Assembly: GCF_001583495.1 (NCBI RefSeq)
Contig: NZ_LQAQ01000061.1
Span: 496,001 to 560,000, forward strand
Origin: Flammeovirga sp. SJP92
Lineage (GTDB): Bacteria > Bacteroidota > Bacteroidia > Cytophagales > Flammeovirgaceae
DNA length: 64,000 bases
Direction: 5' to 3'
Made by a program: the position numbers and the translations under genes. The notes under the pieces are model-generated. The model was not told where the DNA came from. It searched no databases and saw only the letters and a program-made list of their open reading frames with translations. This document shows positions 1 through 64,000 of the stretch, one piece after another; the stretch's first letter is position 1, and each line of letters opens with the position of its first letter.

Positions 1-102
1 ATACTTGATATTTACTGGAGAGATCCTATCGTACTGATCTAAAAAATATTCTAACGGTTCTGTAACCGGATAAGGTAATTTTTTCTTACTAATTAAAGCC
101 AT
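1..102 (-). CDS. Unknown protein, N-terminal fragment
   Basis: An ATG on the minus strand at 102 opens a reading frame that runs off the left edge. The 34 visible residues begin MALISKKKLPYPVTEP and are basic at the start. No family can be assigned from this fragment. The gene diverges from the nuclease gene at 369, so the 266 bp between them must hold both promoters. I accept it because the frame is open to the edge and fills an otherwise empty divergent arm. Confidence 0.5.
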   Translation of the reverse strand, partial: MALISKKKLPYPVTEPLEYFLDQYDRISPVNIKY

Positions 103-180
103 ATTATCATTCTTCTAACCGATACCAAAAGCACAACCTTCTTTTGATAATTCTTGAAATGGATTCTGAGTAAATTTAAC

Positions 181-284
181 GAAGTACTCCAATATATTTG
201 CTGTATTTTATTGTTTTGTGATTACTATCTCCAAAAAACTTTCTTTCAAGCTGTCATTCATAACTTTTTAAGAATTTCAATCAC
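181..284. repeat. Degenerate copy of a 110-bp interspersed repeat
   Basis: This stretch resembles two other intergenic segments, 20843-21116 (interrupted) and 25779-25890. Shared landmarks are an AAGTAC near the left end, a core close to TTGTTTTGYGATTACT followed by CAAAAAAC, and a right part around CATTCATAACTTTTTAA. It is the most diverged of the three copies and its ends are approximate. It lies upstream of the nuclease gene. Confidence 0.45.
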
Positions 285-314
285 AAAAGTTGAGATCTCA
301 CGGAAAGAAAAGAG

Positions 315-345
315 TTGTGAGTTACAAGAGTTAACTGCATCTTTG
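315..345 (+). promoter_or_regulatory. Possible Bacteroidota promoter for the nuclease gene
   Basis: A TTG at 315-317 is followed after 20 bp by CATCTTTG (338-345), which resembles the TAnnTTTG -7 box of Bacteroidota housekeeping promoters. Transcription would start about 15 bp before the ATG at 369, giving a very short leader. The first two bases of the -7 box are off consensus, so this is tentative. Confidence 0.35.
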
Positions 346-368
346 CAAGACAGAAAAAACTCATTTAT

Positions 369-1037
369 ATGTCAAAAATTGCTTACGATATAGTAGATAT
401 GCCAGAGGCGGAATACAGAGCACACCCTGCCCTTGCCAATACCGATTTGAAAAATGCTCAAATGCACCTTTTAAATCAACCTCCTTTTACTCCTAAAAAA
501 GCTTTGAGAGAAGGCACATATTTACATACCGCAATTTTAGAACCTGAAAAATGGATGGATATGCAAAAAAAGCTAACAGCTCCTCAAGCCAATAAAATTG
601 GAAGAATAGCCGCTACTGCTAGAAATTATCCTCTTTTGAATGAGTTGCTTTCGCACCCCGATGTATTAATTGAAAAATGTATTTTCTGGAAAGACCCTCT
701 TACTGGTTTAGAATGTAAAGCAAAACCCGACCTTTTTATTGAAGGTGAAGTAGTGTTGGACCTTAAAACTACTTCTAGAAATATGCGTCAGGCGTTTGAA
801 AAGCAGGTTTTACAAAAAGACTTTGACAGACAGATTTCATTTTACAATATTCCAATCCAAGCGCCTATCGCTCGTGTAATTGGCGTGAGTAAAACTTCTA
901 AAGGAAGACTTTTTAGGTTGGAATGGAATAAAGAAGATGAGTATTTGGTTCACGGCAGAAAAAAAGCTGAAGTGTTACTGAAGAAAATTGCGGATGATGC
1001 CACCCTTCATGAAACGGCACTTTCACTAAGAAAATAA
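369..1037 (+). CDS. RecE-like PD-(D/E)XK nuclease
   Basis: This 222-aa protein has the features of the exodeoxyribonuclease VIII-like PD-(D/E)XK family often found in prophages: an early GTYLHTAILEP segment (metal-binding His), then KAKPDLF followed by VVLDLKTT, which supply the acidic and Lys residues of the D...(D/E)xK core. A QISFYNIPI helix (Gln after the K motif) completes the RecB-type motif. By family it would degrade or process double-stranded DNA ends. No RecT-like annealing partner or other phage gene is visible, so it looks like a lone chromosomal copy or a prophage remnant. It ends at a terminator shared with the convergent pnkp gene. Confidence 0.75.
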   Translation: MSKIAYDIVDMPEAEYRAHPALANTDLKNAQMHLLNQPPFTPKKALREGTYLHTAILEPEKWMDMQKKLTAPQANKIGRIAATARNYPLLNELLSHPDVLIEKCIFWKDPLTGLECKAKPDLFIEGEVVLDLKTTSRNMRQAFEKQVLQKDFDRQISFYNIPIQAPIARVIGVSKTSKGRLFRLEWNKEDEYLVHGRKKAEVLLKKIADDATLHETALSLRK

Positions 1038-1045
1038 CTCAACAA

Positions 1046-1086
1046 AAAACCTCTCACCGTAAAAAACTACGATGAGAGGTTTTTAT
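1046..1086. terminator. Bidirectional terminator between nuclease and pnkp
   Basis: The arms AACCTCTCA...CGT and ACG...TGAGAGGTT enclose a short A-rich loop, with an A-run before and a T-run after the stem. It can therefore stop transcription from both convergent genes. Confidence 0.8.
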
Positions 1087-1108
1087 TTTAGACCTGTTGA
1101 GAACAAAT

Positions 1109-3682
1109 TTACAACCTTGGATCTACTTCTTCGCTTTCTAAAGCTAAAACACCAAAAACTGTTTCATGTACTCGCCTCAATGGTTCTTGTTGTACGAAAC
1201 GCTCTAAGCTCTCAATACCCAAAGCAAATTCTCTCAACGCCAAGGAACGCTTTCTTGAAAGCCCTCTATTTTTAAGTCTTTCAAGATTTTCTGGCAAATC
1301 ATATTCCGGACCGTAGATAATTCTTAAATATTCACTTCCTCTACATTTTATAGCAGGCTGTTGCAATCCATCTTTACCACGAGTAATGAAGTCGAAGGAT
1401 TTCACCACCATTCCTTCACCACCTTTAGCCGTCAAATCTGTCCACCAATCAATAACTTCTTGAATGCTCTCCTCACTTTTTGTGTTCACAATTTTATAAG
1501 GTGTGATTCTGAAAATTTCCTTATCTGCTTCACAAATCGATTGGATCTTTTCCATATGCCATTGATGGTCTTTATCTACATGAACATGACCTTCTGTGGC
1601 TAAAATATGGAATGGAGCCAATTTATAATCACTGATTGATTTCACTTCCCAACAGTAGTTTCTGTAGGCATCAATATACTTGTCAACTGTTCCTTTTTTA
1701 TCTGTTACTTTTGACAATAATTGTTCAATGCCTTCCACTCCTCTGCTTTGTGTTTTTTGCAATACCGCCTCTACTGCCGACAGTGATTTCTGAGCAGAAG
1801 TGCCCACTGCAGCATATTGATCTTTCAACAGCGACTGTGCTTTAGCAGACCAAGGCATCAATTCAGCATCTAAACAGACCCAATCGGTATCAAATTGTTC
1901 CCAGAACCCTGATTCTGTTAAGGCACTTTGTACTCTACCTAAGAATTCTTTTTCTATTGTCTGATCATTAAAAAAGTTTCTTCCAGTTCTAGTATAACAA
2001 ACTCCGATACCTTTATTTTCAATACCAAAACGCTTCAGTACAACTTCTTCATTTTTACAAACCACAAGAACAACCCTTGAACCCATGTGTTTTTCCTCAC
2101 AAACCAACTGCTCCACTCCACGTTTTTTGAAGTAATTGATCGCTTCTTTTGGATGTTCTAAATAGTTAGGTAAATCACTCGTTTCACAAGGAGACATAGT
2201 TGGAGGCAAGTAAATCAACCATTTTGGATTAATCGCAAATCGGCTCATTACTTCTAGTGCAGCAATAGAATTCTCTTCCTTTATGGTCAGATTATTTCTC
2301 AACCTTGTCTGCACTATTCTCTTTCCAATGACATCATCAATCACCAACAAATCGTCATATTCTTGCTGATGTGACATGCCTGATGAACTTCCCGCTTCCA
2401 AAGGTTTTACTGGCTCACTGTACACTTTTGCAGCATCCACCGAAATCAATTCTTCTTCTGGATAACGTAATGCGGTCAATTTCCCTCCAAATACACAACC
2501 TGTGTCAATATCGATAGTTTTATTGAACCACTCTGCTTCTGGAACTGGAGTGTGACCATACACCACTTTCGCACTACCTCTGTATTCCGAAGCCCAATTG
2601 TATCTGACAGGTAGGCCAAATTCGTCAATTTCACCTGTAGTTTCTCCATAAAGACAGAATGATCGTACTGCTCCAGATCCTCTTCCCTGCATTTCTTCTT
2701 TCAAACCTGCATGAGCAACTACCAATTTTCCATTATCTAAAATATAATGACTTACTAGACTGTAAAGAAACTCTCTTACATCTTCTAAAAATGCATCAGA
2801 AGCACCTTCCAACTGTTCCATCGTTACTTCCAATCCGTGCTTCAATTGCACATCTCTACCACTCAGTTTCTTTTGTAATTTGATGTCATGATTACCAGGC
2901 ACACACAAAGCAACTTCACTTCTGACCATGCTCATCACCAACTTCAGTACTTCAGGAGACTTTGGCCCTCTATCCACTAAATCACCTAAGAAAATCACTT
3001 TTCTACCTTCAGGGTGTGTCACTTCTATACCATAATTTGAACCATTATCTTCCACCTGATTCATCACATAACCAAGTTTCTCTAATAATTCAATTGTTTC
3101 ATCATAACAGCCATGAATGTCACCTATGATGTCAAAAGGACCATGCTCATCTTTTTTGTCATTGTAGAGTTTTTCTCTTACCACTCCAGTGACAGCTTCC
3201 ACCTCTTCCTCTCCTTTTAACACATAAGTCTTTCTGAAACCTTCCTTCTTCAAACCTCTGATTGATTTTCGAAGTTGCTGTTGTTGATTTCGAATAACAT
3301 GATTGCCAAAATTACGATCTTCCCTTTCCTTGTTTCTTTCCTCACATACTTTCTGAGGCATATCTAAAACAAGGGCAACAGGAAGCGTATGGTATTTTTT
3401 AGCAAGATTCAATAAATTCTTTCTTGCTTGCTTCTGAACGTTGGTAGCATCCACTACCGTAAGCAGGCCGTTCTTCAGCCTTTTTTCTATAATAAAATTC
3501 AATACATCAAAAGCATCCTGTGACGCTTTCTGACTGTTCTCATCATTAGACACTATGCCTCTGCAAATATCTGATGACACGACTTCGTATTGATTAAAAT
3601 GTTTTGATGCGAATGTACTCTTACCCGAACCCGAAGAACCGATAAGAAGTACTAATGATAATTCAGGTACTTTAATTTCCAT
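1109..3682 (-). CDS. pnkp: Polynucleotide kinase-phosphatase-ligase (Pnkp)
   Basis: This 857-aa protein is close in length and domain order to Clostridium thermocellum Pnkp. The N-terminal 5' kinase has the P-loop GSSGSGKST at 15-23. The central 2',3' phosphatase is a calcineurin-type metallophosphoesterase with GDIHG at 187-191, GDLVDRG at 233-239, GNHD at 263-266 and VVYGHT near 373-378. The C-terminal ligase-like adenylyltransferase has nucleotidyl Lys531 in EEKHMGSR. By family it heals and, with Hen1, seals RNAs cut by ribotoxins, typically tRNAs. Its start overlaps the end of hen1 by 11 bp, so the two are translationally coupled with hen1 first. All key residues I can check are intact. 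Confidence 0.96.
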   Translation of the reverse strand: MEIKVPELSLVLLIGSSGSGKSTFASKHFNQYEVVSSDICRGIVSNDENSQKASQDAFDVLNFIIEKRLKNGLLTVVDATNVQKQARKNLLNLAKKYHTLPVALVLDMPQKVCEERNKEREDRNFGNHVIRNQQQQLRKSIRGLKKEGFRKTYVLKGEEEVEAVTGVVREKLYNDKKDEHGPFDIIGDIHGCYDETIELLEKLGYVMNQVEDNGSNYGIEVTHPEGRKVIFLGDLVDRGPKSPEVLKLVMSMVRSEVALCVPGNHDIKLQKKLSGRDVQLKHGLEVTMEQLEGASDAFLEDVREFLYSLVSHYILDNGKLVVAHAGLKEEMQGRGSGAVRSFCLYGETTGEIDEFGLPVRYNWASEYRGSAKVVYGHTPVPEAEWFNKTIDIDTGCVFGGKLTALRYPEEELISVDAAKVYSEPVKPLEAGSSSGMSHQQEYDDLLVIDDVIGKRIVQTRLRNNLTIKEENSIAALEVMSRFAINPKWLIYLPPTMSPCETSDLPNYLEHPKEAINYFKKRGVEQLVCEEKHMGSRVVLVVCKNEEVVLKRFGIENKGIGVCYTRTGRNFFNDQTIEKEFLGRVQSALTESGFWEQFDTDWVCLDAELMPWSAKAQSLLKDQYAAVGTSAQKSLSAVEAVLQKTQSRGVEGIEQLLSKVTDKKGTVDKYIDAYRNYCWEVKSISDYKLAPFHILATEGHVHVDKDHQWHMEKIQSICEADKEIFRITPYKIVNTKSEESIQEVIDWWTDLTAKGGEGMVVKSFDFITRGKDGLQQPAIKCRGSEYLRIIYGPEYDLPENLERLKNRGLSRKRSLALREFALGIESLERFVQQEPLRRVHETVFGVLALESEEVDPRL

Positions 3683-5054
3683 GATTAAAAATTGCCATTT
3701 GTGATGGAGCTCCTACTTTACTGTCTTCTTCTCCGATTGGTAAAAATGAAACGGTGTAATTGTACGTTTCGGCTACTTTATTCGCCCACGTTTCAAACTC
3801 TGCTCTTGTCCATTCAAAACGATGGTCTGTATGACGCATAGTATTTTCTTCCATGCTCTCATAAAGAACATTGTACTCACCATTTGGTGTGGTAAGAAAA
3901 ACCGTTTTAGGTTTCGCAAATTCAAATACAACCCTTTCAAAAGATTGAAGACGGCTTTCATCCATATGTTCAATCACTTCCACAATCGTAGCTGCATCAA
4001 ACCCTGCCAAACGGTCATCTTGGTACGTCAATGCTCCTTGAAAAAGGTCAATTCGATCTTTTTGCTTAGGTGCCATTTCCTCCCAATGCAGACGTTCCTT
4101 GCACTTGGTTAAATCTTGATAGGAAACATCCATTCCGACAATTTTCTCTAATTGTTTTTCCTTGATCAGCATTCGGATCAGTTTTCCTTCTCCACAACCT
4201 AAATCAATCACATTTTTAGCCCCGGAAGCTAAAAGTTTCTCCAAAACCAATTTCAAACGTTGAGTATGCAATGTTTCTTTCTTCACATTTTCCTCCACCT
4301 CATTTTCTTCGACATCCTCATCACGAAGTTGTTCTAAGGCTTTTCTTGAAAGGTGGCTTAAATTAAAAAGATACCTTTTGGTGATCTGTTCTTTCTCAGG
4401 ATGATCTTTCAACCATTCTTTTCCTTTGTCCAAAAGTTTTTCAACTTCATTATTGCTCACATAATAATGCTTATCATTGTCCAATGCTGGAATTAAAACA
4501 TACAGGTGGGAAAGCAGGTCTTTCAATTTCAAAGTATGCTTCAAATTCAATGTGAAGTATTTACTATCGCCCCATTCCGTGAATTTTTCATCCAACGTAT
4601 AACGCTCCAATTCCACCTCATAACCTAGAGGCTCAAACATATTTCTAATCAGCAATTCCCCACCTTTTGGAGCTGGCAGTGAAGTTAAACTTACTTCAAA
4701 GGGCATCTCAACATCTACAAGATTGGGATCATGACTGCACTTTCCGTTCATCGCTGTTGAAAAAGCTTTCGATAAGGCTACGCTCATAAATGACGAAGCC
4801 ACATAGGGTCGGTCATTCACATATTGACCTAATGCGAATCCTTTTCCTGACAGGTTTCTACCTCCTCTTACCATGTCTATTGGATCAATATCCAATAACA
4901 AAGACACTGTTGTTTTCTCTTCTGAGCTTTCGGGGTAAAATACATGTGCTTTTCCGATGGACAGTTTTACAGTTTGCAGTTTATCGGGATGCTTATGCAA
5001 CATAAACCCCAATACAGACGCAGGCTGATGTGTAGTTGTGATGTTGAGTAACAT
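3672..5054 (-). CDS. hen1: RNA 3'-terminal ribose 2'-O-methyltransferase Hen1
   Basis: I place the start at 5054, giving 460 aa beginning MLLNITTTHQPA, the usual N-terminus of the family. An upstream in-frame ATG at 5159 would add 35 atypical residues. The N-terminal half is the Hen1-specific part that activates the Pnkp ligase. The C-terminal half is a SAM-dependent methyltransferase with DLGCGEG at 284-290 and the metal ligands E359, E362, H363 and H411, in the same spacing as C. thermocellum Hen1. It methylates the 2'-OH at the break before sealing, which protects the repaired RNA from being cut again at that site. First gene of the hen1-pnkp operon. Confidence 0.95.
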   Translation of the reverse strand: MLLNITTTHQPASVLGFMLHKHPDKLQTVKLSIGKAHVFYPESSEEKTTVSLLLDIDPIDMVRGGRNLSGKGFALGQYVNDRPYVASSFMSVALSKAFSTAMNGKCSHDPNLVDVEMPFEVSLTSLPAPKGGELLIRNMFEPLGYEVELERYTLDEKFTEWGDSKYFTLNLKHTLKLKDLLSHLYVLIPALDNDKHYYVSNNEVEKLLDKGKEWLKDHPEKEQITKRYLFNLSHLSRKALEQLRDEDVEENEVEENVKKETLHTQRLKLVLEKLLASGAKNVIDLGCGEGKLIRMLIKEKQLEKIVGMDVSYQDLTKCKERLHWEEMAPKQKDRIDLFQGALTYQDDRLAGFDAATIVEVIEHMDESRLQSFERVVFEFAKPKTVFLTTPNGEYNVLYESMEENTMRHTDHRFEWTRAEFETWANKVAETYNYTVSFLPIGEEDSKVGAPSQMAIFNHGN

Positions 5055-5217
5055 TTGATTTTTAAGTTTCAAAAAAAATTTAATTCCTGCTATAGACCAA
5101 GCTAGAAATATCTCATTCTTGTGAGAATTCAATATGAGTTTGTTGTTATTGTCAGACAAAATTTAGTTTGCTTTTTCTAAACAGGTGAATAAAAGTAAAG
5201 AATAAAAAGTTTAAGTA

Positions 5218-5256
5218 CTAATAAAAGAGGCTATGAATTTCACCTCATAGCCTCTT
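5218..5256 (-). terminator. Terminator of the acyl-CoA synthetase gene
   Basis: A perfect 12-bp stem, AAGAGGCTATGA (5225-5236) with TCATAGCCTCTT (5245-5256), lies just downstream of the stop codon on the minus strand and is followed on that strand by a T-rich tract. Confidence 0.8.
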
Positions 5257-5262
5257 CAAAAA

Positions 5263-7026
5263 TTATTGATACATTTCCTCAATCATGCTCTCATACTTCT
5301 CATTGATCACCTTCCGTTTCAATTTCAACGTAGGTGTTACCTCTCCTGAATCAATGGACCAAACATGATCAACAAGCGATATTTTCTTCACTTTTTCCCA
5401 TTGAGCAAAGTTTTTATTCGCTTTCTCAATTTCTTGTTCAATTTTTTCAAGGACCTGATCATTCTTGATCATTTCGTGATCTGTGGTATAATTAATATGA
5501 TGAAGATTACACCATTCCTTCAGTCCATCAAAATTAGGAACTACAAGTGCTGATGGAAACTTTCTATTATTTCCTATCACCGCTGCTTGCTCAATAAAAT
5601 AAGATTCCTTGATTTTATTTTCAATTAATTGAGGTGCTACATATTTCCCTCCTGATGTTTTGAACATTTCCTTTTTACGGTCTGTAATTTTCAAGAATTT
5701 CCCTTCTACCAACTCACCAATATCACCCGTATGGAACCATCCATCTTGCAAAACTTCTGCTGTTTTCTCTGGGTTTTTATAATATCCCATCATGACATTA
5801 GGGCCTTTAGCAAGAATCTCCCCATCATCAGCAATTTTCACTTCCACTCCTTCAATCAATGGCCCAACTGTACCCACCATCATATCGATCTCCTCTGCTC
5901 TGTTTACTGCAATTACTGGAGATGTTTCCGTCAACCCGTACCCTTCACAAAGTTTTATTCCTGCTGACCAGAAAACTCTAGCTAAACGAGGCTGAAGTGC
6001 CGCTGCTCCCACATTAATTGCTTTTACATTACCACCCAAGGCTTCTCTCCATTTTGAGAAAACCAATTTATTGGCCAATTCCAGCTGTTTATCATAAATA
6101 AAGCCTTGATCTTTTCTTGGTTCATAACGGAGGCCTAAGTTGAGGGCCCAAAAGAAAATAGCACGCTTCGGTCCACTTGCTTCTAAACCTTTCGCTATAA
6201 TTTTATCATAGATTTTTTCCAACAAGCGCGGTACTGTATTGAATACATCGGGTTTCACTTCTTGCAGATTGGCAGCGATTGTTTCCATACTTTCGGCATA
6301 ATAAACAGAAACACCGTACTGAAGGAAATAATGGAAACCTGTTCTTTCATAAATGTGGCATAACGGCAGAAAACTCAAAGCTTTTGATTTTCCTTTTTCG
6401 ATGGGGCAAACCGATGATACCGCAATTGCATTGGATACTACATTTTTATGAGAAAGCATCACACCTTTTGGCCTTCCTGTAGTTCCTGATGTATAAATGA
6501 TGGTCATCAAGTCATCTTCTTTAATACTTGCCATCATCTTCTCTACCTCAGTTCTTTCTTTGCCTTTACCAAGTTCTTCCACTTCCGTCCAATGTGGAGC
6601 ATTTTCTATTCTATCGAATGTGAAGATCTTCTCAATGTTAGTCGCTTTCTCTGCTGCTTCAGTTGATTTTTGAAACAGATCCTCATCTCCTACAAAAACA
6701 AATTTCGAATCCGAATTCTCAAAAATGTAGCTGTAATCATCTACAGTGATCGTCGGATAGATGGGCACTGAAATAATACCGACTTGCTGACAGGCTAAAT
6801 CAATGAAATTCCATTCTGGCCTGTTGGCTGAGATGATTGCAACTTTATCACCACTTTTTAAGCCCGACTCAAGAAACCCTATACTGAGATTGTTAACGAT
6901 TTCTACGACTTCATCAGTAGAAAACTTTTTCCACTGTCCGTTTTGTTTGTAGGCTACGCAATCCTCCTTCGGAAAGTGCTCTTTTTGTACATAAAGAAAA
7001 TCGAATGTGCGTTTAGGTGTTGTCAT
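5263..7026 (-). CDS. Long-chain acyl-CoA synthetase (AMP-forming)
   Basis: This 587-aa member of the ANL adenylating superfamily is of the FadD/FAA1 type. The AMP-binding signature YTSGTTGRPKG lies at 178-188, GYGLTETSP follows around residue 370, and the hinge/A8 region TDRKKEMFKTSGGK lies around residue 460. It activates fatty acids to acyl-CoA through an acyl-adenylate. There is no signal peptide; it should be cytosolic or peripheral at the inner membrane. It is monocistronic, closed by its own terminator, and divergent from the subtilase gene. Chain-length specificity cannot be read from the sequence. Confidence 0.92.
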   Translation of the reverse strand: MTTPKRTFDFLYVQKEHFPKEDCVAYKQNGQWKKFSTDEVVEIVNNLSIGFLESGLKSGDKVAIISANRPEWNFIDLACQQVGIISVPIYPTITVDDYSYIFENSDSKFVFVGDEDLFQKSTEAAEKATNIEKIFTFDRIENAPHWTEVEELGKGKERTEVEKMMASIKEDDLMTIIYTSGTTGRPKGVMLSHKNVVSNAIAVSSVCPIEKGKSKALSFLPLCHIYERTGFHYFLQYGVSVYYAESMETIAANLQEVKPDVFNTVPRLLEKIYDKIIAKGLEASGPKRAIFFWALNLGLRYEPRKDQGFIYDKQLELANKLVFSKWREALGGNVKAINVGAAALQPRLARVFWSAGIKLCEGYGLTETSPVIAVNRAEEIDMMVGTVGPLIEGVEVKIADDGEILAKGPNVMMGYYKNPEKTAEVLQDGWFHTGDIGELVEGKFLKITDRKKEMFKTSGGKYVAPQLIENKIKESYFIEQAAVIGNNRKFPSALVVPNFDGLKEWCNLHHINYTTDHEMIKNDQVLEKIEQEIEKANKNFAQWEKVKKISLVDHVWSIDSGEVTPTLKLKRKVINEKYESMIEEMYQ

Positions 7027-7151
7027 AATTTATTGGTTGTAAAGTAATGTTTGATGCCCTTATGAACTTATAAAGCTTGTTCCACAACTTTGTTCAAAGG
7101 CATTCTTTCTTGTTATTGGATTTTGTGTTATCTTAAAACTATTGATAATAA

Positions 7152-7159
7152 TATATTTG
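7152..7159 (+). promoter_or_regulatory. -7 box upstream of the subtilase gene
   Basis: TATATTTG matches the TAnnTTTG consensus exactly and lies about 80 bp upstream of the preferred start. I do not see a convincing TTTG box at 19-20 bp spacing, so this is only a partial promoter call. Confidence 0.35.
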
Positions 7160-7237
7160 TCCTAATTTTACAAAGATTTCGGCAAAGACCGCTTTAAAAG
7201 TTGTCTGTCAATGCTTTTCATAGACCGTATTCTACCC

Positions 7238-10200
7238 ATGAAAGGAATATACTTATATAAAATCCTCATTACATCATTCATTGCTACAGGTCTTGCGTTT
7301 TTTAGTTTTGCAAGTAATGCTCAGAATAATAATGATGTGGTGATTTACGCCAAACTTAAAAGTACTAGCACTACAATTCTTCAACCTTGGTCTTCCACAT
7401 TTTTGGAAGACAGGGATTTTCCTGCTACTATGCTAGCACCAAAAAAGTATGCACATATTATCCCAGCACCTAAGAACCCATTTTCTTTTTATCAGATTTT
7501 TCAAAAAGAAAGACCTGATATTTTGGAAATACACCTTGATAATTCATCCAACATACAACACACATTGGAGGAGCTTCAAAAACACCCTCTTGTGGAGTAT
7601 GCTGAAGTAGAAGTCTATGTAGAGGACTTACAAACCATTGATGAATACACTCCGAATGATCCAAGGTACACCGATCAATACAACATTGTCAATCATAATT
7701 TAAAGCAAGCATGGGCCATTACAAAAGGCAGTGAAGATGTTGTGATTGGTATTCACGACAGCGGTTTTGAAATTGACCATGAAGACTTAAAAGATAACTT
7801 GAGAGTTAATGAGGCTGAACTGAATGGCTCTCCAGGAATTGACGATGACAATAATGGTTATATAGATGATATTTATGGGTATAACTTTGCCAACAACAGT
7901 GATGATCTAACAGGTTCAAATCACGGAACTGAAGTAGCTGGAACTGCCGCCGCCACTCCTGACAACCAAAAAGGTATTGCTGGTATTGGATTCAATGCTA
8001 AAATGATATTTGCTGTGAGAAGCACATTGAGTAGTTTAGTTTATCTAGCGGAAAACGGAGCTGATATTATTAATATGTCCTGGGGTGCTCCCAATATCAG
8101 TTCACAGGCCTATGAAGAGGTCATTGACTTTTATACAGAAGACCCTGAATATGACGTATTATTTGTTGCCGCTTCCGGAAATAACAATCACAATCAAGAA
8201 CTGACAAATTATTTCCCAGCATCTTATGATAATGTAATGTCTGTGGGAGCCGTTGATGAAAATAAGAACAATAGAGATTTCACGAAAAGTTATAATATCA
8301 CATTGATTGGCACAGATAATTCTTTATCTACAACGGTCAACAACGGCTATAAACACACAAGTGGCACCTCATACGCTTCTCCTACTTTGGCTGGAATTGC
8401 CGCTCTTGTCAGAAGTGAATATCCAGAACTGACCGCCAAACAGGTAAAACAACTTCTACGTTTTACGTCAGACACTTCATTTTATTCCATTGGAAACAAC
8501 GCGAAAGACAGATATAGATTTGGTTATGGTTTAGCTGATGCTTACAGAGCATTGACCTATAAAGACAGTGCTCATATTGTTCAAGCAGAAAATTTACACT
8601 ATGAACATCATACAACTGGCGATATCGCCATAGCCCAAGGGGATACTTTAGCGATTTGGTTTGATTTCAGAAATATACTAAATGGTAACTCTGGAAATCT
8701 AAAAGCCATTATGACATCTTATAACAATAGTTATACTCCAATTTCTGACACAACATTTATAGGTCAAATGAGTGAAGGGCAAGTAATTTCTAACAACCGC
8801 GCTCCTTTCTTATTCAAAATCAGTGAAACAGCCAACCTGCAAGAAAATGTTTATTTCAGAATTAATTTTGTTGACAGCTCTTCTAATTATGTTTATAAAG
8901 ACTGGCAAAATATTGAAATGAATATTACCCTTGAACAATTCATCAACTTCAATAAAATCACTGGCGTTTTCCGTCCTGATGGTACAATTGGAAAAGAACA
9001 TGGATTGAGCTACTTCACTCCAAACTCTTCTTTCAGCTACAATCATTATCATCTCACAAGACAAGCTGGAGTTATTTTAGCTACAAAAGATAGAGTATCT
9101 GATGCTACATATACAGATATTTATGCCAATACAAGAAATAGTGACTTTCAAGGCGTAACTTTTATCAACTATTTAAGAGAATATGCCATGGATGAGAATT
9201 ACCCGATGTACGCATACACGATGATGTACGGTGACACTGAGTCCAATTCCCCTATATCAGTTGAAGTGAATCAAACCTATTTTTCTGCCAACAACTTTTA
9301 TATCAATAGTGAATTTTTCACAGAACTCGCTATAAAAAATGTATCAAACGAGGAAATTGACACCCTCTATGCTGGCCTGTTTATGGATTGGATGATGGAA
9401 TATACTACCATTTCTGAAGAGACTTTTCCTGCTGACAGCTCTATATTGGATTACGATCAAAGCAGAAGGATGGTCTTTGTAAAGCACGTCAATGAAAGAA
9501 AATACGCCGCCATCACTTTATTGAATGAAGGTGATATTAATGTTCAGGCAATTGACAATACAGACGGCACCAATAGTGCTATTGATATTACAGATGGTTT
9601 CTCAGATAGTGATAAAATAAAAGCCGTTTCTTCAGGAATTGGCACCACAAATATTGGTGAACCTGATGTTGGCACCAATACATCAAGTGTGATCAGTTTA
9701 AGTATTCCAAATCTAAAAGCAAATGAAACCGCTAGAGTTGGCTTCTTAATCACTGCTGCCGATAGCCTAACACAACTTTATTCACAAATTGACAGTATAC
9801 TTCCTTACGCTCAATATTGGTTGAAAGGCTCTTCTCCAGAAATTGAGTATCAACAAGCTTATGAAGGAGAATATGTACCAATCAGGACCAGTAATTTTGA
9901 TTCTTTAGCACTCTTCAAAAATGAAAATGGAACAAAAGAGTTAAAAGGAAGAGGAAGACAATTTGAGGTACTTATTGATTCCATTGATTATTATTATGTT
10001 CAATCTCAAGGAAGATTTGTTTACAATGGAGATACTGTCCAGTTGCAAGGTGAAGTGATTCCAATATTGACAGTTGAACCAACAATCTATACGTGCGTGA
10101 ACAGCAGCATTATTATTCAGCCAGACGGATGCAATAATTATCATTTCTATAAAGATGAATTATTGACACAGCTAGCTCATACAGGAAAATCACTTACGCT

Positions 10201-10825
10201 ATATGACAATCAAAGAGACACCTCTTTCTGGATAACATGCGCCGAGAGAACTGCAGGTACAATTGAAAAAGTATTCACACAAGTTATAATTGATTCGGTA
10301 TTCAATGACTATTCGATGTCTGACAGTATTTCTTATGTCAATGAAAGTATCACAGCCACTTTTGATGCGAATGCCAGTGCCACTACATGGACATGGTATT
10401 TAGACGATCAGAAAATTGGAGAAACCAACGATATAACTGTCAATCCTACCTTCACTTCTACTGGTTTTTCAGAGTTAAGATTGTTTGCGACCAACAAAGC
10501 TGGATGTACTTATATTATTTCAAAAGAAATTGAGGTAAAAAGTGACAACCCACTAAGTTCAGTGGTCTCTACATTGGAAGAAGGTAAATTATATCCAAAT
10601 CCGGTGAACGACGGCAAAATTCATTTAGCTTTATCAAGAAACCTAGGGATGATGTCTTTTGAACTTTATACAACAGACGGACGCTTACTATTGGATAAAA
10701 TACCATACATCATTACAGGATCAAATTATACAATTTATCTTCCAAGGACATTGAAAAACAAGAATTGCATTTTGAGAGCCTCTTCAACGTATGGAAGCAA
10801 GACATGGCAAATTTCCATTCTATAA
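7238..10825 (+). CDS. Secreted subtilisin-like protease with T9SS sorting tail
   Basis: I prefer the ATG at 7238 over 7211 because it gives a clean signal peptide (MKGIYLYKILITSF..., cleavage after SNA). The mature protein has a short pro-region and an S8 peptidase domain. Catalytic residues in this numbering are D174 (GIHDSGF), H229 (GSNHGTEVAG), oxyanion N315 (ASGNNN) and S378 (SGTSYASP). A DDDNNGYIDD loop after the Asp motif is a likely calcium site. About 700 residues of beta-rich sequence follow, including a PKD/Ig-like segment, and the last ~80 residues form a type A T9SS sorting domain starting at LYPNPVNDG. The protease should be exported across the outer membrane and anchored or released at the cell surface. 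Confidence 0.9.
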   Translation: MKGIYLYKILITSFIATGLAFFSFASNAQNNNDVVIYAKLKSTSTTILQPWSSTFLEDRDFPATMLAPKKYAHIIPAPKNPFSFYQIFQKERPDILEIHLDNSSNIQHTLEELQKHPLVEYAEVEVYVEDLQTIDEYTPNDPRYTDQYNIVNHNLKQAWAITKGSEDVVIGIHDSGFEIDHEDLKDNLRVNEAELNGSPGIDDDNNGYIDDIYGYNFANNSDDLTGSNHGTEVAGTAAATPDNQKGIAGIGFNAKMIFAVRSTLSSLVYLAENGADIINMSWGAPNISSQAYEEVIDFYTEDPEYDVLFVAASGNNNHNQELTNYFPASYDNVMSVGAVDENKNNRDFTKSYNITLIGTDNSLSTTVNNGYKHTSGTSYASPTLAGIAALVRSEYPELTAKQVKQLLRFTSDTSFYSIGNNAKDRYRFGYGLADAYRALTYKDSAHIVQAENLHYEHHTTGDIAIAQGDTLAIWFDFRNILNGNSGNLKAIMTSYNNSYTPISDTTFIGQMSEGQVISNNRAPFLFKISETANLQENVYFRINFVDSSSNYVYKDWQNIEMNITLEQFINFNKITGVFRPDGTIGKEHGLSYFTPNSSFSYNHYHLTRQAGVILATKDRVSDATYTDIYANTRNSDFQGVTFINYLREYAMDENYPMYAYTMMYGDTESNSPISVEVNQTYFSANNFYINSEFFTELAIKNVSNEEIDTLYAGLFMDWMMEYTTISEETFPADSSILDYDQSRRMVFVKHVNERKYAAITLLNEGDINVQAIDNTDGTNSAIDITDGFSDSDKIKAVSSGIGTTNIGEPDVGTNTSSVISLSIPNLKANETARVGFLITAADSLTQLYSQIDSILPYAQYWLKGSSPEIEYQQAYEGEYVPIRTSNFDSLALFKNENGTKELKGRGRQFEVLIDSIDYYYVQSQGRFVYNGDTVQLQGEVIPILTVEPTIYTCVNSSIIIQPDGCNNYHFYKDELLTQLAHTGKSLTLYDNQRDTSFWITCAERTAGTIEKVFTQVIIDSVFNDYSMSDSISYVNESITATFDANASATTWTWYLDDQKIGETNDITVNPTFTSTGFSELRLFATNKAGCTYIISKEIEVKSDNPLSSVVSTLEEGKLYPNPVNDGKIHLALSRNLGMMSFELYTTDGRLLLDKIPYIITGSNYTIYLPRTLKNKNCILRASSTYGSKTWQISIL

Positions 10826-10859
10826 CGATGAAAACTTTTAATTTATCATTTCTTAATAA

Positions 10860-10893
10860 TTTGGTGTCAACAAAAACAAAAATATTACATTTG
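10860..10893 (+). promoter_or_regulatory. Promoter of the Kdo operon
   Basis: TACATTTG (10886-10893) is a perfect TAnnTTTG box. A TTTG at 10860-10863 lies 22 bp upstream, slightly wider than the usual 19-20. The leader then contains an AGAGTT (10904-10909) / AACTCT (10935-10940) pairing around an inner CCC/GGG, so the untranslated region may fold. Confidence 0.5.
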
Positions 10894-10967
10894 TAGCCAC
10901 TTAAGAGTTAAAGTGCCCATTTTTAGGGTTTTTCAACTCTAATCGAATAAGAATCAATAATTTAAAT

Positions 10968-11723
10968 ATGCGTAAGTTTTTAGGAATTATTCCTGCTCGC
11001 TACGGATCATCCAGATTGGAAGGGAAACCACTTGCTGATATTTGTGGAAAACCTATGATTCAACATGTTTATGAACGTGCTATTGAAACGGTGGATGATG
11101 TTTATATCGCTACTGATGATGTTCGTATTGTTGAAGCAGTTGAATCTTTTGGAGGAAACGTAGTCATGACTTCAGTTGATCATTCTAATGGTACCTCAAG
11201 ATGTTTGGAAGCATTGGAAATCGTCAACCAGCAAACAGGTAAAAACTTTGATGCTGTAGTGAACATACAAGGAGATGAACCTCTACTTGAACCTGTTCAA
11301 CTGACTGAACTGATGGAAAGCTTTGATGAAAACACGGAGTTTGCCACTTTGGTTTTACCGGTTGTTCATGAAGAAGACCTGATCAACAACAGTGAAGTTT
11401 TTGTAACGTTTGATCACAACAAAGACGCATTATATTTCAGTAGAGCGGTAATTCCTACCGTAAGAGGTGTAGATCCTAAAGAGTGGATGCAGCATACCAC
11501 TTTTTATAAGCATATCGGTCTTTACGCCTATACCAAAGAGGCATTAGCAAAATTCTCTTCTCTTGAGCCTACAAACTTAGAGAAATTAGAATCGTTGGAA
11601 CAGCTAAGATGGGTGGAGCACGGTTATAAAATCAAGGTTGGTATAACAGAGCATGATAGCATTCCTGTTGATACTAAGGAAGATTTGGAGCGTGTAAGAC
11701 AAATCATGCAAAAGTTAGTTTAA
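10968..11723 (+). CDS. kdsB: CMP-Kdo synthetase (3-deoxy-manno-octulosonate cytidylyltransferase)
   Basis: 251 aa, the usual length of KdsB. The nucleotide-binding motif IIPARYGSSRLEGKPL is at 7-22, the Asp-rich NIQGDEPL loop lies near residue 105, and a conserved FYKHIGLYAY segment lies near residue 180. It couples Kdo to CMP, the activated form used to build the lipid A inner core at the inner membrane. First gene of an operon that continues with kdsA, the transaldolase/CBS fusion and a KdsC-like phosphatase. That order runs from the last pathway step back to earlier ones. Confidence 0.95.
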   Translation: MRKFLGIIPARYGSSRLEGKPLADICGKPMIQHVYERAIETVDDVYIATDDVRIVEAVESFGGNVVMTSVDHSNGTSRCLEALEIVNQQTGKNFDAVVNIQGDEPLLEPVQLTELMESFDENTEFATLVLPVVHEEDLINNSEVFVTFDHNKDALYFSRAVIPTVRGVDPKEWMQHTTFYKHIGLYAYTKEALAKFSSLEPTNLEKLESLEQLRWVEHGYKIKVGITEHDSIPVDTKEDLERVRQIMQKLV

Positions 11724-11843
11724 AATTTACAAATAGCTAACGTTTATCATTGGGCATTAATTTAAAAATAAATTAAATTGCGCATCGTTGGAGATTAGTC
11801 CGTTAAGTTAGGGCAACACCCAATACAAAAGCAATATATACAG

Positions 11844-12674
11844 ATGAGTAAAAACATTGTAAAAGTTGGCGATATCAACTGTGGAGCCGACGAGTTATTC
11901 CTGATTTCTGGTCCTTGTGTTATTGAGGACGAGAGTATCATGATGAAAACCGCAGAGAAATTAAAAGAGGTTACGGAACGTTTGAACATTCCGATGATCT
12001 ACAAAGCATCTTTCCAAAAAGATAACAGATCTTCAGTAGATTACTACAGAGGTCCTGGTATCGATGAAGGTTTAAGAATCCTTCAAAAAGTAAAAGATGA
12101 GTTTGGTTTCTCTCTTGTATCAGATATTCATTATCCAGACCAAGTAAAACCTGCTGCTGAGGTTTTAGATATTCTTCAAATTCCAGCTTACTTATGTATG
12201 CAAACTGACCTTGTGGTTGCTTCTGCTGAAACAGGTAAAGTGGTAAATATCAAACACGGTCAGTTTTTAGCTCCTGAAAACATGATCAAGCCTGCTCAAA
12301 AAGTAGAATCTACAGGTAACAAAAATATCATTTTAACGGAAAGAGGTTATTCTTTTGGTTACAATGACTTGATTGTTGACCCTCGTTCATTCTATGAAAT
12401 GAGACAAACTGGATACCCTGTAGTATTTGATGTAACACACTCTATCCGTAAGTACGGTATCCCTTCTGCAGATCCAACAGGTGGAGCTCGTCAATACTTA
12501 AGCACATTGGCTAGAGCTGGTGTAGCGGCTGGTATCGATGGTTTATTTATCGAAACTCACCCTTGCCCTAACGAAGCTCTTTGTGACGCGGCAAGTCAAT
12601 TAGATGTAAATCAATTAGAAGAGTTCATGAAACCTCTAATTGAATTACACAATATCGAAGTAAGCTACCGCTAG
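11844..12674 (+). CDS. kdsA: Kdo-8-phosphate synthase, metal-dependent type
   Basis: 276 aa. It condenses phosphoenolpyruvate with arabinose 5-phosphate to Kdo 8-phosphate. Conserved blocks include SGPCVIE (22-28), KASFQKDNRSS near residue 55, LTERG followed by FGYNDLIVD near residue 160, and the C-terminal FIETHPCP. Cys25 sits where the Aquifex-type metal-dependent enzymes carry their metal-binding Cys; the E. coli type has Asn there. The gene follows kdsB after a 120-bp gap without a visible terminator. It needs arabinose 5-phosphate, whose maker is not an obvious KdsD in this operon (see the next gene). Confidence 0.95.
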   Translation: MSKNIVKVGDINCGADELFLISGPCVIEDESIMMKTAEKLKEVTERLNIPMIYKASFQKDNRSSVDYYRGPGIDEGLRILQKVKDEFGFSLVSDIHYPDQVKPAAEVLDILQIPAYLCMQTDLVVASAETGKVVNIKHGQFLAPENMIKPAQKVESTGNKNIILTERGYSFGYNDLIVDPRSFYEMRQTGYPVVFDVTHSIRKYGIPSADPTGGARQYLSTLARAGVAAGIDGLFIETHPCPNEALCDAASQLDVNQLEEFMKPLIELHNIEVSYR

Positions 12675-12729
12675 TAACTTATTTCAACATTTTTTCCGAT
12701 TTAAAAAAACAAAATATATACTTACTAGT

Positions 12730-13746
12730 ATGGAATTATATTTAGATTCTGCGGAGATCAATGAGATCAAATCGTCTTTTGAACAACTTCCGTTCATGAC
12801 TGGTTTAACTACAACTCCTACGTTCATGGCTCGTCACGGTATCACTGATATCGACGGTACTATCGTTGAGTTGTCGAAAATTGTTCCTGTTCTTCAAATC
12901 GAAGCATTAGGTGACACTGCAGAAGAAATCGTTGCTGAAGCAAAACGTCAAGAGGCGTTAGGTTTAGACCGTGAAACTACTGTTTACAAAATTCCTGTTT
13001 CTAAAGTAGGTCTTAAAGCTTGTAGCATGCTTGTAAAAGAAGGTTTCAAAGTGAACGTTCACCTTGTATACACTTTACAACAAGCGTATATGGCTATGCA
13101 AGCTGGAGCAACTTATGTTTGTCCTCTAGTTGGTCGTTTACAAGACCAAGGTCATGATGCTTTATCTTTAGTGAAAGATTGTGTTGAAGCTGTAAACTAC
13201 TACGGTTACAATACTAAAATCATGTTCTCTTCAGTTCGTACTATCCAACACGTACGTGACGCTGTAGACATCGGAGTTCACACTATTACTGTACCTTGGA
13301 AGATCATGTCTCAATTAACTGAGAACCACTTCACAAAAATCGGTACTGATCAGTTCATCAACGATACTCGTTTAATGACTGTTCGTGTAGGTGATGCTTT
13401 ATCTGACATCAACCCTACTATCACTGCTGACGCTACAATCGCTGAGGCATTAGTAGTAATGACAAACAACAAAACTGGTGCTGCTACTGTAGTAGACGCT
13501 AACGGCGCTGCTATCGGTATCTTCACTGACGGTGACTTACGTCGTTTAGTATCTGAAAAAGGTGGTGATGTTTCAAGCATCAAAGTTGGTGATTTAGGAT
13601 TAACAGCTCCTATCTCTATCGATGCTCACGAATTATTATTCGCTGCATCAAACTTAATCAAAGAGAAGCAAGTTGATGAATTAGTAGTGACACTTGACGG
13701 TAAAGCTATTGGTTTATTAGACGTTCAAGATATCGTAAAATACTAA
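12730..13746 (+). CDS. Transaldolase/F6P-aldolase-like domain fused to KdsD-type CBS pair
   Basis: 338 aa in two parts. Residues 1-215 follow fructose-6-phosphate aldolase/transaldolase: MELYLDSAE start (D6), E58, Schiff-base Lys87 in VYKIPV, then VYTLQQAYMAMQAGA and SSVRT (167-171). Two residues differ from the usual active site: the TTNPS Asn is Thr (TTTPT, T29), and the Tyr of PYVNR is Leu (PLVGR). Residues 220-338 are two CBS motifs with GIFTDGDLRR (263-272), matching the CBS tail of arabinose-5-phosphate isomerase KdsD. The context (after kdsA, before a KdsC-like gene) suggests a role in making or controlling arabinose 5-phosphate; this is inference. Codon use is strongly biased toward GGT, CGT, ATC and AAC, suggesting high expression. 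It could instead be a side enzyme while kdsD sits elsewhere. Confidence 0.85.
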   Translation: MELYLDSAEINEIKSSFEQLPFMTGLTTTPTFMARHGITDIDGTIVELSKIVPVLQIEALGDTAEEIVAEAKRQEALGLDRETTVYKIPVSKVGLKACSMLVKEGFKVNVHLVYTLQQAYMAMQAGATYVCPLVGRLQDQGHDALSLVKDCVEAVNYYGYNTKIMFSSVRTIQHVRDAVDIGVHTITVPWKIMSQLTENHFTKIGTDQFINDTRLMTVRVGDALSDINPTITADATIAEALVVMTNNKTGAATVVDANGAAIGIFTDGDLRRLVSEKGGDVSSIKVGDLGLTAPISIDAHELLFAASNLIKEKQVDELVVTLDGKAIGLLDVQDIVKY

Positions 13747-13755
13747 TCTCTAACC

Positions 13756-14457
13756 ATGAGAGAAGAATTATTCGAAGAAGGAGGAGGCGTGTTTGTAACC
13801 GCCTCCTCTTCTCTTTTAGAGCAATTGAAAAAAGTCAAAGGATTAATCTTTGACTGGGACGGTGTTTTTAACGGTGGTGTAAAAGGCGGTGCAATGCCGA
13901 GTCCATTTAGTGAAGTGGACTCTATGGGTGTAAATATGCTTCGTTTTGGCTACTTCTTAGAGCACGGTGAAATCCCTTTCACAGCAGTTGTAACTGGAGA
14001 ATTTAACGAAGCTGCATTTAAATGGGCCAAAAGAGAACATTTTGATGCTGTTTGTTACTTAGTCAAAGACAAAGTAAAAGTACTTCCGCTAGTAGACAGC
14101 ATGTCTGGCGTAAAAGCAGAAGAAATCCTTTTCACTTTTGATGATATCCTTGATATTTCTTTAGCGAGAGAAGTAGGTACCCGTTTTATGGTCGGAAGAC
14201 AAGGAAGCCCGCTTTTCACTGAATATTGCCGTATGCATGGCTATGCTGATTACATTACTGGCAATGCAGGTAACAGCAATGCAGTTAGAGAAGTATCAGA
14301 AGTTGTATTATGCTTATTGGATCGTTTTGATGAGACTATCGATAAGAGAGTTGATTTTGAAGGCGATTATGCGAAATACATCAAACTGAGAAATGAAATC
14401 CCTACCAAATTCTTCAAGAATGAAGGCAGTGAATTCATAGAAAACAATCCTCTTTAA
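13756..14457 (+). CDS. KdsC-like HAD phosphatase
   Basis: 233 aa, HAD superfamily C0 type. FDWDGVF supplies the nucleophile/acid pair D33 and D35, a VVTGEF segment supplies the Thr of motif II, and FDDILD gives the C-terminal acidic pair; EVDSMGV matches the KdsC substrate-loop region. KdsC removes phosphate from Kdo 8-phosphate, which fits the operon, but the usual TDG after DGV is NGG here and the GDD of motif IV is FDD, so the substrate is less certain. The start is ambiguous. The ATG at 13756 lies 9 bp after the previous stop, but codons 9-18 form a strong hairpin, and most KdsC proteins start nearer the DxD motif. Initiation at a non-ATG codon downstream is possible. Confidence 0.78.
   Translation: MREELFEEGGGVFVTASSSLLEQLKKVKGLIFDWDGVFNGGVKGGAMPSPFSEVDSMGVNMLRFGYFLEHGEIPFTAVVTGEFNEAAFKWAKREHFDAVCYLVKDKVKVLPLVDSMSGVKAEEILFTFDDILDISLAREVGTRFMVGRQGSPLFTEYCRMHGYADYITGNAGNSNAVREVSEVVLCLLDRFDETIDKRVDFEGDYAKYIKLRNEIPTKFFKNEGSEFIENNPL
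13779..13818 (+). terminator. GC-rich hairpin inside the start of the KdsC-like gene
   Basis: GAGGAGGCG (13781-13789) pairs perfectly with CGCCTCCTC (13800-13808) around a 10-nt loop, extendable by two pairs, and is followed by TTCTCTTTTA. In this AT-rich genome it stands out. It looks like an intrinsic terminator or attenuator between the fusion gene and the phosphatase, but it overlaps the annotated coding start. Confidence 0.5.
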
Positions 14458-14482
14458 AGCTGACTTATAAGAGCTTTTTATT

Positions 14483-14524
14483 CAATCCCTATTTTTCTAA
14501 AGATGAATAGGGATTGTTTTTTTA
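14483..14524 (+). terminator. Terminator of the Kdo operon
   Basis: CAATCCCTATT (14483-14493) and AATAGGGATTG (14506-14516) form an 11-bp stem followed directly by a run of T. Confidence 0.9.
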
Positions 14525-14763
14525 TAATGAAAAATCAGCTTCACAAAAAGATTCTTCCCTTTCACCTCTTAATTTTCTTTCATTTTCACAGACATTCAAG
14601 AGTATTATTGAAGATTTTATAAAAAAGTCATCAAAAAAAAGAAAATTTATCACTTTCTTTTTGGTAAAGCTTACAGATGAAAATAACTTTGCGATCACGT
14701 TTTATGTATTTGAGCGATTGTAATCAAGTACTTATGTTTCGAACAAACTAAATATTACAGCCT
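14525..14763. other. Intergenic region before metF
   Basis: AT-rich sequence between the Kdo operon terminator and metF. An open frame at 14514-14723 overlaps the terminator T-run and has low-complexity Lys/Ser/Phe content, so I treat it as noncoding. It should hold the metF promoter, but I see no clear consensus. Confidence 0.5.
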
Positions 14764-15723
14764 TTGAAAGTTATAGATCGTCTTAATCAAGCAGCCGAGG
14801 ATAAAAAGACATTATTTTCTTTTGAACTACTTCCCCCAGTAAGAGGTAAGAGTATCCAATCATTATTTGATGCTATTGACCCGCTAATGGAGTTTAACCC
14901 TGCATTTGTGGATGTTACCTATCACAGAGAGGAGTACGTTTATAAAGAATTATCAAACGGCTTATTTGAAAAATCAATCCAGCGTCATAGACCAGGTACA
15001 GTTGCCGTTTGTGCTGCCATTATGCACAAATACAAAGTAGATACTGTTCCTCATATCATTTGCGGTGGTTTTTCTAAAGAAGAAACTGAAAACATTCTTA
15101 TTGAATTAAATTTCTTAGGAATTGAAAATATATTGGCATTAAGAGGTGACGCTGTTAAAGGTGAAGCTTCTTTCACTCCACATCCTGAAGGATATGCTTA
15201 TGCTTCTGAGCTGGTGGAACATGTCACTAAAATGAACGAAGGTGAGTTTAAATATGCTGATCAAGCAGGATTTAAAGGTGGTTTCAGCATTGGCGTAGCA
15301 GGTTACCCTGAAAAGCACATGGATGCTTCTAACATGGCTTCAGACATTGACTTCTTAAAGAAGAAAGTAGAATTAGGTGCTGATTACATCGTAACTCAAA
15401 TGTTCTTTGATAATCAAAAGTACTTTGATTTTGTAGATAGATGTCGTGCGGCAGGTATTACAGTGCCTATCCTTCCAGGAATTAAGCCTTTGACTACTCA
15501 AAAGCAATTGACACTTTTACCGAGTATCTTTAAGTTAGATTTCCCTGAGGAATTATTGACTGAAGCTAAAAAGTGTAAGAATAATAAAGAGATCAAGGAA
15601 TTGGGTATCGAATGGGGTATCAAACAGTCAAAAGAACTGATTGAATATGGTGTTCCAGGTATGCATTTCTATTCGATGGGTAGATCTACTTCTGTAAAAG
15701 ATATCGCTGAGGCCATCTTCTAG
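14764..15723 (+). CDS. metF: 5,10-methylenetetrahydrofolate reductase
   Basis: 319 aa. It reduces methylene-THF to methyl-THF with NAD(P)H and FAD, for methionine synthesis. The N-terminal FSFELLPP, VDVTYHR and LALRGD segments and the later FFDNQKYFDFV are typical of the family. The start must be the TTG at 14764: an in-frame TAA lies four codons upstream (14749-14751), the only intervening codons are ATA, TTA, CAG and CCT, and the next in-frame ATG would cut away the conserved FELLPP strand. No methionine synthase is nearby. A terminator follows the stop. Confidence 0.94.
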   Translation: MKVIDRLNQAAEDKKTLFSFELLPPVRGKSIQSLFDAIDPLMEFNPAFVDVTYHREEYVYKELSNGLFEKSIQRHRPGTVAVCAAIMHKYKVDTVPHIICGGFSKEETENILIELNFLGIENILALRGDAVKGEASFTPHPEGYAYASELVEHVTKMNEGEFKYADQAGFKGGFSIGVAGYPEKHMDASNMASDIDFLKKKVELGADYIVTQMFFDNQKYFDFVDRCRAAGITVPILPGIKPLTTQKQLTLLPSIFKLDFPEELLTEAKKCKNNKEIKELGIEWGIKQSKELIEYGVPGMHFYSMGRSTSVKDIAEAIF

Positions 15724-15753
15724 GATTAGATTATTCGTTTGAAGTAATTATAT

Positions 15754-15798
15754 TGCTGCAATATTTTGAAGACAATTCAAATGTTGCAGCATTTTTTT
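15754..15798 (+). terminator. metF terminator
   Basis: TGCTGCAA (15754-15761) pairs with TTGCAGCA (15784-15791), with extra pairs toward the loop, followed by seven T. The next gene begins immediately after this T-run. Confidence 0.8.
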
Positions 15799-17073
15799 AT
15801 GAGTATTTTCAGCATCCTCCTTTTGATCATCGGTATTTTTTTACACCGAAGAAAAAACGCTTCATTGTATCCTCTGATTTATGACCGTGCACTATTGGTC
15901 AAACTAATAATGGGTCTATTACTTGGATACCTTTATTCCACTTATTTCAAAGGAGGTGATACTTTTATATTGCATGCTGATTCGGTAAAATTAGCTGAAA
16001 TTGCAAAAACTAACTTTTCCGGTTATCTGGATTTTGTGTTTTCAAAACCTTATTACTACCCACCTGAAATCAAGTCTCAACTGATGTTCAGTAATAGTTC
16101 CACTGTCTATTTCACTATTCTTGGAAGTATTTTAAGCCTTATTTGTTTCGGAAATTACTGGATAATGTCACTATACATGTCATTTTTCAGTTTTTGTGGT
16201 TTCTGGTTTTTACTGAAAAGAGTTAAGCAACTCTACCCCACCACTGCCTTTAGCTTTTTAATAGCCAACTTATGTTTCCCCACAATCATTTTCTGGAGCA
16301 GCGGCGTCATTAAAGAAGCATTAGCACTCCCCTTTTTATATTTCAGCTTAGGTTTATCAATAGATTTAATAACTCGAAAAATTAAATTGGCTCCTATTCT
16401 AGCATTATTATTTTCGCTTTACAGCCTGTTACAGTTGAAGTTTTATTACTTCGGAGGGTATCTACTCTTCTTTGTTCCCTTACTATTTTTCATGTATTTA
16501 AAGGAGAAAAAAACACGTTTCAGCAAAAAGTATATACTGATACTATTCTCATTGATCATTGTTGGAGGAATATTTATGATCAATTTTGAATATCATTTCA
16601 ATTTGGATAGATTTCCACAAACTATTTATGATAATTATCAGAAACTGAGTTTAAATGAACAAGATACTTATGCAATTCATTTAGAAAAAATGAGTAATAC
16701 TTGGGAAGGTATTCTACTTTCCGCCCCAGAAGCAATGCTAACTCCATTTCTCTACCCCAATTATTTTACTTCTAGACACCTTTTTGATGTGATCATAAGT
16801 TCAGAAAACCTTCTTGTATTACTGCTGATGCTTATGAATGTCTATCTCCTTATTACAGGAAAGACGAAAATCTCAAGATCTAATTTATTGATGACAGGAT
16901 TATTATTAGCGTACTCACTCTGCACTATAGCATTTTTAGCAATAGCAAGCCCCAATTTGGGATCCTTGAGCAGATACAAAATTGGGGCAAGCGTATTTTT
17001 ATATTATATCTTGATCATTCAGCTTGAAGCTTTCTTCAAGAAGAGATTAGGAAATGTGGATGTTCTCATCTAA
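15799..17073 (+). CDS. Polytopic membrane protein of unknown function
   Basis: 424 aa from the ATG at 15799, which lies right after the metF terminator; in-frame starts further upstream would run through the terminator hairpin. The protein is very hydrophobic, with about ten transmembrane segments, a basic LHRRKN after the first helix and a periplasmic-type loop near residues 260-320. Its layout recalls O-antigen polymerase or glycosyltransferase-like membrane proteins, but I see no diagnostic motif and assign no function. The last 27 bp overlap the end of the convergent ctlX gene, so there is no room for a terminator between the two. Confidence 0.75.
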   Translation: MSIFSILLLIIGIFLHRRKNASLYPLIYDRALLVKLIMGLLLGYLYSTYFKGGDTFILHADSVKLAEIAKTNFSGYLDFVFSKPYYYPPEIKSQLMFSNSSTVYFTILGSILSLICFGNYWIMSLYMSFFSFCGFWFLLKRVKQLYPTTAFSFLIANLCFPTIIFWSSGVIKEALALPFLYFSLGLSIDLITRKIKLAPILALLFSLYSLLQLKFYYFGGYLLFFVPLLFFMYLKEKKTRFSKKYILILFSLIIVGGIFMINFEYHFNLDRFPQTIYDNYQKLSLNEQDTYAIHLEKMSNTWEGILLSAPEAMLTPFLYPNYFTSRHLFDVIISSENLLVLLLMLMNVYLLITGKTKISRSNLLMTGLLLAYSLCTIAFLAIASPNLGSLSRYKIGASVFLYYILIIQLEAFFKKRLGNVDVLI

Positions 17074-17982
17074 ATAAATCTCTGCCATCATACACCTCGT
17101 ACCTCCGCCACAAACATTTTCAATGGTCTCTATTGGAGAATGAATGATTTTCACATATTTCTCCATCACTTCTATCTGTTCGGGAGTGAAAGAATGATAA
17201 GCTCTTGATGACATGGTAATTTTCTTATTACCATTTAAATCAGTCACTTCCAATACATTACAAGTAAAGTCTTTCAATTGGGCATAACTTACATCTATAA
17301 TCTCTTTGCCTGTTGCCTTGAACTTTTCCCAAAGCATTGCTTTTTCATCAGCATCTTTGATAGAAGCACCACAAATCACAACAAAATCACTTGCTATTGA
17401 AAGCATCACATTAGTATGATAAATAGGTACATCTTTTTCATCAACAGAAATAAAGGTCACAGCCTCATAGCCTAATGTTGCAGCATGTTGCTCAAAAAGA
17501 TCCTGATCTGTTCTACCCGATACACATGCATATGCAATTTTATGAACTCTATCGAAAATTATACTACCCGTTCCTTCAAGAAACTTCCCTTTTTCTTCGT
17601 ATTCTGATAAATCAGTCACTTTTGAAACGTGAAAACACATTTCCAGCAACTCAATAATATCTTTTCTTTTCTCAGGCCTTCTATTTAAAGGGCGCATTGG
17701 ATATAGAAATATATTTCCATCACTGTGCGTTGTAAACCAGTTATTAGGAAATTGACTATCAGGTTTTTTAGGTTCTGGAGTATCGTCAATTACCGTGACA
17801 TCTACGTCATTTGCTCTTAAAGTAGCCACATAATGATCGAATTCTTTGAGCGCACTTTCCACATAATCTGAATTAGAAAAGTCTAAGTTTGTTTCTTGAA
17901 ATTCGTTATCAACCGCAGTATCTTCATTGAAACCAAAAGACGCAGGTCTTACCATTAATATATGTCGAGAGGAATTATTCAT
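17047..17982 (-). CDS. ctlX: Citrulline hydrolase-type amidinotransferase-fold protein (CtlX-like)
   Basis: 311 aa of the guanidine-modifying (arginine deiminase/DDAH) superfamily. Visible elements are PNNWFTTH (79-86), FLEGTGS (135-141, acidic residue), catalytic His189 in IYHTNVMLS and catalytic Cys297 in GGGTRCMMAEIYL near the C-terminus. Members of this branch are annotated as citrulline utilization hydrolases, which open citrulline to ornithine, but arginine deiminase-like activity cannot be excluded. No ornithine aminotransferase is in the window. The gene end overlaps the convergent membrane protein gene by 27 bp. Confidence 0.82.
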   Translation of the reverse strand: MNNSSRHILMVRPASFGFNEDTAVDNEFQETNLDFSNSDYVESALKEFDHYVATLRANDVDVTVIDDTPEPKKPDSQFPNNWFTTHSDGNIFLYPMRPLNRRPEKRKDIIELLEMCFHVSKVTDLSEYEEKGKFLEGTGSIIFDRVHKIAYACVSGRTDQDLFEQHAATLGYEAVTFISVDEKDVPIYHTNVMLSIASDFVVICGASIKDADEKAMLWEKFKATGKEIIDVSYAQLKDFTCNVLEVTDLNGNKKITMSSRAYHSFTPEQIEVMEKYVKIIHSPIETIENVCGGGTRCMMAEIYLDENIHIS

Positions 17983-18120
17983 TTGTATTATATATGTTTA
18001 AACTAGTATGTGTGATTGTAAATGAACAAATTTCAGTGGCAATACTACTCAAAAATCTGATTTAATGCTTTAAAAAATAAAAATTCTATCTTTTTTTCGG
18101 TTTTTTGAAAAAAAATTCTA
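17983..18120. other. AT-rich intergenic start of the cassette region
   Basis: First part of a 1.6-kb gene-free stretch (17983-19581). It must hold the ctlX promoter on the minus strand. No coding sequence is visible. The cassette elements that follow are listed separately. Confidence 0.5.
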
Positions 18121-18122
18121 AG

Positions 18123-18142
18123 AAGTGTAATATCTAACACTT
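18123..18142. promoter_or_regulatory. Operator IR1 of cassette 1
   Basis: AAGTGTAA-TATC-TAACACTT is an inverted repeat of the AAGTGTA motif. Its right edge lies 153 bp upstream of the cassette -33 box, exactly as in the other three cassettes. A further AAGTGTT half-site lies at 18235-18241. Confidence 0.6.
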
Positions 18143-18256
18143 AACTACTTTATGCACAGTGATTCGCTGTTAAGTCAAAATATGATCCATGTACAGACAT
18201 AAATACCCAATATAATAATTAATTAAGTGTTCCATATACAAAACAAATTACAGGAT

Positions 18257-18272
18257 TTGCGAATTTTCGCAA
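18257..18272. promoter_or_regulatory. Perfect 16-bp palindrome upstream of cassette 1
   Basis: TTGCGAATTTTCGCAA reads the same on both strands and lies 22 bp upstream of the -33 box of the first small-RNA cassette. The other cassettes do not have it. It looks like a regulator binding site. Confidence 0.45.
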
Positions 18273-18294
18273 CAGTAAATTTCAAGCAAATATA

Positions 18295-18326
18295 CTTTGA
18301 CAATAGAAAATATTACCTCATATTTG
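18295..18326 (+). promoter_or_regulatory. Promoter of small-RNA cassette 1
   Basis: CTTTG (18295-18299), 19 bp, then CATATTTG (18319-18326). It aligns base for base with the promoters of the other three cassettes and fits the Bacteroidota TTTG-N19-TAnnTTTG pattern. Confidence 0.75.
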
Positions 18327-18331
18327 TAATG

Positions 18332-18467
18332 TAATCAAAAGGAAATAAACTTTTGAATTACTCAAAAAAGAAATAATACTCGATTAAGAGTTAAAAATAT
18401 AAGTAATAATTCATTTCATTTCATACTTTGTGGGAGAGGTTGTCATTCAGTGGCAACCTCTTTTTTG
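18332..18467 (+). ncRNA. Candidate small RNA, copy 1
   Basis: Between a good promoter and a strong terminator lie about 135 nt with no usable reading frame; the only ATG is followed by a stop. The sequence is almost identical to copy 2 at 18798-18935, with a handful of differences. Predicted elements are a CAAAAG/CTTTTG hairpin, an ACTC/GAGT hairpin whose loop differs between copies while the stem is kept, a conserved tract around TAAGTAATAATTCATTTC, and the terminator hairpin. The 5' start and the 3' ~75 nt are shared with the mRNAs of the 204-aa proteins downstream. It is either a real small RNA or a cassette that lost its coding part. Confidence 0.6.
18435..18466 (+). terminator. Terminator of cassette 1
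   Basis: AGAGGTTGTCA (18435-18445) pairs with TGGCAACCTCT (18451-18461), followed by six T. Confidence 0.9.
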
Positions 18468-18587
18468 TTTTATCATTTTTTATTTTCAAAAGAACAATCG
18501 GCTAAAATTCACAGAAAAAATCTAAAAAAGGTAACCTTAATCATCAAAAAAACATGTTTAACAATTTTTAATTTAGTCATAATTTTT

Positions 18588-18740
18588 TAAGTGTACGTAC
18601 TAACACTTTACAAACAAACTTTTACAATCAGAGTAAGACACCTTATTAAACACAAGGATCAACTTACACTTAATACATGAAAATTAAATAAGTGTAACTA
18701 ATACAAAATTAATAATATTTAAAATTACAATTTACACTTA
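18588..18740. promoter_or_regulatory. Operator array of cassette 2
   Basis: Contains IR1 (AAGTGTA at 18589-18595 with TAACACTT at 18601-18608), IR2 (TTACACTTA at 18664-18672 with TAAGTGTAA at 18689-18697) and a single TTACACTTA at 18732-18740. The right edges lie 153, 89, 64 and 21 bp upstream of the -33 box. The same distances hold for cassettes 3 and 4. Confidence 0.65.
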
Positions 18741-18760
18741 TTAAATTTCGACGTTTTTAA

Positions 18761-18792
18761 TTTTGACAAAAGAAAATAATCATGCACCTTTG
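18761..18792 (+). promoter_or_regulatory. Promoter of small-RNA cassette 2
   Basis: TTTTG (18761-18765), 19 bp, then CACCTTTG (18785-18792). The intervening ACAAAAGAAAATAATCA is shared with the promoters of the two protein-coding cassettes. Confidence 0.8.
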
Positions 18793-18797
18793 TTATG

Positions 18798-18935
18798 TAA
18801 TCAAAAGGAAATAAACTTTTGAATTACTCAAGAAAGAAATAATACTCGTTTAAAGAGTTAAAAATATAAGTAATAATTCATTTCATTTCATACTTTGTGG
18901 GAGAGGTTGTCATTCAGTGGCAACCTCTTTTTTGT
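18798..18935 (+). ncRNA. Candidate small RNA, copy 2
   Basis: Second copy of the roughly 135-nt noncoding unit, nearly identical to copy 1 about 470 bp upstream. No start codon leads to a frame of more than a few codons. The hairpin near 18844-18857 keeps its ACTC/GAGT stem while the loop differs by substitution and length, which argues for RNA structure. Its promoter and operators match those of the 204-aa protein genes more closely than copy 1 does. Confidence 0.6.
18902..18933 (+). terminator. Terminator of cassette 2
   Basis: AGAGGTTGTCA (18902-18912) pairs with TGGCAACCTCT (18918-18928) and is followed by T-rich sequence. Confidence 0.9.
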
Positions 18936-19334
18936 TTTACTGATTTAGTGATCAAAATAACCCTTGATAAAGATGAATTGAATTGATAACTAAACTTCCG
19001 CCAACAATCAATTAAAGTTACTCCAACCTATTTATGACCTACTTGTAAAAAAGCCGATTGAAAGTTGACTATAATTGAGTTTACAATGTACTAAAGCTCA
19101 AACAAGAAATTAATTCACATCAAATTTCTTATTACATATTTCATCAATATTCTGATTCACTCCTGAGCTACATTAGCTATCATCCCATCTGTTCCAACAC
19201 TTTCTTTCAGTAATCTATCTTCCTTAAAAAAACTTCACATTAAAAAGCCCTTCAAAATGAAGAAGTTGTCACTTCAATGTAAACACAATATGAATAAATA
19301 ATTTTAACATTTATTAATTTAAAAAATCTCCTTT
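18936..19334. other. Intergenic spacer between cassettes 2 and 3
   Basis: About 400 bp of AT-rich DNA with many stops in all frames and no recognisable element until the operator array of cassette 3. Confidence 0.5.
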
Positions 19335-19486
19335 AAGTGTATCGTAATACACTTTACAAACAAAGTCACTGCTTTATTAACATACCCCGTATGATGTTCA
19401 AGGATCAACTTACACTTAATAGATAAAAAAGTCATAAGTGTAATCTATACAAAACTTTATAATATAAAATACAGTTTTTACACTTA
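19335..19486. promoter_or_regulatory. Operator array of cassette 3
   Basis: IR1 is a perfect palindrome here: AAGTGTAT-CGTA-ATACACTT (19335-19354). IR2 is TTACACTTA (19410-19418) with TAAGTGTAA (19435-19443), and a third TTACACTTA lies at 19478-19486. Distances to the -33 box at 19507 are the same as in cassette 2. Confidence 0.7.
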
Positions 19487-19506
19487 ATTAATTTTGATCA
19501 TTTTAA

Positions 19507-19538
19507 TTTTGACAAAAGAAAATAATCACACACCTTTG
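19507..19538 (+). promoter_or_regulatory. Promoter of the first 204-aa protein gene
   Basis: TTTTG (19507-19511), 19 bp, CACCTTTG (19531-19538). Transcription would begin near 19545, giving a ~37-nt A-rich leader before the ATG. Confidence 0.8.
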
Positions 19539-19581
19539 TGATGTAATCAAAACAGAAATAAAAAATAAAAAAATATATACT

Positions 19582-20196
19582 ATGAAAAAGTTTACAATTC
19601 TATTCGCTTCATTATTAGTATCATTTAGTTTAACTGCTAAAGAATATTATTTACCATTCAACGGAATTTCATATTTCTTCAAAGCTTCTTCTAATGGAAC
19701 TTCTGCTTCATTAATCTTTGAAAACCTAGAAGGGCAAGAAATTAATTTTAGTGTAAAAGATGCTGCTGGAAAAACATATATCAATAAAACAGTAATTGCA
19801 TCGGGAAAAGTAAAAGAGAATATCAACTTTAAAAGTTTACCAGAAGGAAAATATACTTTTAAAATGATTTTCGAAGACAAATTATTAGTAAGAGACTTTT
19901 ACGTTACTGAATCAAAAAATGCAGTAATGATGAATTACCACCTTGCTTCTTCTAACCAAAAGTTCAGAACTTCTGTTGTTGAAGATCACTTAAACATCAT
20001 TTTAGGTAAAGAGGTAAAAGGTTTTGTAAGAATCAAATTGTTCACTGATGGTGGAGAGTCTGTATACAATTCTAAATTTATGGCAGGTGCTCAAAACGTA
20101 AAACGTTTCGACCTTTCTAAGTTACCTACAGGTACATATACTACTGAGTTAATCATTGACGGAGTATCTTACTCTGACTCATTCTCAGTACTTTAA
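19582..20196 (+). CDS. Secreted 204-aa protein, paralogue A
   Basis: Family not recognised. The protein has a signal peptide (MKKFTILFASLLVSFSLTA, then KEYY) and about 185 mature residues rich in beta-strand patterns. The mature part looks like two related beta-sandwich units. Each ends in a similar block: NINFKSLPEGKYTFKM in the first, and KRFDLSKLPTGTYTTEL in the second. The second unit and its FSVL end resemble T9SS C-terminal domains, so surface export is possible. The same promoter, operators, 3' UTR and terminator serve a close paralogue at 21582 and two noncoding units upstream. A codon-optimal, A-rich leader suggests strong expression. Confidence 0.8.
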   Translation: MKKFTILFASLLVSFSLTAKEYYLPFNGISYFFKASSNGTSASLIFENLEGQEINFSVKDAAGKTYINKTVIASGKVKENINFKSLPEGKYTFKMIFEDKLLVRDFYVTESKNAVMMNYHLASSNQKFRTSVVEDHLNIILGKEVKGFVRIKLFTDGGESVYNSKFMAGAQNVKRFDLSKLPTGTYTTELIIDGVSYSDSFSVL

Positions 20197-20263
20197 TAAA
20201 GATATCATTAAGATTGTTTATAAAATATAAGTAATAATTTATTTCATTTCATACATTATTGGG

Positions 20264-20297
20264 AGAGGTTGTCATTCAGTGACAACCTCTTTTTTTA
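20264..20297 (+). terminator. Terminator of cassette 3
   Basis: AGAGGTTGTCA (20264-20274) pairs with TGACAACCTCT (20280-20290), followed by a T-run. It is preceded by the conserved tract TAAGTAATAATTTATTTC. Confidence 0.9.
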
Positions 20298-20842
20298 TTT
20301 GTAATATTTTATAAAATTATAATTTCATGCTGTATTCAAGAATATGGAATGTTTCAACACCTTTAATTGTGAACAATATTATCGACAACTATCAATAAAT
20401 ATCTAAACGAACCCACCTTATTCTACAATCACTTCTTCTTAAGAATTGTCTTAACACAAAGTGAAACAAAAAGCCTCTGATTAAAAAGCTAATAATACTA
20501 CTACATTCAGTCTTGAAGGAAAAGTATAAAGAACTTCATAGGGTGAACCAAATTAATATTACTTTTCACTTAAAGTGAGTTCAAAATCATTGAAGCAATA
20601 GAATTTAATTTTAGACTTGCAGGTCTTAGCTTCTTTCCTTCCTTTTTATGTTAAAGCAAAATGAGGAAGATGGTAACTTGATAATAATTTGGTTTGTCAT
20701 ACATTTGAAATGTTATAAATCGTGGAGATTTTAATCTCATCAAAATATGCTGGATAGCTCATTTTCTTACGAAGGAAAAAAGATGTATAACTAGAAAGAG
20801 TTTTATCATTAAGTCAGAGAGGAAGCATTGTTTCATTAACTA
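20298..20842. other. Gene-free spacer between cassettes 3 and 4, left part
   Basis: AT-rich, no plausible gene. A short palindrome TCACTTAAAGTGA lies near 20570-20582. The right part of this spacer is occupied by the nested repeats at 20843-21116; the stretch 21117-21330 after them shows a short CAGCAAAAA/TTTTTGACAGC hairpin near 21230-21256 and nothing else. Confidence 0.5.
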
Positions 20843-21116
20843 TAAGTACAAATTCAAAATTATCTAATACTAATTCTATTTATTGTTTTGCGATTACTTC
20901 CTTCAAAAAACGTAAGTACTAGGACAGAAGAAAACAGACATTTTATCTTACCTTTTTTATCCTACTCTTCGTTAGATTTTTATCGCGTAACTAAGGCTAT
21001 GCTCTGCAAATCTGCCTCGATTAGAATAAATAATATTAACCTAAAATTATCCCTTTTCTTCTGCCCTAGTACTTATTAATAGAACCACTATTAATACGTT
21101 TTTGACTTAGTACTTA
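20843..21116. repeat. 110-bp repeat interrupted by a 163-bp element
   Basis: The outer ends are TAAGTACAAATTCAAAA on the left and the reverse complement of TAAGTACTAAGTCAAAA on the right. The sequence before 20912 aligns with 25777-25847 (about three-quarters identical), and the sequence from 21075 aligns with 25848-25890. Copy 25779-25890 is therefore the uninterrupted version, and the segment between is an insertion. Confidence 0.65.
20913..21075. mobile_element. MITE-like 163-bp element with 22-bp inverted ends
   Basis: The left end TAAGTACTAGGACAGAAGAAAA (22 bp; 20913-20934) and the reverse complement of 21054-21075 differ at one base. The interior has no convincing gene; the open frame at 20888-21079 crosses both ends. 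It sits inside a diverged 110-bp repeat, with the empty site preserved at 25847/25848. No clear target duplication is visible. Confidence 0.6.
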
Positions 21117-21331
21117 AAAAGTTTATCCATATCTTATTTTTTAATTATACGCTTACCTATAGAATGAGTAAAAAGGCAAACTCTTCATTTACTTTTATTC
21201 ACGATTAAGTAACAGATAATCAAGCTATTTAACAGCAAAAAACTAGCTTTTTGACAGCTATTTTATCCTTTTTATGTGAACCAAATATTAACAATTAATT
21301 TTAACATTTTTTATTTCAATCATTTCATTTT

Positions 21332-21483
21332 AAGTGTACGCAGATACACTTTACGAACATAGTTCCAACGAAAGCATCATCCTCCTAATGAACTAGCAGG
21401 ATCAAGTTACACTTATTGATTATAAAGTAAATAAGTGTACTCCATACAAAATATTATAATATTAAAATACATAATTACACTTA
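21332..21483. promoter_or_regulatory. Operator array of cassette 4
   Basis: AAGTGTA (21332-21338) with TACACTT (21345-21351), TTACACTTA (21407-21415) with TAAGTGTA (21432-21439), and TTACACTTA (21475-21483). Spacing to the -33 box at 21504 is the same as in cassettes 2 and 3, although the DNA between the sites has diverged. Confidence 0.7.
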
Positions 21484-21503
21484 ATTAATTTCGACTATTT
21501 TGA

Positions 21504-21535
21504 TTTTGACAAAAGAAAATAATCACACACCTTTG
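21504..21535 (+). promoter_or_regulatory. Promoter of the second 204-aa protein gene
   Basis: TTTTG (21504-21508), 19 bp, CACCTTTG (21528-21535), embedded in the same flanks as the other cassette promoters. Confidence 0.8.
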
Positions 21536-21581
21536 TAATGTAATCAAAACAGAAAAAACGAAAAATTAAATAAATAATACT

Positions 21582-22196
21582 ATGAAAAAGATCACGATTT
21601 TATTTGCTACCTTATTAGTCTCCCTTAGTTTATCTGCAAAAGAATATTACTTCCCATTCAACGGAATTTCATATTTCTTCAAAGCATCTGCAGATGGGAC
21701 TTCTGCTTCAATTATTTTCGAAAACTTAGAAGGACAAGAAGTTAATTTCATTATTGAAGACGCTGAAGGAAAAGTTTACACTTCAAAAAGAGTTATCGCT
21801 TCAGGAAAAGTAAAAGAAGATATTAATTTCAAAAGTTTACCTGAAGGAAAATATACATTCAAAATGAACTTTGAAGATAAATTGTTAGTAAGAGAATTTT
21901 TTGTAACGCCTTCAAATACAGCCGTTATGATGAATTATCAATTAGCTTCTTCAAACCAAAAGTTCAAAATCTCTGTAGTAAAAGAAAACCTAAACATCAT
22001 TTTAGGAAAAGAGGTTGAAGGTTTTGTAAAAATCAAATTATATACAAACGATGGTGAGTCAGTTTACAATTCAAAGTTTGTAGCTGGTGCGAAAAACGTA
22101 AAGCGTTTTGACCTTTCAACATTACCTACAGGTACATATACAGCTGAATTAATCATTGATGGAGTATCTTACTCAGATTCATTCTCTGTACTTTAA
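21582..22196 (+). CDS. Secreted 204-aa protein, paralogue B
   Basis: Same length as the protein at 19582 and highly similar throughout, including the signal peptide (MKKITILFATLLVSLSLSA), the FNGISYFFKAS start of the mature part, and the identical GVSYSDSFSVL end. Differences are mostly conservative (for example Asp/Glu, Lys/Arg, Ile/Val), which indicates selection on the protein and not decay. It sits in cassette 4 with its own promoter, operators and terminator. Function unknown; the two-unit beta-sandwich layout suggests an extracellular or surface structural protein. Confidence 0.8.
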   Translation: MKKITILFATLLVSLSLSAKEYYFPFNGISYFFKASADGTSASIIFENLEGQEVNFIIEDAEGKVYTSKRVIASGKVKEDINFKSLPEGKYTFKMNFEDKLLVREFFVTPSNTAVMMNYQLASSNQKFKISVVKENLNIILGKEVEGFVKIKLYTNDGESVYNSKFVAGAKNVKRFDLSTLPTGTYTAELIIDGVSYSDSFSVL

Positions 22197-22254
22197 TAAA
22201 GATATCAATTTAGATAAAAATATAAGTAATAATTTATTTCATTTCATACTTGGG

Positions 22255-22286
22255 AGAGGTTATCATATAAATGATAACCTCTTTTG
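22255..22286 (+). terminator. Terminator of cassette 4
   Basis: AGAGGTTATCAT (22255-22266) pairs with ATGATAACCTCT (22271-22282), followed by TTTTG. Compared with the other copies the G-C pair in GTTGTC/GGCAAC has become A-T on both sides, so the stem is kept by paired changes. Confidence 0.9.
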
Positions 22287-22304
22287 TTTTATATTAGTAG
22301 TTTG

Positions 22305-22352
22305 GTACTAAGACAATATTTTTTCAATCTGTATTGCGTCCTTAGTACGTAT
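22305..22352. repeat. Imperfect palindrome upstream of radC
   Basis: GTACTAAG-ACAATA and TATTGCGTC-CTTAGTAC form an interrupted long hairpin just before radC. The ends resemble those of the TAAGTAC repeats but are shifted. It could be a tiny mobile remnant or a leader structure. Confidence 0.35.
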
Positions 22353-22374
22353 TCACTGGGCTAACTATTATAAA

Positions 22375-23070
22375 ATGATTCAAGAAGAAAGGCTTACTAT
22401 TAAACATTTAGCAGAAGAAGACAGACCAAGGGAAAAATTGCAACTCAAAGGAAGACATAGTTTAACAGATGCAGAGCTTATAGCTATTTTGCTTGGTTCA
22501 GGCTCAAAAAAACTATCTGCCATTGAGGTGGCACAACTTCTACTCAACAAGGGAGACAATGATTTAAATTCTCTGGCTCAATTCACCGTCAAAGATTTAA
22601 AGAGCATCAATGGTATTGGAGATGCTAAAGCAATCAGTATTATTGCTGCTTTAGAGCTTGGCAGAAGAAGAAAAGAGACCAAAAAAGCAGAAAGGACAAG
22701 AATCACATGTTCCAAAGACATCTATAGTTTCATCACTCCTTATTTATTAGATCTCAATCATGAGGAATTGTGGGTGATTATACTAAACAGATCAAATCAT
22801 ATTAAAAACCTAGAAAAGGTGAGTATGGGAGGAATGACGGGCACTGTGGCTGACCCTAAAATCATTTTTCAAAAAGCTTTATCACACCAAGGATGTTCTA
22901 TTATTATAGTGCATAATCATCCTTCCGGGCAAGTCAAACCAAGTCAGGCAGACATTTCTATGACAAAAAAAATCAAAGAAGGAGGTCAATTTCTTGAAAT
23001 CCCATTGCTGGATCATATCATTTTTGGGAATGACAACTATTTCAGCTTTGCTGATGAGGGAATCTTATGA
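22375..23070 (+). CDS. radC: RadC-family JAMM/MPN protein
   Basis: 231 aa, full length for RadC. An N-terminal helix-hairpin-helix part (residues 30-100, with SINGIGDAKA) is followed by a JAB1/MPN-type metalloprotease fold with HNHPSG (180-185), Ser190 and Asp193 as the metal and catalytic set. Its cellular role is unsettled despite the DNA repair name. The gene stands alone, with a palindrome just upstream. Confidence 0.93.
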   Translation: MIQEERLTIKHLAEEDRPREKLQLKGRHSLTDAELIAILLGSGSKKLSAIEVAQLLLNKGDNDLNSLAQFTVKDLKSINGIGDAKAISIIAALELGRRRKETKKAERTRITCSKDIYSFITPYLLDLNHEELWVIILNRSNHIKNLEKVSMGGMTGTVADPKIIFQKALSHQGCSIIIVHNHPSGQVKPSQADISMTKKIKEGGQFLEIPLLDHIIFGNDNYFSFADEGIL

Positions 23071-23275
23071 CGGAAGTCATTTAGGAAGTTGCATATTTTT
23101 AATTTTCAATATCATTTTGATAAGGTTCTAGTAACATATCAACTTTTTGATCAAAAAAATGATTATTTTAATATAGGCACTAAAGCCAAATTACTTACGC
23201 TTTGGTGCCTAGGTATCTACTTTGATATTGAATCAACAAAAAGTAACTATTAGTTTTTTAAACTAAACCTGAATT

Positions 23276-24583
23276 ATGAAATTCGTATCAACACTATTGA
23301 TCATTCTATTTATTCTCAACACTACTTTTGCTACCACTCCAGATCATAGTTATACAAGTATAAAACCAGCACTGGAAAGGTATACGAGTATAGAACAATG
23401 GGAAAACCCCAATAACTGGTCACCGAATATTGTACCTTCTGAGGAGACCATTATATTGGTAAAAAACAAATCCTTCATTATTGACTTTAATCTAGATGCT
23501 GAAAAGCTTGTGGTAGGTGCTGTTGATGTTTCCAACGAAAGTGAGTTTGTAGTCACTAACCACGGAAGTATTTTCATTACGAATACGCTCAGCATTAATT
23601 CTAAAAGTTCATTATTAATAGAAGGTGCTTTAAAAGTCCAAAAAGCAATTGTCAACGCTACAGGTGGAGAATTCTTATTAAAGGAAATCGGAAGTATTGA
23701 TGCCCATGAAATTTTCATTAAGATAGATAATTACATCACAACACTCAATGGACATGTTTCTTCTACTTATCTAAATATTCATTTTCTAGATAAAAATGCT
23801 CAATTACAAATTGGGGATAATGCTGTTATTCATATCCAGAGTGATTTAGTAGTCAAAAATAAATACAAGGATAATATACTGGGCAACTTAAGTAAAATCA
23901 CAAGTTCTGGCTGTCAAGGAAATGAAATGTTTTGCAATCAAATCACTGCTTATCATTTAAAGTTGCCGACCATAGTAGATTATTTTGATATTGAGGTTGA
24001 AAATGAGAAAACCTTTGTGTATTGGGAAACCTCCACCGAAAGAAATTCAAGTCATTTTATTGTAGATAAGTCAAATGACGGGGAAAATTTTACAGAATTA
24101 GGCAGAGTAACCGCTAGTGGAAAATCTTCTTCAGAAAATCCTTATGAATTGAAAGACGACAACTTTGAGAAGGATAAAGATACATATTATCGTCTGAGAG
24201 TGGTACAGCAAGACGGAGAAGAATTTGTATGGTGCAGACACCTGTTAGCAAATCATCTAGACAAAGAAGAGTTTGGAATTGAAAAGGTACACCCTAACCC
24301 CACTAATTATTATCTCAAAATAGATTTCCAATCTCAAAAAAGTGACGTCTTGGATATTAAGCTTCATCACACTGAAAATGAATCTATTTGGGACATTAAA
24401 CCGAAAATTGAGGGAGATAAAGCACTTTTTGATGTCCACCACTACCCTGCCGGTGCTTATATCTTAAAAGTGAAGATGAATAATATGCTGATTTACTCTG
24501 GAAATGTCATTATACACGCCACCAATAGTAAAGGAAACATCAGAAATAGTCAGGCAATTTTGGTGGAGGAAGAGAAAAAATAA
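23276..24583 (+). CDS. Secreted T9SS cargo protein with extra C-terminal tail
   Basis: 435 aa with a signal peptide (MKFVSTLLIILFILNTTFA). The first half is repetitive beta sequence starting with a WENPNNWSPNIVP segment and continuing with alternating hydrophobic strands, like the beta-solenoid start of many Bacteroidota surface proteins. A fibronectin-like block follows (VYWETSTERNSSHFIVDKS) and then a sorting domain (VHPNPTNYYLKIDF). Unusually, about 20 charged residues ending VEEEKK follow the last strand of the sorting domain. Ligand or activity unknown. Confidence 0.78.
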   Translation: MKFVSTLLIILFILNTTFATTPDHSYTSIKPALERYTSIEQWENPNNWSPNIVPSEETIILVKNKSFIIDFNLDAEKLVVGAVDVSNESEFVVTNHGSIFITNTLSINSKSSLLIEGALKVQKAIVNATGGEFLLKEIGSIDAHEIFIKIDNYITTLNGHVSSTYLNIHFLDKNAQLQIGDNAVIHIQSDLVVKNKYKDNILGNLSKITSSGCQGNEMFCNQITAYHLKLPTIVDYFDIEVENEKTFVYWETSTERNSSHFIVDKSNDGENFTELGRVTASGKSSSENPYELKDDNFEKDKDTYYRLRVVQQDGEEFVWCRHLLANHLDKEEFGIEKVHPNPTNYYLKIDFQSQKSDVLDIKLHHTENESIWDIKPKIEGDKALFDVHHYPAGAYILKVKMNNMLIYSGNVIIHATNSKGNIRNSQAILVEEEKK

Positions 24584-24680
24584 ATGTTTTGTGAATAAGT
24601 TGAAACAAGTATTAACTTTTTTCTCTGCACACGTTAATCTAAGTAATTCTCTAGTTTTCTGAACAATAAGATTGTTACTT

Positions 24681-25043
24681 ATGAAAAATTTACAATACAT
24701 TTTACTTTCTACTGTAATGTTATTTATGGGTCTTGTTGCAAATGCAAGCGATATAAACAATAAAGTAACGTCAGAAAATGAACCTATACATGTATATCCG
24801 ATTCCGGCCAATACTCAATTCCATATTGACTTTAAAAATAACGAGTTTTCGGATGTCACGTACAAACTTGTGAATCTTGAAAGTGGATTCACAACTACTA
24901 TTGATAATCAAAATTCTATTAACCATCAAATATCAACGTTTGATGTAAGTTTATTGCCAACCGGAACTTACATGTTGATTATTGAGGAAAATGGAAAAAG
25001 CATATACACAAAAAAAATGGTCATAAACCATTTCGGAGTATAA
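24681..25043 (+). CDS. Small secreted protein made almost only of a sorting-type domain
   Basis: 120 aa from the ATG at 24681; a TTG three codons earlier is less likely. The signal peptide is MKNLQYILLSTVMLFMGLVANA. The remaining ~95 residues look like a complete type A T9SS sorting domain: HVYPIPANTQFHIDF, a middle strand set, and DVSLLPTGTYMLIIE near the end. No cargo domain is present. It follows the larger T9SS protein by about 100 bp and may be cotranscribed with it. Confidence 0.7.
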   Translation: MKNLQYILLSTVMLFMGLVANASDINNKVTSENEPIHVYPIPANTQFHIDFKNNEFSDVTYKLVNLESGFTTTIDNQNSINHQISTFDVSLLPTGTYMLIIEENGKSIYTKKMVINHFGV

Positions 25044-25099
25044 AAGTCAAACATAAACCGTTGACGTTATACATCAAATAAAAGATATAAACATAAATT

Positions 25100-25136
25100 T
25101 AAAGCACACATTTCTAATTTTGGAATGTGTGCTTCT
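25100..25136. terminator. Bidirectional terminator
   Basis: AAGCACACATT (25102-25112) and AATGTGTGCTT (25124-25134) lie between convergent genes, with A-rich sequence upstream and T-rich downstream. Confidence 0.8.
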
Positions 25137-25143
25137 TTATTTT

Positions 25144-25686
25144 TTAAAAACGGATACCGAGTGTCAGGTCCATCACACTCAATGTATTGCCTTCATAACT
25201 TCCTCCGTAGTTATAGTTCAGCTGAACATTAAAGATAGATATCAGAGTTCCTGCCCCTATCCTTGCTCCAAATTTCCAAAACTTATCAATGACCTCAGGA
25301 TCTTTATTTGGTCCATTTGATTTCAAATAAAAAGACCTTACAGCTCCCAAACCTCCTTGCACATAAGGATGAAAAGTGGTTTCAGCCTCTTTTGAAAGAA
25401 TAAAATATCTTCCTTCTAAAAGTATTGGTACTTGATACCAAGCTTGTGATAAAGATGCATCAAAAGGAATAGCGGCCAAGCCATTAACATGCCCCGCTAA
25501 GACAGCATCAAATTTTTCATTGACATTATAACTCAACTCAATATAAGCGGCAAAACCTGCACTAGAAAAAGGGGAAAGGTCTCCAACCCCTGATGATCCG
25601 CCACCACCAATACCAAAATGTATCTGAGCACTTGAAAAATTTGAAATGAATAAGAAGGTAAAAATGAAGAGTAGTTTATTTCTCAT
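25144..25686 (-). CDS. Outer membrane beta-barrel protein
   Basis: 180 aa. Signal peptide MRNKLLFIFTFLFISNFSSA followed by QIHFGIGGGG. The mature part alternates short amphipathic strands and turns and ends in LGIRF, a typical C-terminal aromatic barrel signal. Size fits an eight-stranded barrel of the OmpA/OmpW-like kind. No specific substrate can be inferred. Convergent with the small sorting-domain gene. Confidence 0.78.
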   Translation of the reverse strand: MRNKLLFIFTFLFISNFSSAQIHFGIGGGGSSGVGDLSPFSSAGFAAYIELSYNVNEKFDAVLAGHVNGLAAIPFDASLSQAWYQVPILLEGRYFILSKEAETTFHPYVQGGLGAVRSFYLKSNGPNKDPEVIDKFWKFGARIGAGTLISIFNVQLNYNYGGSYEGNTLSVMDLTLGIRF

Positions 25687-25778
25687 TATATAATTTTTTG
25701 CTTTGAAAAGTAATTAGCTTGATCCATTACATTTCTTTTGAAAATGTAAATTGGGTTAACAAACATATAAGCTTGTTT

Positions 25779-25890
25779 TAAGTACCAAGACAAAATTACT
25801 TATTAATAATTCCTCTGTTATTTTGCAATTACTACCTTTTAAAAACGATCAATAGAGCTACTATTCATGCATTTTTTAAAGTTGTACTCA
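25779..25890. repeat. 110-bp interspersed repeat, uninterrupted copy
   Basis: Begins TAAGTACCAAGACAAAA and ends near GTTGTACTCA. It aligns with both halves of the interrupted copy at 20843-21116 and, more weakly, with 181-284. It provides the empty site for the 163-bp insertion. Confidence 0.6.
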
Positions 25891-25973
25891 CTAAAAATAT
25901 TCAAGAATTAATTATCAATTCATTTTTGTATAGTACTTAATTAAAAATAAAAAGGAAAAGCTGTAAATCAAAA

Positions 25974-26001
25974 GAGGTTGCCTTAAAAATAAAGCAACCT
26001 C
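25974..26001 (-). terminator. folE terminator
   Basis: GAGGTTGC (25974-25981) and GCAACCTC (25994-26001) form a hairpin about 40 bp past the folE stop on the minus strand, followed there by TTTTGATTT. Confidence 0.65.
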
Positions 26002-26043
26002 GAATGTAATTTCGGTAAGTAATAGCTGTATTTACAGTATATA

Positions 26044-26760
26044 TTATTCAGAAGACTTTGGAATAAGCTCCAAAAACTCTTTACGAGTAGCTTCTTCTTT
26101 AAACTTTCCGCTGAAGTGTGAAGTGACTGTAGCACTATAGGTATCTTCAATACCTCTCATAGAAACACATAAGTGTTTTGCATCAATCAATACTGCCACA
26201 TCTTCAGTGCCTAATGTTTTCTTCAAATCTTCAGCAATCTGCACGGTCAAACGCTCTTGTACTTGAGGTCTTTTAGCATAGTGCTGTACAATTCTATTGA
26301 TTTTTGATAAACCAATTACTTTTCCATTAGAGATATAAGCTACATGTGCAAAACCAATAATTGGCACAAAGTGATGTTCACAGTTGGAGTAAAAATGGAT
26401 GTTTTTCTCAATCAACATCTCATCATACTTGTACTTATTGTCAAACAGCTTGATATCAGGACGATTCTTAGGATTTAAACCACTGAAAATCTCCTTGACA
26501 TACATTTTTGCCACTCTATCAGGCGTACCACTGAGGCTATCGTCCGTAAGGTCAAGACCTAACGTATCCATAATTTCTCTGAAATGAGAAGAAATCTTCT
26601 TCATTTTTTCCTCATCCGAAAGCTCAAAAGCGTCTTTCTTCATTGGAGTGTCATGAGAAGTCCCAATGTGGTTATCACCTATTTCATCTATTATAGTATC
26701 GTTATGAATCTCCACTTCTTTAGGCTGAAGGGTATTCCACGAAATTCCGTTCTGTTTCAT
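26044..26760 (-). CDS. folE: GTP cyclohydrolase I
   Basis: 238 aa. It converts GTP to 7,8-dihydroneopterin triphosphate. The zinc ligands are visible as C127 and H130 (SNCEHHFVP) and C198 (KHLCVSMRG). GTPDRVAKMY lies at 78-87. The first ~45 residues are a poorly conserved extension, and a later Met at residue 40 (MKKDAFELS) could be the true start. With the ORF start used here the gene overlaps the end of the PTPS-like gene by 41 bp, so the two form an operon. The product is the substrate of the PTPS-like enzyme upstream. Confidence 0.95.
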   Translation of the reverse strand: MKQNGISWNTLQPKEVEIHNDTIIDEIGDNHIGTSHDTPMKKDAFELSDEEKMKKISSHFREIMDTLGLDLTDDSLSGTPDRVAKMYVKEIFSGLNPKNRPDIKLFDNKYKYDEMLIEKNIHFYSNCEHHFVPIIGFAHVAYISNGKVIGLSKINRIVQHYAKRPQVQERLTVQIAEDLKKTLGTEDVAVLIDAKHLCVSMRGIEDTYSATVTSHFSGKFKEEATRKEFLELIPKSSE

Positions 26761-27130
26761 ACAAAATAATTTTTAAGGCAAATTTGTCATCTAACTGATC
26801 TCTGAGAATATTCCAGATTACCACACAAATATTTTCTGCAGTTGGATTTAAAGAAGAAAACTCCTTCACCTCTTCATTTAAATTTTTATGATCTAAGTAA
26901 TCCAATACATGTTCTTGAATAATGTCTTTCAATATTTTCATATCAATTACATATCCTGATATTGGATCAATCTCACCTGTGACTTTTACAATGAGATTAT
27001 AATTATGTCCATGATAATACGGGTTATTACATTTGCCAAACATCTTTCGGTTTTCTTCAGCTGAGAGTTGTTCGTTGTGTAATCTATGAGCCGCATTAAA
27101 ATGTGCTTTACGTGATACTGTTACTTTCAT
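26720..27130 (-). CDS. 6-pyruvoyltetrahydropterin synthase-like protein
   Basis: 136 aa, PTPS/QueD family. Zinc ligands are H15, H40 and H42 (FNAAHRL, HGHNY), catalytic Cys34 is in GKCNNP, D80/H81 are in LDHKNL and the pterin-binding Glu125 is in YETERN. The GKCNNPYYHGHNYNL block and the EIDPISGYVID segment are closer to true (animal-type) PTPS than to E. coli QueD. Together with folE this suggests tetrahydropterin synthesis; queuosine synthesis cannot be ruled out from these two genes alone. First gene of a two-gene operon overlapping folE. Confidence 0.87.
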   Translation of the reverse strand: MKVTVSRKAHFNAAHRLHNEQLSAEENRKMFGKCNNPYYHGHNYNLIVKVTGEIDPISGYVIDMKILKDIIQEHVLDYLDHKNLNEEVKEFSSLNPTAENICVVIWNILRDQLDDKFALKIILYETERNFVEYPSA

Positions 27131-27428
27131 CTTTAACTAAAATGCTTCATAATAGAAGTTTGCAGAATGAAAAATACGTATCAAATTTCAATTCACAAAG
27201 TTACGAGAGATGAAGCTATTATCTAAAAACATTCTAAAATAGTTTAAACTCATTATCACATATTATGTTTAAACAATTTCAAACAAAGTTTAACGAACTA
27301 AAAATGCACCTTTATTCTTTCTTGTTCTGCAATTATTAACTAAAAAAATAATTATTTGTTTTATCAAAGTTTAAAATCTTTACTTCAAATTAAAAGGAAG
27401 TTGGTATTTTTGAACAAAGAATAAACAG

Positions 27429-28373
27429 ATGACAATTACACAACTTGAATATATAATTGCGGTTGAACAGCACCAGAGTTTCTCAGCGGCGGCAGATGCT
27501 TGCTTTGTCACTCAACCTACTTTGAGTATGCAGATTAAAAAGCTGGAAGAACAACTCGACGTTGTCATTTTCGACAGAGGAAAACAACCCATTATCCCAA
27601 CTGATGTTGGTAAAAAAATTATTGAACAAGGGAAAATTGTCTTGAAGGAAGCTCAAAAAGTCAATGATTTAATTCTAGACTACAAAGGTGAAATTAGTGG
27701 AGAATTGAAAATTGGTATTATTCCAACATTAGCTCCCTATTTAATTCCACTTTTTGTAGGTTCCATTTCAAGAAAATTCCCTCATCTGCAACTAAAGATC
27801 AAAGAACTTCAATCAGAACAAATCATTAAGTCGCTCAATAACGACACTATTGATGTGGGGTTGCTAGTCACGCCAATTCATGAACCCGGCATTACCGAAG
27901 AGCCTCTTTTCTATGAAGATATTGTGGTTTATACCAACCCTGATTATAAGTTTGAGCAACAGTTGGAGGTAAACATTGCAGACCTTACATCGCCGGATAT
28001 TTGGCTTTTGAGTGCAGGACACTGTTTCAGAGATCAAGTAATCAACCTTTGTTCTTATCAGAATACGAACAAAATGAACAGCACTCTTCCTATTTCTTAT
28101 GAAAGTGGATCTCTTGAAACGTTGATACGTCTGGTAGATAAAGAAGGTGGATTTACGCTTTTGCCTGAATTGGCAGTGGATGAATTGCCCGAAGATGCTA
28201 AAGACAGAATCAGAACTTTTGTGGATGAAAGACCAATGCGTGAAGTAAGTTTAATCTACGCAAGGAATTACGCAAAAGCAGGTTTGATAAAAGTATTATC
28301 GGATAGTATTAAAGAAAGTGTTCCAGAACAACTATTGACCAGAGAAAGAGGTCATGTTGTGGAGTGGAGATAA
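27429..28373 (+). CDS. oxyR: OxyR-type peroxide sensor, LysR family
   Basis: 314 aa. The N-terminal winged HTH (ITQLEYIIAVEQHQSFSAAADACFV) is followed by the periplasmic-binding-type sensor domain. The two redox cysteines fall at C199 and C208 in GHCFRDQVINLC, the same positions as in E. coli OxyR, so disulfide sensing of hydrogen peroxide is expected. No peroxidase or catalase gene is adjacent. The ~300 bp upstream are AT-rich and should hold its promoter and the divergent PTPS promoter. Confidence 0.94.
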   Translation: MTITQLEYIIAVEQHQSFSAAADACFVTQPTLSMQIKKLEEQLDVVIFDRGKQPIIPTDVGKKIIEQGKIVLKEAQKVNDLILDYKGEISGELKIGIIPTLAPYLIPLFVGSISRKFPHLQLKIKELQSEQIIKSLNNDTIDVGLLVTPIHEPGITEEPLFYEDIVVYTNPDYKFEQQLEVNIADLTSPDIWLLSAGHCFRDQVINLCSYQNTNKMNSTLPISYESGSLETLIRLVDKEGGFTLLPELAVDELPEDAKDRIRTFVDERPMREVSLIYARNYAKAGLIKVLSDSIKESVPEQLLTRERGHVVEWR

Positions 28374-28398
28374 ATAGTTTTAGAAGAGTAGAAAGTGA

Positions 28399-28950
28399 TT
28401 AATAATTACCTTCATTGATGGCTTTCAACTCTTCTAACTCTTTCAAACGGGCTTCGTGTTCATCCACCCATTTTGTCAAGTTGTAGTCCTCGTTGGGATA
28501 AAGTTCATAATAAGAAACATATTCACTTCCCATAGCTGAGAAACGCTCAGTAAAATAAACTTCAATCTGACCAAAATTCACACTGATATTTTTAGTCCAT
28601 TGATCATAATCACTTTGAGAAAAAGTCTGTTGCGCCATTTGACGCTCCATTTTTGCTTTTTCAATTTCCTCTTGATAACTCTTATCGGTATTCATCAAAT
28701 CTGATTTCAATACCTCATACATCTGATATTCTTCAGGTGTAATATCAAAAAGATCTTTACCAAAATACCTTGCCCACAAGTACTCGTCTTGAGGACGTTC
28801 CTTGAGTAGTTTCCATATTTGAGGTTTAACCAATGGATCTTCAAGCATTTCAGAATCATCATAATACTGAGCATAGGACATAGTAGGGCTAACCATCCAA
28901 ATAATGGACAACATCAAAAAGCTAGCAAATATGTTTTGTATCAAATTCAT
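28399..28950 (-). CDS. Secreted protein of unknown function
   Basis: Starting at 28950 gives 183 aa with a proper signal peptide (MNLIQNIFASFLMLSII..., cleavage after SYA); the longer frame to 28992 places 14 residues in front of it. The mature protein is acidic and helical, with many Glu, Lys and Tyr, and no motif I recognise. It is convergent with oxyR, only 25 bp apart. Confidence 0.65.
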   Translation of the reverse strand: MNLIQNIFASFLMLSIIWMVSPTMSYAQYYDDSEMLEDPLVKPQIWKLLKERPQDEYLWARYFGKDLFDITPEEYQMYEVLKSDLMNTDKSYQEEIEKAKMERQMAQQTFSQSDYDQWTKNISVNFGQIEVYFTERFSAMGSEYVSYYELYPNEDYNLTKWVDEHEARLKELEELKAINEGNY

Positions 28951-29312
28951 CCAAAAATTATAACTTGAGATTAAAAAAAGCCTACTACTCATTAATATTA
29001 TACTGTTTAAATAACGATAGAGTTTCTTTTAAAATTTTATTAACAAACTAAAAAATGAAAAAATAATGCCAAATATAGGAAATATCCTATTCCTTTTACA
29101 AAATACTAAATCTATTTTATTGAACATAATTCATCAATGACTATTATATTTGCACTTAAGCACTAGTTCAAAAATAATATTATTTTATAGAACTGTCTTA
29201 TTGGCTCAATTGAACAATTTTGATTAAAAAATTAAAAGAAAGAACTAACAGCTTTTAGTTAAATAGATTTTAGCAGTCTATTTTGTGTTTCAAACTTTCA
29301 AAATATTAGATT
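28951..29312. other. Intergenic region before the YdiJ-like gene
   Basis: AT-rich and gene-free. An AGTTC/GAACT inverted repeat around an ATAATATTAT core lies near 29166-29195 and may be part of the control region of the oxidoreductase. No clear promoter boxes. Confidence 0.4.
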
Positions 29313-32246
29313 ATGACAGCAAAAGTGAATATTGGAAAGGCACTACTTCAACGTTTAAGTCAACAACTTAAAGGAGAATTACATTACGACGACGTAATGA
29401 GAACACTGTATGCCACTGATGCTTCTGCATACCGTGAACTGCCCCTAGCTGTCGCTTTTCCAAGAGATGAAGAAGACATCAAAACTCTTATCACATTTGC
29501 TAACCAAAACAACACATCCCTAATCCCTAGAACTGCAGGAACTTCATTAGCAGGACAAGTAGTAGGACATGGTATTGTCGTTGATGTTTCAAGAACTTTC
29601 ACCAAAATTCTTGAAGTTAACAAAGAAGAGGGTTGGGTAAGATTACAGCCGGGCGTTATTCGTGATGAGTTGAATAAACACCTTAAAGATTTTGACCTAT
29701 TCTTTGGTCCTGAGACTTCTACGGCTAACCGTGCCATGATTGGCGGTATGGTTGGCAATAACTCTTGTGGTTCCAACTCAGTACAATATGGATCTGCTAG
29801 AGACCATTTGATTGAGGTAAGAGGCTTTTTAAGTGATGGTTCTGAGGCCGTTTTCAAAGAAGTAACAGCGGAGGAATTTGAAGCTAAAACGCAACAAGAC
29901 AACCTTGAAGGCAGATTGTACAAGGAAATCAAAGAAATGCTTCTTCCTGAAGAAGTTAGAGCTGAAATTGCCAAAGAATTTCCGAAACCTTCTATTCCCA
30001 GAAGAAATACAGGATACGCCATTGACTTGCTTGCAAGAATGCAGCCTTTCAATCCAGAAGGTAAGCCGTTTAACTTCTGTGAACTGATTGCGGGTTCTGA
30101 GGGGACATTAATTTTCATTACTGAAATCAAAATGCACTGCAACCCTACACCTCCTAAATACAAAGGTGTGTTGTGTGCTCAATTTGATTCAATTGACGAA
30201 TCGTTAAAAGCAAACCTTATTTCCCTGAAATTCAATCCTACAGCGGTTGAATTAATGGATAAATATATTCTAGACTGTACAAAAAACAGTATCGAACACC
30301 GTCAAAACAGATTTTTCCTTGAGGGAGACCCTGTAGCAGTTTTGGTAACCGAAATTGCTAGAGATACCGTTGAAGAGATGCGTGCTGATGCAGCCGCTCT
30401 CGAAAATGCTTACAAAGAAGCCGGTATGGGACACTACTTCAAACTTGTGGAAGGTGAGGACGTAAAAAGAGTTTGGAATTTGCGTAAAGCAGGTCTTGGA
30501 CTACTTTCAAATGTACCTGGCGACCCTAAAGCTGCACCTGTAATTGAAGATACGGCTGTAGATGTTGAAGACCTTCCTGCCTACATCGCTGAATTCAATG
30601 AGATATTGAAGAAGTATGACTTATTCTGTGTACACTATGCACATGCTGGATCTGGAGAATTGCACCTTAGACCTGTTTTAGACTTAAAAACACAGGACGG
30701 TAACAAAATGTTCAAGGTGATTGCTGATGAAATTGCCAAACTTGTAAAGAAATATAGAGGTTCACTAAGTGGCGAGCACGGTGACGGCCGTCTCAGAGGT
30801 GAATTTATTGAATATATGGTAGGTTCAAAGAATTTCAAATTAATTGAAGCTACAAAAAGATCTTGGGACCCTGATAATATTTTCAACCCGAACAAAATTG
30901 TGGATACTCCTCCTATGGATGAGAGTCTTCGTTTCATGCCAGGTATTGAAACTCCTGAAATCAAAACTACATTAGACTTCAGTGCTTCTCAAGGTATTAT
31001 CAGAGCGGCTGAGTTCTGTAATGGTGCTGGAGCTTGTAGAAAAACAGAAGTGACTGGTGGAACAATGTGTCCTTCTTACATGGCCACTAGAAACGAGAAA
31101 AACACAACTCGTGCTAGAGCTAATATTTTAAGAGAATACTTAAGAGCTCCTTACACTATCAACCGTTTCAACCATAAAGAAATTTATGAAGTGATGGATC
31201 TTTGTCTATCATGTAAAGGTTGTAAGTCTGAATGTCCTTCAAATGTAGATATTGCAAAACTAAAAGCAGAGTTTTTACAGCAATATTACAAGGCGAATGG
31301 TGCTCCAATGAGAGCAAGGATGATTGCTTACTTCCCTCGTTTGACACAAATGGCGATGCTAACTCCAGGTTTATTTAACTGGATGGTCAGCAACCCACTG
31401 ACAGGAAGTATCTTCAAGTCAATCGCTGGTTTTGCTCCTGAAAGATCAATTCCAAAAGTGCATAAACATACTTTTAAGAGTTGGTTGCAAAAATATACTC
31501 CAAAGAAAGCCAGCAAAGGGAAAGTATATATCTTCTGTGATGAGTTTACCAATTATAACGACACTCCAATTGGTCTGAAAACGATCACCTTATTGGAGAA
31601 ACTAGGTTATGAAGTAGAATGGCAACCTCACGTGGAAAGTGGTAGAACATTCCTTTCTAAAGGTTTTGTTGAAGAAGCGAAAGACCTTGCGTGTCAAAAC
31701 GTGGATATGTTGAAAACTTATATTTCTGAAGAAACTCCATTGATCGGCATTGAACCTTCAACAATTATGGCTTTCCGTGATGAATATCCTGATTTAGTAC
31801 ATGCTCATCAGAAAGAAGACGCGGCCAACCTTGCTCAAAATGCGTTGATGATTGATGAGTTTATAGCTAGAGAAATCAAGGCTGGAAAAATCACTTCAGA
31901 TCAGTTTACTGAAGAAGAAAAGCTTGTGAAATTACATACTCACTGTCAGCAAAAAGCAACAGGTACACAAGTGACAGGCAAGCAGATGCTAGGTTTACCT
32001 AAAAATTATAAAGTTCAGATTATTCCATCTGGATGTTGTGGTATGGCCGGTTCATTTGGTTATGAAAAAGAGCATTATAAAGTATCTATGGATGTAGGAG
32101 AACTTGTATTATTCCCTACGATTAGAAAACTCGATGACAATGTAATTATTGCGGCGGCAGGTACGAGCTGTAGGCATCAGATTAAAGATGGAACAGAGAG
32201 GGATGCATTGCACCCCGTAGAAATATTGCTGAATGCATTAAAATAG
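29313..32246 (+). CDS. FAD- and Fe-S-containing 2-hydroxyacid dehydrogenase (YdiJ-like)
   Basis: 977 aa with three parts. An N-terminal PCMH-type FAD domain has IPRTAGTSLAGQVVG around residue 72. A FAD-linked oxidase C-terminal domain has HYAHAGSGELHLRP and SGEHGDGR. After residue ~570 comes an iron-sulfur module with CNGAGACR, MCPSY and CLSCKGCKSECPSN, then a CCG-type cysteine-rich domain ending with SGCCGMAGSFGYE. This layout is that of D-lactate/D-2-hydroxyglutarate dehydrogenases such as YdiJ. Electrons would pass from FAD through the 4Fe-4S clusters to the respiratory chain. The exact substrate cannot be told. Monocistronic with its own terminator. Confidence 0.9.
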   Translation: MTAKVNIGKALLQRLSQQLKGELHYDDVMRTLYATDASAYRELPLAVAFPRDEEDIKTLITFANQNNTSLIPRTAGTSLAGQVVGHGIVVDVSRTFTKILEVNKEEGWVRLQPGVIRDELNKHLKDFDLFFGPETSTANRAMIGGMVGNNSCGSNSVQYGSARDHLIEVRGFLSDGSEAVFKEVTAEEFEAKTQQDNLEGRLYKEIKEMLLPEEVRAEIAKEFPKPSIPRRNTGYAIDLLARMQPFNPEGKPFNFCELIAGSEGTLIFITEIKMHCNPTPPKYKGVLCAQFDSIDESLKANLISLKFNPTAVELMDKYILDCTKNSIEHRQNRFFLEGDPVAVLVTEIARDTVEEMRADAAALENAYKEAGMGHYFKLVEGEDVKRVWNLRKAGLGLLSNVPGDPKAAPVIEDTAVDVEDLPAYIAEFNEILKKYDLFCVHYAHAGSGELHLRPVLDLKTQDGNKMFKVIADEIAKLVKKYRGSLSGEHGDGRLRGEFIEYMVGSKNFKLIEATKRSWDPDNIFNPNKIVDTPPMDESLRFMPGIETPEIKTTLDFSASQGIIRAAEFCNGAGACRKTEVTGGTMCPSYMATRNEKNTTRARANILREYLRAPYTINRFNHKEIYEVMDLCLSCKGCKSECPSNVDIAKLKAEFLQQYYKANGAPMRARMIAYFPRLTQMAMLTPGLFNWMVSNPLTGSIFKSIAGFAPERSIPKVHKHTFKSWLQKYTPKKASKGKVYIFCDEFTNYNDTPIGLKTITLLEKLGYEVEWQPHVESGRTFLSKGFVEEAKDLACQNVDMLKTYISEETPLIGIEPSTIMAFRDEYPDLVHAHQKEDAANLAQNALMIDEFIAREIKAGKITSDQFTEEEKLVKLHTHCQQKATGTQVTGKQMLGLPKNYKVQIIPSGCCGMAGSFGYEKEHYKVSMDVGELVLFPTIRKLDDNVIIAAAGTSCRHQIKDGTERDALHPVEILLNALK

Positions 32247-32253
32247 TATTACA

Positions 32254-32288
32254 AAAGGAAGAGCGGTTTATTTACCCTCTTCCTTTTT
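32254..32288 (+). terminator. Terminator of the YdiJ-like gene
   Basis: AAAGGAAGAG (32254-32263) pairs with CTCTTCCTTT (32277-32286), followed by a T-run. Confidence 0.85.
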
Positions 32289-32484
32289 TTATATAAAAAA
32301 CTGAAAATCAAACATTAGACTATCTTCAATCTTTCAATACCACCTATTTTCATTCGACTTTCTTCTTATTCAAAATTATTATCTGAACGACTTTAAAGAA
32401 GGTGTTTATATCGGTTAATGAATGAAGATTTTTTAAACTAGACTCTCTATTTTTGCATTACACAATGTAATAAATCAACTACAA

Positions 32485-33351
32485 ATGAAGAACAAGGTGT
32501 TAATAACTGGTTTAAACAGTATTATCGGAAAAGAAGTATTTCGATACCTTGCTCGTCATACACAAACAAAAATTGTAGTTGGTCAAAGACACGATCCTGA
32601 TTTACCCCTTCAGGACGCTGAGTACCGTTATCTTGACTTCAATGATGTCAAATCATTTCAAGAAACGTTGATTGGCATTGAGACTGTCTTTTTAATTATC
32701 CCTCGTCACATCCATCAAATTGAGCATTCTTTCAGCTCTTTTATTGATGCCTGTAAATCTTCAGGAGTATCGAGAATCATATTTTCTTCTGTATACCGTG
32801 GTAAATTCAGTGTGATTCTTCCACATCATAAAGTGGAAAAACTCATCAGAAAAAGTGGTATTGACTATGTGATCGTACAAGCCACTTATTTCATGCAAAA
32901 CTTGACGACTTTCTTTAAAAGAGAAATTCAAGAAGATCAGAAAATTGCCATTCCTCACCTCAGCAGAAAAATGAATTGGATTGATGCAAGAAATGTTGGT
33001 GATGCCATTGTGAATCTCATTTATAAGTTTGATGATTATAAAAATCAAACGATTCCGCTGATGGGCAATGAGAACAAAAACTTTATGGAAGTTACCGCTA
33101 AGTTAACTGCTACTTTGCCGAAAGATGTAGTTTATAATGCTACTTTCAAAGAGTTTGTAAAATCACTCAAAAGAAAAGGTCTAGAGTACAAAGAAATATC
33201 TTTATTGGTGCTTTTCATGATGTTGGAAAGGTTGGATTATAAAACTGAGATTCACCCTAACTATGAAAAAATAACGGGTAAAAAACCCACAAGACTGATT
33301 GAATTCATTATGAGGCACTTGCCAGATCTAGAACCCGCCAATAATGAATAA
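32485..33351 (+). CDS. NmrA/atypical SDR-like NAD(P)-binding protein
   Basis: 288 aa with a Rossmann start (VLITGLNSIIGKEV, a TGxxxxxG loop), an acidic/polar second strand, and an IIFSSVYRG strand that matches the NmrA-type active-site region without a clear Tyr-x-x-x-Lys pair. It resembles NAD(P)H-binding epimerase or quinone-reductase-like proteins of the NmrA group. Whether it is an enzyme or a redox sensor is unclear. Its stop is 1 bp from the end of the convergent helicase gene, so there is no terminator between them. Confidence 0.75.
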   Translation: MKNKVLITGLNSIIGKEVFRYLARHTQTKIVVGQRHDPDLPLQDAEYRYLDFNDVKSFQETLIGIETVFLIIPRHIHQIEHSFSSFIDACKSSGVSRIIFSSVYRGKFSVILPHHKVEKLIRKSGIDYVIVQATYFMQNLTTFFKREIQEDQKIAIPHLSRKMNWIDARNVGDAIVNLIYKFDDYKNQTIPLMGNENKNFMEVTAKLTATLPKDVVYNATFKEFVKSLKRKGLEYKEISLLVLFMMLERLDYKTEIHPNYEKITGKKPTRLIEFIMRHLPDLEPANNE

Positions 33352-33352
33352 T

Positions 33353-36016
33353 TTATTTCCACCTGCTTACTCTTTCTGCTTTCTCCAATACTGCTGAAGA
33401 AAATGCATTAAATCTAAATTGAAGTAAGCGTTTCCTACCTTCTACACTTCTCGTAAAATAAAGTTTTGATTGATTGACGTATTTATTCCAGTTCTTATGG
33501 AATATTTCAGCTGTTCCTTTTTTCTTTCCTAATTGTTCAGGTACTGCATGATAATCTTTTTGAGAAAAGAAATGGAAAAAAGAATTAGACCTTTCAACGA
33601 TATATCTCGGGTTTTGAATTGGATTCACAATCTCCTCCAAGGCACTGATAAAAGAGTTCTTCTCAAAAGTACTTCCGCCCTCCAAATAACAAAAAGACTC
33701 ACCATAATTATTCACAAAAGTCTTTACAGATAAACTATCAGGGTCTGAATAAAAAATCTTAGTCTCAATCAAAGAACGCAAAAGTGCATTGCCTATTTTC
33801 TGAATATCTTTCGTTACATCTCTATATTTCAAGTAGATTTTAGCAGTTTTAAAAAGCTTTTTCCCAAAGTAAAAAAGTCCACCAATATCAAGAAAACAAA
33901 GTATCATCAACAAGTCATTTCTACTCTCTGCATACATTAGGCCATCTATTATTTCATAAATGTCTAAGAAATGAAGTAAAAACAACTGTCCTAATTCCAA
34001 CAGCATATAACCCATAGTTACATTGAAATAGAACTTTTTCTGACGGTGGAAATCCTTCTCTTTTCTATCAAATGGCATTTTAATTTCCTCCGTAATTTCC
34101 ACTCCATTTTCAATAGCCTCTTCCCATTGCTCACGAAGCAAGTCTCTTTCATCGGCTGATTGAAACATTTTCTGATTCATTTCTTCAGCCGTTTGAGGAG
34201 TAAATTTATTTGGAATTTCCATTCTCAAAATACCGTTTTCAATGGTTTTTATTTCTCTTTCTGAAATCCCGACAAAAGCTCTAAATCGTCTTTTCAAGAC
34301 TTGAAAATCACTGCCTCCATTCGTGTTTGTTGGGTCAACAGCAACCAAATGCCAAATATTACTGGTTTTACTTTTATCCAATTGTGACGTTCTGATCGCT
34401 CTTCCTCTCATTTGATTGGATAATACATAAGAACCTACAACACTTGCTAAAATCAATGAATTAATACAAGGTGCATCCCAGCCTTCTCCTAATAAGGCCT
34501 TTGTACCAATCACTACATTGAAACATCCTTTTTCAAACAACTGCGTTACTATTTCTACTATATCGTGTTTTAGTTTTTCAGACAAATGAATCAAGACATA
34601 ATTAGAATCATGCTTGACAGGAGTTGTTATCAATTCAATATTCAACGCCTCTAATTTTTCTTTCAATGGACTCACTGCTCCCTCAGGAAGGATAATCAAT
34701 GAACCTGTCAGCACACATAATTTGGTATTAAGATTTCGCCTCAAATACTCAAAAATGGGAACTACACCCAATTTGTCAATTTCAATCTGTTCATTTAGGT
34801 ATTCCTTTCTGATATAATCACTTAAGACTACCATTCTTAAACTTTCCCCCAATGTGTTGTTCTCAAATTGAGCAATGGACAAAATACTTTCGATTTTCCC
34901 AATACTTGATTTTAGTTGCTGAGCTATTTCGGCATCACTTTCTAACACTACTTTCCGCCCTGAAATACCGCCGTGCATTCTGATAAACTGCTCCACTTTC
35001 TTGATATGTTGAGAGAACAACTTATCATTCCTTTTTTCATTAAAAATCAAATAATTAAAAAGCACTTCGAGCCAATACTTATCCAGTTGAGGCAATGTTT
35101 TCTTTTTATTTCCTGTCAATTCGAAATGAAACGCAGAGAGCTCCTCATCGTTAGAGGAAAGGTAGATTAAAATTGAAGAATAGATTTCTATATTATCATA
35201 AATCCACTCCAAGTTTGATTTCGGATCTTCGATTGCCGGGTAACGTAATAAGTAATCGATGAGAAAACCGTCTGATGCTATTTCATTTTCTATTGTTTTT
35301 CTACTTTCCCTATGGTTATAAATAAGGGACAGTTCACTTTGTGTAGGCTGAGAAAAGTGAATATAATCCTGATGAGGACACAGGTTATGTTCTTTGACCA
35401 ACTCTGGAACACTGATTTCAGTATCAATCGGACCGTTCAATTCAATATATCTTTCCCATTCAGAAAAAGAGACATCATAAGGAGGCGTTGCAGTAAGTCC
35501 TACCACCTTGGGTTTCAATTTTGCTTTTAAAGCGATCAAAGTTTGCCACCAAGCATTTTTCAAGTGATGTGCCTCATCCAATACTATGGTTCCAAAATTG
35601 AATCCTTCAAAATTATTTTCTTGAAATTCTTTCTCTTCAGACTCGTCTTCTTTACTTGACAGTGCATGTAATGCGTGGTAAGTAGAAACTGTAAGGAATT
35701 TGGGCGATTTTATATCATTAGAAATCCAATCAGGAATGTTTGAAACTTGAAGAAATAAATCACAAAACCGTTGAATCCATTGATTTCTAATTGCGATAGT
35801 AGGAGTAAGAATAAGGGTAGGTTGGTTGATTTCCAGCATTACTTGCAATCCTAAAACTGTTTTTCCAGATCCAGGAGGAGCTATCACATGTAAATGATCA
35901 TCTGTAAGATGGGTATTCAGTTCATCTAGAACCCTTTTCTGATAGGATCGCCAAGAGTATTTAAATGAGATGTTTTCTGGGAAAATATTCAGTTGATTAT
36001 TTACAGTTTCCTTCAT
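33353..36016 (-). CDS. SF2 DEAH helicase with hydrophobic C-terminal module
   Basis: 887 aa. Superfamily 2 motifs: I APPGSGKT (46-53), Ia LTPTIAIRNQW, II DEAH (147-150), III TATP (175-178) and VI QMRGRAIR (535-542). A long insert (about 220-460) separates the two RecA lobes. After residue 590 there is no known nuclease; instead there are two hydrophobic stretches, about 666-690 and 701-720, that could be membrane-embedded, then a basic C-terminal domain ending KLYFTRSVEGRKRLL. The pairing with a lipoprotein 3 bp upstream supports a membrane-linked role. Function unknown; a defence or nucleic-acid uptake role is speculation. Confidence 0.85.
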   Translation of the reverse strand: MKETVNNQLNIFPENISFKYSWRSYQKRVLDELNTHLTDDHLHVIAPPGSGKTVLGLQVMLEINQPTLILTPTIAIRNQWIQRFCDLFLQVSNIPDWISNDIKSPKFLTVSTYHALHALSSKEDESEEKEFQENNFEGFNFGTIVLDEAHHLKNAWWQTLIALKAKLKPKVVGLTATPPYDVSFSEWERYIELNGPIDTEISVPELVKEHNLCPHQDYIHFSQPTQSELSLIYNHRESRKTIENEIASDGFLIDYLLRYPAIEDPKSNLEWIYDNIEIYSSILIYLSSNDEELSAFHFELTGNKKKTLPQLDKYWLEVLFNYLIFNEKRNDKLFSQHIKKVEQFIRMHGGISGRKVVLESDAEIAQQLKSSIGKIESILSIAQFENNTLGESLRMVVLSDYIRKEYLNEQIEIDKLGVVPIFEYLRRNLNTKLCVLTGSLIILPEGAVSPLKEKLEALNIELITTPVKHDSNYVLIHLSEKLKHDIVEIVTQLFEKGCFNVVIGTKALLGEGWDAPCINSLILASVVGSYVLSNQMRGRAIRTSQLDKSKTSNIWHLVAVDPTNTNGGSDFQVLKRRFRAFVGISEREIKTIENGILRMEIPNKFTPQTAEEMNQKMFQSADERDLLREQWEEAIENGVEITEEIKMPFDRKEKDFHRQKKFYFNVTMGYMLLELGQLFLLHFLDIYEIIDGLMYAESRNDLLMILCFLDIGGLFYFGKKLFKTAKIYLKYRDVTKDIQKIGNALLRSLIETKIFYSDPDSLSVKTFVNNYGESFCYLEGGSTFEKNSFISALEEIVNPIQNPRYIVERSNSFFHFFSQKDYHAVPEQLGKKKGTAEIFHKNWNKYVNQSKLYFTRSVEGRKRLLQFRFNAFSSAVLEKAERVSRWK

Positions 36017-36019
36017 TGA

Positions 36020-36601
36020 TTATTTTAGTTTTTCAGCTAAATCCAGTGTTTTAATTAATTCTTCTAGTTCTTGCTCAGATGTATAGGGATTTTCCATTAC
36101 AAGGTTTTTACCAAATACATGAAAATAAGTTCTCCCAAGGTAAAGGTTGAATAAGTCAATATCTATTTTTCCGTTTTGATATGCTCTATACAAAACGACA
36201 GCTTTATTATTTCTCTTATCAATATCAGTAATGTGCTGATAAACAAAGAAAGGACTCCGAATGGCCATTCCTGTATAGTTTTCCGGAGATGGAAAGCCAT
36301 GCTGACGAATAAAAACATCAATTTTATATTGATTTACCTGATCAACATCCATCATTTTTTGTCCTAATTCTTGATATTCTGGAGAATCAGTACCATACTT
36401 TGTAACCACCTCTTGAAAAAACGTAGCATTACGCACTTTCTGATCTTCCTCCAAAACTTTCAATAAATACCACTCCCTTTTCTCAATAGTATCTAGTGCA
36501 GAAACTTCTTTGATAATGGCTTCTTTGTCAATAGTGGACGACTGACATCCAAAAAACAATGCGAAAGTGAAATAAAATATATGCTGAAGTGTTTTTAACA
36601 T
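36020..36601 (-). CDS. Putative lipoprotein upstream of the helicase
   Basis: 193 aa with a lipoprotein signal: hydrophobic stretch then FFGC, with Cys19 as the lipidated residue. The mature part is helical and acidic, with no motif I recognise. It ends 3 bp before the helicase start, so the two genes are almost certainly transcribed together. It may simply be a neighbour, or an envelope anchor for the helicase module. Confidence 0.7.
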   Translation of the reverse strand: MLKTLQHIFYFTFALFFGCQSSTIDKEAIIKEVSALDTIEKREWYLLKVLEEDQKVRNATFFQEVVTKYGTDSPEYQELGQKMMDVDQVNQYKIDVFIRQHGFPSPENYTGMAIRSPFFVYQHITDIDKRNNKAVVLYRAYQNGKIDIDLFNLYLGRTYFHVFGKNLVMENPYTSEQELEELIKTLDLAEKLK

Positions 36602-36706
36602 AAGTGTTTAGTTTGGTACTGATCCATAAAAAATATGCCTTACAAATGACTAATTTAAACATTTTATAAAGCATATTTTTTAAAATAATTTTGGAATAAT
36701 AGTTAT

Positions 36707-37402
36707 TTATTCAGCAGGCAGTAAGTCACAGAAATGGAATTTTGAATTAATATCATTTCCATCTGCATCTTTATAATTGTATTCTCTAATTGTTTTTTCC
36801 CCGACTTTAAAATTTACAGGTTCAGAAAAAATAGGACCATCAAATACAAATGTGTGGAACTCTCCATTTTCTCCACAAGGGTCAATTCCTTCTGGCAGAT
36901 CATTATAAAAATCCATATCCAACACCCTGCCGTTGAACTTTTCTCCCAACGTGTCATTTACAGCTACCGCAATAGCCTTAAATCCTGCAGCTACAAATTC
37001 TTTATACAATTGGTCGGTATCACCGCCCCAAAGTGGAAAATGACATTTTAATCCTACTTTAGTCATTTTTTCTTCACGATACTGTCTCAGGTCTTCCAGA
37101 AAAATATCACCCAATACAAGGTCTTTGATTCCTTTTTCTACAAAAGGGGTTAAACTTTTTGCTAGTTCTCTGTCATAAGTGCCATGTGAAGTATCTTCCT
37201 TTATATGCATTTTATACAAAGGGATACCAATTGATTCAGCTTGTAGGTCTAACAGTTCTTCTCTCACTCCGTGCATACTAATTCTCTTATACTCTGCAGA
37301 AAGCGATGTGAGCAAACCTTTAATTTCCCACTCTTTCAAGGCTTTAAACAAAGCAAATGAAGAATCTTTTCCACCACTCCATTGAAATAATGCTTTTTTC
37401 AT
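36707..37402 (-). CDS. Dph6-like PP-loop ATP pyrophosphatase
   Basis: 231 aa. The N-terminal PP-loop SGGKDSS (9-15) and the C-terminal DPCGENGEFHTFVFDGP signature define the diphthine-ammonia-ligase (Dph6/ATP_bind_4) family, which adenylates a substrate before amidation. Bacteria do not make diphthamide, so the substrate here is unknown. Complete and monocistronic; the start is 27 bp from the nearest upstream ATG-free region and agrees with family length. Confidence 0.87.
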   Translation of the reverse strand: MKKALFQWSGGKDSSFALFKALKEWEIKGLLTSLSAEYKRISMHGVREELLDLQAESIGIPLYKMHIKEDTSHGTYDRELAKSLTPFVEKGIKDLVLGDIFLEDLRQYREEKMTKVGLKCHFPLWGGDTDQLYKEFVAAGFKAIAVAVNDTLGEKFNGRVLDMDFYNDLPEGIDPCGENGEFHTFVFDGPIFSEPVNFKVGEKTIREYNYKDADGNDINSKFHFCDLLPAE

Positions 37403-37676
37403 TTATTTCTAAACTTTATTTTATTACTTTTGACTATCAATTGAAGGTAATTTATGAAAAGCATTTTAAATATCGCCCCGATAAAAATCACCATCCTACG
37501 ATGTTGTTGATTGTCAATGTTTAAATTTATGCATCCCCGTATAAATTCAATTACCCCTATCCTATTTTTACATAAAAACAAATTTCCTGCATGGATCACT
37601 GTGTATTTTCTCTTTTTCTTAAGGGAATATTTTGCATTTTTGTGACGCCATAAGGTTCAAAATAAATATTGCGCTC

Positions 37677-39182
37677 ATGCAACCAGATTTAAGAAAACAA
37701 CTAAAAGTATACAATACGTTATCACGTAAAAAAGAACTGTTTCAAGCAATTAATCCTCCTTTTGTTGGAATGTACGTATGTGGTCCAACCGTATATGGTG
37801 ATGCACATTTAGGGCATGCAAGACCTGCTATTACTTTTGACGTTATTTTTAGATACTTGAAGCACCAAGACTATAAGGTACGTTATGTGCGTAATATCAC
37901 AGACGTTGGACACCTTGTAGGAGATGCCGATGAGGGTGAAGATAAAATTGCAAAAAAAGCAAAGCTGGAGCAAATTGAACCAATGGAGGTAGTACAGTAC
38001 TACACTGACCGCTACCACAATGACATGAACTCATTGAATGTTCTTCCTCCAAGTATTGAACCTCGTGCCACTGGACATATCATTGAGCAAATTGAGATGA
38101 TTCAGAAAATTATGGAATCAGGTTATGCTTATGAGTCGAATGGTTCGGTATACTTTGATGTCGTAAAATACAATGAAGACAAGGAGTACGGTGCACTATC
38201 AGGCAGAAATATTGATGAAATGCTTGAAGGTACTCGTAATCTTGATGGGGTAAGTGATAAGAAAAACCAAGTGGATTTTGCACTTTGGAAGAAAGCAGAA
38301 CCAGAACACATTATGCGTTGGAACTCTCCTTGGTCTGATGGTTTTCCTGGGTGGCACCTTGAATGTTCTGCAATGAGTGCAAAGTACTTAGGTGATCATT
38401 TTGATATTCACGGTGGTGGTATGGATTTAAAATTCCCTCACCATGAAGCCGAAATTGCACAATCTCATGCTTGTAATCATGTGGAGCCAGCCAAATACTG
38501 GTTACATAACAATCTGATCACTATTAATGGTCAGAAAATGGGTAAGTCTTTAGGTAACTTTATCACTTTAGAAGAGTTATTTGAAGGAAAGCATGACTTG
38601 TTAGAAGAAGCGTATTCACCAATGACTATCCGTTTCTTTATTCTTCAAGCACAATACAGAAGTACATTGGATTTCTCTAATGATGCACTGAAAGCGGCAA
38701 GAAAAGGATACAGAAAAGTAATGAATGGCCTTCGCCTAGCGAAAAGTATGGAATACAAGGCTGATGACAGTGTTGAAATCAATGAAAAGCAAGCCAAAAA
38801 TATTGAAAGCATCGTTAACTCTATTTACAGAGGAATGAATGACGACTTCAATACTGCTGTGGCAATGGCTGGTATTTTCAACTTATTGAAAAAAATCAAT
38901 GCTGTTCATGGAGGTAATATTCCTGCTGCTCAACTCGGTGAAAAGGCATTCAATGATATGATTTCTAATTATATCACTTTTATTGAGGATGTATTGGGAT
39001 TAAAAGAAGAAACTCCTGATCACTTCTTCCAGGCTTTGGATTATATTATCAAAGATTATTCTAATGCTAAAGAAGTAAGAGATTATGATAAAGTAGATGC
39101 TATCAGAGCACAACTGAAAGACATGGGTGTAGTGGTAAAAGATACCAAAGCCGGTGTGGAATGGGCTTATGATGAGGCATAG
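37677..39182 (+). CDS. cysS: Cysteinyl-tRNA synthetase
   Basis: 501 aa from the ATG at 37677; an in-frame TTG at 37632 would add 15 atypical residues. Class I motifs are HLGH (44-47) and KMGKS (in [12 protein letters not shown]). Zinc-binding Cys35 is in [13 protein letters not shown], and the other ligands are in GWHLECSAM and FPHHEAE. It charges tRNA-Cys. Monocistronic with a strong terminator directly after. Confidence 0.97.
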
Positions 39183-39206
39183 TCTCTGAAAAACATATTG
39201 TTAAAT

Positions 39207-39238
39207 AAAAAGGTCTTCAATTTTGAAGGCCTTTTTTC
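39207..39238 (+). terminator. cysS terminator
   Basis: AAAAGGTCTTCAA and TTGAAGGCCTTTT pair with a tiny loop and are followed by TTTCTTTT. Confidence 0.9.
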
Positions 39239-39492
39239 TTTTCCTTCTGTTTGTCAGTCATTTTCAAATAAAATAACATGCAATTGTTACAAAACATTAC
39301 AACAGTCTCTTTATTAACAATAAAGATTTGGAACTTTTTGTTGTTAATAATTGTTTACACTAATATTGCACAATACAAAGAATCATAAGCTACATTTCTA
39401 ATAAATACGACAAGTTTTCAAAACAAATCTTAACAGACCCGCGTATTTACTTTAAATTTCGATTAAGCTTTACTTAACAAAATAAATTCACT
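39239..39492. other. Intergenic region before the T9SS tandem array
   Basis: AT-rich leader region upstream of the first array gene; no gene or repeat seen. The motif TTAACAA occurs several times, which is unremarkable at this base composition. Confidence 0.4.
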
Positions 39493-40641
39493 ATGTCTAA
39501 AATATTACTTAATTCTTTCTTTGCCGTTTTTTTATTTTTTCCTATTGTTGTTTTTGGACAAACTGAACTTGATGATGACAATGACAACGAACTAAGCAAT
39601 GGTGATACTCACGAAACGCTTCAAGGTGCGGGAGATAGTGGAGTCTATCAACACACTGGAAACCTCACCTTCAAAGATGGTCTCGACTTCGTCAACAAAC
39701 TGCAAATGTCTACTACTCCAGGCATTGGAGGAGCAGATGATACCTATAGTAATTATGTGATTATTAAAGGCAACCTAACTGTAGAAAGTGGTGCTACTGT
39801 ATCAATTAACAACAATGGCTTATTGATCATTACAGGAGATTTGATCATACAAGGATCAGCAAGTTTTCACAACAGTGGTTATTTTATCGTAATGGGAAGC
39901 GTTAGTGGAAGTGGAACCATAGACAATGGTAGTGGAGGAAGTGCTTTGCCTGCATATATTGCCGGTGATGTTGAAAACTCTGATATTATTGCTGATGCAG
40001 ATGTAGACAGTCCTGCAAACATTGCAGACAACACAGTAAATAATATATTAGATTTTGAAGATGTTGACACTTCACTTCCTGTAGAACTTATTTCATTTAC
40101 AGCTTCTAAAACTGAAAGTGAAGTAAAATTGAATTGGTCTACAGCCTCTGAAGAAAATGCTTCACACTTTGAAGTTTATGTATCAAAAGACAATAAAAAT
40201 TGGGATTTAATTGGCAGTGTTGATGCGAATGGGAATTCGTCTACACGAATCAATTATACTTTCTCCGATGATGAAGACTATCAAACAACAGTCTATTATA
40301 AGCTAATACAATACGACTTTGATGGTAAAAATGAAACGTTTGGGCCTTTAGCTGTACAATTCTCTAACGATGAGAACACCTTCACTACAGCCGTTTTCCC
40401 TAATCCAAGCAACACAGGAAACACTTCTGTTCAAATTGGAGGAATGAACCTTGGTGCTACTACAACTCTTCAATTAATTAATAGAGAAGGCAAAGTAATT
40501 CTATTCGATACAATTGACAGTAATAACATCACTTCAGCTATTTATCAATTAAGTGATAAAGTAGAGTTGAAACCAGGTTTGTATGTATTAAAAGTGAACT
40601 CAGGTGTACTCCAAGATACAAAGAAGATTATAGTTCAATAA
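39493..40641 (+). CDS. Tandem T9SS surface protein 1
   Basis: 382 aa. Signal peptide (MSKILLNSFFAVFLFFPIVVFG). The N-terminal part begins DDDNDNELSNGDTHETLQGAG, then short repeated strands such as VIIKGNLTVESGATVSI and LLIITGDLIIQGSASF that suggest a beta-solenoid. The middle PVELISFTASKTESEVKLNW block is fibronectin-like and common in Bacteroidota. The C-terminus (FPNPSNTGNTSVQIGG to KKIIVQ) is a T9SS sorting domain. The N-terminal type is shared with protein 2. Likely a surface-anchored or released protein; role unknown. Confidence 0.82.
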   Translation: MSKILLNSFFAVFLFFPIVVFGQTELDDDNDNELSNGDTHETLQGAGDSGVYQHTGNLTFKDGLDFVNKLQMSTTPGIGGADDTYSNYVIIKGNLTVESGATVSINNNGLLIITGDLIIQGSASFHNSGYFIVMGSVSGSGTIDNGSGGSALPAYIAGDVENSDIIADADVDSPANIADNTVNNILDFEDVDTSLPVELISFTASKTESEVKLNWSTASEENASHFEVYVSKDNKNWDLIGSVDANGNSSTRINYTFSDDEDYQTTVYYKLIQYDFDGKNETFGPLAVQFSNDENTFTTAVFPNPSNTGNTSVQIGGMNLGATTTLQLINREGKVILFDTIDSNNITSAIYQLSDKVELKPGLYVLKVNSGVLQDTKKIIVQ

Positions 40642-41055
40642 AACAGAATATATCTGATCAAAACTCCAGAAGAAACATCAACTCTTCTGGAATTTTTTTT
40701 ATACCCTTTCATCTAATACGATTATGCCATCATAGCTTCAGCATTCATTAGTAAGCTCAGATCAATTTAAATAATCACATAAAATTACAGTTTACAGCAT
40801 GAACTTACGAAGCAATATAATGTAACATATAGTAGATTTCCACACAATAGCAATCGACATTACAACTCTGTAAATGTGTTAAATAAGAAAATAAGTGAAC
40901 TATTTGAAAATAAAATTTGTTTCTATTTCAGTTGTATTTAATGAAGAAATCAATATCACAATTCTTAGATAAATTAAATATTTCATAACATATCAGTATA
41001 TTGAACGTACACACAAAAAAGTTCAAGGCTTTAACCTTTATTAACCCAAACACTT
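40642..41055. other. Spacer between array genes 1 and 2
   Basis: A terminator at 40665-40700 (TCCAGAAGA / TCTTCTGGA then T-run) followed by about 350 bp of AT-rich DNA with no gene. Confidence 0.6.
40665..40700 (+). terminator. Terminator of array gene 1
   Basis: TCCAGAAGA (40665-40673) pairs with TCTTCTGGA (40683-40691), followed by eight T. Confidence 0.9.
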
Positions 41056-42264
41056 ATGATTCACTCATTTACACATGTAATAAAAAACACTCTAACAACA
41101 CTGAACACTCAGCTTCGTGTTTTTATTACCTTTGCAACACTTCTATTCTTTTCTCCTACCATTTATGGACAAAACATCAGTCTTGATGATGACAACGATA
41201 ATGATCTAAGCAGTGGAGACACTCATGAAGATCTACAAGGAGCTGGTGATAGTGGCATCTATGAACACATTGGAGATATCACATTTACAAGCGGTGTTAA
41301 CTTTTCTAACAAACTCCAAGCAGAGACAATATTAGGAATTGGCGGTGGAGATGACACCTATGACAACTATGTAATTATTGAAGGAAATTTAACCGTTGAA
41401 GATGGAGCTAGTGTTACCATTAGCAATGCCTCTCTTTTTATTGTTACAGGTGATGTAATCATCAACGGGGACATCAGTTTTCACAATAATGGCTACGTTG
41501 TAATCATTGGAGATGTAACTGGAAATGGAAGTGTTTCATCTGGCCCTGGTGGAAGTGCACTGCCAGCTTACATTGGAGGTACATTAGACACTGACAATGT
41601 CACCACTTCTGGTAATGTAGATAGCCCATTAAATATTACTGACAATACAGTCAATGATATCTTAGATGACGAATTGCCTGAAAATTGGCAAAATGAGCTT
41701 CCCGTCGAACTGATTTCGTTTACCGCTTCTAAAATCAATAATACATGCAAATTAGAATGGTCAACAGCTTCTGAAGAAAATGCATCACATTTTGAAGTTT
41801 ATTCGTCAGCTGATAAAAGCAATTGGAATTTAATTGGTACTGTGGATGCAAATGGCAACACCACAACACGTATTGATTACTCTTTTACAGACGATCAAGA
41901 ACATTTCTCGTCTGTATATTATAAATTAGTTCAGTTCGATTTTGACGGAAAAAATGAAACATTCGGCCCTTTAGTTGTTCATTTTTCTGATGAATTAAAT
42001 ACATTCAACACTTCTATATACCCAAACCCTAGTTCTTCAGGACAAGCTCAACTGCAGATCGGGGGGATCAATTCGGGTGCATCCATTACTCTTCAATTGA
42101 TTAATAAAGACGGGAAAATTATTTTGGATGATATTATAGAGAACAATAACATTACTTCTACACTCTATCGACTAGGAGACAAAACTGTCCTACAACCAGG
42201 ATTATATATTTTGAAAATCAATTCAGGTACTTCTCAGAGTATTGAGAAGGTTATGATACAATAA
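41056..42264 (+). CDS. Tandem T9SS surface protein 2
   Basis: 402 aa, closest to protein 1. It has a longer signal region (about 37 residues before IYGQNISL) and the same DDDNDNDLSSGDTHEDLQGAG start, beta-repeat part with SFHNNGYVVIIGDV, and GGSALPAYIGG block. The fibronectin-like part has NASHFEVYSSADKSNW and FDGKNETFGPL, and the sorting domain starts YPNPSSSGQAQLQ. Identity is high in the middle and C-terminal parts, so these genes arose by tandem duplication. Confidence 0.82.
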   Translation: MIHSFTHVIKNTLTTLNTQLRVFITFATLLFFSPTIYGQNISLDDDNDNDLSSGDTHEDLQGAGDSGIYEHIGDITFTSGVNFSNKLQAETILGIGGGDDTYDNYVIIEGNLTVEDGASVTISNASLFIVTGDVIINGDISFHNNGYVVIIGDVTGNGSVSSGPGGSALPAYIGGTLDTDNVTTSGNVDSPLNITDNTVNDILDDELPENWQNELPVELISFTASKINNTCKLEWSTASEENASHFEVYSSADKSNWNLIGTVDANGNTTTRIDYSFTDDQEHFSSVYYKLVQFDFDGKNETFGPLVVHFSDELNTFNTSIYPNPSSSGQAQLQIGGINSGASITLQLINKDGKIILDDIIENNNITSTLYRLGDKTVLQPGLYILKINSGTSQSIEKVMIQ

Positions 42265-42698
42265 TATGAATAGAAAAAGCCTGTGAATCATTACTAAGTA
42301 CTTATCGCAAACTATAGAGTGATCTAAAGGTTTATTTCAATTTTACGAGTTATATATAGTTGCCCTCAAAAAGTGTTGTCGCTTTTTGGGGGCTTTTTTC
42401 ATATAAAAAATCCAATTCCCTTCACAACAATCAACTCTTACACATTTATTACACAAGTGATTATTCCCGAAAAAACAGTCAAAGAAAGATTTTTTTCTAC
42501 AAAAAAGACGATTTACTCTAAAATTGACATTAAAATACCATCCACTCTGAACTTTTTATAAAAAAGCCATGTTTGAGAGTTAGTTGCACTTTACTAAGGA
42601 TTAAATATTAAATATCCATGATTAAACCTAATTTATAATCCTTAAGCAAGTATCACGAAACCGATTTTATTAAGAAACCCAGTTATAAATATTTCAAA
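42265..42698. other. Spacer between array genes 2 and 3
   Basis: Holds a terminator at 42362-42400 and AT-rich sequence. An open frame at 42373-42561 starts inside the terminator and is not credible. Confidence 0.6.
42362..42400 (+). terminator. Terminator of array gene 2
   Basis: GCCCTCAAAAAG pairs with CTTTTTGGGGGC across a short loop, followed by six T. Confidence 0.9.
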
Positions 42699-43835
42699 AT
42701 GTACAAATTCTTACTTACGCAATTAATTACCCTTGTATTTATCAGTTCTAATACCTCTTTTGCCCAAACTATCGATTCTATCATTGATCAAGATATTACA
42801 ATTGGAGGATCTTCATGGCCTGAAGTATCTTCTAGTACTGGTGATGTTGAAATCAAACAAGGTGTACCTTTTAATACCACTGTTACTTTCGATCATTTAG
42901 ATGGAAGAGGAGGTAATAACAACGACATGAAATATTACAGTGTAATTGAGGGAGATTTAGTAATTGATGCTGATCAGACCCTAGTTATAGAAGAGTCATC
43001 TTATCTTATTGTGAATGGCGATCTTACTATTAATGGTGCTGTTCAGTTTAATAACCACAATGGTAACACTAAACATGTTTATTTGATTGTATTAGGTAAT
43101 ATCAGTGGAAGCGGAACAATCAGAGGAGGCTTAGGTACACATGATAAACCACCGTATGCATCGGGTGAAATTGTTGTAACAGGTGATCACAAAGGAGGAT
43201 CAGGATATAACATTGATGACCTGGACGAATACATTAAAGATATATTAAGATTGAATGGTTATGATTTACCAGTAGAGCTTGTTTCTTTTACGGCTACTCA
43301 AGAAGAAAATAACATAGAAATAAACTGGACTACTGCTACAGAAATTAATGCTTCTCATTTTGAAGTTTATTCATCAACCGACAAAAGAAACTGGGATTTG
43401 AAAGGAAGAGTTGAAGCCAATGGGAATACTTCAACACGCATTGACTACTCTTTTTCGGATGAGAGCAACGGACTTCATACAACAGTATACTACAAATTGG
43501 TACAATATGATTTTGATGGAAAAAACGAAACTTTTGGTCCTTTGGCGGTAAAGCTATCCAATGCGCAGAATAATTTTGAAACTACTGTTTTTCCAAACCC
43601 AAGTACTACAGGCCAAACGTCATTACAGATCAGTGGTATGAGTTTAGGAGCCACCACTACTCTTCAATTAATGAATAAAGACGGAAAGGTATTATTAAAT
43701 GACACTATTGATAACAACGCTGTAACCTCAACTGTCTACCAAATCGGTGACAAAGTCGCTTTACAGCCAGGATTATATATTTTAAGAATCAACTCAGGCA
43801 CTATACAAAATACCAAAAAGATCATTATAAAGTAA
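42699..43835 (+). CDS. Tandem T9SS surface protein 3
   Basis: 378 aa with a signal peptide (MYKFLLTQLITLVFISSNTSFA). Its N-terminal domain differs from proteins 1 and 2: ITIGGSSWPEVSSSTGDV, then TVTFDHLDGRGGNNND, SVIEGDLVID and ASGEIVVTGDHKGGSG. The fibronectin-like and sorting parts (NASHFEVYSSTDKRNW; FPNPSTTGQTSLQISG) are shared with all four. It is paired with protein 4 by its N-terminal type, so the array shows two N-terminal types on one C-terminal chassis. Confidence 0.82.
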   Translation: MYKFLLTQLITLVFISSNTSFAQTIDSIIDQDITIGGSSWPEVSSSTGDVEIKQGVPFNTTVTFDHLDGRGGNNNDMKYYSVIEGDLVIDADQTLVIEESSYLIVNGDLTINGAVQFNNHNGNTKHVYLIVLGNISGSGTIRGGLGTHDKPPYASGEIVVTGDHKGGSGYNIDDLDEYIKDILRLNGYDLPVELVSFTATQEENNIEINWTTATEINASHFEVYSSTDKRNWDLKGRVEANGNTSTRIDYSFSDESNGLHTTVYYKLVQYDFDGKNETFGPLAVKLSNAQNNFETTVFPNPSTTGQTSLQISGMSLGATTTLQLMNKDGKVLLNDTIDNNAVTSTVYQIGDKVALQPGLYILRINSGTIQNTKKIIIK

Positions 43836-43850
43836 CGATAGACAAACCAA

Positions 43851-43887
43851 ACTCCCGTGAGAATAATCTTTCTACGGGAGTTTTTTA
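43851..43887 (+). terminator. Terminator of array gene 3
   Basis: ACTCCCGT (43851-43858) pairs with ACGGGAGT (43874-43881), followed by a T-run. Confidence 0.85.
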
Positions 43888-44117
43888 TTACAGCAAACTT
43901 CCTAATCAATAAAAAATATAATTCACATAGTTAGGCGTCACTTATAAAAGTTTCACTTTAACTAAAAATACTTAATGAACTGCTTGTTGTTAACACTTTT
44001 CAATACTAATTTTGAATTATATTAAGATTTTAATGTGCTTTACCTATATTCTTTATCCACTTTTAGCACATAAATCTAATAAAACCGATTTCAATCATTT
44101 CCGATTTAAACTAAAAG

Positions 44118-45263
44118 ATGATGAACAAATTTCTACTTATTAAATCTCTGTTTCTACTTATAAGTTTATTCAATTATTCGTGGGCACAGAACATTCCTGC
44201 TACAATCAATAGCGATATTATTATTGGAGGTGCCCTTTGGCCTGATATTTCATCAAGTCTAGGCAATGTCCAAGTTACAGCTTCTAATGGAGGAGCAAAC
44301 ACAACTGTCATTTTCAATCACTTAGACGGAAGAAGTGGCAACGTGAATAACAACATATTGTCGCATTACAGTGTAATTGAAGGAGATCTAACAATTGATG
44401 AAAGTCAAACTGTAATTATTGAAGAATCTTCTGTTTTGGTCATCAACGGCAATCTTTTCATTGATGGTACACTGCAATACAACAATAGCAATGGTAACTC
44501 TAAGCATGTCTTTCTGATTGTTTTGGGTAATATTTCAGGTGATGGTACAATTACAGGTGGTAATGGATCACATGATCAACCTCCTTATGCTTCGGGCTCA
44601 ATTGACATTGACGGTGATCATAAAGGCGGAGAAGGCAACAATATTGATGACCTGCCTTCATATATTTCTGACAAACTGAAAGATGATGGTTACGATTTAC
44701 CTGTGGAATTAATTTCATTTTCAGCGTCAATTTTAGACAATGCAATTGAGATCAATTGGGCTACTGCTACAGAAATTAATGCTTCTCACTTTGAAGTCTA
44801 TTCTTCAACGGACCGAAGAAATTGGAATCTACTGGGTAAAGTTGAGGCAAGTGGCAACTCTAATGTTTTGATTGAATATACTTTTATTGATGAAAATGAA
44901 TATCAAAATGAAGTCTATTACAAGCTTATACAATATGATTTTGATGGTATCAATGAATCTTTTGGTCCTTTGGTGGTTTACCCTTCAAATAATCAAAATG
45001 TATTAAGAACTTCTGTTTTTCCTAATCCCGCAGATAATGGAAATGTCAGCTTACAAATCAGTGGTTTGAACATAGGAAGTCAGACCACAATCCAAATTTT
45101 AAATAAAGAAGGTAAGTTGATTTTCGGTGATGTTATTAACGGTAGCAACGATATAGCTTTCAACTATCGTTTGGACCTTTCTTCTTTATTTACCACAGGG
45201 ATGTATATCATTAAAGTCAATTCTGGGAAACAACAAAGTATTGAGAAATTGATTATCAAGTAA
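44118..45263 (+). CDS. Tandem T9SS surface protein 4
   Basis: 381 aa, paralogue of protein 3. The signal peptide ends ...FNYSWA before QNIPATI. The N-terminal part has IIIGGALWPDISSSLGNV, FNHLDGRSGNVNNN and GSIDIDGDHKGGEGNN, matching protein 3 step by step. The fibronectin-like block reads ELISFSASILDNAIEINW, and the sorting domain starts FPNPADNGNVSLQISG. Upstream of both gene 3 and gene 4 is a shared AACCGATTT, possibly part of a common promoter. Confidence 0.82.
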   Translation: MMNKFLLIKSLFLLISLFNYSWAQNIPATINSDIIIGGALWPDISSSLGNVQVTASNGGANTTVIFNHLDGRSGNVNNNILSHYSVIEGDLTIDESQTVIIEESSVLVINGNLFIDGTLQYNNSNGNSKHVFLIVLGNISGDGTITGGNGSHDQPPYASGSIDIDGDHKGGEGNNIDDLPSYISDKLKDDGYDLPVELISFSASILDNAIEINWATATEINASHFEVYSSTDRRNWNLLGKVEASGNSNVLIEYTFIDENEYQNEVYYKLIQYDFDGINESFGPLVVYPSNNQNVLRTSVFPNPADNGNVSLQISGLNIGSQTTIQILNKEGKLIFGDVINGSNDIAFNYRLDLSSLFTTGMYIIKVNSGKQQSIEKLIIK

Positions 45264-45283
45264 TTCCTTTGCACTTCAAAAAA

Positions 45284-45328
45284 AACACCTCAATGTATTT
45301 TAGGTTATGTACATTGAGGTGTTTTTTA
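45284..45328. terminator. Bidirectional terminator after the array
   Basis: AACACCTCAATGTA (45284-45297) pairs with TACATTGAGGTGTT (45310-45323), flanked by A-run and T-run, between convergent genes. Confidence 0.9.
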
Positions 45329-45358
45329 TTTTTTATTAAAATCAATAGAGGACAGTAA

Positions 45359-46009
45359 TTAATTCACAATATTCATGATAAATCTGTCTTCTGGGTCCAT
45401 GGGCATCGGTACAATCACATTGGTGAGACACATATTGATCAATACGCTCATTGCCTGATTTTCTTCCAGTTTGGAAGCTCTTATAAAATCAGATAATGTG
45501 ATGTGTTTTGTCTGGTCAAGCATCTGCAAAACCAAGCGTTCATTTTCACCATACTCCAAAGTATTCACTTGGTTTTTGGATTTTTCTTTCAACAACCTTC
45601 TGATCAAACGACTCATCTGAATACTTTTATCAACTACTCTTATATAGGCCCTGCCAGTCCTTCTTTTTAAGTTATACCACAAAAAAACAGGTTTCTTTTC
45701 GTTAGGTTGAATTTCAAAAACCAGCACTTGATGTGTACTTGAAATACTCACTTCATGAATCACATAATCAATCTTCTCAGAAATATGTTCATGAATTGCC
45801 TTTTCCAGAACAAACTTCTCTCCTTCTATATCTATAAATCCGTCAATACGTCCATTGTCTGTCACACCAACAATCAAATAGCCACCTTCTCTGTTCGCAA
45901 AAGCAACTACTTCTTTCATTATTTTGATTGGATCGGCAGCTTTTTTCTTAAACTCGATCGTCTGTCCCTCCCCTTGCTTTACTAGCTGTTTTAAAAACTT
46001 ATAATCCAA
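45359..46009 (-). CDS. AlbA_2 (Schlafen-type) domain protein
   Basis: 216 aa. The N-terminal part has the AlbA_2/Schlafen signature: GEGQTIEFKKKA, then a helix leading into FANREGGYLIVGV. Proteins of this group are often called ATP-binding but act as nucleic-acid-binding regulators. The C-terminal ~70 residues look like a winged-helix (LVLQMLDQTKHITLSDFIRAS). A DNA-binding transcription factor is the simplest reading. It lies convergent to the T9SS array and alone. Confidence 0.8.
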   Translation of the reverse strand: MDYKFLKQLVKQGEGQTIEFKKKAADPIKIMKEVVAFANREGGYLIVGVTDNGRIDGFIDIEGEKFVLEKAIHEHISEKIDYVIHEVSISSTHQVLVFEIQPNEKKPVFLWYNLKRRTGRAYIRVVDKSIQMSRLIRRLLKEKSKNQVNTLEYGENERLVLQMLDQTKHITLSDFIRASKLEENQAMSVLINMCLTNVIVPMPMDPEDRFIMNIVN

Positions 46010-46376
46010 CTTCTGCTTTATTTTCGAGTAACATCCCTATTCATCAATACTTCTTGTCTACCTAATTATTTTTAGGCAGGATAAAAAAGGACACTATTTA
46101 CTATTAACAAATTACTAAGTACATGAAAATATTACACTCCAGTACTTAACACCATTTTCCATTTATCAACTTTCTATACACAGTTGTTTAGGCCAATGAT
46201 CACAATTCACTGAATTTAGTAATTTATACTCTATTTTACTTACAATTGAAATTAGAAAAAGAGTGTCAACTTCTATTTTGACACTCTTTTTCATATTAAG
46301 TACCAGACTTAGTACTTGTTTCCAAATTTTATACTTGGAAAATCTAAATTAAAAAAAGAAAATATACCTTTGATAC
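46010..46376. other. Intergenic region with a terminator
   Basis: Gene-free. The hairpin AAAAAGAGTGTCAA / TTGACACTCTTTTT at about 46257-46292 is a strong bidirectional terminator that would end the accC-lipoprotein transcript. Several AAGTAC/GTACTT pairs are present but do not align with the 110-bp repeat. Confidence 0.6.
46257..46292 (-). terminator. Terminator of the accC operon
   Basis: A 12- to 14-bp stem (AAAGAGTGTCAA / TTGACACTCTTT) with A and T runs on either side, 85 bp past the lipoprotein stop on the minus strand. Confidence 0.8.
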
Positions 46377-46754
46377 TTATAGTATAGGAGTTACTTCTTT
46401 CACTAACTCCAATGCATCAAAAAATACTTTATAAGACTTTCCAACTTCTCCTTCCATCCCATCACACTGTCCACCTGAATTGACAAAATATACATATTGC
46501 TTTGTAGATCTATTGTCTAAATCTACTCTATCAGGCTTACCTAGTACCTTTCTGATATCTGTGATACTTGTTCCTATCAACCTATCTTTTACAGCAAGAA
46601 AATCATCCTCTAGCTTCTCACGATCACCGTTACATGCCATAGGGTCTGCTTTCCAAGTATTCATATCAAATTCTTCTTGAGAAATCTCTGTGGACTTAGC
46701 ACAAGAAAAAAATACGTTTGTTAGAACAAAAAGAAAAAAAAGTCTCTTTATCAT
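46377..46754 (-). CDS. Small lipoprotein
   Basis: 125 aa. Lipobox VFFSC with Cys18 as the lipidated residue. The mature part contains IGTSITDIRKVLGKPDRVD, the pattern of SmpA/OmlA-like (BamE-like) modules, in which a GTS...DVxxxLGxPD helix-turn is common. Function unknown. It starts 7 bp after the accC stop and shares its terminator. Confidence 0.72.
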   Translation of the reverse strand: MIKRLFFLFVLTNVFFSCAKSTEISQEEFDMNTWKADPMACNGDREKLEDDFLAVKDRLIGTSITDIRKVLGKPDRVDLDNRSTKQYVYFVNSGGQCDGMEGEVGKSYKVFFDALELVKEVTPIL

Positions 46755-46761
46755 TACTTTA

Positions 46762-48255
46762 TTAAGTCAATCTTCTCAGCTTCCAAGGAGTTAGCAAGTT
46801 GTGTAATTCTGAGGTCTCTTCTGCTTTCTTTTCAGCAAAAATCAATTCAGAAACCAAAGCTATTCCCACTTTTTCCTCCTCTTCTGTAAGTGCTGAGGTT
46901 AAATATTCAGGTTTATAAAAATTACTGACGAAGTTTGTACTAAAGTTACCAGAAGTAAAAGCTTCGTGCTGGAGTACAAACTTACAAAATGGAAGTGTAG
47001 TTTCAAGTCCTGTGATTTTATAATCGTCAATGGCTCTCAACATTTTTTGAATAGCTTCCGCTCTATCCTTTCCCCAAACAATCAATTTACTCATCATTGG
47101 ATCATAGTGAGTGCTAACTTCCATTCCTTGAGTGTAACCACTGTCTACTCTCACTCCTCTTCCTGCAGGCTCAATGTACCTGTGTAAAACTCCTGTATCG
47201 GGCAAAAAGTTTTGAGAAGGATCTTCCGCGTATACTCTGACTTCAATTGAATGTCCATTCATCTTCAAATCCTCTTGTGTATAACCCAATTCTTCACCTT
47301 CAGCTACTCTGATTTGCTCTTTCACAAGGTCTATCTGTGTGATCTCTTCAGTAACAGTATGCTCGACTTGCAGACGGGTATTCATTTCTAAAAAGTAAAA
47401 AGAGTTATCTTCATCTAAAATAAACTCTACTGTACCCGCTCCTACATAATCACATGCCTTTGCTACATTCACTGCACTTTCTCCCATTTGCTGACGCAAT
47501 GCTGATGTAAGCACAGCCGAAGGAGCTTCTTCAATTACTTTTTGATGTCTTCGTTGTATAGAGCATTCTCTTTCAAACAGATGCACTACATTACCATGTT
47601 GATCTGCAAGTATTTGAATTTCAATATGTCGAGGATTTTGAATGTATTTTTCCACAAAAACAGCTCCGTCACCGAAAGAAGACGTTGCTTCTGAAACGGC
47701 CCTTTTCATTTGAGATTCGAAATCTTTAGGATCTTCTACGACCCTCATCCCTTTACCGCCACCGCCAGCACTTGCTTTGATTAAAATGGGATATTTGATA
47801 TCGTCAGCCATCTTCTTTGCTGCTTCAATATCTTCAATTGCTTCATCTCCACCGGGCACTAAAGGCACATTGTATTTTGCTACAGTAGTTTTAGCTTCAA
47901 GCTTACTACCCATCACCTCAATAGCATGTGCTGAAGGACCTATAAATGTGATCCCTTCTTCTGTGATTCTCTGTGCAAATGTGGCGTTTTCTGAAAGGAA
48001 ACCATAACCGGGGTGAACAGCGTCTATCTGGTGTTCATGACATATTTTGATGATCAAATCTATATTCAAATAGGATTTTGCCGCCGTAGCCTCACCGACA
48101 CAAACCGCTTGATCTGCTAGGGATACGTGAGGTGCTTCTTCATCAGCTTCACTGTAAATTGCCAGAGTAAAAATCCCCAATTCCTTCGCGGAACGGATAA
48201 TTCTTACGGCAATTTCACCACGGTTGGCAATTAGAAGTCTTTTGATCTTTTTCAT
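46762..48255 (-). CDS. accC: Biotin carboxylase subunit
   Basis: 497 aa. ATP-grasp biotin carboxylase: IANRGEIAVRII at the N-terminus, the glycine-rich loop GGGGKGMR, and EMNTRLQVEHTVTE with the catalytic Glu and Arg. It carboxylates biotin on BCCP for acyl-CoA carboxylase. It is about 50 residues longer at the C-terminus than E. coli AccC but lacks a biotinyl MKM segment, so BCCP must be a separate protein. No accB or carboxyltransferase gene is adjacent, so it could serve acetyl- or propionyl-CoA carboxylase. Confidence 0.93.
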   Translation of the reverse strand: MKKIKRLLIANRGEIAVRIIRSAKELGIFTLAIYSEADEEAPHVSLADQAVCVGEATAAKSYLNIDLIIKICHEHQIDAVHPGYGFLSENATFAQRITEEGITFIGPSAHAIEVMGSKLEAKTTVAKYNVPLVPGGDEAIEDIEAAKKMADDIKYPILIKASAGGGGKGMRVVEDPKDFESQMKRAVSEATSSFGDGAVFVEKYIQNPRHIEIQILADQHGNVVHLFERECSIQRRHQKVIEEAPSAVLTSALRQQMGESAVNVAKACDYVGAGTVEFILDEDNSFYFLEMNTRLQVEHTVTEEITQIDLVKEQIRVAEGEELGYTQEDLKMNGHSIEVRVYAEDPSQNFLPDTGVLHRYIEPAGRGVRVDSGYTQGMEVSTHYDPMMSKLIVWGKDRAEAIQKMLRAIDDYKITGLETTLPFCKFVLQHEAFTSGNFSTNFVSNFYKPEYLTSALTEEEEKVGIALVSELIFAEKKAEETSELHNLLTPWKLRRLT

Positions 48256-48734
48256 CTTTGAATGGTTAGTGATTGTTTATTGTTTGGTGTTGTGAAAGTA
48301 CTAAGTACTCAATACGTTACAAACTAGCTTTTTATCAGCTTCAAATCAAACAGTTCTATAAGCTTTTCAAGATCTACTTTCAACTCGCCTTCTTTTTCAC
48401 TTTGTCTTGAAACAAAACGATGTAAAATTCAAGGCTTAGAAAGCAAAAACTAAATTCCATTCCTCCTGCATCAATGCTATTAAACTCGTTTTGCTCAATC
48501 AAAAAATCATTGATTACGGCTCCAAATCATGAAATTCTTAACGTTTTATTCTTCAATGTCAATAGCTATACTGTACCACTTAGACCATAGAAAACGGTGG
48601 CATAAATGTTCAACATAATATCAACTATAGCTTATAAAGCATCAAAGATTCCTAACCTCTAGAAACTAAAAAGCTGTAAAAACTTAGCGTACAACGTACT
48701 TATTCTAAGTTAAGACAAAGACTTCAGAAAAGTA
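48256..48734. other. 480-bp gene-free region, possible degenerate element
   Basis: No coding sequence. TAAGTAC at 48302 followed by GTTACAAACTAGCTTTTT, and the reverse complement of the sequence ending at 48702 (TAAGTACGTTGTACGCTAAG), resemble each other over about 30 bp, so a ~400-bp element with decayed inverted ends is possible. Confidence 0.35.
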
Positions 48735-49169
48735 CTATTGGTTAAACCAATATTTTTCAAGAGTGGAAATAAATGTTGAAGGAACGAAACCTTTCATACC
48801 ATTCCATGAGAATTTCTTTCCTTGATATTGAAGTTGCATTTCTCTCACAATACCCAGTTTTGCGTCTTCCACTTTCTCTATATGTGACAGTTTAAAGTCC
48901 CATTCCCAATTTTTAAGCTTCCCTTCTCCAGGAATTGCACCTATGTATTCCAACTTATTTTCAAACAGTAATAATACACCAAAAGCTCTTGAATTCTCTT
49001 CCAGTAAAGAGGCCCACATCCCTGCTTTTACTGTATCAATATTGATGGCTCTTTGAATGAGAATATCAATGATTTGATCCAATACTTTCTCCAATGTTGC
49101 ATTATTATTTACTTTCACTTCCAATGCCGAAAAGTGATCTTTCCACTTATGATGTACTGAACTTTCCAC
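48735..49169 (-). CDS. Protein of unknown function, possible PH-like fold
   Basis: 144 aa, no signal peptide. The N-terminal half is helical (LEKVLDQIIDILIQRAINI). The C-terminal half has beta strands in a pattern like bacterial PH/YokE-type domains: SRAFGVLLLFENKLEYIG, a turn, a strand with Trp, and a final helix (STFISTLEKYWFNQ). Length and codon use are consistent with a real gene. No operon partner. Confidence 0.65.
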   Translation of the reverse strand: MESSVHHKWKDHFSALEVKVNNNATLEKVLDQIIDILIQRAINIDTVKAGMWASLLEENSRAFGVLLLFENKLEYIGAIPGEGKLKNWEWDFKLSHIEKVEDAKLGIVREMQLQYQGKKFSWNGMKGFVPSTFISTLEKYWFNQ

Positions 49170-49354
49170 TATTTTAATAATTCAATTAATTCTAATTATT
49201 CTTCAATCAGCAAATTTAAAAAAGTAAGAATTTCCATAAAAACATACTTCCAACAAAAAATATTACTAACTTTTGGGTAGTTATTCTTATTAAAATCGTT
49301 AATTATATAAGGATAATCGAATGATACCCAATTACTTTCACAAAAGAAACCCTA

Positions 49355-50683
49355 ATGAGAAACTATTACTTTAAATTCATACCATTGGTAATTTTATATT
49401 TCTGTGCTACAACACTTACATTCGCTCAAAATGACGCCGAAGATTATTATGTAAAAGGTGAGGTATTTGCTGAGACTGGAAAATATGAACAAGCAATAAT
49501 GTCTTATGAGGTAGCCATTGCTAAAGATGATCAGAATCCAAAATACTTATATAAGTTAGGAATGGTTTATCTGAAGTCCAATAAGATTAGTGAAGCTGAA
49601 CAGACTTTCCTCAAGACCATTGAAGTAGATGACAATTATATTGATGCTCATCTTAAATTGGCCTTACTTTATAAGGAAAAAAAGGATTATGATAATTGTA
49701 TCAAGCATCTTGATGAAGCATATAGGGTTACAACAAATGAGGATAAACAATTGGCCTATAAAACCCGAATTATCAATATTCTTGAAATGAAGAAACGCTT
49801 TGATGAGGCGGGTCCACATATAGAAGACGCTAAAAAAATTGCTCCTAACAATAATTATATTTTATACATGGACGCCAAATACCATAATTACATTACAAAG
49901 AATTATGAATTGGCCAAAAGTAGTCTGCAGTTGGCAATTGCACAGATGGAGGAAGAAAAAGGAAAGGCGCACGAACATTATTATTATGAGTTGGGAGTGG
50001 CTCATCATTCATTAGAAGATTACCAAAACGCCAATATTGCTTTTAAGGAAATCAGAGATGACAAATTAAGAAGTAAACTGTCAGCAATGACACCAGAATA
50101 CCTTTATCAGGTTGCATCTGCTTATTATCAAATTTACAACCTTGATGAAGCCAGCAGTATTCTTCATTCTATCATTAAAATGAATGATACTTTTGAACCC
50201 GCTTACGACCTGCTCATTGAGTTAGAAGAAAATAAACTTAATCGTTCTGAGGTAATTAAACTTTTGGAGCATAAAGTAAGCATACAAAAAGACAATACTG
50301 AAAAGGTTAAAATTCTGGCTGATCTGATTGACTTTGAGTTGAAGTTCGGAGATTTTGACAATGCTTTTAAACATCTTGAGGAATTCAATCAGAATGGCAT
50401 CCCTCTTCCAGATGTTAAATTTATGCAGGCAAGAGCATATCATGCCATCAATGACAACGAAAAGGCGATGGAACTTTTAGAAGAATTAATCAATTACAAT
50501 GGACCAAAAGTAAAATACAGAAGTTCATTTCTAAAAGGAATGATTCTAATCAAAGAAAAGAAATATAAGGAAGCTAAATTGGCTTTCAACCAACCTTTTC
50601 CTGCTGAATTCAGCGTTGCTGCAAAAGAGCAGTTAAAATTGATCAAGCAAAAAGAAAAAGATATTCTAGTTCAAAACAAATAA
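49355..50683 (+). CDS. Secreted tetratricopeptide repeat protein
   Basis: 442 aa. Signal peptide MRNYYFKFIPLVILYFCATTLTFA. The remainder is a string of TPR helices, for example KYEQAIMSYEVAIAKDDQNPKYLYKLG, KISEAEQTFLKTIEVDDNYIDAHLKLA and further repeats to the C-terminus. Such proteins act as periplasmic or outer membrane scaffolds. Specific partner unknown. The gene ends at a terminator shared with the convergent gene. Confidence 0.83.
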   Translation: MRNYYFKFIPLVILYFCATTLTFAQNDAEDYYVKGEVFAETGKYEQAIMSYEVAIAKDDQNPKYLYKLGMVYLKSNKISEAEQTFLKTIEVDDNYIDAHLKLALLYKEKKDYDNCIKHLDEAYRVTTNEDKQLAYKTRIINILEMKKRFDEAGPHIEDAKKIAPNNNYILYMDAKYHNYITKNYELAKSSLQLAIAQMEEEKGKAHEHYYYELGVAHHSLEDYQNANIAFKEIRDDKLRSKLSAMTPEYLYQVASAYYQIYNLDEASSILHSIIKMNDTFEPAYDLLIELEENKLNRSEVIKLLEHKVSIQKDNTEKVKILADLIDFELKFGDFDNAFKHLEEFNQNGIPLPDVKFMQARAYHAINDNEKAMELLEELINYNGPKVKYRSSFLKGMILIKEKKYKEAKLAFNQPFPAEFSVAAKEQLKLIKQKEKDILVQNK

Positions 50684-50706
50684 AATATTACATCAGTAGT
50701 CCCTCT

Positions 50707-50747
50707 AAAAGCCTTCACAATTCTTCATGTCTTGGGAAGGCTTTTTT
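50707..50747. terminator. Bidirectional terminator
   Basis: AAAAGCCTTC (50707-50716) pairs with GAAGGCTTTT (50736-50745), lying between convergent genes and flanked by A and T runs. Confidence 0.85.
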
Positions 50748-50748
50748 A

Positions 50749-52116
50749 TTAATCAAATATTGTTTTGAAACGGTCTTTTAAAGCTATTGTTGCTTCAGCA
50801 TCACCAAAGATTTCATACTGCTTCAAAGTGGTTTGAAATAAAGATAATGTCCTTTCTGTTTTACCTTCCTTTTTCACCCACTGAGATAGCTGTCGGAGTT
50901 TAATCAGGCACTTCATAGCACTTTGCTGAATAGCGATAGTTTCAAAAGCAGAAGAATAGAGCTGGTCTGATTTATCAAACTCCTTACTTTCCCATCTCCA
51001 TTCTGCTTCCATAAAAAACACCCATCCTTGGAACACCTCATTAGAATATCCTGCCCAATACTTAAAACGGTCCAAAATCCTCCTAAGCGCATCTAAATTA
51101 TTTTTTTGATCATCACTCACCGTTGTTAAATGTACTGCTTTCAAAAGCAATAACATAGGGTGAAGCAAGTTCCCTTCATAAAGAGAAGGTTCGTTATCCA
51201 AAATCATGATAACTTTCTCTTTACTTTCTTCTCTAGTGATATTATTAAGCTGTATCAATTGAAGGAGAGAGAGAACAGTGGCAGGCATCGTTTTCATTTC
51301 AGCATCACCAAACTTATCTGTAAGCAACTTTTGAGCGCTCTCAAGACTATACCCACAGAAAACTTGGTATTGAAGATATCTTAGTTTAATCACACTTTTT
51401 TGATATTCATCTTCCGTGTTTTTCACCAAGTCAAAAGCCTGTTCTAATACTTCAAAAGATCTTGCTGTCAGAGTGGCCCATGGTATAATGAAAGTAGCAA
51501 AATCACATTTTAAACGTGATAATAGCCATTTGTCATTGGTATGCTCTATAAAAGAAATACAAGACTCCGCATATTCCATTGCTTCAGGTACACTTTCATA
51601 CCTTGCAATCATATATTTGGATAAGGCCATACATCCTAATGCCGTCACATCAGATTTTCCATTTTCTATAGCATGGTTAACAAGTTCAAGAGCGATCCAT
51701 TTAAACTTTTCCCAATTCTCAATTCTAGCGTACAAGGCAATAGGAGCCATCAATTTCAGACCTAACTCACTTTCTTGAAGTTCATAGCGGTCTAAGTTAG
51801 TTAAAGTATCCGTAATGGAATTCTCTCCTATATTTTCTAATAACCTTAATTGCTGTAAAGATAAATCTCTATGTAAACGACCTACGTCTTGAGGAATTGG
51901 GTATTCAATAAACTGCAATACTTCTTCCAGTAAGTCATACCATTGATTAATATCAATAAACTGTGTTGAAACAGCCATTAAATTGGATAAGTAGTTAGCT
52001 TGATCTTTAGTATCTTCTATATTTAATGCAAAGGCAAAAATCTCATCAAAGGATTGCTGGTATTGTTCCAATGTAAGATTGCGTATTGCTGATTGAGTAT
52101 ATTTGTCGTGTCCCAC
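50749..52116 (-). CDS. Helical repeat protein of unknown function
   Basis: 455 aa, cytoplasmic by absence of a signal peptide. Almost entirely alpha-helical by residue pattern, with repeated pairs such as WYDLLEEVLQFIEYPI and LVNHAIENGKSDVTALGCMALSKYM, resembling TPR/HEAT solenoids without a clean consensus. No enzymatic motif. Located alone between the TPR gene and the ABC transporter. Confidence 0.7.
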   Translation of the reverse strand: MGHDKYTQSAIRNLTLEQYQQSFDEIFAFALNIEDTKDQANYLSNLMAVSTQFIDINQWYDLLEEVLQFIEYPIPQDVGRLHRDLSLQQLRLLENIGENSITDTLTNLDRYELQESELGLKLMAPIALYARIENWEKFKWIALELVNHAIENGKSDVTALGCMALSKYMIARYESVPEAMEYAESCISFIEHTNDKWLLSRLKCDFATFIIPWATLTARSFEVLEQAFDLVKNTEDEYQKSVIKLRYLQYQVFCGYSLESAQKLLTDKFGDAEMKTMPATVLSLLQLIQLNNITREESKEKVIMILDNEPSLYEGNLLHPMLLLLKAVHLTTVSDDQKNNLDALRRILDRFKYWAGYSNEVFQGWVFFMEAEWRWESKEFDKSDQLYSSAFETIAIQQSAMKCLIKLRQLSQWVKKEGKTERTLSLFQTTLKQYEIFGDAEATIALKDRFKTIFD

Positions 52117-52205
52117 AAGCTGGAGAATATTAAGGTATAGAAATCAAATTTAAGCAAATTTAAGAAATTTAAACTAATAATTTAGACCTCAACAAAGCAC
52201 CTCTT

Positions 52206-54638
52206 CTAATTACTTGATTTTAAGTCTGCTACAGGATTTTTTATTCCAGCTTTGATAACATGATAACTTACCGTCACGAAAGTAAGACATAACGTGACCC
52301 CTCCAGAAAACAAATAAGCATAAATATCAATGGTAATCTGCTGTGGGAAATTTTCCAGCCATAATTTCATAGCGAGGTAGGATAATGGCCATGCAATAAA
52401 ACAAGCACTTCCTACCAGGAAAAAGAATTCTTTTGATATAAATAGCATGGCTTCAAAATTTTCCATTCCGAGTGCCTTTCGAATAGCAATTTCTTTGTTT
52501 TTTTGAACCGTAATAAAGGATGCCAGGCCAAATAAACCTAGGTTGGCAATTATGACACCTATAATTGAAAAGATCAGTGAAACTTTTGCTAAACGCTCTT
52601 CTTTTTGATAAGATGCTTCTACTTTATCTTTCAATAAAAACGAATCCATTAATGTATAAGGAATGTGCTGTGACCATTTCATAGAAAGTTGACCTTCTAT
52701 AAGCTCCCAGTTTCTAATATTATCCAACCTCAACACCATATATTTCACATTGAAAGATTTCCAAAGTCTAGTGTCATTTTTCACTATAATAAAAGGTTCT
52801 ATTTCCTTGTGAACAGATTCATAATGAAAATCTTTCAATACACCTTTTACGATGTGTTCTCCTGCCCTGTTGTAAAAAGCCTTTCCGATCACCTCTTCTG
52901 GTGTTTTGTAACCTAAATACTTCACCATAGATTCATTGATGAGCACTTCTCCATGATCACATTGATTGTTATTCTGAATGTATTCCCCAGCTAGCAAATC
53001 AAAATTAAAGACATCGAAGAAATCATTTCTTATGATCAATCCTGAATAAAAAGAAGATGGCAAAGTGATATTTTCTTTCAAAAATTCATAAGGGAATGTC
53101 TGTACCAAAACACCCAATACTTCATCCATACCGCTGACAGCTTCCACCCCATCAACGGATAAGAAAGCTTTCTTTATATTATTATATTGCTCTAAAGAAT
53201 ACCTCACTTCACCTAATGGGACCACTACAATATTTTTAATATTAAAACCAAGGTCAGCATCTTTCAATAGGTTAAGCTGTTTGCGGGCAACATAGGTACT
53301 GAAAAGTAAAAACATGGCAATCACAAACTGAATTATCACGCTCCACTTTCTAAACTTCTTCTGCTTTACACCCAGCATCCTTGTGACTTGCAGTCCATCT
53401 ATCGGTTTGAAGCCTGATAGATAATACATTGGATAAAAACTCGACAAAGCTCCTACAAACAGACCACTGCCTCCAATCAACAAGGTCAGCGTTCTTGTAT
53501 CAATCTGATTGATTTTAATGGTGTTATCTCCTAATATTTGATAGATATACGGAAATAATAATTCCATGAAGACCAATGCTCCAAACATAGAAAGCACACT
53601 CAATATAGAAGCTTCTACCAAAAATTGAATGATTATTTCAAATTGATCTGCACCAATTGCTTTTCTGATGCCCACTTCTCGTACTCTAGTAGAATACCTT
53701 ACAGCTGAAAGGTTCATAAAATTGATGGCAGCAATAATCAATACAAGAAGTGCAATTGCAGAAAAGATGTAGATGTACATGTAATCCCCATTATGAGACA
53801 TTTCGTAATCCAAATCAGAGTACAAATGTATCTCTTCAATAGGTTGAAGATACAACTGCACATAATCTCTTAAATATTCAGGAAATTTTGTTTCGTCTTG
53901 AAGCAGTATATCAAAATCAGCCTCTAATTCCTCAGGCTTCACATCATCTTTCAATAAAACGTAAGTCCAGCATGGATTCCATTGCCAGAGATCCCCTTTC
54001 ATAATATTCTTATTGGTAATCAATAATGTAGAAAAGGAAACTAACAGCTCAAAATCAAGGTGAGTAGGTACTTTTGATTTATCAACAACACCGGTAACTG
54101 TTAAGTAGAATTGATTATCATAAAGGATTTTCTTTCCTAATGGATCTTCTTCGCCAAAATATTTCTGGGCAATTTCTGTAGTGATCACTACACTCTGAGG
54201 ATCAGCTAAAGCGTTTGACTTTTTCCCTCTTACAAGAGGAAAATCAAATATTTTGAAAAAATCTTTATCGGTAAAATATAAACTAGGTTCGTTGTACTGT
54301 TGACCATTCGCAAAAATCATATGAGAGTACACCTGATGATTGAAAAAACGGACGGTACTTTCTACGTAATTAGGATACAAATCATTGATAGTAGGACCTA
54401 AAGCAATAGGTACACTTGCTGAGCGCTCACCAATATCTTGTGAATCAATCACTTCAACAATTCTGTAGGTTCTTTCAGAGTCAACGTGATTATTATCAAA
54501 GGACAATTCGTATTTAACGATCAAAAAAAGTAAAGCAAAGAAGGCAATTCCCATTGACATACCAACGATGTTGACCAATGAGTACAAGCCATGTTTTGCT
54601 AAGTTTCTAATTCCTATGATTATATAATTACGTAACAC
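52206..54638 (-). CDS. MacB/FtsX-type ABC transporter permease
   Basis: 810 aa, the size of Bacteroidota permeases with two MacB_PCD periplasmic regions and eight transmembrane helices. The first helix lies near residues 18-42, followed by an extracytoplasmic domain to about 285. A three-helix FtsX block (with VREVGIRKAIGA) comes next, then a second helix-periplasmic-FtsX unit with NKEIAIRKALGM. It works with the ATPase 2 bp upstream. Such pairs export lipoproteins, peptides or drugs, or act in envelope stress signalling; the substrate is unknown. Confidence 0.9.
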   Translation of the reverse strand: MLRNYIIIGIRNLAKHGLYSLVNIVGMSMGIAFFALLFLIVKYELSFDNNHVDSERTYRIVEVIDSQDIGERSASVPIALGPTINDLYPNYVESTVRFFNHQVYSHMIFANGQQYNEPSLYFTDKDFFKIFDFPLVRGKKSNALADPQSVVITTEIAQKYFGEEDPLGKKILYDNQFYLTVTGVVDKSKVPTHLDFELLVSFSTLLITNKNIMKGDLWQWNPCWTYVLLKDDVKPEELEADFDILLQDETKFPEYLRDYVQLYLQPIEEIHLYSDLDYEMSHNGDYMYIYIFSAIALLVLIIAAINFMNLSAVRYSTRVREVGIRKAIGADQFEIIIQFLVEASILSVLSMFGALVFMELLFPYIYQILGDNTIKINQIDTRTLTLLIGGSGLFVGALSSFYPMYYLSGFKPIDGLQVTRMLGVKQKKFRKWSVIIQFVIAMFLLFSTYVARKQLNLLKDADLGFNIKNIVVVPLGEVRYSLEQYNNIKKAFLSVDGVEAVSGMDEVLGVLVQTFPYEFLKENITLPSSFYSGLIIRNDFFDVFNFDLLAGEYIQNNNQCDHGEVLINESMVKYLGYKTPEEVIGKAFYNRAGEHIVKGVLKDFHYESVHKEIEPFIIVKNDTRLWKSFNVKYMVLRLDNIRNWELIEGQLSMKWSQHIPYTLMDSFLLKDKVEASYQKEERLAKVSLIFSIIGVIIANLGLFGLASFITVQKNKEIAIRKALGMENFEAMLFISKEFFFLVGSACFIAWPLSYLAMKLWLENFPQQITIDIYAYLFSGGVTLCLTFVTVSYHVIKAGIKNPVADLKSSN

Positions 54639-54640
54639 TC

Positions 54641-55333
54641 TTACTTCCCTTTATTTAAGTTTTCGGTTACAATTTGTCCATCAAATAAATGGATGACTCT
54701 GGAAGCATAATCAGATGCCGCAGTCGAATGCGTCACCATTAAAATAGTAGTTCCTAGTTCATTTAAATTTGTCAGCATTTCCATTACTTCTCTTCCTCTT
54801 TCAGAATCCAGGTTTCCGGTTGGTTCATCAGCCAGAATCAATTTTGGCTGTGAAACGACTGCTCGGGCTACAGCCACTCTTTGTTGCAATCCTCCGGAAA
54901 TATGTGTTGGAAAAGCATTCTTTTTATGAGATAATTGCAAACGATCCATGATCTTATCCACTCTGAATTTTCTCTCATTAGGAGAAACATGCTGATAGAC
55001 CAATGGAAGTTCAATATTTTCGAATACTGTGAGGTCGTCAATTAAATTAAAGCTTTGGAATACAAAACCAATATTAGACCTTCTCAATTCAGCTCTTCTT
55101 TTGGAAGACGCTTTACTTACTTCTTCTCCTTGAAATAATACATTACCATTTGAAGGCACATCTAATAAACCTGCAATATTGAGCAAGGTTGTTTTACCAC
55201 ATCCAGACGGTCCCATGATACACACAAACTCACCTTCGTGAATATTTAGTGTGACATGACTCAAAACTTGTGTTTCGTTTTCGTCTGTGGAATAGGACTT
55301 TGATATGTCTTTTAACTGGATAACCGACTTCAT
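54641..55333 (-). CDS. ABC transporter ATPase (LolD/MacB type)
   Basis: 230 aa. Walker A GPSGCGKTT (41-49), signature ISGGLQQRVAVARA (a variant of LSGGQ), Walker B LILADEPTGNLD, and the switch His in VTHS. The LFDGQIV end is typical of MacB/LolD ATPases. It energises the permease that follows after 2 bp. First gene of the two-gene operon. Confidence 0.94.
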   Translation of the reverse strand: MKSVIQLKDISKSYSTDENETQVLSHVTLNIHEGEFVCIMGPSGCGKTTLLNIAGLLDVPSNGNVLFQGEEVSKASSKRRAELRRSNIGFVFQSFNLIDDLTVFENIELPLVYQHVSPNERKFRVDKIMDRLQLSHKKNAFPTHISGGLQQRVAVARAVVSQPKLILADEPTGNLDSERGREVMEMLTNLNELGTTILMVTHSTAASDYASRVIHLFDGQIVTENLNKGK

Positions 55334-55590
55334 AGTTTAAAAAGTATTATAAAAACAAGTATCTACAACAACCATTCATAATTTCAAGCACTTTTCATTA
55401 TCAGTTAGTTAAGGATTTCTAAAGTACTTTTGCATTGTTCACATCTGAACTATATGTTCGGTTACATTATACTGTACAAATCTATTAATCTATTTTATTC
55501 TTTTTAGATAAATGAACATAAATTGAGAAATCTTTATTATTCTTATAAGTACAAAAGTCGTATTAACCCAAATCACTAACCTTTTAATTT

Positions 55591-55827
55591 ATGTTAACCT
55601 TTAAACTGCTTATAGAAAACCGGAAACAGGTCTATCACATCATTGAAAAATACAACTTCAGAGTAATTGATTATAGACCACATTACGAAATTGAGTTCTT
55701 CGCAAAAAGTTATCAGGATTTTAATAAGACCTACTTTGATATCACCAATAAGCTTCAAAACATGGATATCAATTATATCCTCTCTGACCATTTATATGTT
55801 CCTAATCCAAATAAAAAAGGAGCCTAA
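55591..55827 (+). CDS. Small protein of unknown function
   Basis: 78 aa (MLTFKLLIENRKQVYHII...), rich in aromatic residues. It is followed 20 bp later by a strong terminator, which supports a real transcription unit on this strand; the antisense frames in the same place lack that support. No motif recognised. The only weak point is length. Confidence 0.55.
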   Translation: MLTFKLLIENRKQVYHIIEKYNFRVIDYRPHYEIEFFAKSYQDFNKTYFDITNKLQNMDINYILSDHLYVPNPNKKGA

Positions 55828-55845
55828 AATAAAAATTCACCACCA

Positions 55846-55888
55846 CTAAAAATCCCACAACATTAATACATGTTGTGGGATTTCTTTT
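55846..55888. terminator. Bidirectional terminator
   Basis: AAATCCCACAACA pairs with TGTTGTGGGATTT around an 8-nt loop, with A and T runs outside. It lies between the small-protein gene and the convergent secreted-protein gene. Confidence 0.9.
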
Positions 55889-55915
55889 TAGAGCAAATTC
55901 AATCAAACTGTGACT

Positions 55916-56719
55916 TTAGAATATCATCTGCATATCTGAACACTCATCTTTATAAGTGTACATCATCAAGATTTTTGTTGCTTCATTTTTGTTGCTTGCT
56001 TTTCCAATTTTCTCTACCTTTTTGTAAGAAGAGTCCACTGTCCAAACTTCTTTCTTATTATACCATTGAAAAATGACACCTTTTACCATATAAAAAGTCT
56101 CTCCTTTAATGTTTCTTGAATAGATGTTGTGATTTTCACTTTGAAAACGATCTCCTTTCGGTGCACCTACTTTTGCAATCACACTACCTGTGTTCGGATT
56201 AGAATAAACTTCACAAGTACATTTTCCTTGGAATTGTTCTTCTTCAATATCCGTGATATTTAATTCCAAAATGTACCACTTCCCTTCTTTTGCAAGAAAA
56301 GTAGCAGTGATGTACTCTGTTCCTTTTGATAATACTTTTCCATTACCATCAGCCAAAAGAGTGTATTTTAATGAAAAAACACAGACACCTACACCTCCTT
56401 GAAGTTTTGTGGAATGGAATTCTACTTCAGATTCTCTATGTACATTTTGATTGTACTGATTGACGAAAATAGCTCTGTAATCTCCTTTTCTTAGTACATT
56501 GTGGTACCTTTTGTTATCCACTGAAATGCGGGAGATATTAATAATGGCATCAGCACGGAAATACTCCATCATTTGATCCACATTCTCCTTACTGTGTCCT
56601 TTCTTATTTTTCTCAATGATTGTTGTGATCAGTTTTTCCAAATCTTTTCCAGATTGAGCATACAAAGAAGAAACAGAAACTAGAACAGTAAGAAAAGTGA
56701 ATAGAAATAGTTTTCTCAT
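55916..56719 (-). CDS. Secreted protein of unknown family, paralogue 1
   Basis: 267 aa with signal peptide MRKLFLFTFLTVLVSVSSLYA. The mature part starts with a helix (GKDLEKLITTIIEKN) and continues with an alpha+beta pattern: YFRADAIINISRISVDNKRY, VCVFSLKYTLL and GTEYITATFLAKEGKWYILELNI, close to an NTF2/SnoaL-like layout. A Cys-x-Cys pair lies at QGKCTCEV and another Cys follows in YTYKDEC near the C-terminus, so disulfides or metal binding are possible. Same family as the gene at 56837. Confidence 0.75.
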   Translation of the reverse strand: MRKLFLFTFLTVLVSVSSLYAQSGKDLEKLITTIIEKNKKGHSKENVDQMMEYFRADAIINISRISVDNKRYHNVLRKGDYRAIFVNQYNQNVHRESEVEFHSTKLQGGVGVCVFSLKYTLLADGNGKVLSKGTEYITATFLAKEGKWYILELNITDIEEEQFQGKCTCEVYSNPNTGSVIAKVGAPKGDRFQSENHNIYSRNIKGETFYMVKGVIFQWYNKKEVWTVDSSYKKVEKIGKASNKNEATKILMMYTYKDECSDMQMIF

Positions 56720-56836
56720 AATTAGTTCGGTTAATTTTTTTATTCAAGCTTAATAATAATATAAGTTAGGAGTTATTTTTTTTTATAAAAAAGAAAAGGA
56801 ATCATATTCTTCATATAATTCCTTTTCATCAAATCA

Positions 56837-57643
56837 TTATTGAACTTTTAGGCCAAAACATTCATCTTTATAAAGATACGCTATAATTTTCTGCACCACT
56901 TCTTCATAATTTTTTGCTGTATCTAATAAATGAATTGTTTTCAATTCCTGATCCAGAACATAAACTTCCAAATTCTCCGTCCATTCAAATTTCACACCCT
57001 GCACCATAAACAGGTCTCTATCATTGATCTTTTTTCTATGGACACTATGGATATCCTTTTGAAAATGATCCCCTTTCGGTGCCACTACTCTCGCTACCAC
57101 ATTTCCTGTCTTTTCATTAGAAAGAACTTCACATGAGCATGTCCCTTGATATTTTTCACTTTCAACATCTGTGACATTGAGTTCTAGAAATTTCCAAGTA
57201 GACCCTTTTACAATTAATGTAGAAACAATAAACTCCGTTCCTTTTGACATCACTTTGCCATTTGAAGCATTCATTAAAGTATAATCTAATGTAAAAATAG
57301 CTACAGCCGTATTTCTTTGAACTTGAATATCATGTATTTCTAATTGGTAATCTCTTCTGATGTTTTCCTTATACATATTTTCATATAGCGATTGATATTC
57401 GCTTTTTGTCATTGTCTCTTTGTACTTTCTTTCATCTAAAGAAACATGAGTAACATTAATTAAAGCTGATTCACTGAAATTATCCATTACAGTTTGTAAC
57501 TCTGCCATGGGATTTTTGGATTTTCTGTTTTCAACAGCATCTTTAATAATTCTCTCTATATCTTTATTAGTTTGAGCCAATGAACTATGCATTGTGAAAA
57601 AACCGAGTATAAATACAAATATAATGTTAGATAATGATCTCAT
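56837..57643 (-). CDS. Secreted protein of unknown family, paralogue 2
   Basis: I place the start at 57643 (268 aa, MRSLSNIIFVFILGFFTMHSSLA signal peptide); the longer frame from 57706 adds 21 residues in front of the signal. The protein parallels paralogue 1 block by block: a first helix, NFSESALINVTHVSLDERKY, GTEFIVSTLIVKGSTWKFLELNV, the conserved GTCSCEV Cys pair and YLYKDEC at the end. The two are tandem duplicates. Extracellular or periplasmic, function unknown. Confidence 0.75.
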   Translation of the reverse strand: MRSLSNIIFVFILGFFTMHSSLAQTNKDIERIIKDAVENRKSKNPMAELQTVMDNFSESALINVTHVSLDERKYKETMTKSEYQSLYENMYKENIRRDYQLEIHDIQVQRNTAVAIFTLDYTLMNASNGKVMSKGTEFIVSTLIVKGSTWKFLELNVTDVESEKYQGTCSCEVLSNEKTGNVVARVVAPKGDHFQKDIHSVHRKKINDRDLFMVQGVKFEWTENLEVYVLDQELKTIHLLDTAKNYEEVVQKIIAYLYKDECFGLKVQ

Positions 57644-57923
57644 AATGAATAATTTTTTATCGATTGAACGTTTGAATAATAAAGTATACGAGGGCTCTTT
57701 CCACATGTTTGTTCTGTTTTCAATTATTCACATGTTTATGTCAGCTCAAATCAAAACCAGGCTTCCATCATTATTAATTTCATAACGTCTATTTTAATAA
57801 AGTACTTTCCTTATTTATAGTGAATATTTATTTACTGCTTGTTTTTTAAGAAAACAGGATATATTTTCCATTTTTTCACGATTTCAGATAAGAAATAGAT
57901 TCTAAACGAAGCGAATTAAGGAA

Positions 57924-60317
57924 ATGAAAGTTTGTATTGCCGAGAAACCAAGTGTAGCAAGAGAAATCGCTAAAATTGTAGGTGCTTCTCAAAAAAAGAA
58001 CGGGTATTTTGAAGGGAACGGTTATCAAATCACTTGGACTTTTGGTCATTTATGTACTTTAAAGGAGCCACACGATTATGATTCTACTTTAAAAAGGTGG
58101 GATTTAGTCACGCTTCCTATTGTTCCTGTGAAATTTGCCATTAAGCTGATTGATAATGACGGCACAAAGCAGCAGTTTAAAATCATTGAAAATCTTGTTA
58201 CAAATGCCACTGAGGTCATTAACTGTGGTGATGCCGGCCAAGAAGGAGAATTAATACAACGATGGGTGCTTCATCAGGCAAAATGTAAAGTTCCTGTAAA
58301 ACGTCTCTGGATTTCATCGCTGACAGAAGAAGCTATTCGCAAAGGGTTTCAAAATCTTCAGTCTGAAAAAGAATTTGACTTATTATATGCTGCCGGAAGT
58401 GCAAGAGCTATCGGTGATTGGCTGTTAGGAATTAATGCTACACGTTTATATACTATTAAGTATGGAGGCTATAAACAACTGCTTTCTATAGGAAGGGTAC
58501 AAACCCCTACTCTTGCCTTAATCACAAACCGCTATTTGGAAATTCAGAATTTCAAAAGTGAAAAATACTGGGAACTGAAAACCAAATACAGAGAGGTCAC
58601 TTTTAGTGCGACTAAGGGAAGATTCGAAAAAGAAGAGGAAGTAAAGGCTACTTTTGAATATATAAAGGATAAAGAGTTTGAAATTGTTTCTTTTAAGAGA
58701 AAAGAAGGCAATGAGACACACCCTTATTTATTTGACCTGACCTCTTTGCAGGTGGAGTGCAATAAAAAGTTCAGTTTCTCTGCAGAACAGACTCTCAAAA
58801 TTGCTCAAAGCCTGTATGAAAAGAAGTTTCTTACTTACCCCCGTGTAGATACTACTTTCCTCCCTAATAACTTATATCCAGAAATTGGTCCTACTTTAAA
58901 GGCATTGACAAAGTTTGCTCAGGAAACGGCACCTCTTTTTGGCAAACCTTTCAGAAAAACCAAAAAGGTATTTAATGATCAGAAAGTAACCGATCACCAC
59001 GCTATTATACCTACTAAAATAGCGGCTAGAGGATTGACAAGTCAGGAAGCGGCCGTATATGATTTAGTGGCTATTCGTTTTATTGCCGCTTTTTACCCAG
59101 ACTGTAAAGTAGCAAAGACTGAAGTGTTAGGTAAAGTGGAAAAGGTGAATTTCAAAACAACAGGTAGAGAAATCTTAGAACCTGGATGGAGAATACTTTT
59201 CAAAAAAGAAGAAGAGGAGGAAAAGAAAAGAAAGAAGAAAAAGGGAGAAGAGGAAGAAGAACAAACTTTACCGACTTTCCAGCAAGGTGAAAAAGGACCT
59301 CACAAACCATTCATTAATAATAAGGAGACAAAACCTCCAAAACTTTATACAGAAGCTACGCTACTGAGAGCGATGGAAACTGCCGGTAAAAGCATTGATG
59401 ATGAAGAGTTAAGAAAAGCAATGAAAGAAAATGGTATTGGGCGTCCTTCCACAAGGGCCAATATTATTGAAACATTGTTTAAAAGAAAATATATAGAGAA
59501 GCAAAGAAAGTCATTGGTTCCTACTCAAGCAGGCTTAAGTCTGATACAGACGATTCAAAACGAATTATTAAAATCAGCCGAACTGACGGGTATATGGGAG
59601 AAAAAGCTTCGTCAAATTGAAGATGGTGATTATGATATCAATCTTTTTATGAATGAAATTAAAGAGATGGTAACAGAAGTGGTACAAAATGTAAAAATGC
59701 GTCGTTCCAATTTCAAAATAGAAACACCTACTTCGTCTTTACCTAAAGTTTCCACTACCGCAAGTAAAAAGAAAGCAGAGAAAAAGGAAATCAACCTGAC
59801 TTGTCCTAAGTGTAAAACAAGAGAAGTATTGAAAGGGAATGCGGCATATGGTTGTTTGGGATGGAAGAATAAAGAATGTGATTTTCTTATTCCTTTTAAA
59901 TATGAAAATAAAAAACTTACTGATAAGCAAATACAATCCTTAATTATAAAAGGAAGCACTCCAGAAATTAAAGGTATCAAAATAGAGGGAGCTACTGTCA
60001 ACGGTATTCTCAAATTAAATGATGAATATAAAATCGTTTTCCAAAAAGTTGAAGAAAAACCGTTAATCTGTCCAAAATGTCAAAAAGGTCAGATTTTAGA
60101 GGGAAAAACAGCTTTTGGCTGTGGAAATTGGAAAAATGGGTGTGATTTTAGGGTAAACTATGAGATTTTCGGTAAAAAAATCACAAAAGCACAGTTAAAA
60201 TCACTAATCCAGAAGGGGTCTACCTCTAAAATCAAGGGTTTTTCAGAAAATCCACACAAAATTTCAGAAGGAAGGTTAAAATTTAACCCTAACTTCTCAA
60301 TTATAATTACCAATTAA
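57924..60317 (+). CDS. topB: DNA topoisomerase III
   Basis: 797 aa, type IA. Toprim acidic residues E7 (IAEKPS) and the DAGQEGE cluster at 103-109; SIGRVQTPTL at 188-197; catalytic Tyr305 in FLTYPRVDT. It relaxes or decatenates single-strand-containing DNA. A lysine/glutamate-rich run at about 427-447 interrupts domain II. Two C-terminal Cys4 modules follow the core: C627/C630/C644/C652 and C716/C719/C733/C740, each trailed by a KGSTxxIKG repeat. Preceded by an AT-rich promoter region. Confidence 0.95.
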   Translation: MKVCIAEKPSVAREIAKIVGASQKKNGYFEGNGYQITWTFGHLCTLKEPHDYDSTLKRWDLVTLPIVPVKFAIKLIDNDGTKQQFKIIENLVTNATEVINCGDAGQEGELIQRWVLHQAKCKVPVKRLWISSLTEEAIRKGFQNLQSEKEFDLLYAAGSARAIGDWLLGINATRLYTIKYGGYKQLLSIGRVQTPTLALITNRYLEIQNFKSEKYWELKTKYREVTFSATKGRFEKEEEVKATFEYIKDKEFEIVSFKRKEGNETHPYLFDLTSLQVECNKKFSFSAEQTLKIAQSLYEKKFLTYPRVDTTFLPNNLYPEIGPTLKALTKFAQETAPLFGKPFRKTKKVFNDQKVTDHHAIIPTKIAARGLTSQEAAVYDLVAIRFIAAFYPDCKVAKTEVLGKVEKVNFKTTGREILEPGWRILFKKEEEEEKKRKKKKGEEEEEQTLPTFQQGEKGPHKPFINNKETKPPKLYTEATLLRAMETAGKSIDDEELRKAMKENGIGRPSTRANIIETLFKRKYIEKQRKSLVPTQAGLSLIQTIQNELLKSAELTGIWEKKLRQIEDGDYDINLFMNEIKEMVTEVVQNVKMRRSNFKIETPTSSLPKVSTTASKKKAEKKEINLTCPKCKTREVLKGNAAYGCLGWKNKECDFLIPFKYENKKLTDKQIQSLIIKGSTPEIKGIKIEGATVNGILKLNDEYKIVFQKVEEKPLICPKCQKGQILEGKTAFGCGNWKNGCDFRVNYEIFGKKITKAQLKSLIQKGSTSKIKGFSENPHKISEGRLKFNPNFSIIITN

Positions 60318-60647
60318 CACTTATAAGCTTAATTTTCAACCAACAACCTCAATTAATTATCACTTTCCATTGAAACATCGTTAAAAAAACACCCTGTTTT
60401 TTAAAAATTATCTATTTTTTTATAAGAATAGGTCAATTTTTCATGTTAAGATTTGCAAACATAGATCTTTACCTCTACAATTGTATTAGAAATCAAGGGA
60501 GACATAACGAAAAGATATCCATCTGAGTAGTCGTTTCCTTTTATAGATGTGAGTGATCCGTTTATTGAGTATCCCTCAATAAGCGGGTGTTTCACTCTCA
60601 ACGACAGAATTTTAAATACTATCTATAATTTTTAATTTTTGACTGCA
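60318..60647. other. Leader region of amtB
   Basis: Gene-free. AT-rich at first, then a GC-richer stretch that can fold into the hairpin at 60550-60597 about 50 bp before the start codon. No second gene is visible. Confidence 0.6.
60550..60597 (+). promoter_or_regulatory. Structured leader upstream of amtB
   Basis: CCGTTTATTGAG (60558-60569) pairs with CTCAATAAGCGG (60575-60586) with one G-T pair, and the outer GAGTGA (60551-60556) pairs with TCACTC (60592-60597). There is no T-run, so it is not a terminator. It could be a cis-acting RNA or protein-binding element for nitrogen control of amtB. Confidence 0.5.
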
Positions 60648-61937
60648 ATGTTCTCAACAATTCACCTACTTGCCGACGCAACATTGGCAACTGAGGCAGT
60701 AACGCAAGCAGTTACTGCAGAACAACTACAAACAGTAAGTTTAACAACGAGTAACGTATGGATGCTAGTTTCTACTATGCTAGTATTTATCATGGCTTTA
60801 GGCTTTGCGTGTGTGGAAGCTGGTTTTACTCAAGCTAAAAACACAGTAAATATCCTTTTCAAAAATACTGTGGATTTATCAGTAGGATTAATCTCTTACG
60901 CATGGTTCGGATTCAACCTTATGTATCCAGGAGAGTTCAATGGAATTTTCGGTTTCGCAGGATGGGGTTTAACTCCAGATTTATCTCCTAGCTATGCAGG
61001 CGGTGCTTACACTTACTGGACAGACTTCTTATTCCAAGCAATGTTCGCTGCAACTTGTGCAACAATCGTTTCAGGTGCTGTAGCAGAAAGAATCAAAATC
61101 ACTTCTTACTTCATCTTTACTTTCTTCTTAGTAGGATTTATCTACCCTGTACTAGGTTCATGGCACTGGGGTGGCGGATGGTTATCTCAAATGGGATTCT
61201 ATGACTTCGCCGGTTCTACAGTAGTACACTCAGTTGGTGGATGGGCTGCATTAGCAGGTATCATTGCAATTGGTGCTCGTAAAGGTAAGTATGTAAACGG
61301 TAAAGTTGTTGACAAGCCAGGTTCATCAGTTCCGTTAGCAGTAATTGGTGTATTCTTATTATGGTTCGGATGGTTCGGATTCAACGGTGGATCAGTTCTT
61401 TCAGCAGACCCTCAATCAATCTCATTAGTATTAGTTACTACAACTTTAGCTGCAGCTGCAGGTGGTGTTGGTGGCTGGATCGGTGGCTACATCATGTTTA
61501 AGCGTTATGACTTAGGTATGGTATTGAACGGTATCTTAGCTGGTTTAGTAGGTATTACTGCTGGTGCTGACCAAATGTCTCCAAACGAAGCTATCCTAAT
61601 CGGTATCGTATGTGGTATTGTAGTAGTATTCTCTGCTGTTACAATGGACAAGTTCAAGCTTGATGACTGTGTTGGTGCAGTTTCAGTTCACTTAACTTGT
61701 GGTATCATCGGTACATTAGCAATTGGTGTTTTAGGTGCAAAAGCAGGTATGGATCAATTCGTTACACAATTAATCGGTGTGGCAGCATACGGTGCGGTAG
61801 CATTCACTTCATCATTAGCAATCTTCTACGGATTGAAATTTACAGTTGGCGTAAGAGTATCTGAAGAGCATGAATCTGAAGGTCTTGACAGTCATGAGCA
61901 CGGTATCCGTGGTTATACTATCACTTTCGACAACTAA
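60648..61937 (+). CDS. amtB: Ammonium transporter
   Basis: 429 aa from the ATG at 60648; a TTG three codons earlier is possible but less likely. Eleven transmembrane segments expected. Family signatures are FACVEAGFTQAKNTVNILFKN, the pore region SGAVAERIK, and DFAGSTVVHSVGGWAAL with the first pore His. The pathway His of the twin-His pair is in SVHLTCG. It conducts ammonium across the inner membrane. Codon use is strongly optimised. No GlnK gene is adjacent in the window, which is unusual for amtB. Confidence 0.95.
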   Translation: MFSTIHLLADATLATEAVTQAVTAEQLQTVSLTTSNVWMLVSTMLVFIMALGFACVEAGFTQAKNTVNILFKNTVDLSVGLISYAWFGFNLMYPGEFNGIFGFAGWGLTPDLSPSYAGGAYTYWTDFLFQAMFAATCATIVSGAVAERIKITSYFIFTFFLVGFIYPVLGSWHWGGGWLSQMGFYDFAGSTVVHSVGGWAALAGIIAIGARKGKYVNGKVVDKPGSSVPLAVIGVFLLWFGWFGFNGGSVLSADPQSISLVLVTTTLAAAAGGVGGWIGGYIMFKRYDLGMVLNGILAGLVGITAGADQMSPNEAILIGIVCGIVVVFSAVTMDKFKLDDCVGAVSVHLTCGIIGTLAIGVLGAKAGMDQFVTQLIGVAAYGAVAFTSSLAIFYGLKFTVGVRVSEEHESEGLDSHEHGIRGYTITFDN

Positions 61938-61950
61938 GACATAAACATTA

Positions 61951-61980
61951 AGGAGGGAGTTCAACTTCCCTCCTTCCCTT
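61951..61980 (+). terminator. Possible amtB terminator
   Basis: AAGGAGGGA (61951-61959) pairs with TCCCTCCTT (61968-61976). A T-run is weak, so termination may be partial and the porin gene may be partly cotranscribed. Confidence 0.5.
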
Positions 61981-62150
61981 CAAGATATTGTATACGCAAC
62001 CCGTTAGTTCCGTTACAATTATTATTCACCTCACTTATATTATACCTCATTACTCCAACAGGTAATGACATTTAAAATCAAGTATTTACATTTTGTGTGC
62101 ATTGTATTTACTTCAAAAAATTTATTATTCACCTCTATAATTTTTCTACA

Positions 62151-63269
62151 ATGAAGACTAAATTATTCTCTTTGATCGCTCCTCTAATGGTAGCAGGTTC
62201 AATGGCTTTTGCTCAAGATAACTATGACAACGCTGAAGTTCAAGCAACAGAAACTACCGAGGAAGCAACTGAAGAAGAAGCTGATAAATTATCTATTTCA
62301 GGTTCAGTAGATTTATACTACAACTATGACTTTGCTGGATTACAAAGTCCAAACATTCCTGTATCATTCAATGAAGCTCAAAATTCAATTGGGTTAGGTA
62401 TGGCAAATGTTATTCTATCACAGTCTCTAGGTAAAGCATCATTTGTGGCTGATTTATCTTTCGGTCCAAGAAGTAATGGTTCAATTGGTGACGGAAACTT
62501 CCACATCCAAAACTTATATGCTTCATACCAATTAAGCGAAAAACTTTCAGCTACAGCTGGTTTCATGGGTACATTTGTTGGTTATGAAGTAATTTCTCCA
62601 ACAGGTAACTTCAACTACTCTACTTCTTACTTATTCTCGAATGGTCCTTTCCAAAATGCTGGTTTAAAGTTTGATTATTCTTTCTCAGACAAAGTAGCAT
62701 TAATGTTAGGTGTATTCACTAACGAGTGGGATTCATACAGTGCATCTCCAGAATTAGGTATGAGTGGTTTAGGTGCTCAATTATATGTTGCTCCAGCTGA
62801 CGGTTTAGATTTATACTTCAATGGTTTCTACTCTTCAACAAGAACTGTTGTTGATTTAACAGCAGGTTACCAAATCTCTGACGAGTTCTACTTAGGATTA
62901 AACGCAGCTTGGGCTGACAAGTCTGATGCTTACACAGATGCAAGCGAAGGATTTTACGCTGATCAATTATACACAGGTGTAGCAACTTACTTACAATATG
63001 CATTCTCTGAGACATTTGCTTTAGGTGCTCGTTATGAGTATTTCAAAGACAATGCTAAAGTATATGACTCAGAAGCAAAAAATTCAAGCACTGACAACTT
63101 TGTAGCTGTTAACGCATTCACTTTATCAGGAAACATTGCATTAGGTCCATTAATGGTAATTCCAGAATTAAGAATGGATTCTGCTGATATGGATATCTTC
63201 TCTAACAGTGACAACGAAGCAACTGGTTCAGCTACTCAAGGTACTTTAGCAGTTGTATATGCATTCTAG
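62151..63269 (+). CDS. Outer membrane porin (BBP2/OmpL-like)
   Basis: 372 aa from the ATG at 62151; a GTG 18 codons upstream is unlikely. Signal peptide MKTKLFSLIAPLMVAGSMAFA, then an acidic linker (TEEATEEEADK) and a beta-barrel of about 14-16 strands beginning SISGSVDLYYNYDF and ending LAVVYAF. It resembles the barrel porin-2 family that often sits next to amtB or glutamine synthetase in Bacteroidota. Its likely role is outer membrane uptake of small nitrogen compounds. Highly optimised codons. Confidence 0.85.
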   Translation: MKTKLFSLIAPLMVAGSMAFAQDNYDNAEVQATETTEEATEEEADKLSISGSVDLYYNYDFAGLQSPNIPVSFNEAQNSIGLGMANVILSQSLGKASFVADLSFGPRSNGSIGDGNFHIQNLYASYQLSEKLSATAGFMGTFVGYEVISPTGNFNYSTSYLFSNGPFQNAGLKFDYSFSDKVALMLGVFTNEWDSYSASPELGMSGLGAQLYVAPADGLDLYFNGFYSSTRTVVDLTAGYQISDEFYLGLNAAWADKSDAYTDASEGFYADQLYTGVATYLQYAFSETFALGARYEYFKDNAKVYDSEAKNSSTDNFVAVNAFTLSGNIALGPLMVIPELRMDSADMDIFSNSDNEATGSATQGTLAVVYAF

Positions 63270-63704
63270 TAATTAATTATTATAGATACATAAATAGAAG
63301 CCGGTGCGAATTTTCGCATCGGCTTTCTTTTTTACCCTATCTCCTATAAAAAACACCCTAACCCACAAAATTTACAATTACATTTCAAACAAATAGGGTA
63401 ATTTTATAATCACATATCCCTAAAAACTTACTTTTTAAACTGCAAAAAGATATTTTTTAAAGAAATTTCACCTTCAATCAAAATCTTCAAAAATTCACAG
63501 TGTTTTTTAAAAAAATCATTAATTAGCACCTACTTAGATTAGAATTTACCCATAAATTCAATTTTTTCTTGATTTTTTTAAAAATCGGAGTGATATTTAC
63601 ACCGTAAACAAATTATAACGACTTCTGCTAATGAACAAACTTCCTAACCTACTATTAGCGTTATTTAGAGCGTTCTAGCAATAGTTTTTTAATCTCACAT
63701 TACA
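63270..63704. other. Intergenic region before glnN
   Basis: Holds the porin terminator (63298-63333) and about 370 bp of AT-rich leader. A CTTGA at 63568-63572 and GATATTTA about 20 bp later could be the glnN promoter. No gene is visible. Confidence 0.5.
63298..63333 (+). terminator. Porin gene terminator
   Basis: AAGCCGGTGCGAA (63298-63310) pairs with TTCGCATCGGCTT (63313-63325), with a T-run after. Confidence 0.9.
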
Positions 63705-64000
63705 ATGACAAATCTTCGTTTTAACGCCCTTGAGACAGCTTCAGCTAGAACAGCAAAAGAAGTTGAAGCACCGTCTAACAAAATCTCAGATTATTTTGGC
63801 GAGGACTGTTTCGGTCTTCCTCAAATGAAAGCTGCACTTGCTCCAGCTATCTACAAGAAAGTAGAATCTGCAGTAAAGTATGGTACTAAAATCGACGAAG
63901 CTACTGCTGACGCTGTTGCATCTGCAGTAATGACATGGGCCGTTTCTAAAGGTGTTACACACCACACTCACTGGTTCCAACCACTAACTGGATCTTCTGC
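63705..64000 (+). CDS. glnN: Glutamine synthetase type III, N-terminal part
   Basis: Starts MTNLRFNALETASARTAKEVEA and continues through ISDYFGEDCFGLPQMKAAL and THHTHWFQPLTG to the window edge (98 residues). These blocks are specific for the GSIII family, whose members are about 730 aa. It makes glutamine from glutamate and ammonium. Together with amtB and the porin it forms a nitrogen-assimilation block. The gene is cut by the right edge. Confidence 0.93.
   Translation, partial: MTNLRFNALETASARTAKEVEAPSNKISDYFGEDCFGLPQMKAALAPAIYKKVESAVKYGTKIDEATADAVASAVMTWAVSKGVTHHTHWFQPLTGSS

Follow-up and report, generated by a model that had tools for sequence, protein, structure and literature searches.

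Introduction

Escherichia coli lacking both kdsD and gutQ is an auxotroph for arabinose 5-phosphate (A5P), and Bacteroides fragilis has an A5P isomerase made of the SIS domain only, without CBS. SIS-type A5P isomerases are described as catalysing the first committed step of Kdo synthesis (PMC10448790). For the E. coli fructose-6-phosphate aldolases (FSA) FsaA and FsaB, a preference for glycolaldehyde as donor and glyceraldehyde 3-phosphate (G3P) as acceptor has been reported, the product being A5P (PMC6298115), and FsaA is reported to have served as an A5P aldolase in E. coli (PMC9947464). In the titles and abstract openings of openly licensed papers, those on alternative routes and on the natural role of FSA included, we found no description of a transaldolase-CBS protein or of a Bacteroidota route without KdsD, either of which may be in print elsewhere.

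Here we describe a window of 64,000 nucleotides from Flammeovirga sp. SJP92 (contig NZ_LQAQ01000061.1, positions 496,001 to 560,000 of the forward strand), in which one gene of a Kdo operon encodes a transaldolase-type barrel fused to a CBS pair of the KdsD type. Genomic evidence from the sampled order, which we take to be Cytophagales, points to this fusion as a probable second and unrelated source of A5P.

Results

A transaldolase-type barrel joined to a KdsD-type CBS pair

The fusion (Table 1) is a protein of 338 residues. The Pfam family TAL_FSA (PF00923) matches its residues 3-202 with 115.9 bits (cut-off 27), and CBS matches two stretches further on with 54.4 bits (cut-off 24), while Pfam finds no SIS domain in it. 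The best CBS-bearing NCBIfam models for the protein are those of KpsF (TIGR00393, 58.2 bits for a cut-off of 203.7) and KdsD (56 bits), which both match the CBS part alone, and the next model reaches 33 bits. Together with the GIFTDGDLRR motif, these matches uphold the reading of the preliminary description, made from the letters alone, that a transaldolase/FSA barrel is joined here to the CBS pair of a KdsD. The protein scores 162.6 bits with the FSA equivalog model TIGR00875, below its cut-off of 245.95.

The AlphaFold2 model, built with 47 aligned copies, has a mean pLDDT of 91.1 and a pTM of 0.69, and the best solved matches that Foldseek found for it are the transaldolases 1vpx and 3r8r, followed by the Thermoplasma acidophilum transaldolase and the E. 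coli FSA. An artefact of assembly or gene prediction, or a chance joining, is ruled out by the 80 loci from other records that match the fusion to residues 1-335 or beyond, and by the presence of both domains in 47 of the 47 aligned copies. The protein encoded in the window is 100% identical to one from Flammeovirga sp. OC4.

Among solved structures, the closest relatives of the fusion's CBS pair are 4o9k (57.3 bits), 3fna (43.3), 9e6q (43.1), which is an unrelated CBS protein, and, in fourth place, 3k2v (41.2); 4o9k, 3fna and 3k2v are CBS pairs that belong to A5P isomerases. When 21 fusion CBS pairs were placed in a tree with 12 KdsD CBS pairs and four stand-alone CBS proteins, the fusions formed one group (support 93/88) and the KdsD sequences another (95/84), with the stand-alone proteins distant from both. 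The 12 were taken from 18 fetched KdsD genes, of which five were removed by a motif filter and that of G077 was left out as well. Since the program warned of long branches meeting in this tree, the descent of the fusion's CBS pair from that of KdsD is likely rather than proven.

Table 1. Positions of the Kdo operon genes, and of domains and codons of the fusion gene, within the window
Feature	Position	Strand	Evidence
kdsB, CMP-Kdo synthetase	10968..11723	+	TIGR00466, 234 bits, cut-off 155.2
kdsA (f-type clade), Kdo 8-phosphate synthase	11844..12674	+	TIGR01362, 344.8 bits, cut-off 314; KDNRSS motif; KdsA tree support 100/99
Fusion, TAL/FSA barrel and CBS pair, proposed A5P-forming enzyme	12730..13746	+	Pfam; AlphaFold2 model; Foldseek to transaldolases 1vpx, 3r8r
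Barrel domain, residues 1-214	12730..13371	+	Pfam match at 3-202; residues 1-214 aligned to 1vpx
Thr29 codon	12814..12816	+	T in 92/92 fusion rows, N in 27/27 compared transaldolases
Lys87 codon, Schiff-base lysine position	12988..12990	+	K in 92/92 fusion rows and 27/27 transaldolase rows
His111 codon	13060..13062	+	H in 92/92 fusion rows, T in 27/27 compared transaldolases
Cys131-Pro132-Leu133 codons	13120..13128	+	Ser-Pro-Phe in compared transaldolases; C and L in 92/92, S and F in 27/27
CBS pair, KdsD type, residues 215-338	13372..13743	+	Solved relatives 4o9k, 3fna, 3k2v; CBS tree
GIFTDGDLRR, residues 263-272	13516..13545	+	Translation; TDGDLRR in all 12 KdsD of the CBS tree
Divergent KdsC-like HAD phosphatase (KdsC-f)	13756..14457	+	KdsC, 34.4 bits, cut-off 208; homologue flanks 63/80 fusion loci

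The Kdo operon and the neighbours of the fusion

The four genes kdsB, kdsA, fusion and KdsC-like follow one another on the same strand, with intergenic gaps of 120, 55 and 9 bases, and the first two pass their NCBIfam cut-offs, in agreement with the single operon proposed earlier. The last product resembles KdsC weakly, its NCBIfam score being under the cut-off; its homologues (KdsC-f, median 234 residues), which accompany the KdsA type described below as KdsA-f, likewise stay below the NCBIfam cut-offs. Across the 80 fusion loci, some of which are ended by contig ends, a kdsC-f homologue flanks the fusion at 63, kdsA at 48 and kdsB at 20. No gene for the supply of glycolaldehyde was recognised among the recurrent neighbours of the fusion loci.

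Elsewhere in the same genome a canonical KdsC-type domain lies within an open frame of 404 residues, perhaps fused to another enzyme (G000:C111:255349-255795). The window also holds a tandem duplication (19582-20196 and 21582-22196), encoding two proteins of 204 residues that are 81% identical and whose starts lie exactly 2000 bases apart.

Two further neighbour families each occur at 17 of the 80 fusion loci. Their look-alikes in G028, matched to the 17 by eye, are a DegT-type aminotransferase and an iron-type alcohol dehydrogenase, and genes of these two kinds adjoin kdsA at L118:4763-7103, L119 and L120. The DegT-type neighbour recalls KdnA of Shewanella 8-amino-Kdo synthesis. KdnB, for its part, is described in that same Shewanella synthesis (PMC5125639). 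The resemblance of the two neighbours to KdnA and KdnB suggests that some Bacteroidota make 8-amino-Kdo.

SIS-domain proteins in genomes with the fusion

Four SIS domains turned up in a search of the whole 8.49 Mb Flammeovirga genome (completeness 100): a single GlmS accounts for two of them, GmhA and MurQ for one each, and none is in a KdsD. The top match to the KpsF family in this genome is the CBS part of the fusion itself (58.7 bits for a cut-off of 203.7). The lack of a SIS-type KdsD, noticed at first in the operon, thus extends to the complete genome.

A GmhA match is present in 52 of the 55 genomes of the order sample that carry the fusion. The other three (G022, G037 and G089), each 100% complete, have no match to GmhA or to KdsD, which rules out GmhA as the general source of A5P. 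When these three were searched for SIS domains along with a further 12 fusion genomes, the frames found looked, by length and matched part, like GlmS, GmhA, PGI/PMI and MurQ. Those of G022, G037 and G089 looked, by length and position, like GlmS, PGI/PMI and MurQ, and NCBIfam confirmed three of them, namely PGI/PMI in G022 and G037 and MurQ in G022.

The fusion and KdsD have complementary distributions

The order sample comprised 146 genomes, each searched for the fusion, KpsF/KdsD and KdsA. A full or nearly full fusion was found in 55 of them (in G048 and G121 it is broken into fragments at contig ends), KdsD over the cut-off in 76 and both in two. KdsA is present in 129 genomes, 126 over the cut-off and three with partial matches that we counted as present (G101, G027 and G132); of these, 53 carry only the fusion and 73 only KdsD, two carry both and one neither, a complementarity with a Fisher p of 3.7e-22 when shared ancestry is ignored. 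The 17 genomes without KdsA include one with KdsD (G099) and none with the fusion. Genera of both kinds occur within eight of the 21 families, so that the mutual exclusion does not go back to one old split. The genome with neither source (G098), 94% complete and 6% contaminated, is split into 550 pieces. The contig that holds its kdsA stops 114 bases downstream of this gene, at the point where a fusion would begin, and the fusion was not found on any other contig of G098. Common in the sampled order, the fusion is rare in the phylum sample, where it is complete in five of 296 genomes, one of which is the window's own. One fusion locus (L020) belongs to a record titled Candidatus Saccharibacteria and is probably a mis-binned Bacteroidota contig.

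The preliminary description would have been overturned by a KdsD in the same genome and in every genome with the fusion. KdsD is absent here and from 53 of the 55 fusion genomes of the order, though a full KdsD accompanies the fusion in seven of 80 named genomes (5/50 and 2/30). This named set overlaps the order sample, at least five members lying at shared contig positions (for example G430 and G096), and its absences of KdsD are weaker evidence where they concern drafts, since completeness is not stated for the 80. KdsA is over the cut-off in 21 of 22 named fusion genomes and was not found in the 2.2 Mb draft G439.

We counted KdsA in five of the named genomes that carry both sources. In G476 there are two, one of them canonical; each of the other four has KdsA-f alone, so that in these four both sources stand beside one KdsA. 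A small KdsA fragment in G449 proved to be the N-terminus that its KdsA-f lacked, the two being identical over 40 residues. KdsD adjoins recQ in G445, G447, G449 and G476, as it does in G028, and is therefore probably native to these genomes, which rules out contamination as the whole explanation of its coexistence with the fusion; no recQ was seen near KdsD on the short stretch fetched from G471. Coexistence is expected during a replacement, but would also be expected of a fusion with some other function. In five genomes kdsD lies beside recQ (L126, L152, L153, L154 and L155), and this is the place where a scar of kdsD loss might sit in fusion genomes.

One type of KdsA occurs with either source

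In a KdsA tree of 68 rows, from which one DAHP-synthase-like row was left out, 63 rows form the f-type clade (100/99) and five are canonical. The f-type rows (KdsA-f) are at least 68% identical to the KdsA of the window and the canonical ones 45-49%, and the motif KDNRSS or KDNRST is found in 60 of 68 KdsA rows. Two genomes hold two pairs: in G065 KdsA-f adjoins the fusion and the canonical KdsA adjoins KdsD, and in G077 KdsA-f is beside the fusion and the canonical KdsA about 5.5 kb from KdsD.

The comparison of neighbourhoods with and without kdsD, which the preliminary description had suggested, brings out three genomes of one genus (G028, G055 and G130) that keep KdsA-f directly next to KdsC-f, have no match to the fusion and possess KdsD. 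In G028 and G130 kdsB is next to KdsA-f/KdsC-f, and the KdsD of G028 lies on another part of its single-contig chromosome. Within the f-type clade, the KdsA of these three genomes groups as sister (95/96) to the KdsA of G010, a genome that carries the fusion but lacks KdsD. Similarly, G086, a 94% complete draft, has KdsA-f and KdsD and no fusion. It appears from these placements that one KdsA type works with either A5P source. Since A5P is the product of KdsD, a KdsA-f that stands with KdsD should use this compound, and the fusion would then most simply supply it as well.

The active site of the barrel

We compared 92 fusion rows, two of which are the window's own gene, with 27 transaldolase rows. 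The latter are all from Bacteroidota, as are the fusion rows by record or sample, save for uncertainly binned drafts. Both sets share K87, N109, E58, D6, R136, S168 and R170; among the fusions the catalytic glutamate E58, like K87, is found in every row, and the catalytic aspartate D6 in 91, the remaining row being gapped. The barrel has thus kept the Schiff-base lysine and the phosphate site. The Asn, Thr, Ser and Phe of ordinary transaldolases, on the other hand, are absent from the fusions, which have Thr, His, Cys and Leu throughout (Table 1), and many other columns also differ between the two sets, for example Ala to Ser167 and Asp to Gln138. The Flammeovirga genome contains two further TAL/FSA genes, both with the ordinary residues, and the fusion is therefore not its housekeeping transaldolase.

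The serine of the donor site (S176 of TalB, A129 in FSA) is reported to govern the preference for dihydroxyacetone, and the change F178Y to make TalB an aldolase (PMC3962226). The loss of this serine in the fusion, which has Cys131 instead, suggests a donor without a second hydroxymethyl group, such as an aldose or glycolaldehyde. Furthermore, the positions of His111 and Leu133 are those of Thr109 and Tyr131 of FSA, which hold the catalytic water; with both replaced, an FSA-like turnover cannot be taken for granted.

Discussion

The central proposal of the preliminary description, namely that A5P comes from an aldolase-type barrel which has supplanted the SIS domain, is strengthened by the near-general lack of KdsD in genomes with the fusion. 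The domain composition, the operon, the absence of KdsD, the complementary distribution, the KdsA type found with either source and the kept lysine position all bear on it, and make the fusion a well supported candidate for a non-orthologous replacement of KdsD. The fusion would then hand A5P to KdsA in KdsD's stead, and we hold it very probable that it supplies this compound. If it does, the barrel is highly likely to act through a Schiff base on Lys87, at the aldehyde level. The two taken together, with either glycolaldehyde plus G3P or ribose 5-phosphate as substrate, make up the account that we consider probable. Should both be right, the likelier reaction is the aldol addition of glycolaldehyde to G3P, which the preliminary description had put forward and which E. 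coli FSA carries out in vitro; the stereochemistry of A5P is suited to it, as that description had pointed out. The KdsD-type CBS pair probably senses a nucleotide, for example CMP-Kdo, and tunes the rate. A5P formation, the choice of substrate and the sensing of CMP-Kdo by the fusion are all inferred.

The reading that survives best beside the addition of glycolaldehyde differs from it in the substrate. To make A5P, the fusion could start from ribose 5-phosphate, a common pentose phosphate and the C2 epimer of the product: Lys87 would form a Schiff base at C1, and C2 would be inverted either by deprotonation or by retro-aldol cleavage and re-addition to the bound G3P. Its attraction is that such a Schiff base allows the inversion without free glycolaldehyde. 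The barrel's lysine and phosphate site are available to it, His111, invariant in the fusions where the compared transaldolases have threonine, could shuttle protons, and the genomic evidence is the same for both substrates. However, the route rests on purely chemical reasoning, and we know of no epimerase in the transaldolase family; we regard it as rather unlikely.

It is also conceivable that the fusion makes no A5P and is a transaldolase whose role in the Kdo operon is regulatory or unrelated, with A5P coming from GmhA or from an unknown isomerase. The wide occurrence of GmhA among fusion genomes and the named genomes that have KdsD as well are in keeping with this. Yet it is improbable in view of the three genomes without GmhA and KdsD, whose SIS frames resemble other families, and of the near-perfect complement that the fusion and KdsD form.

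A direct equivalent of KdsD, that is a barrel turned into an isomerase of ribulose 5-phosphate to A5P without a Schiff base, would account for the substitution seen in the distribution and for the changes in the active site. We find it very doubtful, as the position of the Schiff-base lysine is invariant; a lysine-based ketose isomerase would be awkward as well, for by chemical reasoning simple tautomerisation does not lead from the C2 ketimine of ribulose 5-phosphate to the free aldose. Lastly, the separate clade of KdsA-f and the divergence of KdsC-f might hint at a different sugar acid, built by the fusion and KdsA-f from another aldose phosphate, but this is most improbable given that KdsA-f passes the Kdo 8-phosphate synthase cut-off, that the KDNRSS/KDNRST motif prevails among the KdsA rows and that KdsA-f is found with KdsD in G028, G055, G130 and G086.

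Supply of A5P by the fusion, a second and unrelated enzyme, would explain the occurrence of KdsA without KdsD in many genomes of the sampled order. It would also make A5P formation a natural task of an enzyme from the transaldolase family, change genome-scale metabolic models and imply that inhibitors of KdsD need not act on these bacteria. The fullest form of our proposal, which we judge to have a somewhat better than even chance, is that a transaldolase-barrel A5P synthase or ribose 5-phosphate 2-epimerase with a KdsD-type CBS sensor has been repeatedly swapped with the SIS isomerase in the Bacteroidota Kdo pathway, so that Kdo synthesis would start from a different metabolite by an aldol-type step.

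In comparison with known systems, the fusion resembles transaldolases and FSA in its barrel fold (Foldseek gives 32-34% identity with 1vpx and 3r8r), its Schiff-base lysine, its aspartate and its phosphate site. It departs from them in the fused CBS pair, in the changes at T29, H111, C131 and L133, in its place in a Kdo operon and in its score below the FSA equivalog cut-off. With KdsD, KpsF and GutQ it shares the CBS pair with TDGDLRR and, as we infer, the position in the pathway, whereas it has no SIS domain and its catalytic barrel is unrelated to theirs. The isomerase of B. fragilis and the fusion both depart, within Bacteroidota, from the association of SIS with CBS, the former being SIS without CBS and the latter CBS without SIS.
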